NCBI GenBank assembly: GCA_014534095.1
Contig: JACVSD010000002.1
Location: forward strand, 1-41,058
Reading direction: 5' to 3'
Source: Nitrospiraceae bacterium
GTDB lineage: Bacteria > Nitrospirota > Nitrospiria > Nitrospirales > Nitrospiraceae
DNA: 41,058 nucleotides
Below the pieces are notes generated by a model, which was not told the origin of the DNA, searched no databases, and was given only the letters and a program-made list of their open reading frames with translations. A program made the translations under genes and the position numbers. Shown here piece after piece: positions 1 through 41,058 of this stretch (position 1 is its first letter; every line of letters begins with the position of its first letter).

Positions 1-120
1 GGTGGTGGGAATGCAGCCAGTGGTGGCAATGGTACAGGAGGGAATAAACACCGGCCGCCGGCGGGCGGACCTCCTACCAATGGCAGTTTGATGGCCGTTA
101 CATTGTTGAGTCAGACTTAG
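1..120 (+). CDS. Partial glycine-rich protein, C-terminal end
   Basis: Frame 1 is open from the window edge to a TAG stop at 118-120 and encodes about 39 residues. The visible part is rich in Gly and Asn (GGGNAASGGNGTGGN), followed by a Pro/Gly stretch and a hydrophobic-polar tail ending in LLSQT. The start lies outside the window. It converges on, and overlaps by 3 bases, the reverse terminase-like gene. Because it lies on the element side of the tRNA-Glu scar, it is probably a gene of the integrated element, but the family cannot be recognised from this fragment. A chance open frame cannot be excluded. Confidence 0.4.
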   Translation, partial: GGGNAASGGNGTGGNKHRPPAGGPPTNGSLMAVTLLSQT

Positions 121-464
121 GCATCCTGAGATGCCTCCACAATCTCGATATGAACGGTGTGGTTGTTCTGTATGCCGTCGCCGTCCTTACCAGCTACCTC
201 TATAGATTGCAGTTTTGGGTGAAGAAAGGGTGCTGCCGCTTTCGCGGCTTCCAAGCGATCATGTGCCCACTGCTTATAACGAGCTGCAAAGATAATAGGG
301 CTCTCTCCTGGTTGCCGTTCTGGTTCGGGCGTCCGGTACAAATCAACGAGGAATTCTAGAGGCGATGCTCCAGAGGCCAGTAGGCGCTCACGCAACGTAC
401 TCGTTACCTTATTCGGGACGCCTTGCTTTCGTCCCGCACCAGGTCTCTTACCCCCGTGTGTCAT
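117..464 (-). CDS. Phage terminase small-subunit-like protein
   Basis: This 115-residue protein opens with MTHGGKRPGAGRKQG, the Gly/Arg/Lys-rich N-terminus common in phage small-terminase and related DNA-binding proteins. It continues with a helical region (LRERLLASGASPLEFLVDL) and an alanine-rich segment ending in AAAPFLHPKLQSIEV. The ATG at 464 was chosen because a strong Shine-Dalgarno (GAGGAGGG) precedes it. The frame stays open to 677, but that extension would run into the tRNA scar and looks non-coding. Small terminases recognise packaging-site DNA in phage heads, so this is probably a phage-derived gene of an integrated element. No large-terminase gene is inside the window. Base composition looks visibly lower in GC than in the genes from 1191 onward. 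Confidence 0.7.
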   Translation of the reverse strand: MTHGGKRPGAGRKQGVPNKVTSTLRERLLASGASPLEFLVDLYRTPEPERQPGESPIIFAARYKQWAHDRLEAAKAAAPFLHPKLQSIEVAGKDGDGIQNNHTVHIEIVEASQDA

Positions 465-567
465 AACCCTCCTCGGTTGATTCAAGCTGGGAGGTTGATT
501 GTTTTTCAACGGCCCTTTTCGGACGAACGCAGACAGGTGATGATGAGAATGAGACGGCTCCGGGCTT

Positions 568-583
568 TGTCCTATATAGGACA
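568..583. promoter_or_regulatory. Perfect 16-bp palindrome, candidate operator
   Basis: TGTCCTATATAGGACA is identical to its reverse complement. It lies about 105 bases upstream of the terminase-like start, inside otherwise non-coding element DNA. Its centre, CTATATAG, could also serve as a -10-like element. A perfect palindrome of this length beside phage-like genes fits a dimeric repressor site, but no repressor gene is visible here. The function is inferred. Confidence 0.4.
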
Positions 584-670
584 GACGTTCTGTAAGTGAT
601 TGTAAATGCTTGTCAGTCATCGGACGGTCTTGGCAAATCAAGCTGTTGATTTTCTTCACTTTCGTCCGTC

Positions 671-714
671 CTCTCAAGGCTTAAACACGGGTTCGAATCC
701 CGTTGGGACCACCA
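671..714 (+). tRNA. 3' half of tRNA-Glu(CTC), attachment-site scar
   Basis: The sequence reads as the 3' part of a tRNA. It has anticodon loop CTCTCAA at 671-677 (anticodon CTC, 673-675), the 3' anticodon strand GGCTT, and a 4-base variable region. The T-arm is ACGGG / TTCGAAT / CCCGT at 687-703, followed by the 3' acceptor strand TGGGACC at 704-710, discriminator A and encoded CCA at 712-714. The 5' half is missing. The bases before 671 cannot complete the anticodon stem (AAGCC expected) and no D-arm or GGTCCCA acceptor strand is present. This is not a functional tRNA gene. It is best read as the duplicated 3' end left when an element integrated at the anticodon loop, with the element on the left. 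Confidence 0.85.
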
Positions 715-1190
715 CAGTGTCTCCTCATGCTACCGCCAATTAGGGACCTTTAGTTCCTTCAACGAGCTGCCCCCGACAATACATAGGACAAGGGGGGCCG
801 TACCGACAGAGTTACGGCTTCTCGGAACTGTTGTTCTCGCCGTGTCCGGCGGGCAAGTAGCGGCTTGCTGGATCATCGCTGCCGAGTTGACCAGTTTCGC
901 CGAACTGGCGACGGAGTCGACTTCGCATTTCGAGCGCACGCGAACTTCCGTAGCGAAACACTGACACCCCATACAGCGCACCTTACGACTTGAGTCCGCC
1001 TCCGGCTCGCAGTGAGTTCAAGAGATTCACAATAGACTAACACTCGCTCGCATTGGATATCGCGCAAACCTTGTTCGGTCCCCTGCGGCACCGAGTCGAT
1101 CCACGGGCGCACTCCTCTTCATTGACGCCTCTATCGTCGGTTGTGTATAAGGAAAGCGCCTTTCACATTTTCTCCTCTCAGGATGGTGCC
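715..1190. other. 476-base intergenic region after the att scar
   Basis: No convincing gene was found between the tRNA fragment and the deoxyhypusine-synthase-like start. One forward frame is open from about 716 to a TGA at 962-964 and ends in plausible-looking residues, but it has no ATG and no ribosome binding site. Reverse frames give only low-complexity translations. The only functional signal I can support is the promoter-like pair near 1122-1151. The rest may be decayed DNA at the integration junction. Confidence 0.5.
1122..1151 (+). promoter_or_regulatory. Sigma-70-like promoter for the polyamine block
   Basis: TTGACG (1122-1127) and TATAAG (1146-1151) are separated by 18 bases, close to the housekeeping sigma consensus. 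Transcription would begin near 1158, giving a leader of roughly 30 bases before the ATG at 1191. This supports that start over the upstream in-frame extension. The call rests on sequence pattern only. Confidence 0.5.
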
Positions 1191-2297
1191 ATGGCAACCC
1201 GCGAATTTCATGATGGCGCAAAAGACGGACTAGAGGCGCTTGAGCCGCTCGATCCGGGGAAGATTGCTTCCTTCAATGATCTGTTGGTCGCCATGGGCAA
1301 GACGGCGTTCGGCGGACGTCGTCTGGGCGAGGCCTTTGAAGTGCTGTGCGCCATGATTCACGACGCCGATTGCAAAGTGGTCATGACCCTCTCTGGCGCC
1401 ATGACCATTGCCAAAATGGGAAAGATCATCACCACGATGATCGATCACGGGATGGTACAGTGCATTATCTCGACGGGCGCGCTCATCGCGCACGGGCTCA
1501 GTGAATCGGTCGGCAAAACGCATTATCGCCATTCCCCCTCGATGAGCGACGAAGAGTTATTTCAGAAAGGCTATAATCGGGTCTATGACACGCTCGAAAT
1601 GGAAACCAACTTAAATTATGTCGAGCACGTCGTGTCGCAGACCCTCAAGCGGGTCGATCACGAGCAAGCCCTGTCGTCCGAGCTCCTCACGCGAGAATTG
1701 GGGAAGACCTTGGCCGACGAATTCGACAGTGATGGTATTCTGAAGAGCGCCTATCTGAAAAAAGTTCCAGTCTTCATTCCAGCCTTCACTGACTCGGAAA
1801 TGGGGTTGGACGTCGGAACGTGGGCCATGGGGCGCGTCATCGACCGAGCCCGCGCCCAAGCCGGCGAAGGTCACGACCTTGATGTCTTGCGGAGTCTTCA
1901 TCGGGCGTATCCCTCCTTCAATCCGTATCTCGATCTGAACAGCTATGCTGATCACGTGCTATCGGCTAAGAAGTTGGGCATCTTCACGATCGGTGGCGGC
2001 GTGCCCAGAAATTGGGCGCAACAGGTCGGACCCTATATTGAGATTGGTAACTTGCGCCTGGGGTTGAACGTCAAACCACCGCGGTTTCACTATGGAGTGA
2101 GGATTTGCCCGGAACCGGATTATTGGGGAGGGCTCAGTGGTTGCACCTACCAGGAGGGCGTCTCCTGGGGAAAATTCGTCCCTCCCAAAGAAGGCGGCCG
2201 GTTTGCCGAAGTCCTCAGCGATGCCACAGTGGTATGGCCCCTTTTAATGATGGGATTGCTCGAACGGAAGAAACTCCATTCGGGACAGCGCCCATGA
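1191..2297 (+). CDS. Deoxyhypusine-synthase family protein (probable polyamine synthase)
   Basis: This 368-residue protein has nearly the same length as eukaryotic deoxyhypusine synthase and covers the whole fold. Visible motifs are SGAMTIAKMGKII (residues 68-80), ISTGALIAHGL (93-103), a Gly-rich GGGVPRNWAQQVGPYI near 268-283, and SWGKF with Lys328. Lys328 occupies the place of the catalytic lysine that forms the enzyme-aminobutyl imine (Lys329 in human). The family transfers an aminobutyl group in an NAD-dependent reaction. Bacteria lack eIF5A, so bacterial members are thought to act on free amines, for example making homospermidine from putrescine. The nearby arginine decarboxylase and agmatinase support a polyamine role. 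The stop overlaps the next start (ATGA). The exact product is inferred. Confidence 0.85.
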   Translation: MATREFHDGAKDGLEALEPLDPGKIASFNDLLVAMGKTAFGGRRLGEAFEVLCAMIHDADCKVVMTLSGAMTIAKMGKIITTMIDHGMVQCIISTGALIAHGLSESVGKTHYRHSPSMSDEELFQKGYNRVYDTLEMETNLNYVEHVVSQTLKRVDHEQALSSELLTRELGKTLADEFDSDGILKSAYLKKVPVFIPAFTDSEMGLDVGTWAMGRVIDRARAQAGEGHDLDVLRSLHRAYPSFNPYLDLNSYADHVLSAKKLGIFTIGGGVPRNWAQQVGPYIEIGNLRLGLNVKPPRFHYGVRICPEPDYWGGLSGCTYQEGVSWGKFVPPKEGGRFAEVLSDATVVWPLLMMGLLERKKLHSGQRP

Positions 2298-3022
2298 AGA
2301 GGTCTGTGGCCGGTACCATCGTTCTGGTCCTGTTGGCGTGGCTTCAGGGAGCTGCCTTCGCGCGGGCCGACGATACCCACGATGCGGAGGACCGTATGCG
2401 GGGCCAAGCCAATGCGCCGGTGACCTTGATTGAATACTCGGATTTTACGTGTGGCTATTGCCTGAAGTTCTTCAAGGAAACGTGGCCACGCATTCAGGCC
2501 CGCTATGTCGACACCGGCAAGGTGCGGTTTCTCTATCGGGATTATCCTCGAGCCGATCAGGGACCGGGTGTAGAGGCGGCCACCGCGGCACGCTGCGCCG
2601 GAGCACAAGGAAAATATTGGGCGATGCACGATCGATTGTTTGCGGAAGGCGGTCGCCTACAGAAGACCATGTATGTTCGTCATGCCGCCGCCATGGGGCT
2701 GGACCAAGCGGCCTTTGAACGATGTCTGAAGGATGGGCGGTACACCAAGTCTATTTTTACCGACCGTGAAGAAGCGAACCGATGGGGATTCCACGGAACT
2801 CCGGGGTTTATTTTGATGCATACGGCCAGCGAACCGACCGATAAAAAACCGGCGATCGCGATTCCGGGTGCGTTTCCGTTCGACATGTTCGCCGAAGAAA
2901 TTGACCGCCTTTTGAACAACGCCGCACATTCGAACGCAGTCCCGGCGGCGCCCGATACGGAGCCAACAGTGCTGGCCGGGGCGCCGCCATTGGAACCCGT
3001 AACCACCCATGCAATAAGGTAG
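2294..3022 (+). CDS. DsbA-family periplasmic thiol oxidoreductase
   Basis: This 242-residue protein starts at an ATG overlapping the preceding stop (ATGA). An N-terminal signal peptide (VLVLLAWLQGAAFARA, cleavage near residue 25) predicts export. The thioredoxin fold shows the redox pair CGYC at residues 53-56, in the context EYSDFTCGYC typical of the DSBA-like thioredoxin_4 group. The cis-proline loop is GTPGF near residue 169. It probably introduces or exchanges disulfides in exported proteins. The C-terminal 40 residues are Ala/Pro-rich and lie beyond the catalytic fold. Its coupling to a polyamine-type enzyme is unexplained and may reflect only a shared transcript. Confidence 0.85.
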   Translation: MKRSVAGTIVLVLLAWLQGAAFARADDTHDAEDRMRGQANAPVTLIEYSDFTCGYCLKFFKETWPRIQARYVDTGKVRFLYRDYPRADQGPGVEAATAARCAGAQGKYWAMHDRLFAEGGRLQKTMYVRHAAAMGLDQAAFERCLKDGRYTKSIFTDREEANRWGFHGTPGFILMHTASEPTDKKPAIAIPGAFPFDMFAEEIDRLLNNAAHSNAVPAAPDTEPTVLAGAPPLEPVTTHAIR

Positions 3023-3031
3023 GATCATCTT

Positions 3032-3304
3032 ATGGCTTCGACGCAGTCCTTCTGGCCCGTGTCCCATCGCGACGATGATTTTTGGGTGTGTATGTCCTGT
3101 TTAGGAGAGGTGTACTACCGGAAAGTACCCATGCCGGATTGTCCCTCCTGTCATGGCGTCTCGACATACGAGGGCTTCACCTTGGATGCTGTACGGGATT
3201 GGGGCACGGAAGAACTGATCGCCAAGGCTGTGGCCGCGCAACAGGCCGCTGCAAGCACTGAAGCGTCCATGGAAGCGACGGCACCGGTTGAAGTTAGTGA
3301 GTAA
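3032..3304 (+). CDS. Small zinc-ribbon protein
   Basis: This 90-residue cytoplasmic protein contains CMSC and CPSC knuckles spaced about 20 residues apart, a four-cysteine zinc-ribbon or rubredoxin-like metal site. The context is WVCMSCLGEVYYRKVPMPDC. The C-terminal third is Ala/Glu-rich and probably unstructured. It begins 9 bases after the DsbA-like gene with a modest Shine-Dalgarno (TAGGATC), so it is probably in the same transcript. I do not recognise a named family. Zinc binding is predicted from the cysteines only. Confidence 0.75.
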   Translation: MASTQSFWPVSHRDDDFWVCMSCLGEVYYRKVPMPDCPSCHGVSTYEGFTLDAVRDWGTEELIAKAVAAQQAAASTEASMEATAPVEVSE

Positions 3305-3330
3305 TCGCTGCAGTAGGAGCGAGCGCGTTC

Positions 3331-4773
3331 TTGCAGGGACCACGTCCATTTCTCGTTCATGGCCAATGGAAACCAGGCGACACGACAGCCCGTATCGTGA
3401 ATCCTTTCACAGGGCAGGTGGTCGCCGAGGTGGTCCAAGCCACTGAATCCGATGCCGAACAAGCCGTTGCGTCCACCTCAAGCGCGGCCACGCAGATGGC
3501 GGCCCTCGCGGGGCATGCGCGTTATAACATTCTCCAACAAATCGCAGCTCTGATTTACAGACGCCGGGACGAGTTTGCAGCTAGCATCACCGCGGAGGCC
3601 GGCAAACCGATCACAGATGCCCGTCGCGAGGTGAGCCGGGCGGTACAGACCTTCACCGTCGCCGCGGAAGAAGCCCGCCGCATCGCCGGCGAGGTCATCC
3701 CGCTTGATTGGACGCCAAACACCGACAACCATCTCGGCATTCTCCGCCGATTTCCCATCGGACCGATCTTGGGCATTACGCCCTTCAATTTTCCCCTGAA
3801 CCTTGTCGCGCATAAGGTGGCGCCTGCGTTGGCCTCAGGCAATTCAATACTGATCAAGCCGGCCCCGCAAACACCGCTGACTGCCTTGTTGCTCGGAGAA
3901 GTCGCCTTGGAGGCCGGACTCCCGCCAGGCGGACTCAATGTCATTCCCTGTGAGAACGCAATCGCCGAGCGTTTCGTGATAGACCCCCGATTCAAGCTAT
4001 TGAGTTTTACCGGAAGCGCGCCGGTTGGGTGGATGTTGAAAGCCAAGTCTGGGAAGAAAAAGGTGACGCTAGAACTCGGCGGCAACGCCGGCGTGATCAT
4101 CGAGCCCGACGCCGATCTCGACCTCGCAGCCCAACGGTGTGCGACGGGCGGATTCGGGTATGCCGGCCAAACGTGTATCTCCGTGCAACGGGTTTTTGTG
4201 CATCACACGATTGCGGACCTCTTCACCACGAAGCTCCTCATGCAGGTAGCCCGGCTCAAAGCGGGCGATCCGACGGAGGAGTCGACGGTCATCGGACCGC
4301 TGATCGATCAGGCGGCGGCCCAGCGGGTGGAGCAGTGGATTGCCGAAGCGGTGACACAGGGGGCCCGTGTACTGTTGGGCGGCAAACGCAGGGGCTCTGT
4401 CGTAGAGGCCACCGTCCTCGCCAACGTAAAGCCCGATATGAAGGTCTCGTGTCAGGAAGTGTTCGGGCCGGTGGTGACCGTCACGCCTTACCGGCACCTC
4501 GATGAGGCGATGTCGGCGTTGAATGAATCGGATTATGGCCTGCAGGCCGGTGTTTTCACCCAAGACGTGAACAAGATCTTCCATGCCTTCCGCCATCTGG
4601 AAGTCGGTGCCGTGCTGGCGAATGAGATTCCGACCTTTCGTGCGGATCATATGCCGTACGGAGGCGTCAAAGATTCCGGTCTCGGCCGCGAGGGCGTCCG
4701 CGCTGCCATCGACGACATGACTGAACCGCGGCTTCTCGTCCTCAATTTGAAAGACCCGGGCGCCAGGCAGTAA
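3331..4773 (+). CDS. NAD(P)-dependent aldehyde dehydrogenase
   Basis: This 480-residue protein is a full-length member of the aldehyde dehydrogenase superfamily, oxidising an aldehyde to the acid. Key residues are visible: Asn153 in TPFNFP, Lys176 in ILIKPAP (cofactor), FTGSAPVG near 226-233, the general base Glu248 in LELGGN, and the nucleophile Cys282 in GQTCIS. A TTG start at 3331 is used because no in-frame ATG fits the conserved N-terminus. AGGAG lies about 11 bases upstream. Next to polyamine genes it could oxidise an aminoaldehyde such as 4-aminobutanal, but the sequence also resembles general ALDH11/lactaldehyde-type enzymes, so the substrate is unassigned. Confidence 0.88.
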   Translation: MQGPRPFLVHGQWKPGDTTARIVNPFTGQVVAEVVQATESDAEQAVASTSSAATQMAALAGHARYNILQQIAALIYRRRDEFAASITAEAGKPITDARREVSRAVQTFTVAAEEARRIAGEVIPLDWTPNTDNHLGILRRFPIGPILGITPFNFPLNLVAHKVAPALASGNSILIKPAPQTPLTALLLGEVALEAGLPPGGLNVIPCENAIAERFVIDPRFKLLSFTGSAPVGWMLKAKSGKKKVTLELGGNAGVIIEPDADLDLAAQRCATGGFGYAGQTCISVQRVFVHHTIADLFTTKLLMQVARLKAGDPTEESTVIGPLIDQAAAQRVEQWIAEAVTQGARVLLGGKRRGSVVEATVLANVKPDMKVSCQEVFGPVVTVTPYRHLDEAMSALNESDYGLQAGVFTQDVNKIFHAFRHLEVGAVLANEIPTFRADHMPYGGVKDSGLGREGVRAAIDDMTEPRLLVLNLKDPGARQ

Positions 4774-4875
4774 AGAAATTCCCGCTCAGGATATTGCGAA
4801 GCGGGACCAATCTTGATACAACAGCCGCCCGGAGCGCACCGGATGGGTCACGTGAGTTAAGGGAAAGAGGGGGCT

Positions 4876-5445
4876 ATGGTACCTACGCATATGTTTCTGA
4901 CGAGAGGGGTCGGCGTACATAAGGAGAAGCTGGCCTCTTTCGAACAAGCCTTGCGCAGTGCCGGCGTCGCCTATTGCAATCTGGTCAGTGTCTCGTCGAT
5001 CCTTCCGCCGAATTGCAAGATTGTTCCCCGCAAGCGCGGTGAAAAGCTCTTGAATCCCGGTGAAATTACCTTTTGTGTCATGGCTCGTTCCGAGACCAAC
5101 GAGCGGAATCGCCTCATCTCCGCCTCGATCGGACTCGCGATACCAACCGACCGCCGGACCTACGGATATCTGTCCGAGCATCATGCGCATGGCGAAACGG
5201 ATGAAGAAACCGGCGAGTACACGGAAGACCTGGCCGCGCAAATGCTCGCGACCACGTTAGGCGTCGAGTTCGATCCGGACATTGCTTGGAAAGAGCGTGA
5301 GCAGGTCTTCAAAATGGCCGGGAAAATCGTTCGCACCTTGAATATCACTCAGTCCGCCGTCGGAAAGCCCAACAAATGGACCACCGTGGTTGCGCTCGCG
5401 GTCTTCATCCCTGAAGAAAACCTTCCCAAGCGTTCTCGCCGCTAG
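4876..5445 (+). CDS. pdaD: Pyruvoyl-dependent arginine decarboxylase
   Basis: This 189-residue proenzyme has the length and pattern of PvlArgDC. It self-cleaves at the serine pair in NLVSVSSILPP (expected between Ser40 and Ser41), giving a small beta chain and an alpha chain with an N-terminal pyruvoyl group. Other family segments are GEITFCVMARSETNERNR and GYLSEHHAHGETDEETGEY. The enzyme converts arginine to agmatine and CO2, the first step of polyamine synthesis. The ATG at 4876 follows AGAGGGGGCT. The ureohydrolase 59 bases downstream probably uses the agmatine. Confidence 0.92.
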   Translation: MVPTHMFLTRGVGVHKEKLASFEQALRSAGVAYCNLVSVSSILPPNCKIVPRKRGEKLLNPGEITFCVMARSETNERNRLISASIGLAIPTDRRTYGYLSEHHAHGETDEETGEYTEDLAAQMLATTLGVEFDPDIAWKEREQVFKMAGKIVRTLNITQSAVGKPNKWTTVVALAVFIPEENLPKRSRR

Positions 5446-5504
5446 ATTGTTGCTGGGGAATCCCCGATGCTAGATCTGCCCTGCTGTATGGTACAACAGA
5501 TCCC

Positions 5505-6437
5505 ATGACGCTTCCCGCTGGGTGGCTCGATTCGGACCACAACTTCCTAGGCCTCGATGAACCCTGGTGCCATCCTGAACAGGCGGGAGTCTATGTTTTG
5601 CCCGCTCCCTACGAACATACGTCCAGTTACATCCTCGGATCGGATCGCGGGCCTTCGGCCATCATTGAAGCCTCCGCACAAGTGGAATTCTACGATGAAC
5701 AACTTGACCGCGAACCGTTTCGTGAATGGGGCGGCATTGCTACCAAATCTCCCTTGGATCTTCGAGGCAAGGTGGATCGAGAAGCCGTGGAGGCGATTCA
5801 GGCCTTTGTCAGCCCTCACGTCGGTACCGGCCGTTTCGTTGTGACGCTGACCGGTGAACACACTGGCGCGCTTGGTGCCATCCGTGCGCACGCCGCCCGC
5901 TACCCTGGGATGTGCGTGGTGCAGATCGATGCTCACGGCGATCTTCGGGACGCGTATCAAGGAAATCCGTTCAGCCACGCCAGCGTGATGGCAAGGGTGG
6001 TGGAGGACGGTCACCCGCTCGTCCAGGTCGGAATCCGGTCCATCAGTCCGGAGGAGATCGAGCGCATTAAGAAGACGGATTGTATCACGACGTTCTTTGC
6101 GTCCAGGATCTTGGACCCGTCCGGTCCATATGGCGGTTACGCGTCCCGTTGGATTCCGGATGTCGTGGCGGCCTGCCGCGGGCCCGTCTATCTGACATTT
6201 GATTGTGACGGTCTTGACGCGTCTATCATGCCGGCTCTCGGCACACCTGAGCCTGGTGGACTCGGCTGGTACGATACCCTCAGCCTCATCACGGCGCTGG
6301 CCAATGGCCCCGGGATCATCGGAATGGACGTGAGTGAAATCGCGCCCATCGAAGGATTCGTCGCCCCGCAATTCTGCATGGCCCGCTTGCTGTATCGCAT
6401 CCTCGGTCGCATTCGAGCCGGCCGTCGCATCGCGTAA
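5505..6437 (+). CDS. speB: Agmatinase-type ureohydrolase
   Basis: This 310-residue member of the arginase/agmatinase family has the binuclear manganese ligands in order. These are His119 in TGEHT, Asp142/His144/Asp146 in IDAHGD, and Asp233/Asp235 in TFDCDGLD, followed by the family segment GTPEPGG. The first motif differs from the usual GGDHS, but the histidine is kept. Agmatinase hydrolyses agmatine to putrescine and urea, and the adjacent arginine decarboxylase makes that the best call. Urea release would suit an organism that uses urea nitrogen. The alternative is another guanidino substrate, since arginase-family guanidinases exist. Sequence alone does not fix the substrate. Confidence 0.85.
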   Translation: MTLPAGWLDSDHNFLGLDEPWCHPEQAGVYVLPAPYEHTSSYILGSDRGPSAIIEASAQVEFYDEQLDREPFREWGGIATKSPLDLRGKVDREAVEAIQAFVSPHVGTGRFVVTLTGEHTGALGAIRAHAARYPGMCVVQIDAHGDLRDAYQGNPFSHASVMARVVEDGHPLVQVGIRSISPEEIERIKKTDCITTFFASRILDPSGPYGGYASRWIPDVVAACRGPVYLTFDCDGLDASIMPALGTPEPGGLGWYDTLSLITALANGPGIIGMDVSEIAPIEGFVAPQFCMARLLYRILGRIRAGRRIA

Positions 6438-6452
6438 CGCCCCTGCATTTCC

Positions 6453-7163
6453 GTGACAACAAGCATCCGGATCAATAAGTTTTTTACCGAACACGGGATC
6501 TGTTCGCGTCGCGAGGCGGATCGCCTCGTTGAAACGGGCGCCGTCACAGTCAATGGTCGTGTGGCCCATCTCGGTGATCGGGTGCAGCCGACTGACGTCA
6601 TTGCACGCGATGGAGAGATTATTCCGTGGGAGCGCGCGTCGGTCTATATCAAGTACCATAAGCCGGTCGGCGTAACGACAACCAGTGAAGCACACGTCAA
6701 GCGCAATATCATTGCCGAGATAGGCCATCCCGAGCGGATTTTCCCCATTGGCCGGCTCGATAAGGATTCTTCCGGTCTCATTCTCCTGACCAACGATGGC
6801 AACATCGTCAATGAAATCCTTCGAACAGAATTCGGGCACGAGCGGGAATATCTGGTAGACCTGGACCGGCCATATCCCCAGACGTTTCTCGCTCAAATGG
6901 CACGCGGCGTAATGGTGCTGGGCCGTATGACCAACCCCTGCACGCTTCACCAGACCGACCGGGCGGATCGATTCCGGATCATCCTGACCGAAGGGCGGAA
7001 CCGCCAGATCAGGCGCATGTGTCAGGCTCTCGGATATCGGGTCACGCGGCTGCACCGGGTCCGAATCATGCACATCACCATAGAAGGATTGCCTCAAGGG
7101 AAGTGGAAAGAGTTGGATAGTGACGAACGGGGGCGTTTGCTTGAAGCGGTGGGGCGGCGATGA
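6453..7163 (+). CDS. rluF: Pseudouridine synthase, RluF type
   Basis: This 236-residue protein starts at a GTG, 15 bases after the agmatinase stop. An N-terminal S4 RNA-binding domain (INKFFTEHGICSRREADRL) precedes the RsuA/RluB/E/F catalytic domain. The catalytic Asp103 lies in GRLDKDSSGLILLTNDG, and the late motif NRQIRRMCQALGY is intact. The match to E. coli RluF, which modifies U2604 of 23S rRNA, is close along the whole length. The protein is shorter than the E. coli enzyme because it lacks the C-terminal tail. Assignment within RluB/E/F rests on resemblance to RluF. Confidence 0.88.
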   Translation: MTTSIRINKFFTEHGICSRREADRLVETGAVTVNGRVAHLGDRVQPTDVIARDGEIIPWERASVYIKYHKPVGVTTTSEAHVKRNIIAEIGHPERIFPIGRLDKDSSGLILLTNDGNIVNEILRTEFGHEREYLVDLDRPYPQTFLAQMARGVMVLGRMTNPCTLHQTDRADRFRIILTEGRNRQIRRMCQALGYRVTRLHRVRIMHITIEGLPQGKWKELDSDERGRLLEAVGRR

Positions 7164-7182
7164 CCCCATCTCTCAATGCGGC

Positions 7183-7950
7183 TTAGCGAGCAGTCGTCGA
7201 AGGATCGAGCGGCAAAGGGGAGGGCATAGGGGTGGAGGCCCCGTCTGCTTCGTGCACCACCCGCTCGTCCGAGCGGCGCCGGCTCATCAACAAATTGAGC
7301 ACGGCGATGAAGAAGCTGCCACCTACTAACAAGGTGCTGCTGTACTGAATGGTTCTCGTACCTTCATCCCGCATGTCTTTCGCTACGTCGGCCACTGTAT
7401 CCAGGAGTCGGTCCAGCGCGAGACTCACTTGGATCATCTTTGGTCCTCCATTGTCGGAGGCATGTTCCTCCGCCTTTCGGCGCAACGCTTCGCGGTCCTC
7501 GGTGGAGGCCATATTCCATTCCTGCGTGAGCAGTTGAATGGTGATGCTGGCCACGGAAAAGTACTGATCGAGGCTGCGGCGCACCGCCTCAATGTCCTCG
7601 GGTTCGCTGCGTCCGCTTCGTGAGACCCGCAAGCCGGCGGCCGCATACCGGTCGACGGCATGCTGGATCCGGGCTCGTTGATGCGGTAGTGATTCGGTGA
7701 TGCGCTCGAACTCATCTTTGTCATCCGCTTCCAGCGCGCGAATGATGGTGTTGCGATATCGAATGACGTCGGCGGAGATGTGCGCCAGGTCCGCAGCTCC
7801 GAGGGTGTATTCGGTGTACATTATGCGCAGATCTTGATCGATCTGGCTGAGCGCCTGGCCACTATACCATCCTAATGCGGCAATCAGGACACTGATGAGC
7901 AGCTGTGGAAAGGTCGGTTTCGGCATCGACACACGGGGCAAGAGGCGCAC
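7183..7950 (-). CDS. Two-TM membrane protein with four-helix-bundle sensor-like domain
   Basis: This 255-residue protein has one TM helix near residues 12-30 (LLISVLIAALGW) and a second near 207-224 (TLLVGGSFFIAVLNLLM). Between them is a long, charged, helical extracytoplasmic domain of about 170 residues, resembling four-helix-bundle ligand-binding domains of chemoreceptors and sensor kinases. The cytoplasmic tail is only about 30 residues and has no kinase, HAMP or MCP signalling module. The GTG at 7950 is preferred because AAGGAG precedes it, whereas the ATG at 7926 has none. It lies 14 bases after the ABC gene and ends the export operon. It may be an accessory or sensing subunit of that exporter. 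Confidence 0.7.
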   Translation of the reverse strand: MRLLPRVSMPKPTFPQLLISVLIAALGWYSGQALSQIDQDLRIMYTEYTLGAADLAHISADVIRYRNTIIRALEADDKDEFERITESLPHQRARIQHAVDRYAAAGLRVSRSGRSEPEDIEAVRRSLDQYFSVASITIQLLTQEWNMASTEDREALRRKAEEHASDNGGPKMIQVSLALDRLLDTVADVAKDMRDEGTRTIQYSSTLLVGGSFFIAVLNLLMSRRRSDERVVHEADGASTPMPSPLPLDPSTTAR

Positions 7951-7964
7951 AGGAACTCCTTCGC

Positions 7965-9629
7965 TCAGTCGAGAATGATCCGGCGGTCGACCTGAGATGT
8001 CAGATTGGGATCATTGGAGACAAAAATCACCGACCAGGGTTCGTCCTTGGAGCACAAGCGGCGCAAGATAGTTTCCCGCATGGTGGGTTGCATGTTGTGA
8101 ATGATGCCATCAAAGATCAGGATCTGCGGCCTCGCCAGGATCGCCCGCGCCAGCAGGATCCGCAGGATATGGGTCGGCGCCAGGACTATCCCTGGCATGC
8201 GCACGTGAGTCTTGATGCCTTGTGGCAGCGCGTCGATCTCTTCTTCGAGTTCGGTAAAGCGGAGTGCCCACCGCACATCGCTGTACGGGACATAGGCGCG
8301 GCCCAGGACGATGTTGTCTTCGATGGTACCTTCGAATAGCGAGAGCTGAGAATCCAGCATAAAGCCCCTGCAGCGATTGATGGCATCCAGGTCTAGATGC
8401 CGGAGATCGATGCCGTTATAGCGAATGACCCCGCTGCTGGGCGGTTCAAGTCCCGCCAGCACTCTCGCCAAGGCGGTTTTGGCCATTGTGGTGCTGGCGT
8501 AGATGCCGATCTTTTCTCCGGGCGTCACCTCCACGTTAAAGTTTTCAAAGACTGGAATCCCCGCATGGTTGACGGACAATTCCTTACAGGTGACGCGAAT
8601 GCCGTGCACGGTGGGATCAGGCAGCGGGACTGACAAGCTGGCGGAGTTCTGATCCTTCGGAAGGGAAAAGAAGGTGTCCAGCTCAGCCAGAGCGGTGAGA
8701 AAATAGTACACATGGCCCATGCGCTTGATGACCCCCTCAAAGTTTATGAGGAGGCCGCTGACGACTACTTCGGCGGCGACCAGTTGCCCGATCGTCAGCT
8801 GGCCGATAGACAGGAGCCATCCGGCTGTGGCCAGAACGCCGCTATGCGCGATAGCCTGCCAGGCAACCGAGCCCACATACTGCCTGAGCAGGACGGCAAA
8901 TCGCGCCCGCCGGCTCTCGACGTACTTACCTACCAGCTCATCAGTCCGGTGTATCAGCAGCGATTGGCTGTCCGTCGCTTTGAAGTGCAACAGGTTATAG
9001 GATATGTCCTGGACCCAGTGCAGCGCTTCGTATTTGGCGTGTGACATGTCGATGGTCGTTCGTAGCCCGCCATGTGACAGCATAAAGAAAATGATGTTGA
9101 AGCCTACGAGCAGCAATGCATCGAACAGCAGGAAGTACGGATGGTAAAAGACGAGGATGGTCATGCCGACGGCGCCGCCCACGACGACGTTGATCAGGTC
9201 CACGAGCAGTACGGACAATGCTCGCTGCATGAGGACCGCTTCCATAAAGTAGTTGGCGAAACGAGGTTTGAAGCCCTGGAAACGAACATGCGGCAGCTGC
9301 TGTGTCATGGCAATCGTGATGCGCGCAAAGACGCGTCGTTCGAGCACCTCGACTGCATAGTATTGGAGGGTCCTAAACGCGCCGACGAAGGCGAGTGCCG
9401 CCACCATGACGCCTGCGAGCGTGACGATCGTAATGGGCTGAATAGCAAAGGCGAACGTATTGACCAGTTCCTGGACCGTCAAAGGCACGATGAGTGAGAA
9501 CAGGCCGATCGCCAGAGAATAGGAAAATATGAGGGCGAGGATTCTTCGCTCCAGGCGGAACAGAAGGCCCAAATGACCTAGCATCGCCTGAAAGAGATTC
9601 GGCTGATTCTCAGTATGGTACTGCGCCAT
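7965..9629 (-). CDS. ABC exporter with degenerate ATPase domain
   Basis: This 554-residue protein has an ABC-exporter transmembrane domain (about residues 30-310, six hydrophobic helices) fused to a nucleotide-binding domain (about 340-554), with no N-terminal C39 peptidase. The ATPase motifs are abnormal. Walker A reads YASTTMAKT, so the glycines are lost and only Lys384/Thr385 remain. The LSGGQ signature reads LAPTH (483-487). Walker B is LIFDG, with Gly508 in place of the catalytic Glu. The H-loop is VSND, with Asn539 in place of His. The fold-marking LFEGTIEDNI is retained, so the gene looks intact rather than decayed. In type I secretion the ABC protein energises export through HlyD and TolC, whose genes lie upstream. 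Whether this one hydrolyses ATP is doubtful. Confidence 0.85.
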   Translation of the reverse strand: MAQYHTENQPNLFQAMLGHLGLLFRLERRILALIFSYSLAIGLFSLIVPLTVQELVNTFAFAIQPITIVTLAGVMVAALAFVGAFRTLQYYAVEVLERRVFARITIAMTQQLPHVRFQGFKPRFANYFMEAVLMQRALSVLLVDLINVVVGGAVGMTILVFYHPYFLLFDALLLVGFNIIFFMLSHGGLRTTIDMSHAKYEALHWVQDISYNLLHFKATDSQSLLIHRTDELVGKYVESRRARFAVLLRQYVGSVAWQAIAHSGVLATAGWLLSIGQLTIGQLVAAEVVVSGLLINFEGVIKRMGHVYYFLTALAELDTFFSLPKDQNSASLSVPLPDPTVHGIRVTCKELSVNHAGIPVFENFNVEVTPGEKIGIYASTTMAKTALARVLAGLEPPSSGVIRYNGIDLRHLDLDAINRCRGFMLDSQLSLFEGTIEDNIVLGRAYVPYSDVRWALRFTELEEEIDALPQGIKTHVRMPGIVLAPTHILRILLARAILARPQILIFDGIIHNMQPTMRETILRRLCSKDEPWSVIFVSNDPNLTSQVDRRIILD

Positions 9630-9750
9630 CCCGTCCGATCCTTACGAGACCACGTCGGCACCCACCTCCGGTGCCGGACGACTCTCCAACCGCATGCCAC
9701 GGAAGCCTCACCCTAGCAAACTCCCCGTATAATTGCCATTCGGCGGTGTG

Positions 9751-11229
9751 TTAGTCGCGTGCCCGATAAGTGACCGGCACGGCGCTCGGGCTGCTTTTGG
9801 CCCAGGCACCGATCGCCCACTGATAGAGGGCTTGCGCCTTGTGGTAATCCGCTTTCGCTCGGATGACCTGAATCTCGGAATCGACTGAATTTCGCTCTCG
9901 CAGGTTAACGAAGAGCACGCTCGTCGCCCCGAGGCCAAAGCGGAACCGTTCCCCCTCTTCCAAGGTCTTGGCAAGCCGCAACGATTGAGCGGCCGCTTCC
10001 ATGCGCTCCTTCGCTCGCTCCATGGCCGAGAGGGCGTTATCCACGTCCACGACGACTTGTTGCTCACGGAAGTGCTGAACGAGCACCAGTTTATCGGCTT
10101 GGGCCTGCGCCTCCAGCACTTGTCCGCGGCTTCGGCGTTGTAAAATGGGAATACGGAGTTCGACTCCGAACCGGTAGCCGAGTCCGAGGACGAACTTCTC
10201 CGGGGCCCGTGCCGGGGCGGCTTCCGCGTCCAGACTGGGCAGCAGGTTGTTTTTGGCCAGGGCGAGATCGATATTATTCACCTTCGCCTCGATGTCCACT
10301 TCCTTCACTTCCGGACGTTCTTGTCTTGCCTGGAGCTTATGGACCTTCACTGTATCTGCGGATGGAGAGAGCACGTGCGGAGGAAACTCCGGCACGCGAT
10401 CGGCGGGCGGGAGGGTGGGCGCGCCCTGCTCCCAAAGGAACATGGACAGTTTGAATTGCTCCTGCTCCAGGGTCCGTTGGGCCGCAATGGTGACTTCCCG
10501 GCGCCGCTGCACTTCCTGCCCCGCCTCCACCACATCCAGCGGCGCAACCGCGCCCGCCTTGGCACGGCCCTCTACCTGCTTATAGCGGTCTTCGGATACC
10601 GATAAGGCCCGTCTCTGTACATCGACATATTTGGTTGCGGCCACCCAATCCCAGAATTGGGACGCGGCCGCAAGGAAGAGGTCCTGCCTCGTCTGAGCGA
10701 TCTTTACGTCGGCACGAGGATCGGCCAATTCCGACCGCTGGAGCTCGGCGTTTTCCGGATTCACCACCAAGCCTCTCAACAGCGGAAAGAACCCGCCCAG
10801 AATGAGTTGTTGATTGTCGCCGATTGTAAGGTCGGGGATCGTGGCATCACCGATGGCCTGACGAAAACCTGCGCTGCCACGAAAACCCCAGGGGTGGCGC
10901 GCTTCAATCAGCGTGTCGTTGAAACCGACTGTCTGCGTGCCCCTTTGTGGATTTGAGCTGGAAATGAAACGCTCGAGTTCGGTGTCGTTGACGAGGATGG
11001 GTTCAAAGGCACCCAGGGCCTTCAACATTTTCCCTCGTGCCATCACCTTTTCCGTGCCGGCTCCCTTTAGGAGCGGATGCGAACGATCGATCCATGCATG
11101 CAGTTCGTCGAGGCTCAGTGGAATAGGCGGCAGCGGTTTAGCCGGTAACGACTCTAAAGGAGGCGCTGCTGCTGCCGCCAGCGGTAAGGCGAACAGCCAC
11201 ACGACCGTGAGCATTCTCAGGCACTTCAT
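9751..11229 (-). CDS. TolC-family outer membrane efflux protein
   Basis: This 492-residue protein has a signal peptide (LTVVWLFALPLAAAAA, cleavage near 22), then two repeated OEP halves with long amphipathic helices (for example near residues 200-260 and 385-450). It would form the trimeric outer-membrane and periplasmic tunnel of a tripartite exporter. The ATG at 11229 follows AAGGAG with ideal spacing. It lies between the adaptor gene (118 bases upstream) and the ABC gene (121 bases downstream), so it probably serves that system. The N-terminal third, before the first helical hairpin, contains an extra segment with FISSSNPQRGTQTVGF typical of divergent TolC relatives. The substrate is unknown. 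Confidence 0.85.
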   Translation of the reverse strand: MKCLRMLTVVWLFALPLAAAAAPPLESLPAKPLPPIPLSLDELHAWIDRSHPLLKGAGTEKVMARGKMLKALGAFEPILVNDTELERFISSSNPQRGTQTVGFNDTLIEARHPWGFRGSAGFRQAIGDATIPDLTIGDNQQLILGGFFPLLRGLVVNPENAELQRSELADPRADVKIAQTRQDLFLAAASQFWDWVAATKYVDVQRRALSVSEDRYKQVEGRAKAGAVAPLDVVEAGQEVQRRREVTIAAQRTLEQEQFKLSMFLWEQGAPTLPPADRVPEFPPHVLSPSADTVKVHKLQARQERPEVKEVDIEAKVNNIDLALAKNNLLPSLDAEAAPARAPEKFVLGLGYRFGVELRIPILQRRSRGQVLEAQAQADKLVLVQHFREQQVVVDVDNALSAMERAKERMEAAAQSLRLAKTLEEGERFRFGLGATSVLFVNLRERNSVDSEIQVIRAKADYHKAQALYQWAIGAWAKSSPSAVPVTYRARD

Positions 11230-11347
11230 AAAGCGACTCCTTTCGGATGCGTGTTGGATGGCGAAGGCCCACAGCCCCCATGGCGCAAAGCGGGCAGGCT
11301 ATGACAAGACTGAACGGGTGGGACCTGAGACAGGCACGAATGATCGA

Positions 11348-12784
11348 TTACTTCGCACCTCGTCCGGCTTTGGGCAACAGCGTATCAATCAAGCTGGGTG
11401 GCCGTTCTTGATAATCCGGAGGAAACAGATTGAAACGCCGCCACAGCTCATACCATAGCGGCACGCGATTGAGGACGACCCACCCCATCGCTTTTGTACC
11501 TTGTCTGACATGGCTTTGATCGGGCCACGGACGATCTTCCGCATCCGGGACCACCCAGAACCGGAAGTTTCCCTTTCCGTCGTCCACTTGGTCCACCACT
11601 TTGATCACGCCGGAGTAAGTCCCGGCCATGAGCTCGGGCCAGGCCGGCAGCGGAATGGCCGGAATGCCGTAGAAAAGGATTTTGACTTTCCGGCCGACAT
11701 TCAAGAGCGGGGCATCGAGGCCGTCCGCGGTCATTTCGATCGCCTTATCAACACTCGTGGGAGAGAGTCGGACGATCTTGTCGCCCTGCCGCAAGGTTTC
11801 CCCAACGCCGGCTTGGGCCATTTTGACGATGGTGCCGTCAACCGGCGCCAGCACTCGGCTGGCCAGGCGGCGTTGCTCGGCGTTCGACTGCCGCAAGAGG
11901 ACATCGGCCAATTGGTCCGCGGCACGGCCCGCTTCCCCCACGGCCGCGTCGCGAGCCGCTTCGGCATCCAGCAGACGCTGCAGCACTTCCGCGTTGACTT
12001 GATTCTTCCCGAAGCTGAGGGCTTTCATCGCCTGCTCGGCGCCCTTCAGGTTGGCCTCCGTCGCCTGAAGATCGGCCTGGGTTGAGATCGCCGACTGGAG
12101 AGCTAATTCCAACTCGCGTTGGGACACGAGTCCTTGTTCGGCCATTTGTCGATGGCGATCGACATTGAGACCCGCTGTCGCAACAGCAATTTTTGCCGCC
12201 TCCACCCTTTGTCGAGCTTCGCGCACCTTGTTTTCAGCTTCTACCACGCGCGCTTCGGCGGACGGCACCGCAGCTCTCACCAGGTTCTGCATTTCCTTGA
12301 TGCGCTTGTCCAGTTGCTCGGCGCGAGACAGGGCGGCCTGTCGAGTGTCTTCCAAGGCCTTCTTGCGTTGAGCCAAGAAAGTTAATAAGCCGGGCGCCAT
12401 GAAATTGGGGTCGTAATCGTCTAATTCAAGGATCAAGTCTCCTTGCTTGACCCGTACCCCTTCGAAGACATGCCATTTCTTGATGCGGCCCGTAATCTGC
12501 GCCTCAATATCCTGGGGGCGCTCATATGGATTATAGGCAGACAATTGGCCGGTTACCGTAATCGTTTGAGTCCAAGGAACGAAGGCGATAATAAGCAGGA
12601 AGAGGACGACCAGCTTGATAGCGAGACGCGACGAAAACTTCAGCCGTTCCGGTATTTGAACGGCTTCCCAAGATCGGAGCTTGGTTGATGTGGCCAGATT
12701 GTCAATGGACAGTTCGTCCAGACCGGATTCCTGCTGGACGAGCGATCGGACTTTATTCTTGAATCCCAGACCCAGGCGAGCCAC
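11348..12784 (-). CDS. HlyD-family periplasmic adaptor
   Basis: This membrane-fusion protein has about 478 residues from the GTG at 12784, which follows an AAAGGGGGG tract. A TTG at 12868 would add 28 residues but has no ribosome binding site. A cytoplasmic N-terminal segment precedes one TM helix (LAIKLVVLFLLIIAFVPW). A biotinyl-lipoyl-like half (ITGRIKKWHVFEGVRVKQGD), a long Ala/Glu/Arg-rich coiled-coil hairpin, the second lipoyl half (VLAPVDGTIVKMAQAGVGE) and a beta-barrel region follow. It bridges the inner-membrane transporter and the TolC-like channel encoded next in the operon. Two further Trp/Pro-rich stretches (PAIPLPAWPE and the C-terminal RVPLWYELWRRFNLFPP) are unusual for the family. 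Confidence 0.85.
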   Translation of the reverse strand: MARLGLGFKNKVRSLVQQESGLDELSIDNLATSTKLRSWEAVQIPERLKFSSRLAIKLVVLFLLIIAFVPWTQTITVTGQLSAYNPYERPQDIEAQITGRIKKWHVFEGVRVKQGDLILELDDYDPNFMAPGLLTFLAQRKKALEDTRQAALSRAEQLDKRIKEMQNLVRAAVPSAEARVVEAENKVREARQRVEAAKIAVATAGLNVDRHRQMAEQGLVSQRELELALQSAISTQADLQATEANLKGAEQAMKALSFGKNQVNAEVLQRLLDAEAARDAAVGEAGRAADQLADVLLRQSNAEQRRLASRVLAPVDGTIVKMAQAGVGETLRQGDKIVRLSPTSVDKAIEMTADGLDAPLLNVGRKVKILFYGIPAIPLPAWPELMAGTYSGVIKVVDQVDDGKGNFRFWVVPDAEDRPWPDQSHVRQGTKAMGWVVLNRVPLWYELWRRFNLFPPDYQERPPSLIDTLLPKAGRGAK

Positions 12785-12982
12785 GGACCCCCCTTTATAT
12801 GCCGTCTGCGAGGGAGCGGTAGGAGCGCTGACCCAACCATCATAGAAGAAAAGAGCTGGCGGGGTCAATTTTGGGAAGGAATTGCACTAAAATCGAGAGG
12901 CGGAGGCCGCCTTGACCATCACCGGCGGAGTCGTTAAGGTGTCGCAATTTTCACGAGAGGGCGAAACAGGAAAGGGGTGGGC

Positions 12983-13573
12983 ATGACAGGGGCAGGACGA
13001 AAAGTAAGCCGATCACCACAAAAGGGTCCGTTCGACGTACCGGACCGAAAGCCGATCGTGGCCGTGTTAGGCGGCAGCAAGTCTGACTTTCCCATTCTGG
13101 AAAAAGCCGGCGCCATTCTGACAGAACTCGAAATTCCATACGAACTGCTCGTCGTCTCAGCCCACCGGACTCCCGATCGGCTCTTTGAGTACGCGTCGAC
13201 GGCATCAGGCCGCGGCATTGAAGTCATTATTGCCGGGGCTGGCGGTGCCGCGCATCTTCCCGGGATGCTGGCGGCCAAAACGCTGCTGCCCGTGATCGGG
13301 GTCCCCATTCCCACGGAGCATCTCCGGGGGCTTGATTCGCTGCTCTCCATCGTGCAAATGCCCAAAGGCATTCCCGTGGCCACAGTGGCGATCGGAGGAG
13401 CCGAGAATGCCGGGCTCCTAGCGGGGCAGATTCTGGCCGGCCGTTACCCCGAGGTAGCCACCCGTGTGAAGGCGTTCCGGACCATGTTGACCGAAAGTGT
13501 CCTTAACTCTCCCGAGGCGCAGGGGACCAGTTTAGGAAACCTTGAGGCCGAGGCGGCGAGCCGGCAGTCGTGA
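12983..13573 (+). CDS. purE: N5-carboxyaminoimidazole ribonucleotide mutase
   Basis: This 196-residue PurE converts N5-CAIR to CAIR in purine synthesis. The family core is clear: [17 protein letters not shown] (phosphate loop), [13 protein letters not shown] (catalytic His), [12 protein letters not shown] and [20 protein letters not shown]. The ATG at 12983 is used because AAAGGGG lies upstream. A GTG at 12977 is an in-frame alternative. The N-terminal 20 residues are a basic extension before the fold. The stop overlaps the purK start (GTGA), which indicates translational coupling. The gene is divergent from the export operon. Confidence 0.95.
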
Positions 13574-14745
13574 CCGAGGCGAGAATTGAACCGGGTTCCA
13601 CGTTGGGTGTTCTGGGGGGTGGACAACTGGGCGCGATGTTTGCTGAGGCGGCGGGGCGTATGGGGTACCATGTGGCCGTTTGGGATCCTGATCCCGAGGC
13701 GCCTGCACATCGTCTCGCCGGCTATTCCTGCATTGCGCCGTTTTCGGATACCGCCGCGCGCGAAGCCTTCTCCAAGAGGGTTCGCGCCGTTACCCTGGAA
13801 TGGGAAAACGTTCCCGCGAGTTTGTGTGCTTGGCTGGAGGAGCATCATCGGGTGCGGCCCGGAAGTCTGGTGCTCCGGCTGATTCAAGATCGGATCGAAC
13901 AGAAGCTGTTTTTTCAATCCTGTCGCCTCCCTGTTCCGTCATTTACCAGTATCGACTCGCCCGGCCAGCTCGGGACGGCGCTCGCCACCATCGGTGTTCC
14001 CGCAATCTGCAAAACGGCCACCACGGGATACGATGGAAAGGGGCAATGGGTAATTGGTCACCGGTCCGAGGCCGAAGCGGTTCAGCACGGATTGACACTC
14101 ACCGCGCGTGCGGGCCTGCGATGGATTGTTGAAAGCCTCGTTCCGTTTGAGCGGGAATTATCCGTGCTGGTCGTACGCGACCACACAGGCGTGTGCCAGA
14201 CGTATCCAGTGGTGGAGAACCGGCATAACCACGGTATATTGCGTCTCACCCTTGCGCCGGCCTCTCTGCCGCCGGAGATGGTTATGAAGGCGGCGGATCT
14301 CGCTCGGCAGGCGGTGACGGCGCTGAAGGGAGTCGGCGTTTTTTGCGTGGAGCTGTTCCAGCGGGCGGATGGGCAGCTCCTCATTAACGAAGTCGCACCG
14401 CGTCCCCACAATTCCGGCCACTATACTCTGGACGCCTGTACGGTCTCTCAGTTCGAGCAACAAGTGCGCGTCCTCTGCGGCTTGCCGTTAGGCGAAATCC
14501 GCATGGCTAGTCATGCGGCGATGGTAAACCTGATCGGGGAAGAACTTCGGGGCATGACCGCAGGCCAGGGGTACATCGATTTGCTCGCCATCCCCGGTGC
14601 AGTCCTGCACCTGTACGGAAAGCGGGTGGTCCGTACCGGCAGGAAAATGGGCCATGTGACGTTTGTCGCGGATCGTATTGAACTTGCCGAGGGGCGGGCG
14701 GGACAGTTTCTCCAACGGCTTTCCTCAACCCCGGTCCCTCATTAA
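13570..14745 (+). CDS. purK: N5-carboxyaminoimidazole ribonucleotide synthase
   Basis: This 391-residue ATP-grasp enzyme carboxylates AIR with bicarbonate and ATP to N5-CAIR, the substrate of PurE. The N-terminal [16 protein letters not shown] is the PurK signature. ATP-grasp elements include [14 protein letters not shown], a central [18 protein letters not shown], and [20 protein letters not shown], which holds the metal-binding Glu and Asn. Translation starts at the GTG overlapping the purE stop. Length and order are normal for the family. A hairpin follows downstream. Confidence 0.95.
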
Positions 14746-14846
14746 TCTGGTCAACCTCTTTCCTCTTCTGAGGTTGTTCTTCTACCTTTTGGCCGCCTGG
14801 TTACAGTCCTGGATGAGACAGAGTTTTTGTGCGCTCCCCATAACAT

Positions 14847-14878
14847 GAAGTCCGGCCGGCAGGAAAAGCCGGCTACTT
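14847..14878. terminator. Hairpin between convergent purK and rhomboid genes
   Basis: GCCGGC at 14855-14860 pairs perfectly with GCCGGC at 14868-14873 around an AGGAAAA loop. An outer AAGT/ACTT stem flanks a small internal bulge. It lies between two convergent genes, where a bidirectional terminator is expected. There is no clear T-run after the stem, so intrinsic termination is uncertain. Confidence 0.4.
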
Positions 14879-14940
14879 TGGAAGCGCTCCTGCAAAAACC
14901 AAAGTTGTGAGATCTCACGTCTAGTGAGGAAAGAGCCGGG

Positions 14941-15645
14941 TCACGGGTCCCAACGACGCGTGTGGCCCGGTGAAAAGAATCGGATATGCGGTTGTTTGAA
15001 GAAGCCGATTAAGGCCATTCCTGCCACAAACCCTCCGATATGCGCGAAGAAGGCGACGCCGCCACCGCGAGCCCCCATATTGATGCCCCCGCTGATCAAC
15101 TGAGTCACGAACCACATTCCGAGCACCACACCGGCCGCGACGCGCGTCATGCCAATGCCTGGAATGAGCACCAGGACATGCGCGCGAGGGAACAAGAGGA
15201 CGTAGGCCCCCAGCACCCCAGAGATTGCTCCGCTGGCACCCACCATAGGGATCTGGGAAGTGGCATCCGTGATCGCATGACTTAGCGCCGCCAGGATGCC
15301 ACAGGCAACATAGAACAGGATGAAACGGCCATGCCCCATGACGTCCTCGATGTTGTTTCCGAAGACCCATAAATAGAGCATGTTGCCGATCAAATGCATC
15401 CAGCCACCGTGTAGAAACATGCTCGTGACCAATGTCATGATCGCGGGAATTGCGGCCACCTCGTCAGGCAATTCGGCATGACCGAACACCAGCGACGGGA
15501 TGGCGCCGTATTGAAAGACAAAGGCTTGGCCGGGTCGTGACGGTAGACTGGCCTGGTAAAAAAACACCAGTACGCAGCTGACAATGATCAGGATGGTGAC
15601 GATCGGTGATCGCTCGGTGGGGTTATCGTCGTGAAGAGGAATCAC
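14941..15645 (-). CDS. Rhomboid-family intramembrane serine protease
   Basis: This 234-residue polytopic membrane protein carries the rhomboid catalytic dyad: Ser138 in GASGAISG and His202 in AHIGGFVAG. Other family marks are FLHGGWMHLIGNMLYLWVFG (helix 2 with His84 and Asn88) and a GxxxG-rich last helix. Rhomboids cleave TM substrates inside the membrane. The start is a GTG at 15645, only 5 bases after the DHH phosphoesterase stop, so the two are probably cotranscribed. The substrate is unknown. The loop between helices 1 and 2 (VFQYGAIPSLVFGHAELP) is typical of bacterial rhomboids. Confidence 0.92.
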   Translation of the reverse strand: MIPLHDDNPTERSPIVTILIIVSCVLVFFYQASLPSRPGQAFVFQYGAIPSLVFGHAELPDEVAAIPAIMTLVTSMFLHGGWMHLIGNMLYLWVFGNNIEDVMGHGRFILFYVACGILAALSHAITDATSQIPMVGASGAISGVLGAYVLLFPRAHVLVLIPGIGMTRVAAGVVLGMWFVTQLISGGINMGARGGGVAFFAHIGGFVAGMALIGFFKQPHIRFFSPGHTRRWDP

Positions 15646-15650
15646 GGCGT

Positions 15651-16523
15651 TCAGGGAGCGCGCCGGCGATCCGTGATGGGGCGCGGTAAGGCCGGGTCGA
15701 CTGGAACGGTTCCATCGGGACCCAATGGAACGGAAAATCCGGCCGCATGGGTATGGCCGCCTCCGCCGAACGAGGCCGCGATGGCTCCCACGTCTGTGCC
15801 GTCTTCGCGCGAGCGCATGCTGAAGAACCGCCGACCGTCGCGCTCATGCCAAATGACGCAGAACGGATGATCGGCAGATAGCCGCTCGCCAATCTGGCTT
15901 GTAAGTATCGCGCTCTGCACCGAAGGCACGACCTCGCCCTGAAATTCCACCATGACGGCCTGCCCTGCCAGTTTACTCACGAGCTCGCGTTCATAGCGCA
16001 GAATCGCCCGTCCTTCCTCCTCCAGGGTCGACTGGGAAAATCGGTCCCAGAGCTGGAAGTCAAATGGATACGAGGCGAGCGCGGCATTAATCTCGCGGCT
16101 GCCGGGCAACGCCCACTTCCACAAGTCTTTGTCTTGAATATAGCGCAGTAACCACGGTGCCTGGCTCTCATGAGCCCATTCCCACGCGAGTACGGCCCCG
16201 GATTTGCTCTGGTCAAAATACGTATAAGGCAACCCGGCCAGCGCTTCTTGGGCCGTAATGTGATGGTCCAAGACCAGCAGACTCTTCGTCTCAGAGGCCA
16301 TGCTCTCCAGCATCGGTCGTGCATAGCTGAAGTCCACGATCACGACGCGCTGAGAGGCGAGCCCTTCCGGCGGGGGATGGCCGTGTTTTACCGGAATGAA
16401 ACGGGCACCCTGAAATCGCTTCCAGATGGCCCATGCTGCACCGAAACCATCCGAACACTCGGCATGGTAGAGGACTATGTCAGGCGGATCGTCAGCTCGG
16501 CGAAGGGTCGGTGATCGGGTCAT
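15651..16523 (-). CDS. DHH-family phosphoesterase
   Basis: This protein has about 290 residues from the ATG at 16523. An in-frame TTG at 16532 is possible but lacks a ribosome binding site. The N-terminal DHH domain shows LYHAECSDGFGAAW (metal and phosphate site), IVDFS with Asp64, and VLDHH at residues 84-88. The C-terminal DHHA1 domain has FGGGGHTHAAGF. The family includes RecJ-like nucleases, oligoribonucleases and cyclic-dinucleotide phosphodiesterases. The size fits the small stand-alone members, which act on short nucleic acids or dinucleotides. I cannot choose the substrate. It is cotranscribed with the rhomboid gene. Confidence 0.85.
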   Translation of the reverse strand: MTRSPTLRRADDPPDIVLYHAECSDGFGAAWAIWKRFQGARFIPVKHGHPPPEGLASQRVVIVDFSYARPMLESMASETKSLLVLDHHITAQEALAGLPYTYFDQSKSGAVLAWEWAHESQAPWLLRYIQDKDLWKWALPGSREINAALASYPFDFQLWDRFSQSTLEEEGRAILRYERELVSKLAGQAVMVEFQGEVVPSVQSAILTSQIGERLSADHPFCVIWHERDGRRFFSMRSREDGTDVGAIAASFGGGGHTHAAGFSVPLGPDGTVPVDPALPRPITDRRRAP

Positions 16524-16570
16524 GATTTCCAATTGGCACGAAAGCCGGGGTGTGGCTGCGCGTCTAGCGT

Positions 16571-17626
16571 CTAGAGCGCGTTGAGGTGATCAATCAGCTG
16601 CCTGAGCCGGCTGGCGCTCCTCCGGTTGAAGCTGAAGACCAGTCGTGGGAGATCTTTGAGCCCCGGTTCATCGAGCTCTTCTTCCAGTGCTCCCTTGAGT
16701 TCGAATCGGCCTTCGGTCAGCAGGTCGCTGAATCGCTGCTGAATTTCATCCAGCTGTTCGGCGGAAAGGGAGGTTTTGAGGCGCATGGCCATTTGGCGGC
16801 CGACGAAGCGGATAGAATGGTACCGGCGATAGAATCCCAGGATGTCCTCCACGGCCGCTTCGGCGGAATCCACGATCTTGAACAGGCTCAGATCCTCTTC
16901 ACTAATGAGTTTCCGTTTCAGGAGCTGTTTATGTATGAAGGCGGCCCAGTCATCCCAGTAGTCGCAGCCCGGTGCCTGCAGGCAGATGATGGGCATCGGA
17001 TCGCTCTTGCCGGTTTGCGCTAGCGTGATGACTTCGAACCCCTCGTCGTGCGTGCCAAAGCCCCCTGGGAAGAGCGCGATGGCGTTCGCTTCCTTCTGAA
17101 ACATTAGTTTCCGGGTAAAGAAATATTTAAAGGTAATCAGCTTCGGGTCGTCCGCAATCGTGGCGTTCGGGCCTTGTTCAAAGGGCAGCATGATATTCAC
17201 GCCAAAACTATTGTCACGGCCCGCCCCTTCCTGGCAGGCCCGCATGATACCGTCGGCGCCGCCGGTAATCACCATGAACCCTCGTTGCACCACCGCTTCG
17301 GCGAACCGGTGAGCCAGCTGGTAATTGGGGTCGTCCGATGGAGTTCGTGCAGAACCAAAAATACTGACTTTGGGTCGATCGCGATAACCGCGGAATACGC
17401 CGAAGGCATGACGCAGCTCCTTGATGGCACGATTGACGATCTTCAAATCCAGCAGGTCGAGACGGGCGTCATGCAGCTTCAACAGTCCGGCGAGCAGTTC
17501 CTTGATCAGTCCGGCGTGCAGGTCGTCTTCCGGACTGTCTAGCAGCGCGTTGATCTGTTGGAGGGTGACATCTTTCGGGACCGGAGCGCGGAGCTTGGTG
17601 TGCTGAGATTTCGTCAAAGGGTTCAT
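16571..17626 (-). CDS. LOG-family Rossmann-fold protein
   Basis: This 351-residue protein belongs to the LOG (formerly 'lysine decarboxylase') family. The Rossmann core shows VSIFGSARTPSDDP (near 87-100), MVITGGADGIMRA, and the signature PGGFGTHDE at residues 187-195. In characterised members these residues bind nucleoside monophosphate and cleave its N-glycosidic bond, releasing base and ribose-5-phosphate. The protein is longer than the short LOG enzymes, with an extra 80-residue helical N-terminus and a C-terminal extension of about 90 residues. The ATG at 17626 is preceded by GCGAGGA. The function is probably nucleotide 5'-monophosphate phosphoribohydrolase, with substrate not assigned. 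Confidence 0.85.
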   Translation of the reverse strand: MNPLTKSQHTKLRAPVPKDVTLQQINALLDSPEDDLHAGLIKELLAGLLKLHDARLDLLDLKIVNRAIKELRHAFGVFRGYRDRPKVSIFGSARTPSDDPNYQLAHRFAEAVVQRGFMVITGGADGIMRACQEGAGRDNSFGVNIMLPFEQGPNATIADDPKLITFKYFFTRKLMFQKEANAIALFPGGFGTHDEGFEVITLAQTGKSDPMPIICLQAPGCDYWDDWAAFIHKQLLKRKLISEEDLSLFKIVDSAEAAVEDILGFYRRYHSIRFVGRQMAMRLKTSLSAEQLDEIQQRFSDLLTEGRFELKGALEEELDEPGLKDLPRLVFSFNRRSASRLRQLIDHLNAL

Positions 17627-17720
17627 GCCGGTGTCCTCGCTATGGGCGAAAAATGCGATAGGGCAAATTTTACCAATGGATCAACCGTTGGTCAAAGTCG
17701 TTTTGACACGCCGTGTCGGC

Positions 17721-18485
17721 TTAAGAGAGATCGGACGTCTTGGGGGCATTCTGAAGCACCCAAGCTTTGATGCGGGACTGATCGGATGGGGAGAGACGCG
17801 TAAATTGCACGTCAACAGCGGGTGGTGCCGACGCCGCTCTTGTTCCGCCCTGCTCATAGTCGGTGAGGATCGTTCCCTCGACGATCAGAGGGGAGTGTTG
17901 TTCGGGAAGCGAAAAGCTGACGATGACTTTGGTGCCGGGAAGCAGTAACGCGGGCGATTCCACCAGGGCGCCGATATGGCTTAACTCAATGATGACCGCC
18001 TGATGCGGCGCGCCATGACCGTCTTCGTCAGTGACCCGGATCGATGCCGGAAGATTCGTGCGGCAGCGTCTTGGTGAAAGCAGGAGATCGCGGGCGGTGA
18101 GGACTCCGACTGGTTGATCCAGCTTCGTCACAATCAAAATAGGTGAGCCGGTGGACATCATGAGGGTGGATGCGTCCTCCAGGGCACGATCGTATTCAAT
18201 GAATTGGACCGGCCGGGTCATGATGGCCCGTACTTCAATGTCGTCCGGTTCGAGGCCTTGGGCCACGACCTTTTTGACGATGTCGGTAGCGGTCATCAAT
18301 CCAAACCGCGACTCGGTATCCTTCACCAGGAGGCAGGGCATGGCTTCGCGTTCCAATAACGAGGCGGCTTCGGTGACCGATACGTCACCGGGAATCTGAA
18401 CCACACCGGGTGTCATCATGTGTGCGACCACAGTATTCGGATAATCCGGGATTCGTGGGTTGCGTTGATTTTTCTCGGTCAGCAT
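17721..18485 (-). CDS. CBS-pair protein with C-terminal PilZ-like domain
   Basis: This 254-residue protein combines two CBS motifs (residues 20-75 and 85-135, with FGLMTATDIV and VGVLTARDLL) and a PilZ-like beta-barrel (about 139-245). CBS pairs usually bind adenine nucleotides, and PilZ domains usually bind cyclic-di-GMP. The PilZ motifs are weak here. The expected RxxxR is only RRCR (139-142), and the D/NxSxxG motif reads ELSHIG with Glu instead of Asp/Asn, so cyclic-di-GMP binding is doubtful. The ATG at 18485 was chosen. Upstream TTG and GTG codons in frame are possible. It is divergent from the MNIO gene. Confidence 0.75.
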   Translation of the reverse strand: MLTEKNQRNPRIPDYPNTVVAHMMTPGVVQIPGDVSVTEAASLLEREAMPCLLVKDTESRFGLMTATDIVKKVVAQGLEPDDIEVRAIMTRPVQFIEYDRALEDASTLMMSTGSPILIVTKLDQPVGVLTARDLLLSPRRCRTNLPASIRVTDEDGHGAPHQAVIIELSHIGALVESPALLLPGTKVIVSFSLPEQHSPLIVEGTILTDYEQGGTRAASAPPAVDVQFTRLSPSDQSRIKAWVLQNAPKTSDLS

Positions 18486-18650
18486 CGAGCGGCGAGATCC
18501 TTGTCTACAGGGCGAGGAAGGCCCGGTCCGCACGATGTATGGCAAGTATAGCAGACCCTCGGAGCGCCTCGTGGTAGACGGATCGTCTTGTCATTCCATG
18601 CTTTCCGAGCATACACTGACCCCCGCTGTTCTGGCGATGACGCGAAAAGC

Positions 18651-20135
18651 ATGACGGCAGCCAGCGCCATACATACTGACTTTCTTGCACGTCTGCGGCG
18701 GGTGGGACGACACGGTCTCGGCCTTTCCGTCGATGTGTACTCTCCCGACGTGGGCGGCTTGCTCGAAGGGCTGCATGAGCAGGGCTTGCATCCGGAGTAT
18801 CTCGAGGTGTTCCGCGCCACTTCTCCGGCCTTGCGCGCTGTGCGGCACGCTATGGCGACCAGCCCTGTCACTTATCATGGCGAAGGCTTGTGGCTTACGC
18901 AACCGGGGGCAACCGAGGACGCGCTGTTCACGCAAGAAGTCATCGAAGTCGCGAGCCATCTTCAGATCTTGCAGAGCGCCTGGATGAACCACGAATGTGC
19001 CACCAAACACATCGCTGGCTATACGGTCGGAACGTACCTGCCGCCACTCTATACCGAGAGCAGCGCCGCCATTGTGGCCGAGAATGCCTGGTATGTGCAG
19101 AGTCTACTGGATCGGCATTGCCCCCTCGGCAAGGGCGGCTCTCCGTTAGTGCTTCTTGAACTGCCCCCGCTCACGTACTTTGTAGCAGGAACGATTCCGA
19201 TTCCAACTTTTTTCCGCCTTGTAAGCGAACAGACCTCTTGTGGTGTCGTGCTGGATGTCGGGCACTTATGGACCGTCTACCGGTATAGTGGCGCCTGGCG
19301 CACGGCGACCCTGAGGCAGTTCGTCGACGAGTTCCTGGCAGAGTTTCCTCTTGATCGCGTCATCGAGATCCATGTCGCCGGATTAGCCGTTCATGAATCC
19401 GGCGGGCAGACTGCATTGCAATCAGCGACCTGCGGGGACGCTGCCTTGCCGCTCTGGACGGATGGTCATGGGGCGCCGATTCCTTCCGTACTGTACGAGA
19501 TGCTCGATCAGATCCTGAGTGATCGGCGCCTAACTCATTTGAGGGGGCTCGCCTTAGAGGTGGACACCAAACCGGTTGCCATGATCGTGGAAGAGTTTCG
19601 CCGGTTTTACCGGCGCTACGAGCACTGCATGGCGGCGCCTGAAGATCAGAGCGGGCAGCTCACTGTGAGCCACGTCGGCGAGAGGGACCCGGTCCCACAG
19701 GCGACGAGAGACGTTGTTATAGCCGCCTACCGACGGTATGCCGGCGTCATTTCGGGAAGCGCTGAGCCGGCAGGGCCTGAATGGACCAGCCGTACGGCCT
19801 GTGACGAACATCTTGACCTGTACCGACAGGTCTATCTCCCGTATGAAATCCTGCAGTGGGGCGGTGAGCTCGGGACCATGTTTCCAGAGACCTGCCGCCG
19901 CCTGGCCGAGTGTGCCATTCCTTTGTCGAGTTTCCTGCCGTTCTGGTTTCGCGAACCGCGGCCCCTCTCGGCCGCCTATGATTTTTTCCTTCTCAAAATC
20001 GATGGATTTTTGCAGTTCGTTCATGAAGAAGCGCCGCAGTATGATGCGCTGGCACGACGTGAGGCCGAGGACCTTCGAGAGGCCTACCGATTCGCGAGCG
20101 TACCGGTCATACGAGCGCCGATCGGGTCACAATGA
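18651..20135 (+). CDS. MNIO-family (DUF692) metalloenzyme with C-terminal extension
   Basis: This 494-residue protein has an N-terminal TIM-barrel of the DUF692/multinuclear non-heme iron oxygenase group. Candidate metal ligands sit at each family position: His76 (TYHGEG), His114 (MNHEC), Glu170 (LLELPP), Asp202 and His205 (LDVGHL), His241 (EIHVAG), Asp271/His273 (WTDGHG) and Glu303 (ALEVD). Known members such as MbnB and TglH oxidatively modify cysteine or other residues in RiPP precursor peptides, usually with a partner protein. The last ~170 residues (about 325-494) lie outside that fold and match no family I recognise. The ATG at 18651 is used. A TTG 63 bases upstream is an alternative. 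The stop overlaps the Dus start. No precursor peptide is obvious nearby. Confidence 0.82.
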   Translation: MTAASAIHTDFLARLRRVGRHGLGLSVDVYSPDVGGLLEGLHEQGLHPEYLEVFRATSPALRAVRHAMATSPVTYHGEGLWLTQPGATEDALFTQEVIEVASHLQILQSAWMNHECATKHIAGYTVGTYLPPLYTESSAAIVAENAWYVQSLLDRHCPLGKGGSPLVLLELPPLTYFVAGTIPIPTFFRLVSEQTSCGVVLDVGHLWTVYRYSGAWRTATLRQFVDEFLAEFPLDRVIEIHVAGLAVHESGGQTALQSATCGDAALPLWTDGHGAPIPSVLYEMLDQILSDRRLTHLRGLALEVDTKPVAMIVEEFRRFYRRYEHCMAAPEDQSGQLTVSHVGERDPVPQATRDVVIAAYRRYAGVISGSAEPAGPEWTSRTACDEHLDLYRQVYLPYEILQWGGELGTMFPETCRRLAECAIPLSSFLPFWFREPRPLSAAYDFFLLKIDGFLQFVHEEAPQYDALARREAEDLREAYRFASVPVIRAPIGSQ

Positions 20136-21295
20136 ATTTCTGGCCTTTGCTCCCGCGTCCGATCATCGGTCTCTCCCCTATGGACGGCGTCACTGACGCC
20201 AGTTTCCGGGCCATCATTGCCAGGGAAGGGAAGCCCGACGTCAGCTTTACGGAGTTCACGCATGTGCATGATATCTGCCGAGGTCCTGAATTTTTGCTGG
20301 AGACGCTGATCTATAGTGAGATGGAACGTCCGATGGTCGCGCAGCTCTACGGGAAAGACCCGGACCTCTTCTACCAAGCGACGCATGCCGTCTGCGAGTT
20401 GGGGTTCGACGGGGTGGATATCAATATGGGCTGTCCGTCTAAGAGCGTGGCATCGTCAGGGTCCGGGGCCGGGTTGATTAAGACGCCTGAATTGGCTCGT
20501 GCGATTATTCAGGCCACCAGAAGAGGTCTCGAAGACTGGGCGGGTGGACAGACCTTGGAGCAGGTCGGATTCAAACCGTGTCGTATTGCGGCCCTTCATC
20601 GACTGAACGAGCGGCGAGGCGCAGCCGTTCCGGTTGCGCGGCGGCTGTTGCCGTTGTCAGTGAAAACGAGGTTGGGCTACGACACCGTGGCGGTGGAGCC
20701 ATGGGTGGAGCAGTTGTTACTGGAGCAGCCGGCCCTCATCTCGCTTCATGGGCGGACGTTACAGCAGATGTATCGAGGGGCTGCCGATTGGGAGGCCATC
20801 CGACGAGCCGCGGCCCTTGCCAGCGGCACAGGGACGTTGCTGTTGGGCAATGGCGACGTGCACAGCCTTGAGGAAGCGGGGCAGCGGGTACGAGAAACGG
20901 GTGTGGACGGCGTGTTAATCGGTCGAGCCGTTCTCGGCGCCCCCTGGCTTTTTGACGGCAAGGAACACGCGCGTGCATTGGCATGGCGCCAAGGAGACGA
21001 ATCGGGTGTGCGGTTGCCGATCTCACTCGATCGGCGGTTTGCGGTCTTATTGGAGCATGCCCGTCAGTTTCAGGGGCTCTTGGGACCACGTCAGTTTCAT
21101 CGCATGCGGAAGCATCTCGGTTGGTATTGCAAAGGCTTTCCTCATGCCGCCGCGCTTCGTGCCAGGATGTTTCGTGTGTCCTCGGTTGAAGAACTCGAAA
21201 GCGTCGTTGCCGCCTATCGACTGCAGGGGGTGGTGGACGGGACGTCGGCGGATTCAGTCGACGATCTGGACTCCTTGACCTCCCGATGCAGCTAG
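20132..21295 (+). CDS. dus: tRNA-dihydrouridine synthase
   Basis: This 387-residue FMN-dependent enzyme reduces uridine to dihydrouridine in the tRNA D-loop. It has the Dus N-terminal signature SPMDGVTDASFR, the FMN/substrate region MVAQLYGKDPDLF, and the catalytic Cys101 in DINMGCPSKSV. VKTRLGYD, SLHGRTLQQMYRGAADWEAI and a late phosphate-binding GNGDVHS/DGVLIGRAVLG follow. An insert of about 40 residues after the catalytic region (from GLEDWAGGQ to RRLLP) is larger than in DusA/B/C. The start ATG overlaps the MNIO stop, and the stop overlaps the Maf start by 10 bases. Confidence 0.92.
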   Translation: MNFWPLLPRPIIGLSPMDGVTDASFRAIIAREGKPDVSFTEFTHVHDICRGPEFLLETLIYSEMERPMVAQLYGKDPDLFYQATHAVCELGFDGVDINMGCPSKSVASSGSGAGLIKTPELARAIIQATRRGLEDWAGGQTLEQVGFKPCRIAALHRLNERRGAAVPVARRLLPLSVKTRLGYDTVAVEPWVEQLLLEQPALISLHGRTLQQMYRGAADWEAIRRAAALASGTGTLLLGNGDVHSLEEAGQRVRETGVDGVLIGRAVLGAPWLFDGKEHARALAWRQGDESGVRLPISLDRRFAVLLEHARQFQGLLGPRQFHRMRKHLGWYCKGFPHAAALRARMFRVSSVEELESVVAAYRLQGVVDGTSADSVDDLDSLTSRCS

Positions 21296-21951
21296 TGCTG
21301 GCCTCCACCTCGCCGCGCCGGCGAGAACTTCTGCAGTTATTAGGGGTTTCCTTCGTGGTCTGTGCGCCCGCCTTCGACGAAGATCCCATTGCAGGTGTCT
21401 CTCCTCGTGATCAGGCGGCTCGCTTTGCCGAAGAAAAGGCTTTGTCAGTGGCGAGGCACCGGTCGCAAGATGTGGTCCTGGGTAGCGACACGGTGATTGA
21501 ACTCGACGGCACTCTCCTGGGAAAGCCGGTCGATCTGGCGGAGGCACGGTCGATGTTAATGCGGTTGGCAGGGCGCACACATTACGTTCATACAGCCGTC
21601 GCGTGCTGTGGGCCGGGCAGCCACACGCGCCGCGTCGAGACGGCAACGGCAATCGTCGTCATGAAACCGGCGAACGAGCGGGACATCGACGCGTATCTCG
21701 ACACCACCGAATCGCTCGGCAAAGCCGGCGCCTATTCAATTCAGGGGCGAGGCGGCCTCTTCATTGACCATCTCGATGGAGATTTCACCACGGTCGTGGG
21801 CCTACCGCTGAAGGTCGTGGCTGGGTTGCTGACCGAGGCGGGACATCCGGTTCCATCCGACATTGATGCCTTGTATCAGCGAAGGCCATACCCGAATTGG
21901 AACCGCTTCCCCGGCCAGATTGCCAAAGAGGGGACCCTTCCCCTACAATGA
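21286..21951 (+). CDS. maf: Maf-family nucleotide pyrophosphatase
   Basis: This 221-residue Maf protein hydrolyses non-canonical or m7G/dTTP/UTP-type nucleoside triphosphates to monophosphates. Its N-terminal LVLASTSPRRRELL is diagnostic. SDTVIELDGTLLGKP, AGRTHYVHTAVA and KAGAYSIQGRGGLFIDHLDGDFTTVVGLPL are the expected substrate and metal segments. The ATG at 21286 lies inside the end of dus, giving tight coupling. Length is normal with a 15-residue C-terminal tail. The Maf subfamily, and so the preferred nucleotide, is not decided. Confidence 0.93.
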   Translation: MQLVLASTSPRRRELLQLLGVSFVVCAPAFDEDPIAGVSPRDQAARFAEEKALSVARHRSQDVVLGSDTVIELDGTLLGKPVDLAEARSMLMRLAGRTHYVHTAVACCGPGSHTRRVETATAIVVMKPANERDIDAYLDTTESLGKAGAYSIQGRGGLFIDHLDGDFTTVVGLPLKVVAGLLTEAGHPVPSDIDALYQRRPYPNWNRFPGQIAKEGTLPLQ

Positions 21952-21997
21952 ACTCATTAAACCGATAATTTATTCGTCTTCTTCGATGGAGGAAGTC

Positions 21998-22654
21998 ATG
22001 GTGTGTGAACGGAGCAAGCAAGCGGGTCTTGGAATCATCGTTATGATGGGCGTCCTGGCCATAGGAACCGGATCTGCGTTTGCCATTGACGTGAAACTGT
22101 CTCCGGAAGAAGCGCAAAAGGCCCTTGAAGCCGGCCGGGCTCCCATGGACAAAGCGAATTCGCCCGAGGATGTCAAAAAGGTGCTTCAGCAAGCGGCCTT
22201 GGTCACACGTGTGGGTGCGGATCCCGAAAAAGAACCATGCGGCACCAGCGCCGTCCTCCGCACGAAGCGCTATCGCTTGGAAGCGTTCGGCCGCCAGGAA
22301 GCCGCTGAATCGAAGAAGCAAAAGAGAGAAGTTCGGATGCCGGACGAATTCATCAGAAAAGTGGTCGACATGCCCAATATGGAGATAGAAGTCCAGCTCT
22401 GTGGCGACGACGAATACTTTGCCGAGGGAGCCCAGGTAGCCTTTCAGCAGGGCAGTAAGAATATCAAGCCGATCGACGTGAGCCCGGCCGAGCGCGGCCG
22501 CAAGAATGAAGGTAGCGGTCCTGCCTATCGCTCGCGTTTCACCGCCCGGTTTGCCTATGAGAGCTTTGATCCTATGGCCAAGACCAAGATCATTGTCTTC
22601 TTTCCCGACGGGAAGATGACCGAATTCGAAGCCGATTTTGCGAAGGTCCGGTAA
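21998..22654 (+). CDS. Exported protein of unknown function
   Basis: This 218-residue protein starts at an ATG preceded by a strong Shine-Dalgarno (GGAGGAAG). A signal peptide (LGIIVMMGVLAIGTGSAFA) predicts export. The mature part has a charged helical first third (SPEEAQKALEAGR), one Cys in EPCGTSA and one in VQLCGDDEYF, and a beta-rich end (TKIIVFFPDGKMTEFEADF). The two cysteines could form a disulfide. It follows maf by 46 bases and may share the transcript. I do not recognise a family. Confidence 0.75.
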   Translation: MVCERSKQAGLGIIVMMGVLAIGTGSAFAIDVKLSPEEAQKALEAGRAPMDKANSPEDVKKVLQQAALVTRVGADPEKEPCGTSAVLRTKRYRLEAFGRQEAAESKKQKREVRMPDEFIRKVVDMPNMEIEVQLCGDDEYFAEGAQVAFQQGSKNIKPIDVSPAERGRKNEGSGPAYRSRFTARFAYESFDPMAKTKIIVFFPDGKMTEFEADFAKVR

Positions 22655-22859
22655 GCCGTATTTCCGCTCAATGCTTCACCGCCCACATCGCAGTCGGCGG
22701 CTCCCTTACGGGATCGGTTCACCACGGTCCCTGGGTCCTTCGTTCGTGTAACCGCAGTATTGATCGGCTGCAGTCTAACAACGCCGGTCTGCACGATCCC
22801 CGCAAGACGCGATTTTTCCATCCATGGCCTGCAATAGTATTTTTAGAAACCGTTGCGTG

Positions 22860-24611
22860 CTAGATGACCTCCCGGACTTTGTCTTCCACCATGGTTTTTA
22901 TGATCTCCCAGCGGTCTTGCTGCCCTCGCGCCAGCGCTTTGGCAAAATTCCAGGCTTGCTCAGTGGTGACCTTGCCAGGAAGCGGCGGCTCGCTCGAATC
23001 GACGACGGCCTCGATCACGGCCGGGCCGGGATGTCGGAACGCCTCTCGCAGCACATTGGGAACGGACTGCGGATCGTCCATCATGTAGCCGCCCGCTCCG
23101 CAGGCTCGTGCAAACGCCGCGAAATCAATCGGCTGCAGTTGCACGCCATACTGGGGATTGCCTTCCATGGCGATTTGCTCCCACTTGATCATCCCGAGCA
23201 CGTCGTTCTTGACGATCACGATCTTGACCGGCAGCCGATACTTCACGATCGTGGCCAGTTCGCCCATCAGCATGGTAAAGCCCCCGTCTCCCGTAAAGCA
23301 GACGACCTGGCGTCCAGGGTGCGCCACCGCGGCCCCAATGGCGTACGGCAGACTGCAAGCCATGGTTGCCAGCGTGCCTGACACGGAAAACTCCATCGTG
23401 CCCCGGATCCGGATATGGCGAGCGGCCCAGGTTGTCACCGTTCCGGTGTCGCAGCAAATGATGGCATCGTCCGCCAGGACCTCATTGAGCCGATGGGCGA
23501 CGACTTGCGGTTTCAACGGTTTGTCGTTCCGGGTGCCGCGTTCCTCCATCAACTGATGCCAGCGTCGCATTCGGTCTTGGCTCCGAGTCAGAAACCCTCG
23601 ATCATGTTTCTGTTGGACGAGCGGGAGTAAGGCGCGGAGCACGTCCCAGCATTGACCGATGAGGCCGATGTCGACTGGGTAGCGTAGCCCGATACGGGCG
23701 GCATCGAGGTCGATCTGGATGGCCTTGGCTTGTCCCGGTGTTGGATAGAACTCCAGATAGGGAAAGCTGGTTCCGGCCAGGATGAGGGTGTCACATTCTT
23801 GAAGTGCTTCCTGCGAGGGCGCCGTTCCGAGCAGCCCGACACCGCCAGTGGTATACGGATGATCGTCCGGCACGACGGCCTTCCCAAGGAGCGGTTTGAT
23901 GATTGGAGCGCCCAACTTTTCCGCCAGGGCCACCACTTCGTCGCGTGCCGGAAGACACCCGCGGCCGGCCAGGATAACGATCTTCGACCCTTGGTTGATC
24001 AGGGCAGCAGCCTCCTGGATCTGGGTCTGTGGCGGCAGGGGCAGGGGGTCGGTGTAGAGATCGCCGCTGTGCCGTGCGACGTTGGCCTTGGATCGGAGTC
24101 CGTCGCCCGTCCACTCTTGGATATCCTTAGGGATGGTGAGGTGTGCGACGGTGCGCTTGGAGATGGCCGTTTTGATGGCTTCATCGACGACATTGCAGAC
24201 ATGTTCCGGGCCCATGACCCGTTCACTGTAGGCCGCGACGTCCATGAAGAGCCTGTCCAGATTCACGTCCTGCTGATAATGCGTGCCGATCAGGTCGTGA
24301 TACGTATGACCGGTGATGGCCAACACGGGTTGGCCATCGAACTTGGCATCGTACAGGCCGTTCAACAAGTGGATGCCACCAGGGCCCGAGGTCGCCAGAC
24401 ACACACCGAGGCGGCGGGTGAACTTGGCATAACCGCAGGCAGCCAATGCGGCGGCTTCCTCATGGCGCACCTGGATCAACTGAATTCGATCGCTGCGTGT
24501 GCGTAAAGCCTCATATATGCCATTGATTCCGTCGCCGGGAAGACTAAAAATCGTACGCACGCCCCAGTCAAGCAGCCGGTCCACGAGGATATCCGCTACA
24601 GTGTCTGCCAT
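22860..24611 (-). CDS. Pyruvate oxidase/dehydrogenase-like ThDP enzyme
   Basis: This 583-residue three-domain ThDP enzyme of the acetolactate synthase/PoxB group starts at an ATG following AAGGAG. The N-terminal PYR domain shows FSLPGDGINGIYEAL and the catalytic Glu51 in VRHEEAAALAA. The central domain has VILAGRGCLPARDEV. The C-terminal PP domain has the ThDP motif from GDGGFTMLMGELATI to the Asn of VKNDVLG. Length, domain order and IKWEQ fit pyruvate:quinone oxidoreductase-like proteins, which decarboxylate pyruvate to acetate, better than acetolactate synthase. No regulatory-subunit gene is beside it. The exact reaction remains inferred. Confidence 0.82.
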   Translation of the reverse strand: MADTVADILVDRLLDWGVRTIFSLPGDGINGIYEALRTRSDRIQLIQVRHEEAAALAACGYAKFTRRLGVCLATSGPGGIHLLNGLYDAKFDGQPVLAITGHTYHDLIGTHYQQDVNLDRLFMDVAAYSERVMGPEHVCNVVDEAIKTAISKRTVAHLTIPKDIQEWTGDGLRSKANVARHSGDLYTDPLPLPPQTQIQEAAALINQGSKIVILAGRGCLPARDEVVALAEKLGAPIIKPLLGKAVVPDDHPYTTGGVGLLGTAPSQEALQECDTLILAGTSFPYLEFYPTPGQAKAIQIDLDAARIGLRYPVDIGLIGQCWDVLRALLPLVQQKHDRGFLTRSQDRMRRWHQLMEERGTRNDKPLKPQVVAHRLNEVLADDAIICCDTGTVTTWAARHIRIRGTMEFSVSGTLATMACSLPYAIGAAVAHPGRQVVCFTGDGGFTMLMGELATIVKYRLPVKIVIVKNDVLGMIKWEQIAMEGNPQYGVQLQPIDFAAFARACGAGGYMMDDPQSVPNVLREAFRHPGPAVIEAVVDSSEPPLPGKVTTEQAWNFAKALARGQQDRWEIIKTMVEDKVREVI

Positions 24612-25120
24612 GGTGCTCCTTCGTTTTACGCACATGCACGCAAGGTGTGTTCCATGGCGTCCGAGCGGCTTTCGTCTGTTGTGGTTGTGATGCGACCACT
24701 GGACTGCGGCTGGTCCTCCCAAGCCGAATAGAACTATAAAGAATGGGCTGCGGTGGCTGTTCTGGAACTCCGCTTACGGACGGACGGGGAGAAGATCATA
24801 GCCACAGAATAGTCGTACGGCGATGACGGAGTGCGCTCCGCGATGTAAGGAGTCATGAAAGGCAATAGCAAGGCAATAGAAGGAGAGAGTTCTGGGAAAC
24901 CCTGTCCGCACGGGGACAACCGTTCCTCCTTGCTGGGCCTCGGGAGACCAAGCGAGAGTCTGTGGTCCGTTGGTCGTCCGAACGGCGGCGCTTGATGTAC
25001 GATCTCCGAACGGATCTCGACTCTTCTAGTATGAACATGAGCCGCTGATAAAGACCGGACACTCGTTCAGCATTGGGTTTTGTGGTTGTGGCATGATCTA
25101 CTAATGGCAAAGGAGGAGTG
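24612..25120. other. 509-base divergent intergenic region
   Basis: This is non-coding DNA between the reverse ThDP enzyme gene and the forward Gdx gene. Short hairpins are visible: TGTCC/GGACA around GCACGG at 24903-24918, and GATCT/GGATC around 25000-25016. A short direct repeat GGCAATAG occurs twice near 24862-24880. I looked for the guanidine riboswitch classes because a guanidinium exporter follows, and could not match their conserved blocks. Promoters for both genes must lie here, but I cannot place them with confidence. Confidence 0.45.
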
Positions 25121-25438
25121 ATGGCTTGGTGGTATCTCTTTGGCGCGGGACTTTTCGAGATCGTATGGGCCAGCAGTCTGAAATTCACGGAGGGATTCAC
25201 CCGACTATGGCCAACGCTGGGCACGGTTGCGGCCATGATCGCGAGTTTTGTCTTTCTAGCCGAGGCGTTGAAAACCATTCCGGTCGGCACAGGGTATGCG
25301 GTATGGACGGGCGTCGGCGCCGCTGGCACGGCGCTTGTTGGCATGCTGCTGTTTGGCGAGTCTCGTGATGCGTTTCGGCTGTTCTGCCTGATCGTCATCG
25401 TGGCCGGTGTGCTGGGGTTAAAGCTCGCGTCCGACTGA
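25121..25438 (+). CDS. gdx: Guanidinium exporter, SMR family
   Basis: This 105-residue four-TM small multidrug resistance protein of the SugE/Gdx subtype matches SugE along its whole length. It has Glu13 in FEIVWA (the proton and guanidinium site), SLKFTEGFTRLWPT, and the Gdx segment PVGTGYAVWTGVGAAGTALVG, ending in GLKLASD. Gdx proteins export guanidinium in exchange for protons as dual-topology homodimers, so a single gene is enough. The ATG at 25121 has AGGAGGAG directly upstream. The neighbouring genes do not concern guanidine. Confidence 0.92.
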   Translation: MAWWYLFGAGLFEIVWASSLKFTEGFTRLWPTLGTVAAMIASFVFLAEALKTIPVGTGYAVWTGVGAAGTALVGMLLFGESRDAFRLFCLIVIVAGVLGLKLASD

Positions 25439-25660
25439 CCACGACCGCCTACGGCTTCGATACTGAGCGTTGTCTCTTCGCCTGCCGCGCAGACGGGCAG
25501 TCGTTCAACCCTTTAAGGCCGAGGACGAGCCCATAAGGGTTCGCTGAGGCCGATCTAGGTCTCTCACTTGGGAGGGGCGCTGCTTTCTCACTGGACCAGG
25601 GGGATTTCGCCTTGTGTCGGACCATAGGTGCCGTTTAAGGTGCAGAAGGAGGTGTCGCGA

Positions 25661-27526
25661 ATGAGAGAAGGCTGGCAGCTCGAACTCGGGGCTCGAGCAA
25701 TGGAGGGGAACCGGGTCCGGTTTACCGTGTGGGCTCCCTTTGCTAAGACCGCTACGCTTGAAGTGGAGGGCAGGGCGCCGCTCCCCATGCAGCCGTGCCG
25801 CGAAGGGTATTTCGATATCATAGCCAACGATACTGGTCCCGGGGCCCGATACCGGTACCGGCTCGACGGGACGAGCGCGTATCCTGATCCCGCATCGCGC
25901 TGTCAGCCAGAAGGGGTCCATGGGCCGTCGATGGTGGTGGACCCGACTAGCTTTCGCTGGAGCGATGGGTCCTGGGCCGGAATGCCGCTGGACGATCTCA
26001 TCATCTATGAGTTGCATGTCGGCACCTTTACAGAGGCAGGCACGTTTGAGGCGATTATCCCGCACCTGCCCTATCTCAAGGAGACAGTCGGTATCACGGC
26101 CATCGAACTGATGCCCGTGGCTCAGTGTCCAGGGCGGCGGAATTGGGGGTATGACGGAGTCTATCCCTACGCCGTGCAGTGGAACTATGGCGGCCCGGAC
26201 GGACTGAAGCGCTTGGTGGATGCCTGTCATGCGGCCGGTCTGGCCGTCATTCTGGACGTGGTCTATAACCATCTCGGTCCGGAGGGAAATTACCTGGGCG
26301 CCTTCGGTCCCTACTTTACCGAGCGCTATCGAACTCCTTGGGGCGCCGCGGTCAATTACGATGGCCCGGATAGCGATCCCGTCCGGCAGTACATCGTGGA
26401 GAACGCGTTGTACTGGACCACGGAATATCATATCGATGGTTTGCGCCTGGATGCGATTCACGGAATCTACGACTTTGGCGCCACCCATATTCTCGCCGAG
26501 CTATCGGCGGCAGTTCGCCAGCAGGCGGCCTTGCTCAACCGCACGATCGTGGTGATTGCGGAGAGCGACCTCAATGATACTCGCGTCATCGACGACCCTG
26601 CTCAAGGCGGCTATGGGATCGATGCCCAGTGGAGCGATGATTTCCATCATGCCCTGCGGGTGACGCTCACCGGCGAGCAAGAGGGTTATTACCGCGACTA
26701 CCAGGGGATGGTCGACCTGGTCACGGCCATTCAGGAAGGATTTGTGTATAGCGGACGGTATTCCAGGTACCGCCGTCGTCGCCATGGAAATTCGGCCCGG
26801 CATTGTGTGCCCTCCCAATTCGTTGTCTTTTCCCAAAATCATGATCAGATCGGGAACCGCGCGGTCGGAGATCGGTTGAGCATGCACTTGTCGTGTGACG
26901 CCATGAAGGCGGCCCGCGCCCTGGTGCTGCTCTCGCCCTACATTCCGCTTTTGTTCATGGGGGAGGAGTACGGCGAAACCGCCCCCTTCCAATACTTCAT
27001 TGAGCACGGAGACCCCGCCTTGATCGAGGCGGTGCGGCAAGGTCGGCGGAGGGAATTTGCGCCGTTCGGTTGGAAGCCGGAAGAGATTCCCGATCCTCAG
27101 AGCCCCGCGACGTTTGAGCGGAGCCGGGTGCACTTGCAACAACGGACGGAATGGCAGGAGGCCTTGCTGCGTTGGACCGGCGCCCTGATCCGTCTTAGAA
27201 AGACGCATCCGGCCCTCGGAGCGGGCGAGGGGAAGCAGCGGCATCATTCGGTTTGGGTGGTCAACGACCAACCAGTCCTGGTCCTGCATCGTTGGGCCAA
27301 AGGAGGAGAGCAAGAGCGGGCCCTGCTGGTGCTGGGATTGAACCGGCAATCCATGACCGTGGTCCTTACCGAACCGGCCGGACGCTGGATGCGACAGTTT
27401 GACTCCGCGGCCCCTGAGTTCGGGGGGCAGGACCAGGCGCCTCTTCCCAAAGACCTGCTCATTCATTCGCAGGGAGTCCAGCTTTCCATGGCTCCTTATC
27501 AGACCACCCTCTATGTCGGTGTGTAA
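25661..27526 (+). CDS. treZ: Malto-oligosyltrehalose trehalohydrolase
   Basis: This 621-residue GH13 enzyme has an N-terminal E-set/CBM48-like domain (about 5-100) typical of TreZ, then the catalytic barrel. The nucleophile Asp264 (GLRLDAIH), acid/base Glu301 (VIAESDLND) and late FSQNHDQIGNRA are present. The TreZ-type segment GIDAQWSDDFHHAL is intact. The enzyme releases free trehalose from maltooligosyltrehalose made by TreY. The ATG at 25661 follows AAGGAGGTG with good spacing. A GTG at 25628 in frame is unlikely. No treY lies in the window, so the partner must be elsewhere if the pathway works. Confidence 0.93.
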   Translation: MREGWQLELGARAMEGNRVRFTVWAPFAKTATLEVEGRAPLPMQPCREGYFDIIANDTGPGARYRYRLDGTSAYPDPASRCQPEGVHGPSMVVDPTSFRWSDGSWAGMPLDDLIIYELHVGTFTEAGTFEAIIPHLPYLKETVGITAIELMPVAQCPGRRNWGYDGVYPYAVQWNYGGPDGLKRLVDACHAAGLAVILDVVYNHLGPEGNYLGAFGPYFTERYRTPWGAAVNYDGPDSDPVRQYIVENALYWTTEYHIDGLRLDAIHGIYDFGATHILAELSAAVRQQAALLNRTIVVIAESDLNDTRVIDDPAQGGYGIDAQWSDDFHHALRVTLTGEQEGYYRDYQGMVDLVTAIQEGFVYSGRYSRYRRRRHGNSARHCVPSQFVVFSQNHDQIGNRAVGDRLSMHLSCDAMKAARALVLLSPYIPLLFMGEEYGETAPFQYFIEHGDPALIEAVRQGRRREFAPFGWKPEEIPDPQSPATFERSRVHLQQRTEWQEALLRWTGALIRLRKTHPALGAGEGKQRHHSVWVVNDQPVLVLHRWAKGGEQERALLVLGLNRQSMTVVLTEPAGRWMRQFDSAAPEFGGQDQAPLPKDLLIHSQGVQLSMAPYQTTLYVGV

Positions 27527-27620
27527 CGGTGGTCGGGAATCTGGGGTTGCATAACGAGGGCAGGGCACGAACAATAGGAGCGGCGACCTCAGGCAGTGGA
27601 ACCCAATCAAAGGATGCACC

Positions 27621-27989
27621 ATGAAACAGCGGCCGACGAAAAAGGCGTCATCGTCCCGTTCCCCCCGGCGTCCCGCTAGCAAACCGCTGATGACCTTCGA
27701 GTACTTTGATCCTGCGGCGACGACTGTCACGCTGGTGGGCGATTTCAACCAATGGGACCAGAAGGGCCGCCCGATGAAGCGCGACGCGGGAGGATTGTGG
27801 AAAGTCGCGTTGCGGTTGGCCCCGGGCCGTTATGAGTACAAGTTTGTGATCAATGGTGAGCGCTGGGAAGAGGATCCGTTGAATCTCAACCGGGTGCGGA
27901 ACGAACACGGTACTTTCAACTCCATCCGCACGGTTGACGAAGCCCCGCCGGATGACCACGCAAGCGGGAACGAAACCGCCATCCCGTGA
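27621..27989 (+). CDS. Stand-alone CBM48 glycogen-binding protein
   Basis: This 122-residue protein consists of a basic N-terminal tail (KQRPTKKASSSRSPRRP) and one glycogen-binding E-set domain like that of AMPK-beta and the isoamylase N-terminus. Visible features are TLVGDFNQWD, GLWKVALRLAPGRYEYKFVING and a C-terminal NRVRNEHGTFNSIRTV strand pair, with the Trp residues expected for sugar stacking. There is no catalytic domain. It lies between treZ and glgE, so it may target partner enzymes or itself to alpha-glucan. The short Asp/Pro-rich tail is probably disordered. Confidence 0.85.
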   Translation: MKQRPTKKASSSRSPRRPASKPLMTFEYFDPAATTVTLVGDFNQWDQKGRPMKRDAGGLWKVALRLAPGRYEYKFVINGERWEEDPLNLNRVRNEHGTFNSIRTVDEAPPDDHASGNETAIP

Positions 27990-28161
27990 ACCGTATCACA
28001 AGGCGGGAGGTATCTCGGGCTGCTGCCCGATTTCGGGGGCCAGGCAGGGGCCGCGAATCGGCAGCGGCACGCCATGTTCTACGCCCTGCGGCGGACTGCG
28101 GTTCGTGCAGTAGACCGTCTGCCCGAGCGACCGTGACCAGATCAAGGAAGGAACAGCCCCA

Positions 28162-30162
28162 GTGGGTACGACCAGTGAATCCGAAAAGACCGATTGGCCG
28201 TCCATCGTAATCGAGAGCATCATGCCGGAAGTCGATGGCGGTCGTTGGCCGGTTAAACGCGAGGTCGGAGACCGGATAGAGGTGTCGGCGGATATCTTCA
28301 AGGAGGGGCATGATGTCCTCGCGTCCGTGTTGCGATATCGGGCCGTGACCGACGACACCTGGCACGAGACACCGATGGTGCCGCTGGACAACGATCGTTG
28401 GGTAGGCGGCTTTGAGCTCTCCCGCAACACCCGCTACCGGTACACCATCGGCGCCTATGTCAATCTGTTCGAGTCGTGGCGCAGCGAGGTAATCAAGAAG
28501 CACGAAGCCGGTGAACGCCTGGATAGCGAACTGCTGGAAGGCCGGACGCTCGTGGAGGGCACGGCGCGGCGGGCCGTCGGAAGTGACAAAGATCGGCTGC
28601 GGGAATGGCTGAACCGGTGGTCGGTGAACGATCCGGCTGCCGGGCAACTGGAGGTTGCCTTAAATGCCGACCTCAGGGTGCTCGTGGAACGGCACCAGGA
28701 GCGCCGGGCGTGGACGGTCTACGAGCATGAACTCGAGGCGGTGGCCGATCGCGAGCGAGCACGGTATGGGGCGTGGTATGAACTGTTTCCCCGCTCCCAG
28801 GGTCGGACGCCGGGACGGAGCGCGACTTTCCGTGATTGCGAAGCGCGTCTTCCAGCCATCAAGGCCATGGGATTCGACGTCCTGTATCTCACGCCGATTC
28901 ATCCAATCGGGCGCACGCATCGCAAGGGCAAGAACAATGCGCTCGAGGCCACTGCTGACGACCCTGGCAGTCCCTACGCGATCGGTAACGAGCTCGGAGG
29001 GCACGATGCCGTGGAGCCGAGCCTCGGGACGATCGATGATTTTGACCGGTTGGTGGCGGCCGTGGCGGCACACGACATGGAAATCGCGCTGGATTTTGCG
29101 CTTAACTGCTCCCCCGATCATCCCTATGTGAAGGCACATCCGGAATGGTTTGCTCGACGGCCGGACGGCACCATTAAATATGCGGAAAACCCGCCGAAGA
29201 AATATCAGGACATTTACAACCTGAATTTCTACTGTGACGATTGGCGTGCGCTCTGGGAAGAAATGAGACGCGTGATCCTCTTTTGGGTCGGCCATGGCGT
29301 GCATATCTTTCGCGTGGACAACCCGCATACTAAGCCGGTCGGGTTTTGGGCCTGGCTGATCCGGGAAGTGCAGGACCGCCATCCCGAGGTGTTGTTTCTG
29401 TCCGAAGCCTTCACCCGACCGAAGATGATGAAGGTCCTGGCGAAGGCCGGATTCAGCCAATCGTACACGTACTTTACTTGGCGTAACTTTAAACAGGAAT
29501 TGACCGATTATATGAAGGAGCTCACGCGCAGCGACATGCGGGAGTACTTCCGGCCGAACTTCTTCACCAATACGCCCGACATCCTGCCGGAGATTCTGCA
29601 GCACGGAGGCCGTCCGGCCTTTAAATTTCGTTTGGTGCTCGCCGCCACGCTTTCACCCTCTTATGGGATCTACAGCGGCTATGAGCTCTGTGAGCAGCGG
29701 GCGCTTCCCGGCAAGGAAGAGTATCTGGACTCAGAAAAGTATGAATTCAAGGTGTGGGACTGGGACCGGCCCGGCAATATCGTCGATTATGCGACGATGC
29801 TTAATCGGATCAGACGAGAGCACCCGGCCTTGCATGAACTGGAGAATGTGGACTTTTTCGACGCCGACAATGAGCACGTGCTGTTCTACGGCAAACGTAC
29901 GGTGGATGGCCGCGATACCCTTTTGGTGGCCGTCAATTTAAATCCTTTTCAAGTCCAACAGGCTGAGCTTCATATTCCGATCGAGGCCCTGGGCATTTCT
30001 CCGGATGAGATGTATCAGTTGCACAATTTGATCACCGACCAGCGTGATTTGGTGAAGGGGAGCCGGTATTCCGTCCGGCTGGATCCCCAAGTCGAGCCGG
30101 CTGCTGTGTATGCCGTACGCCGGTGGACCCATCGCGAGCAAGAGTTCGATTACTTCTTCTAG
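28162..30162 (+). CDS. glgE: Alpha-1,4-glucan:maltose-1-phosphate maltosyltransferase
   Basis: This 666-residue GH13 subfamily 3 enzyme elongates alpha-1,4-glucan with maltose-1-phosphate as donor. GlgE hallmarks are the N-terminal domain N/S region, YELFPRSQG, KGKNNALEATADDPGSPYA, the nucleophile Asp386 in FRVDNPHTKP, and the acid/base Glu415 in FLSEAFTRP. The C-terminal segment TLSPSYGIYSGYELCE is also typical. The GTG at 28162 is supported by AAGGAAGGA about 9 bases upstream. A 172-base gap separates it from the CBM48 gene. Maltokinase begins 9 bases downstream and supplies its substrate. Confidence 0.95.
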   Translation: MGTTSESEKTDWPSIVIESIMPEVDGGRWPVKREVGDRIEVSADIFKEGHDVLASVLRYRAVTDDTWHETPMVPLDNDRWVGGFELSRNTRYRYTIGAYVNLFESWRSEVIKKHEAGERLDSELLEGRTLVEGTARRAVGSDKDRLREWLNRWSVNDPAAGQLEVALNADLRVLVERHQERRAWTVYEHELEAVADRERARYGAWYELFPRSQGRTPGRSATFRDCEARLPAIKAMGFDVLYLTPIHPIGRTHRKGKNNALEATADDPGSPYAIGNELGGHDAVEPSLGTIDDFDRLVAAVAAHDMEIALDFALNCSPDHPYVKAHPEWFARRPDGTIKYAENPPKKYQDIYNLNFYCDDWRALWEEMRRVILFWVGHGVHIFRVDNPHTKPVGFWAWLIREVQDRHPEVLFLSEAFTRPKMMKVLAKAGFSQSYTYFTWRNFKQELTDYMKELTRSDMREYFRPNFFTNTPDILPEILQHGGRPAFKFRLVLAATLSPSYGIYSGYELCEQRALPGKEEYLDSEKYEFKVWDWDRPGNIVDYATMLNRIRREHPALHELENVDFFDADNEHVLFYGKRTVDGRDTLLVAVNLNPFQVQQAELHIPIEALGISPDEMYQLHNLITDQRDLVKGSRYSVRLDPQVEPAAVYAVRRWTHREQEFDYFF

Positions 30163-30171
30163 CGGAATCCC

Positions 30172-31740
30172 ATGACGCCAAGCGCGCACCAGGAATGGGT
30201 CCAACGATTCCGCGCAGCGTTGGACGCGGACGCCGGCCGGCCCTTGATGGCCTTTCTTCAGCGCCAACGATGGTTCGGCGGCAAAGGACGAGTCATGAAC
30301 GCCGCGCATATCATCGAAGCCATTCTCCTAGACCCCGAACGGCTTCGCGCCTGGCTGGTTCTGGTGGCTGTGGATTACGCGGGCGGCGACACGGAACGCT
30401 ATGTGATGCCGTTGTCGATTCGATCGGCGGTGGGATTGGAGGATCCAGAGGTCCTAGCTCCATGGGCGTTTTCATCCGGATCCGAATACATCTGCGATGC
30501 CACGCATGATCCGAATACCTGGATGGCCGTCTATGAGGCCGTAACCCAGGAGCAGACCCTAGTCGGCGAGCAGGGATGCTTGAACGGACGTGTTCTTCTT
30601 CCGGCGCAGTCCGATCCTCCAGGGGAGGCAAAGGTCTTAGCCGGCGAGCAAAGCAACACCTCGGTGGTCTTTGATGAGCGTGCGATCCTCAAGTTAGTGC
30701 GCAAGGTTGAGACAGGGATCAATCCCGACAGTGAGATGCTGGAATTCCTGACCACTCATGCGACCTGTTTCTTGGCGCCGCCCTTGTTCGGGGTGTTGAC
30801 GTACGATGCCCCAGGCGGCGATGCATCGAGCCGGTCCACGGTGGCGTTGCTTCAACGATTTCTTCCCCGAAGCGTGGACGGCTGGCGCTATACGCAGGCG
30901 CATTTGAAATATGTGCTCGCTGAAGTCGGCGCCGCGAAGTCAGGTGGTTCGGGGGTGGACGCTGGGAACGACAGTTCCGCTTCCTTCCGCCGGGACATGC
31001 GAGCGTTGGGCGCGGTGACGGCAGAGCTACACCTCGCCCTGGCGTCACAGCCAGAGCCGGCATCGTTCCGTCCCGAGCCGATCACCCCCGCGGATGTTGA
31101 CCGGTGGCAGGCGCACCTACGTCAACTCGTTGCGACCGTCTCTCAGGATCTGCGCGGGCTGCCGCCGAATCAGCGGTCCTCTCTGCAGTTGACGGATCCC
31201 GAGATCGCTCGACTGGAGACCGCCTGTCTGGGTTGGTGTGAGGCATTGCGCTCCCTGCCGCGCACCGGCGCGTGCAAAATACGCCATCATGGAGATTTTC
31301 ATCTCGGGCAGGTCCTCAAAATCGATACCGGGTTCGCCGTGATTGACTTTGAGGGGGAACCGGCTCGCTCGCTCGAGGTGCGCCGAGCCAAAACCTGTCC
31401 CTTGAAAGACGTCGCCGGCATGTTACGATCGTTTAGCTATGCGGCCCAGGCGCCTATGATGGCCCCGGACCGGCCTTCCTCGGCAGCGGCAGACTGGCTC
31501 GAGCGGTGGGAATGGGAGATCCGCACCGCCTTCCTGGACGGGTACCGTTCCACGGCGATGCCCGGCAAAGCGGTCTTCTTGCCCCGGACGTGGGAAGAGT
31601 GCGCGGGCATCATCCACGTGTACGAAGTCGACAAGGTGCTGTACGAGATTCAGTACGAACTACGCAATCGGCCAAACTGGCTTCCGATTCCGTTGACTGG
31701 CCTGCGTCGGCTTTGTCGGGCTGTGGCCGCTCACGGTTAA
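30172..31740 (+). CDS. mak: Maltokinase
   Basis: This 522-residue kinase of the Mak/Pep2 type phosphorylates maltose at C1 with ATP to give the GlgE donor. It has an N-terminal cap (QRQRWFGGKGR is typical), a lid and nucleotide region near ILKLVRKVETGINP, and the catalytic segment HHGDFHLGQVL near residues 369-379. Metal-binding VIDFEGEPARS follows. The C-terminal YEVDKVLYEIQYELRNRPNW is the family ending. In many actinobacteria this domain is fused to TreS. Here it is a separate gene, 9 bases after glgE. A Ser/Gly-rich insert (SGGSGVDAGNDSSAS) lies mid-protein. Confidence 0.92.
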   Translation: MTPSAHQEWVQRFRAALDADAGRPLMAFLQRQRWFGGKGRVMNAAHIIEAILLDPERLRAWLVLVAVDYAGGDTERYVMPLSIRSAVGLEDPEVLAPWAFSSGSEYICDATHDPNTWMAVYEAVTQEQTLVGEQGCLNGRVLLPAQSDPPGEAKVLAGEQSNTSVVFDERAILKLVRKVETGINPDSEMLEFLTTHATCFLAPPLFGVLTYDAPGGDASSRSTVALLQRFLPRSVDGWRYTQAHLKYVLAEVGAAKSGGSGVDAGNDSSASFRRDMRALGAVTAELHLALASQPEPASFRPEPITPADVDRWQAHLRQLVATVSQDLRGLPPNQRSSLQLTDPEIARLETACLGWCEALRSLPRTGACKIRHHGDFHLGQVLKIDTGFAVIDFEGEPARSLEVRRAKTCPLKDVAGMLRSFSYAAQAPMMAPDRPSSAAADWLERWEWEIRTAFLDGYRSTAMPGKAVFLPRTWEECAGIIHVYEVDKVLYEIQYELRNRPNWLPIPLTGLRRLCRAVAAHG

Positions 31741-31779
31741 CCGTCAGGAGGCACAAGCCAAAGGACGAGGGACGGCAGT

Positions 31780-32448
31780 ATGTCGAATACCGGATTGCTC
31801 TTTCGCTTCATGGCCTGCAGCGAAATCCAGGAGATCCTTGGGAAGCAGGCGGAAGACGAACGCACACTTGCGGAATTGCTGGAAGATGTGCCCCTGGACT
31901 CGGTGTACTTCCACACGCATAGCTATTTTCTGCGACACCGCTTTATCGAGCGCATGTATCCGAATGATTTTGCCGAATGGATCGGAAGGCAGGTGCGGGA
32001 TCACGTGCTGGCCGAGCGGTTATCGGTCGTGGACCCATTTGATTTCCGCACCCTTGATATGCTGAGGGAAGAATTGATCTCCATCATCGACGATCATCTT
32101 TCCGGCATGGCGACCGTCCCGAGGGCCGGATTCGGCACGCCGTTTTACTTCAACCGGTCTCGCATCCTCGAGGTGCCCACCGGCCTCGAAGTGCGGACGC
32201 TTCGAGAATTCCGTGACGCCCTGTCAGAGGTCGACGTCAGTGCGATTTATTTCCATGTCTTCGAGGCCCATCTGCGGCTCCAGCGAGAGGAGAATGATTT
32301 TTCGGCCTGGATCCGTGAAGGGTTGAAGCTGCCGGACCTGGCCGATCAAATCCGGGCGTTGAACCCGTATCTCGGAAGTCTGGAACGGGTGCGCTCCAGC
32401 TTGCTCAATATGTGCGACGATTATCTGCTGAAGGGCGGATTGGCGTAA
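31780..32448 (+). CDS. DUF5752-family protein
   Basis: This 222-residue soluble protein sits between maltokinase and treS. It has two similar halves. The first contains FRFMACSEIQEILGKQ and VYFHTHSYFLRH with NDFAEWIGRQV. The second contains FYFNRSRILEVPTGLE and IYFHVFEAHLRL with NDFSAWIREGL. The repeated pattern (YFH plus a helix, then NDF-xW) suggests an internal duplication. It resembles DUF5752 proteins, which I know only as uncharacterised. There are no catalytic motifs or membrane segments. The position argues for a structural or regulatory role in trehalose/maltose conversion. Confidence 0.75.
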   Translation: MSNTGLLFRFMACSEIQEILGKQAEDERTLAELLEDVPLDSVYFHTHSYFLRHRFIERMYPNDFAEWIGRQVRDHVLAERLSVVDPFDFRTLDMLREELISIIDDHLSGMATVPRAGFGTPFYFNRSRILEVPTGLEVRTLREFRDALSEVDVSAIYFHVFEAHLRLQREENDFSAWIREGLKLPDLADQIRALNPYLGSLERVRSSLLNMCDDYLLKGGLA

Positions 32449-32463
32449 GGAGCCGCCTCACCG

Positions 32464-34143
32464 ATGCTGAGCCGGGATCCGCTGTGGTACAAGGACGCCG
32501 TCTTCTATGAGATTCCCATCAAGGCCTATGCCGATGGAAACGGTGACGGCGTCGGCGATTTTCAAGGCCTGATCGGTAAACTGGACTATCTCCAGTGGCT
32601 CGGCGTGGATTGCCTGTGGCTCCTGCCGTTTTATCCCTCCCCGCTTCGAGATGACGGGTATGATGTCGCGGATTTCCTCAAGGTCGCGGAACACTACGGC
32701 ACCAACGAGGACATGCGGCGACTATTGGATGACGAGCACGCGCGCGGCATTAGGGTGATCGTCGATTTGGTGATTAACCACACGTCCGAACAGCACCCTT
32801 GGTTTCAGGACGCCCGCCGGTCACCGCAGTCGCCGACGCGCAGCTTTTACGTGTGGAGCGACACCGACCGCAAGTACGAGAAGGCCCGCATCATCTTTAT
32901 CGATACGGAGAAGTCCAATTGGACGTGGGAGCCGGAAGCGAAGCTCTTCTATTGGCACCGCTTCTTCAGTCATCAACCCGATCTGAACTATGACAATCCT
33001 GACGTGCGGCAGGCGATGATCGACACGATGACCTATTGGCTGGATCAGGGATTGGACGGGTTTCGGTGCGATGCGGTGCCGTACCTCTTTGAGCGGGAAG
33101 GGACCATCTGTGAAAACCTGCCGGAAACGCATGACTACTTAAAGGACATCCGCCGACGTATCGACGCCTCTTACGATGGCCGCATCCTGCTCGCCGAAGC
33201 CAATCAATGGCCCTCTGACGTGCGGCCGTATTTCGGGGACGGTGACGAGTTCCACATGGCGTTTCATTTCCCGTTGATGCCGCGACTGTACATGGGCGTG
33301 CGGAGCGAAACGCGCGACCCCATCATCGACATGTTTACCCATACTCCCGAAATTCCGCCGAATTGCCAGTGGTGCCTCTTCCTCCGCAACCATGACGAAC
33401 TGACGCTGGAAATGTGTTCGGGGGAAGAGCGGGACTATATGTACTATACCTATGCGAGCGATCCCAAGATGCGGAGGAACATCGGGATCGCGCGGCGGCT
33501 GGCCCCGCTCCTGGATAACGACCGGCGCAAGATTGAATTGCTGAACAGTCTCGTCTTTACGCTGCCGGGCAGCCCCATCGTCTATTACGGCGATGAGATC
33601 GGCATGGGGGATAATATCCAGTTGAAGGACCGTGACGGCGTGCGGACTCCCATGCAATGGAGCCTGGACCGGAACGGCGGGTTCTCCACCTGCGATCCGG
33701 CCCAATTGTATTTGCCCGTCGTGGCGGACGCGCTGTATGGCTATCAAGCCATCAACGTCGAGGCTCAGAGAGACCTGCCGCACTCGCTGCTGCACTGGAT
33801 GAAGCGGGTCATCGCGGTCCGCAAGCGGCATCCGGCGTTCGGCCGGGGAACCATCACGTTTCTGCGACCGGCGAACGGGAAAGTGTTGGCCCACCTCAGG
33901 CGGCATGACGGCGCCGCGCTCTTGTGCGTGCACAACCTCGCAGGCACTTCGCAGTCGGTCGCGTTGGATATACAGGAGTTCGCGGGCGCGGTGCCCGTCG
34001 AACTGCTGGGTGAGGCGCAATTCCCGCCCGTGACGGACCGCCCGTACGTTCTGACCCTGGCTCCCTACGGCTATTATTGGCTCAATCTCGCGCCGGCGTC
34101 GAGTCAGTCGGAAGCCTATGGTATCGAACAAAGCTTGTTGTGA
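32464..34143 (+). CDS. treS: Trehalose synthase (maltose alpha-D-glucosyltransferase)
   Basis: This 559-residue GH13 enzyme interconverts maltose and trehalose. TreS marks are [30 protein letters not shown] and [18 protein letters not shown]. The nucleophile is Asp203 ([15 protein letters not shown]), the acid/base Glu245 (LLAEANQWP), and the third acid follows His310-Asp311 in [13 protein letters not shown]. No maltokinase domain is fused at the C-terminus. With maltokinase and GlgE it forms the trehalose-to-glucan route. The start is 15 bases after DUF5752, and its TGA shares a base with the treT ATG. Confidence 0.94.
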
Positions 34144-35387
34144 TGACGCCGCATGCTGGTCTGGCGGCGAGCATTGAGGAACATGCGATGATCAGGGAAC
34201 TCGAACAGTATCGGGAGGTCGCTCCCAAGGGCACCATTGACTTCCTGCATCGATTGAGCGATCTGGTCCAAGGCAAACGGTTTCTGCACATCAGCGCCGT
34301 GCGCTACGGTGGCGGGATGGCGGAAATCCTGCGGCGGCTGGTGCCTATTATGAAAGCGATGGGCATTGAGGCGCGGTGGGAGGTGATCGCCGGCACTCAG
34401 GAGTTTGCCGATGTCACCCGGCGCATGTCCGATGGCCTGCAGGGACGCCAGGTGGCCATCACGGAAGAGATGTACCGGACGTATCTGGACGTCACGGCTC
34501 GAAACGCCAAAGCGCTGGATCTCGATGCGGATCTGATCTTCATCCATGATCCGCAGCCCGCCGCGCTCGTCGATCATCGCAAGGGCGGGCAGTGGGTATG
34601 GCGCTGTCATCTCGATGTTGGGCAGCCGCACCGTTCCGTGTGGACGATGTTTCGCCGGCATGTCTTGAAATATGATGCGGCGGTCTTTTCCCTCCCGGGG
34701 TTTGCGCAGCGCTTGCCGATCCCAAAATTTCTGATCTATCCCTCGATCGATCCGCTCACCGAGAAGAACCGTGAGCTGTCGCGCGCCGAGATCAGTCAAG
34801 TGCTGGACCGATTCGGGATCGCCCGAGGAAAGCCCATGTTATTGCAGGTGGCGCGGTTTGACCGCTTCAAGGACCAGCTCGGCACCATACGGGCATACCG
34901 GATGGTGAAGAAACACCATGACTGCCAGCTGGTGCTTGCGGGGGGCGGCGTGTTGCACGACCCGGAGGGCGAAGCGGTGCTCGCGGATGTGCAGCAGGCC
35001 GCAGGCCAGGATCCCGACGTTCATATCCTGACGCTCCCGCCCGAGGCCGACCGCGAGATCAATGCGTTGCAGCGGGCGGCGTCGATTGTGCTCCACAAGT
35101 CGTTGAAGGAAGGCTTTGGCGTGGCCGGTTCGGAGGCCATGTGGAAGGGTAAACCGGTGATCGGCGGCACGGCCGGCGGTGTGTCGGCACAGATCGTGGA
35201 CGAGGCGACCGGCTTCATCGTCCATTCGGCCGAAGGCGCCGCCTTCCGCATCCGCTATCTCCTCAACAACCGCGCCGTGATGACGCGCATGGGTGCCATG
35301 GCGAAAGAACACGTCCGCCGGCATTTTCTGATCACCCGGCAATTAAGCGACTATCTCACGATGCTGAAGCTGATGTGCCCTGACTGA
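34143..35387 (+). CDS. treT: Trehalose glycosyltransferring synthase, GT4
   Basis: This 414-residue GT-B retaining glycosyltransferase makes trehalose from NDP-glucose and glucose. It matches archaeal and bacterial TreT along its length: YGGGMAEILRRLVPIMKAMGIEARWEV in outline, FIHDPQPAALVDH, WRCHLDVGQPHRSVW, PSIDPLTEKNRELS, and the nucleotide-sugar motif EGFGVAGSEAMWKGKPVIGG near residue 321. The ATG at 34143 overlaps the treS stop (TGATG). An alternative ATG at 34188 has GAGG upstream and would remove 15 poorly conserved residues. It gives this cluster a de novo route to trehalose. Confidence 0.88.
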   Translation: MTPHAGLAASIEEHAMIRELEQYREVAPKGTIDFLHRLSDLVQGKRFLHISAVRYGGGMAEILRRLVPIMKAMGIEARWEVIAGTQEFADVTRRMSDGLQGRQVAITEEMYRTYLDVTARNAKALDLDADLIFIHDPQPAALVDHRKGGQWVWRCHLDVGQPHRSVWTMFRRHVLKYDAAVFSLPGFAQRLPIPKFLIYPSIDPLTEKNRELSRAEISQVLDRFGIARGKPMLLQVARFDRFKDQLGTIRAYRMVKKHHDCQLVLAGGGVLHDPEGEAVLADVQQAAGQDPDVHILTLPPEADREINALQRAASIVLHKSLKEGFGVAGSEAMWKGKPVIGGTAGGVSAQIVDEATGFIVHSAEGAAFRIRYLLNNRAVMTRMGAMAKEHVRRHFLITRQLSDYLTMLKLMCPD

Positions 35388-35436
35388 GGCGCGATCAGGC
35401 CCCGGTTCATGGTCCATCCGCTGCGAGGACGTTTAA

Positions 35437-36705
35437 GTGGGAGACGCATATATTCCCGAGTCGGTTCGCACGTTGCTCGACGGCGCTGAGCCGGCCGATC
35501 TCGTGATCGGCGTGCTCACCTTCAACGATCGGGCGACGGCGCCAGGATTGGTTCGTGCGATGGCCGAGGGCTGCCATCGGTCGTTTCCGCAGCGGCGGCT
35601 GCTGGTGGTGAACTGCGATGCGGGCTCTCAGGATGAGACGCCCGAATCCATTGAGCGGGCCCTTCCTGAGGGGGTACGTTTCTGGACTATTCGTCATCCG
35701 ATCTTGGGCGCATCTTTTAAGATTGTCTCGGAGTCGGGCGTGCCAGGGCGCGAGACCGCCATCCGCCTCCTCGCCGCCATTACCGACACAGTCAATGCGG
35801 CGGTCTGTCTCCTTATTGATGGGAATCTCAAAACGGCGGATACGACCTGGCCGCAGCTCCTGGCAGATCCCGTCCTCGACAAGGGAGCGGACTGCGTGTT
35901 GCCCTGGTTCCGTCGGAATCGGTACGAAGGCACCTTGACCAACACGTTACTCGCTCCGTTGACCCGCGCGCTGTACGGGAAGCGGATTCCATATCACTTG
36001 GGCGGGGCCTATGCGATCTCTGGCAGCATGATCCGTTCGACGCTGCTCTCGCAGCCATGGGACGAGGAAATTGTGCACTACGGCTTCGATGGCTGGCTGA
36101 CCACCTTGGCGGTCGCGGAGCCGCTCCAGGTCTGCCGCGCGGCGCTCGGGCCACGAGCGTATCACGCGAAGTCGGCGGGCGATTTATCGGCGATCGTGGC
36201 GCAGGCCGTCGGATGCATCTTTCATCTGATGGAACGCTATCAGAACCAGTGGGAAGGGGTGACGGGATCCATCCCCGTGACAACCATCGGAAGCGCCATG
36301 GGGCTGGGCGCGGAGAGCGGGTCGATTAACGTGGAACGAATGGTCAACGGGTTCCGTCAGGGGTTGCGTGATCTGGTCCCGGTCTGGCAACTCATCCTCT
36401 CGACCGATACGTTTCAGCAAGTTTTGGAACTCGGCGTGGAGGATACCGATCAGTTCCGCTTTCCATCCCCATTGTGGGTGCAGGTGGTCTATGACTTTGC
36501 GTTGGCGTATCACGACCGCTTGTTGCACCATGAGCATCTGCTCAAAGCCTTGACGCCGCTTTACCTGGGATACACCGCGTCCTTTGTGCTCGCGACGCGG
36601 GCTCTGGGGGTCGAGCAGGTGGAGCAAAAACTCGGGCGGTTGAGCGATCACTTCGAACGCATGAAGCCTTATCTGGTTGAGCGATGGAGGTGGCACGATG
36701 AATGA
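35437..36705 (+). CDS. GT-A fold glycosyltransferase, possible compatible-solute synthase
   Basis: This 422-residue protein starts at a GTG with GAGG 8 bases upstream. The N-terminal half is a GT-A nucleotide-sugar domain: LVIGVLTFNDRATAPGLVRA, VVNCDAGSQDETPESIERAL and LLIDGNLKTADTTWPQLL at the place of the DxD motif. PYHLGGAYAISGSMIR and a late HYGFDGWLTTLAV follow. A helical C-terminal half completes it. The architecture resembles mannosylglycerate synthase and glucosyl-glycerate-type enzymes. The DxD is replaced by DGN, so metal handling may differ. Being just after treT, it may make a second osmolyte. Neither donor nor acceptor can be assigned. Confidence 0.7.
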   Translation: MGDAYIPESVRTLLDGAEPADLVIGVLTFNDRATAPGLVRAMAEGCHRSFPQRRLLVVNCDAGSQDETPESIERALPEGVRFWTIRHPILGASFKIVSESGVPGRETAIRLLAAITDTVNAAVCLLIDGNLKTADTTWPQLLADPVLDKGADCVLPWFRRNRYEGTLTNTLLAPLTRALYGKRIPYHLGGAYAISGSMIRSTLLSQPWDEEIVHYGFDGWLTTLAVAEPLQVCRAALGPRAYHAKSAGDLSAIVAQAVGCIFHLMERYQNQWEGVTGSIPVTTIGSAMGLGAESGSINVERMVNGFRQGLRDLVPVWQLILSTDTFQQVLELGVEDTDQFRFPSPLWVQVVYDFALAYHDRLLHHEHLLKALTPLYLGYTASFVLATRALGVEQVEQKLGRLSDHFERMKPYLVERWRWHDE

Positions 36706-37399
36706 TGTCTGGGGTGAAGCCATGGTCGAAGCGTTCCGCGACATGATGCGGCGCATCGTGCTCTTCCTTCCGAAGCTGCTGGCTTTGGTGAGCTTCATCT
36801 TGCTGGGCATTGTCGTCGGCTTGGCGATCAAGGCGGTCCTTCAGCGGCTTCTGAAGGCGGTCCGTATCGATGTGCTGAGCGAGCGGTGGGGATTGCAGGC
36901 CTCGCTGACGAAAGCCGGCTGTCGACAACCGCTGTCGGAGGTCGTCGGGCGCCTGGCGTTCTGGACCGTCTTCGTGCTGTTCGTGTTTATGGGCGTGGAT
37001 GCGCTGGATCTTCCTGCGACCGCCGGTTTGATGGGACAGCTCTTGGGCTTCCTGCCCAGCGTCGTGGCGGCCGGTCTGTTGCTCTTGGTCGGAGTGCTCT
37101 TGGGCAACTTCTTTGCCGAAGCGACCTTGATTGCCACGGTCAACGCCCAGATTCAGGAAGCGCGAATCATTGCGAACTTTGTGCGCTGGGGGGTATTCCT
37201 GTTCACGGCGGCCATGGTCTTGACGCAGCTCGGTATTGCCAAGGAGATCGTCATCGCGGCCTTCTCCATCCTCTTCGGCGGCGTGGTGCTGGCCCTCTCG
37301 ATCGCCGTGGGTCTCGGCGCCCGGAACATTGCACGGGATGTGCTGGAACGACGATGGCGGAAAGCCAAGGAGGAGCGGGACGAGATGGCGCACCTCTGA
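36698..37399 (+). CDS. Mechanosensitive-channel-like membrane protein (TM helix repeats)
   Basis: This 233-residue membrane protein starts at an ATG with an ideal GGAGGTGG upstream and overlaps the glycosyltransferase stop by 8 bases. It has about five TM segments: LPKLLALVSFILLGIVVGLAI, AFWTVFVLFVFMGV, LGFLPSVVAAGLLLLVGVLLG, one near WGVFLFTAAMVLT, and VIAAFSILFGGVVLALSIAVG. Conserved FLPKLLA and FLPSVVAAGLLLL-type helices are those of the TM_helix (PF05552) repeat found with MscS-like channels. The MscS beta-domain is missing. A role in osmotic release or membrane tension fits the osmolyte context but is inferred. It ends 8 bases from the convergent GH13 gene. Confidence 0.75.
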   Translation: MNDVWGEAMVEAFRDMMRRIVLFLPKLLALVSFILLGIVVGLAIKAVLQRLLKAVRIDVLSERWGLQASLTKAGCRQPLSEVVGRLAFWTVFVLFVFMGVDALDLPATAGLMGQLLGFLPSVVAAGLLLLVGVLLGNFFAEATLIATVNAQIQEARIIANFVRWGVFLFTAAMVLTQLGIAKEIVIAAFSILFGGVVLALSIAVGLGARNIARDVLERRWRKAKEERDEMAHL

Positions 37400-37407
37400 C
37401 GACGGAT

Positions 37408-39054
37408 TCAAACGAGCGCGACGATAATCGCTTCGTCGGGCCTAAGCTCAAGTCGACCGCACATCCAGCCGGACCGGCTTTCTGTCTCATCATACGTGGA
37501 CAGCAGCACATCTCCATTCCGTTGCACCTCTGACACGGTACAAGACACGTGGCGGGCAGCAAAGTTGACGCCAACGAGCACATCCGGTGCTCCGTCGGCC
37601 GTGGAGTCCGCCGCAATGGTTCGCACGAAGGCAAGGCAATCCGGATCGCCTGTTTCGAGGGCGCGATAGGTCCCGTCCGCGAGTGCCGGCGTGATTTTCC
37701 GAAGGCGAAGGAGTCGCCGATACAGAGCCAGCAATGAGGACGGATCCTTCGATTCCCGTTCGACGTTCTCGGTGGCTGCATTGCGGGAGACAGGCAGCCA
37801 GGGACGTCCGGTCGTAAAACCCGCCTGGGGTGACCCGTCCCATTGCATCGGGGTGCGGGCCGGATCTCGGCCGGTGCGAAACGGCCAAAATCGCTTGGTG
37901 TACGGATCGCGCAAGTCCCGGTACCGTAACCGCCCGTTTCGCATGCCGATCTCTTCTCCGTAATAGACAAACGGCGTTCCTCGGAGCGTGAATAACAAGA
38001 CGGCGGCCGCCCTGGCGCGCCGTCCGGCATCGCCGCCCGCACCATACCGGTCGATGTGGCGGGATTGATCATGATTGCTGAACACGATGGAGGGCCAACC
38101 CGCGGCCGGTACCGTCCGGTCGGCGTCCGAGATCACGTCCTGAAAGCGATCACGGCGCCAGGGCGACTTGAGCAGCCGGAAGTCGAAGACGGTGTGCAAC
38201 TCGTCCCTCCCGTTTCCATAGAAGGCCGCTGGGCCGCCCGGCGTATCAGCGGAGGCTTCGCCGATCAGGACCATGCCGGGAACATCTGCGACGAGTGCCC
38301 GTAGCTCCCGCATGACCTCGTGCGCGAGCGGCTGATCACGGTCGTAGCAGTGAACCTGCCTGGTGTAGCCGCGCCAACCGAAGCGTACCGGATTGTTCGG
38401 CCAGCGCACATCTTTGCCGAGCCAGTTGATGGCATCGAGCCGAAATCCCTGCACGCCACGCCTGATCCAGAACCGTATGACATCGTGCATCTTGGCTCGC
38501 AGGACGGGGTTGCGCCAATTCAGATCGGGTTGATGGGACAGGAAGGAGTGGAGATAATACTGCCGCGAGCCGGGGTCCCAGGTCCATGAGGATCCGCCAA
38601 AACGCGCGTTCCAGTTACTAGGGGGTCGTCCGAATGACCGACCGTCCGCCCAATAGTACCAATCGCGCTCGAGCGCCGAACGGGAGGAGCGTGCCTTTTG
38701 AAACCACGGATGCTGATCCGAGGTGTGGTTCAAGACCAAGTCCATGATGATTCTGATGCCGCGCCGGTCCGCCTCACGCGCCAGCCGGTCGAAATCTTCC
38801 AGGGTGCCGAACCGTGGATCGACATTGCAGTAATCGGCCACGTCGTAGCCGAAGTCCTTCATGGGGGAAGGATAGATGGGCGAGAGCCAGATGGCGTCGA
38901 TTCCTAAGGAGTCCGGCGTGCCATCATTCAGATAGTCCAGTCGTGACAAGATTCCGGGAAGGTCTCCGATGCCGTCGCCATTGGAGTCCTGAAAACTCCA
39001 GGGATAGATCTGATAGACCACGGCGGACTGCCACCACAGCGGATGGGACGTCAT
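37408..39054 (-). CDS. GH13 alpha-glucosidase / oligo-1,6-glucosidase type
   Basis: This 548-residue GH13 enzyme has the three catalytic acids Asp207 (GFRLDAINW), Glu266 (LIGEASADT) and Asp329 (FSNHDQSR). WWQSAVVYQIYPWSFQDSNG at the N-terminus and DLVLNHTSDQHPWF are typical of the alpha-glucosidase/oligo-1,6-glucosidase/sucrose-isomerase group. The small 'B domain' and FVYYGEEIGM are normal. It would release glucose from maltose or short oligosaccharides, feeding on products of the glucan pathway. No signal peptide is seen, so it is cytoplasmic. Its ATG overlaps the upstream ABC gene stop (ATGA). Confidence 0.88.
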   Translation of the reverse strand: MTSHPLWWQSAVVYQIYPWSFQDSNGDGIGDLPGILSRLDYLNDGTPDSLGIDAIWLSPIYPSPMKDFGYDVADYCNVDPRFGTLEDFDRLAREADRRGIRIIMDLVLNHTSDQHPWFQKARSSRSALERDWYYWADGRSFGRPPSNWNARFGGSSWTWDPGSRQYYLHSFLSHQPDLNWRNPVLRAKMHDVIRFWIRRGVQGFRLDAINWLGKDVRWPNNPVRFGWRGYTRQVHCYDRDQPLAHEVMRELRALVADVPGMVLIGEASADTPGGPAAFYGNGRDELHTVFDFRLLKSPWRRDRFQDVISDADRTVPAAGWPSIVFSNHDQSRHIDRYGAGGDAGRRARAAAVLLFTLRGTPFVYYGEEIGMRNGRLRYRDLRDPYTKRFWPFRTGRDPARTPMQWDGSPQAGFTTGRPWLPVSRNAATENVERESKDPSSLLALYRRLLRLRKITPALADGTYRALETGDPDCLAFVRTIAADSTADGAPDVLVGVNFAARHVSCTVSEVQRNGDVLLSTYDETESRSGWMCGRLELRPDEAIIVALV

Positions 39055-40805
39055 ACGGGCCCGATGAGCCGGTCTTTACCGGCCGGTTCATGAAGGCGAA
39101 GGGTATAGAGGTAATGATAGAGACCTTGTTTATCGAGAAGCTCTGCGTGAGTCCCTTGCTCGACCAGGCGGCCTTTATCCAGGACGAGAATGCGATGAGC
39201 CCGTTGAACGGTCGAGAGACGATGGGCGACCACAAAAGTGGTGCGGCCCTTCATGAGTCGTTCCAGAGCGTCCTGCACCAGTCGTTCGGATTCGGTGTCC
39301 AACGATGACGTGGCCTCATCCAGCAGGAGAATGCGTGGATTCTTGAGCAGCGCGCGGGCAATCGCAATCCGTTGTCGCTGGCCGCCCGAAAGATTCACTC
39401 CTTTTTCTCCCACCACTGTCCGGTAGCCATCGGGAAAGCGCACGATGAAATCATGGGCATAGGCCGCTTGGCTCGCTTCGTGAATTGCGGCTTCATCGGC
39501 TCGGGGATTGCCATATCTGATGTTGTCCAGGATCGTCCCTCCGAACAACACCGTTTCCTGTGGCACGAGCGCCACCTGACGGTACCAACTTTCGGCGGTC
39601 ACGGTCCGAAGATCTTGTCCGTCGACCACAATGCGGCCCTCAGTCGGGTCATAGAATCGATGGAGCAAGTTCATCATAGTGGTCTTGCCGGCTCCGGTCG
39701 GGCCGACGAACGCGACGACCTCTCCGGGCAGGGCATCAAATGAAACGTCCGTCAGCACGGGAGAACGTGGATCGTAGCTGAACTGCACGTGGCACACCTG
39801 CACATGGCCGATGACCGGGCCAAGCGGCTGTGCAAGCGGTTGGTCTTGCACGTCTGGTCGTGCGTCCAATATTTCGAAGACACGCTGCATGGCCCCTTGC
39901 GCTTCTTTGATCTGAGCGAACACCCGCGCGGCCGAACTGAAGGGACCGATCAAAATGCCGGCGAACAACACGAACGCAAAGAGGTCCCCAGGCGTGACTA
40001 GGCCGTCGATCACCTGGTGCCCGCCATACCAGAGAACGGCGGCCGCTGCCGAAAAGGTTAGCAGGCTGATAACGGGAATAAAGATGGCCATGATGCCGGC
40101 TCGCTGCACGGTCAGGCCGAGGGTCTGCTCGACCTGCGTTGTAAACCGGTGGTCTTCGCGCCGTGTCTGCACGAAGGACTTCACTATGCGGATCCCAGAA
40201 ATCACCTCTTCGATGAGCGTGCTCAAGGCCGCGGTTTGATCCTGGATCGCAATGGAGAGTGATTTGAGCCGGCGTCCGAAGAATTTGGCCACCAGGACCA
40301 GCAAGGGGAGCAGCACCAGAATGAGCAGACAGAGCCTCCAATTCATGGCCAGCAGAAACGCGAGCCCCCCCACTAAAGTGACGAGCTGTTTGACGCTGTC
40401 GATGGGGGTTTCCGTCACCACGGATTGCATGACCGTCACGTCGTGCATGAGGCGGGACAGGAGTTCACCGGTGCGGCGACGGGCGAAAAAACTCACGGAG
40501 AGCGTCTGCAGGTGCCCGAAGAGATGCCGGCGAAAGTCGGCCACGACGCGCTGAGAGACCCAGGCGGTGAGGTAACTGTGTCCCATCGAGCAGAATCCCT
40601 GCACCACGACCAGTCCGAGGAACAGGCCGATTAAGTGCGTCATCTGTGACGGGTTCCGTTCCACCGTAATGACGTCCCACAAAGTGCCGGCCAGGCGAAG
40701 GAGCGCAAGATTAATGGCGGCGACGCCCATGACGAGGACACCCGCGATGATCATGCGCGTGACATAGGGGCGCAGGAAAGGAAGAAAGCGTTTGAAAGTC
40801 AGCAT
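39051..40805 (-). CDS. MsbA-like ABC exporter
   Basis: This homodimer-type exporter has about 584 residues from the ATG at 40805. A TTG at 40838 would add 11 residues. Six TM helices occupy roughly residues 15-300. The NBD is fully canonical: Walker A GPTGAGKTT (near 370), Q-loop LVPQETVLFGGTI, signature LSGGQRQRIAIARALL (near 470), Walker B ILLLDEATSSLD, and H-loop VVAHRLSTV. The family exports lipid A precursors, lipids or drugs. The gene overlaps the GH13 start, which may be only physical coupling. It contrasts with the degenerate exporter at 7965-9629. Confidence 0.88.
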   Translation of the reverse strand: MLTFKRFLPFLRPYVTRMIIAGVLVMGVAAINLALLRLAGTLWDVITVERNPSQMTHLIGLFLGLVVVQGFCSMGHSYLTAWVSQRVVADFRRHLFGHLQTLSVSFFARRRTGELLSRLMHDVTVMQSVVTETPIDSVKQLVTLVGGLAFLLAMNWRLCLLILVLLPLLVLVAKFFGRRLKSLSIAIQDQTAALSTLIEEVISGIRIVKSFVQTRREDHRFTTQVEQTLGLTVQRAGIMAIFIPVISLLTFSAAAAVLWYGGHQVIDGLVTPGDLFAFVLFAGILIGPFSSAARVFAQIKEAQGAMQRVFEILDARPDVQDQPLAQPLGPVIGHVQVCHVQFSYDPRSPVLTDVSFDALPGEVVAFVGPTGAGKTTMMNLLHRFYDPTEGRIVVDGQDLRTVTAESWYRQVALVPQETVLFGGTILDNIRYGNPRADEAAIHEASQAAYAHDFIVRFPDGYRTVVGEKGVNLSGGQRQRIAIARALLKNPRILLLDEATSSLDTESERLVQDALERLMKGRTTFVVAHRLSTVQRAHRILVLDKGRLVEQGTHAELLDKQGLYHYLYTLRLHEPAGKDRLIGPV

Positions 40806-40894
40806 GCGAGGTGACGCACTCCGGTCAGACGCGCACAAGACGATGAGCCAGTGGAAAGGGAATGCCGAGATCGGGTTAGGGGAGAAGCGGTAGC

Positions 40895-41058
40895 TTAGAG
40901 CTGCGCAATGGACTCGATCTGCGTCTTATTGATCGCCACGAAATCAGACCGATCCTTTTCATCAATTAGCACGTCGGTCAAGCTGATAAACACTCGTGGC
41001 CCCTCATGATCGCGTCAGAGACGCGATGGCGCATGGGAGGAACAAGAAAGTCGCCCAC
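40895..41058 (-). pseudogene. Partial small protein, frame broken at a G-run
   Basis: Reading in reverse from the window edge, one frame gives GDFLVPPMRHRVSDAIM and then hits a stop. A second frame, joined at a four-G run (41001-41004 on the forward strand), continues as PRVFISLTDVLIDEKDRSDF and VAINKTQIESIAQL to a TAA at 40895-40897. One extra G would join the two into a single smooth protein. The pattern (Pro-Arg-x-SD near the start, FISLTDV, then VAINKTQI) resembles small DUF6812-like proteins, but that resemblance is tentative. It is either a true frameshift, a sequencing or assembly error, or two unrelated frames. The start lies outside the window. Confidence 0.5.

What the first reader, a model, noticed from the sequence alone, without database searches (positions are those of the whole stretch)
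7965..9629. Type I-like exporter whose ATPase has lost almost every catalytic motif
Seen: Walker A has no glycines (YASTTMAKT), LSGGQ is LAPTH, the Walker B glutamate is Gly508 and the H-loop His is Asn539, yet the frame is open, the fold-marking LFEGTIEDNI is kept and the operon around it is complete. Known: these residues are required for ATP hydrolysis in ABC exporters, including type I secretion. Inference: the complex may be a pseudo-ATPase exporter, driven differently, or a non-transporting envelope bridge. No second ABC half lies in the operon to form a hybrid ATP site.
Basis: partly seen in the sequence, partly recalled or inferred. Interest (0 to 1): 0.7.

Follow-up and report, generated by a model that had tools for sequence, protein, structure and literature searches.

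The report
Exporter family with fossil ATPase domains
A bacterial export-machine gene, and the 489 relatives compared with it from three phyla, keep an ATP-burning domain that lacks key residues for burning ATP, so the machine is likely driven by something else, perhaps an ion gradient.

Summary
The 554-aa ABC exporter (7965-9629, minus) lacks the Walker A glycines, LSGGQ, catalytic Glu (Gly508) and H-loop His (Asn539); Lys384, Thr385 and Walker B Asp507 remain. It is not decaying: the losses recur throughout the Nitrospira copies, and dN/dS of the dead domain is about 0.08. Relatives in Bacteroidota and Alpha- and Gammaproteobacteria are dead too: of 490 family proteins none keeps both catalytic Glu and His at the aligned positions and none has Walker A, SGGQ and DE together; 21 of 21 ordinary exporters keep all scored motifs. 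Membrane-domain-only searches of 516 genomes show a sharp gap between the family and ordinary exporters. In 99 of 106 loci the gene lies with a HlyD-type adaptor and a TolC protein, but 10 of 10 second-locus Nitrospirota paralogues stand alone. Nineteen loci carry two tandem halves, both dead. The family has fixed membrane-domain residues absent from controls, among them acidic residues at 94 (485/490) and 287 (487/490). I propose an ion-coupled, SbmA-like exporter in a type I-like conduit; the ATP-site loss is shown by sequence, the energy source is inferred. No assay exists.

The parts
7965..9629 (-). pseudo-ABC exporter subunit, 554 aa (membrane domain about residues 12-325, degenerate NBD 346-554)
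8475..8498 (-). Walker A position, residues 378-385 (ASTTMAKT): no glycine, Lys384 and Thr385 kept
8352..8354 (-). Q-loop position: Asp426 where controls have Gln (Gln428 follows two residues on)
8169..8183 (-). signature position, residues 483-487: LAPTH in place of LSGGQ
8106..8111 (-). Walker B Asp507 kept; catalytic Glu position is Gly508
8013..8015 (-). H-loop His position is Asn539
9348..9350 (-). Glu94, in predicted helix 65-114 (TM2 and its cytoplasmic extension), family-specific acidic residue
   Evidence: acidic in 485 of 490 family proteins, in none of 21 controls; helix from the model
8769..8771 (-). Glu287, in predicted helix 280-302 (TM6), family-specific acidic residue
   Evidence: acidic in 487 of 490 family proteins, in none of 21 controls; helix from the model
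9751..11229 (-). TolC-type outer membrane factor, 492 aa
   Evidence: PF02321, E 4.6e-34
11348..12868 (-). HlyD-type periplasmic adaptor; the open frame begins at a TTG at 12868, orthologues suggest a start near 12784; conserved C-terminal VPLWYELWRRFNLFPP stretch
   Evidence: PF13437; alignments A5, A6; model
7183..7950 (-). 255-aa four-helix-bundle (4HB_MCP_1) protein 14 bp downstream; accessory seen only in Nitrospira-type loci
   Evidence: homologue in 44 of 76 loci; none in the 30 Pseudomonadota loci or in L001-L003

Best explanation
The gene encodes a conserved ABC-exporter subunit that lacks the residues needed to hydrolyse ATP and would work, with its adaptor and TolC partners, as a type I-like export machine likely driven by an ion gradient. 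Shown by sequence: family-wide loss of the ATP site, purifying selection on the dead domain, the three-gene module in most loci, and membrane-domain glutamates that the ordinary exporters compared lack. Predicted: the whole exporter fold, dead NBD included, is retained (best match HlyB). Inferred: protonation of Glu94 (cytoplasmic end of TM2) and Glu287 (TM6) replaces ATP binding and hydrolysis as the switch between inward and outward states, as protonation of the glutamate ladder does in SbmA; the dead NBDs remain as a clamp that holds the two halves together, and the adaptor and TolC carry the substrate out of the cell. The substrate is unknown.
For: Of 490 family proteins, at the aligned positions 9 keep the catalytic Glu, 4 the H-loop His, none both; 21 of 21 intact controls keep all six scored features. 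With a tolerance of one or two residues 2 of 490 (L143, L144) have both Glu and His, neither with Walker A; by pattern anywhere in the last 230 residues none has Walker A, SGG[QEMR] and DE together. dN/dS (gene-wide dS) is 0.069 for the membrane domain, 0.080 for the NBD and 0.078 for the former motifs, 482 non-independent pairs. Membrane-domain-only model: in 398 Pseudomonadota genomes 11 hits at E <= 6.7e-114, next best 1.7e-14; in 118 Nitrospirota genomes 37 hits at E <= 3.7e-91, next best 2.5e-12. None of the 11 is intact, nor any of 38 family proteins in 30 Nitrospirota loci. Membrane-domain tree separates 57 family members from 20 controls, 100/99. Position 94 acidic in 485/490, 287 in 487/490, Gln250 in 490/490, Trp205 in 488/490, none of these in the 21 controls. 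Adaptor and TolC genes in 29 of 30 Pseudomonadota and 70 of 76 Nitrospirota-type loci, the seven others on short or cut contigs. Both halves dead in 19 of 19 tandem loci. Precedents: SbmA (PMC13316013), LmrA Glu314 in TM6 (PMC6155054).
Against: No assay; ion coupling rests on conserved glutamates and analogy. Glu94 lies near the cytoplasmic end of TM2 (local hydropathy -0.13) and could be a gate or coupling residue. I did not map the SbmA glutamates onto this family. 109 of 122 Bacteroidota members and one Pseudomonadota member (L134) keep a Walker A pattern, so some may still bind ATP. Losses at the H-loop and Q-loop depend on alignment: 17 of 490 have a His within one residue of the H-loop position (three of them in the Nitrospira-type group), 66 Bacteroidota members have a Gln one residue beside the Q-loop position, and 179 Nitrospira-type members have one two residues away. 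Ten of ten second-locus paralogues in Nitrospirota genomes (L080-L082, L211-L217) have no adaptor or TolC gene in the stretch fetched (about 3-10 kb a side), so the conduit is not obligatory for every copy, unless it is shared in trans.
Confidence: 0.45

Rival explanations
1. The pseudo-ABC protein is a passive, gated inner-membrane base that anchors the adaptor and TolC; substrates enter from the periplasm or leave down their own gradient, with no energy coupling.
For: The ATP site is lost family-wide; the adaptor has a C-terminal stretch shared by the family's adaptors and absent from one bona fide type I adaptor, which suggests a dedicated partner.
Against: The membrane domain is under strong constraint (dN/dS 0.069) and carries invariant polar residues, more than an anchor should need; 10 of 10 second-locus paralogues have no adaptor or channel nearby to anchor.
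Confidence: 0.22
2. ATP still drives it: either by slow, non-canonical use of the residual Lys384/Asp507 and a shifted Q-loop, or by pairing with an intact ABC half encoded elsewhere in the genome so that one composite site works.
For: Lys384 and Asp507 are invariant in the closest 121 sequences; most listed Bacteroidota members keep a Walker A pattern (109 of 122); Gln428 stands two residues from the Q-loop position; the five genomes examined hold other ABC proteins, and 20 of these were fetched as control candidates, of which all 18 scored keep the motifs and the two dropped show Walker A and DE; heterodimeric exporters such as TmrAB and BmrCD are among the fold matches.
Against: Walker A Lys is absent in 123 of 123 Sphingomonadales-type and 28 of 30 further Pseudomonadota members, Walker B Asp in 121 of 122 Bacteroidota members; tandem pairs are dead on both sides, 19 of 19; no other gene cluster recurs in more than 9 of 30 loci beside ABC, adaptor and channel.
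Confidence: 0.17
3. The NBD binds a nucleotide or another ligand as a sensor and the complex is a regulated signalling or scaffolding bridge, with the four-helix-bundle protein as its periplasmic sensor in Nitrospira.
For: The 4HB_MCP protein sits 14 bp downstream in this operon and a homologue lies in 44 of 76 loci; LysR-type regulators lie in 9 of 30 Pseudomonadota loci.
Against: No homologue of the four-helix protein in the 30 Pseudomonadota loci, and no signalling domain found in it by Pfam.
Confidence: 0.1
4. A decaying pseudogene.
For: Loss of nearly every catalytic residue.
Against: dN/dS about 0.08 on the NBD; 96 of 101 matched reading frames from 79 loci are 500 residues or longer, the five short ones being three contig ends and the two pieces of one split frame in L023; the same replacements recur across Nitrospira.
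Confidence: 0.01

Closest known systems
Type I secretion system ABC exporter (HlyB/HlyD/TolC; PrtD; LssB)
   Different: ATP-hydrolysis motifs lost; scores far below the NCBIfam type I cut-offs (116.8 against 693.1 for LssB); no recurring substrate gene found; the adaptor has a C-terminal stretch absent from one bona fide type I adaptor (L176).
SbmA/BacA (SLiPT) secondary peptide transporters
   Same: ABC-exporter-type membrane domain; the proposal here is the same drive, by protonation of membrane-domain glutamates (PMC13316013).
   Different: SLiPTs lack the NBD and the coupling helices; this family keeps a dead NBD. SbmA imports peptides; this family is encoded with a TolC-type channel.
Heterodimeric ABC exporters with one degenerate site (TmrAB, BmrCD, TM287/288; the degenerate site is recalled, the structures appear)
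   Same: Fold; loss of catalytic residues in an NBD.
   Different: Here both halves of tandem pairs are dead (19 of 19).
LmrA ion-coupled ABC exporter
   Same: A TM6 glutamate needed for ion coupling (Glu314; PMC6155054).
   Different: LmrA also uses ATP; Glu287 lies about two turns from the periplasmic end of the predicted TM6 and was not shown to be equivalent to Glu314.

Membership tests
Type I secretion system | ABC exporter + HlyD-type adaptor + TolC-type channel encoded together | tested here: met
   window; 99 of 106 loci; not met in 10 of 10 second-locus Nitrospirota paralogues
Type I secretion system | ABC exporter fold of the inner-membrane component | tested here: met
   predicted model, pLDDT 83.2, best match HlyB; prediction only
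Type I secretion system | ATP-hydrolysis motifs of the ABC subunit | tested here: not met
Type I secretion system | NCBIfam type I models above cut-off | tested here: not met
Type I secretion system | secreted protein substrate | tested here: inconclusive
   no widely recurring neighbour beyond adaptor, channel and a LysR regulator in 30 loci; substrates can lie elsewhere
SbmA-like peptide transporters (SLiPT) | no NBD | tested here: not met
   degenerate NBD present, PF00005 34.3 bits against cut-off 25; NBD fold predicted
SbmA-like peptide transporters (SLiPT) | glutamate ladder in the membrane domain | tested here: inconclusive
   acidic residues 27, 94 and 287 are family-specific but were not mapped onto the six SbmA glutamates
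SbmA-like peptide transporters (SLiPT) | proton-driven transport | not testable with these tools
   needs a transport assay
Heterodimeric ABC exporter with one degenerate site | one complete composite ATP site | tested here: not met
   0 of 19 tandem pairs hold a catalytic Glu or H-loop His in either half; a partner elsewhere in the genome is not excluded
Pseudogene | relaxed selection or broken frame | tested here: not met

The most novel reading that the evidence does not exclude
A phylum-spanning class of envelope-spanning exporters has traded ATP for an ion gradient while keeping its ATPase domains as fossils: secondary-active type I-like secretion, in which dead NBDs serve only as a mechanical clamp and membrane-domain glutamates supply the drive.
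Probability: 0.4. Interest if true: 0.87.

Novelty: new variant of a known kind. Interest (0 to 1): 0.72.

Why it matters
ABC exporters are defined by ATP use. SbmA showed that such a membrane domain can run on protons without an NBD; a family that keeps the NBD but has lost catalysis would look like the missing intermediate and could show how a primary transporter turns into a secondary one. It also means that genes annotated 'ABC transporter ATP-binding protein' in these genomes probably encode a machine that cannot hydrolyse ATP. Two family-specific glutamates make the question directly testable by point mutation.

Tried and rejected

Limits. The 490 sequences are not an even sample (120 listed of 1454, 2466 and 6297 matches of three searches, plus loci; 492 before identical ones were dropped). 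The group called Nit holds three gammaproteobacterial rows (L074, L075, L077). Controls: 21 of 23 candidates were used; two (L160, L165) were hidden by an antisense frame and carry Walker A and DE too; one (L171) is missing from the tree, where rows under 200 residues were dropped. Controls had to show a Walker A pattern, so their intactness at that motif is by selection; the other motifs were not selected for. dN/dS is a simple Nei-Gojobori count on non-independent pairs, and dS between the window and its nearest locus is already above 1. Bacteroidota could not be surveyed genome by genome. The tree has long branches and no inferred root. H-loop and Q-loop counts depend on the alignment.

Papers: PMC13316013 outline, abstract, section 6 and passages; PMC6155054 start of abstract and passages; PMC8277102 passages of the first 300,000 characters; PMC4452313 abstract and passages; all others only as search listings. 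That no description of this family was found rests, in an open-access library only.

Full report
Check of the observation. The open reading frame at 7965-9629 (-) encodes 554 aa. Pfam recognises it only as a weak ABC_tran (34.3 bits, cut-off 25). Against 21 intact exporters, the Walker A glycines, the signature glycines, the catalytic Glu and the H-loop His are replaced; Lys384, Thr385 and Asp507 are kept. The Q-loop Gln aligns with Asp426, but a one-residue insertion makes that spot uncertain and Gln428 stands two residues on. An intact ABC exporter gene at 39051-40838 of the same window serves as one of the controls.

It is conserved, not decaying. In the window protein plus the 120 listed matches, Gly508, Asn539, Asp507, Lys384 and Asp426 are invariant (121 of 121). 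A scan of one genome per species gave 76 loci, mostly Nitrospira; none of the 91 distinct family proteins of 500 aa or more in them has a Walker A pattern, a catalytic Glu or an H-loop His at the aligned positions. The window's gene order (purEK, adaptor, TolC, ABC, four-helix protein, pseudouridine synthase, agmatinase-family gene, arginine decarboxylase) is kept in many of them, for example N. moscoviensis (L007, 89% identity), so the window is a likely Nitrospira. dN/dS with gene-wide dS is 0.069 (membrane domain), 0.080 (NBD), 0.078 (former motifs) over 482 non-independent pairs with dS 0.1-1.2.

It is a family in three phyla. A protein search of plasmids led to Persicobacter (Bacteroidota) and Sphingobium/Novosphingobium relatives at 27-29% identity, and database searches from these gave 120 listed members each. 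Across 490 distinct proteins (215 Nitrospirota-type, 123 Sphingomonadales-type, 122 Bacteroidota-type, 30 further Pseudomonadota), at the aligned positions the Q-loop Gln is kept in 0, the catalytic Glu in 9, the H-loop His in 4, and none has both Glu and His; a Walker A pattern is kept in 0 of 215, 0 of 123, 109 of 122 and 1 of 30. The 21 controls keep all six scored features. None of the 490 keeps six or more of eight canonical residues; controls keep seven or eight. As a check on the alignment, allowing one residue either way gives His in 17, Glu in 26 and both in 2 (L143, L144), neither with Walker A; and Gln near the Q-loop position in 66 (one residue) or 245 (two residues). By pattern in the last 230 residues, 375 of 490 have none of Walker A, SGG[QEMR] and DE, and none has all three. 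So the loss of a complete site holds under these tolerances, while the loss of the Q-loop Gln by itself is less certain.

The loss belongs to the lineage, as judged without the NBD. A tree of membrane domains alone puts 57 family members on one side of a 100/99 branch and 20 ordinary exporters on the other. A membrane-domain-only model finds 11 hits at E <= 6.7e-114 in 398 Pseudomonadota genomes and then nothing better than 1.7e-14, and 37 hits at E <= 3.7e-91 in 118 Nitrospirota genomes and then 2.5e-12. None of the 11 Pseudomonadota proteins, of 38 family proteins in 30 Nitrospirota loci or of ten second-locus paralogues is intact. I found no member with a complete NBD. The least degraded that I saw is L134, from an unnamed Pseudomonadota genome (Walker A and Walker B Asp kept, catalytic Glu replaced by Gly, signature LSTTQ), and most listed Bacteroidota members keep a Walker A pattern. 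This fits, but does not prove, early loss of catalysis followed by loss of nucleotide binding in the other groups. Distribution is patchy: 21 of 118 Nitrospirota genomes, 11 of 398 Pseudomonadota, 21 of 147 in the order of G145, 9 of 98 in the family of G496.

The machine. Adaptor and TolC-type genes lie on the same strand within 4 kb in 29 of 30 Pseudomonadota loci (the other locus is a 4.9-kb contig), and adaptor and TolC genes are found in 70 of 76 Nitrospirota-type loci, sometimes with the adaptor on the other strand; the six others are short or cut contigs. The Bacteroidota plasmid loci L001, L177 and L178 show the same three genes. Clustering of neighbours in the 30 loci gives only ABC (30), channel (27 by that gene caller), adaptor (24) and a LysR-type regulator (9) in more than five loci. 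The adaptors share a C-terminal stretch (GWP...WP...WYELWR..N.FP, with variation) that one bona fide type I adaptor (L176) lacks; the model shows one membrane helix, strands of a lipoyl-type domain and a long hairpin. In 19 loci two ABC halves stand in tandem, and neither half has a catalytic Glu or H-loop His. Against a strict tripartite rule, ten of ten second-locus paralogues in Nitrospirota genomes, N. moscoviensis and N. defluvii among them, show no adaptor or channel nearby and are dead as well; they might use the operon's adaptor in trans or pair with its half, which I could not test.

What is known. It is like a type I system in its parts but fails that family's ATPase feature, and like SbmA in the proposed drive but keeps the domain that SbmA lacks. 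Literature searches returned no description of such a family; the library is open-access only. Public annotation calls the proteins 'ABC transporter ATP-binding protein' or 'ABC transporter transmembrane domain-containing protein'.

Noticed in passing
window 7183-7950 (-): A 255-aa protein with a four-helix-bundle sensory domain (4HB_MCP_1) but no signalling domain found by Pfam follows the pseudo-ABC gene by 14 bp; homologues in 44 of 76 loci, none in 30 Pseudomonadota loci.
   Followed up: partly
L080-L082, L211-L217: Ten orphan pseudo-ABC paralogues in Nitrospirota genomes, N. moscoviensis and N. defluvii among them, without adaptor or channel genes in the stretch fetched; N. defluvii has four copies in all.
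   Followed up: partly
L003 1362-3914 and L079 156-3404: The inorganic-carbon transporter subunit DabA (PF10070) lies beside the module in a Sphingobium plasmid and in a Nitrospirales genome; not seen in 30 Pseudomonadota loci.
   Followed up: yes
L129, L131, L132, L133, L137, L138, L142, L144, L153: A LysR-type regulator lies near the module in 9 of 30 Pseudomonadota loci; four of them match best a query that looks NhaR-like to me (name recalled, not searched).
   Followed up: no
L134 8980-10638 (-): The least degraded member seen: Walker A and Walker B Asp kept, but no catalytic Glu or signature glycines; a possible look at the ancestral state.
   Followed up: partly
window 4876-6437 (+): Pyruvoyl-dependent arginine decarboxylase and an arginase-family gene lie side by side, probably an arginine-to-putrescine pair.
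   Followed up: no
L023 2356-4128: The only copy in the set seen with a split reading frame away from a contig end; assembly error or a broken gene was not decided.
   Followed up: no
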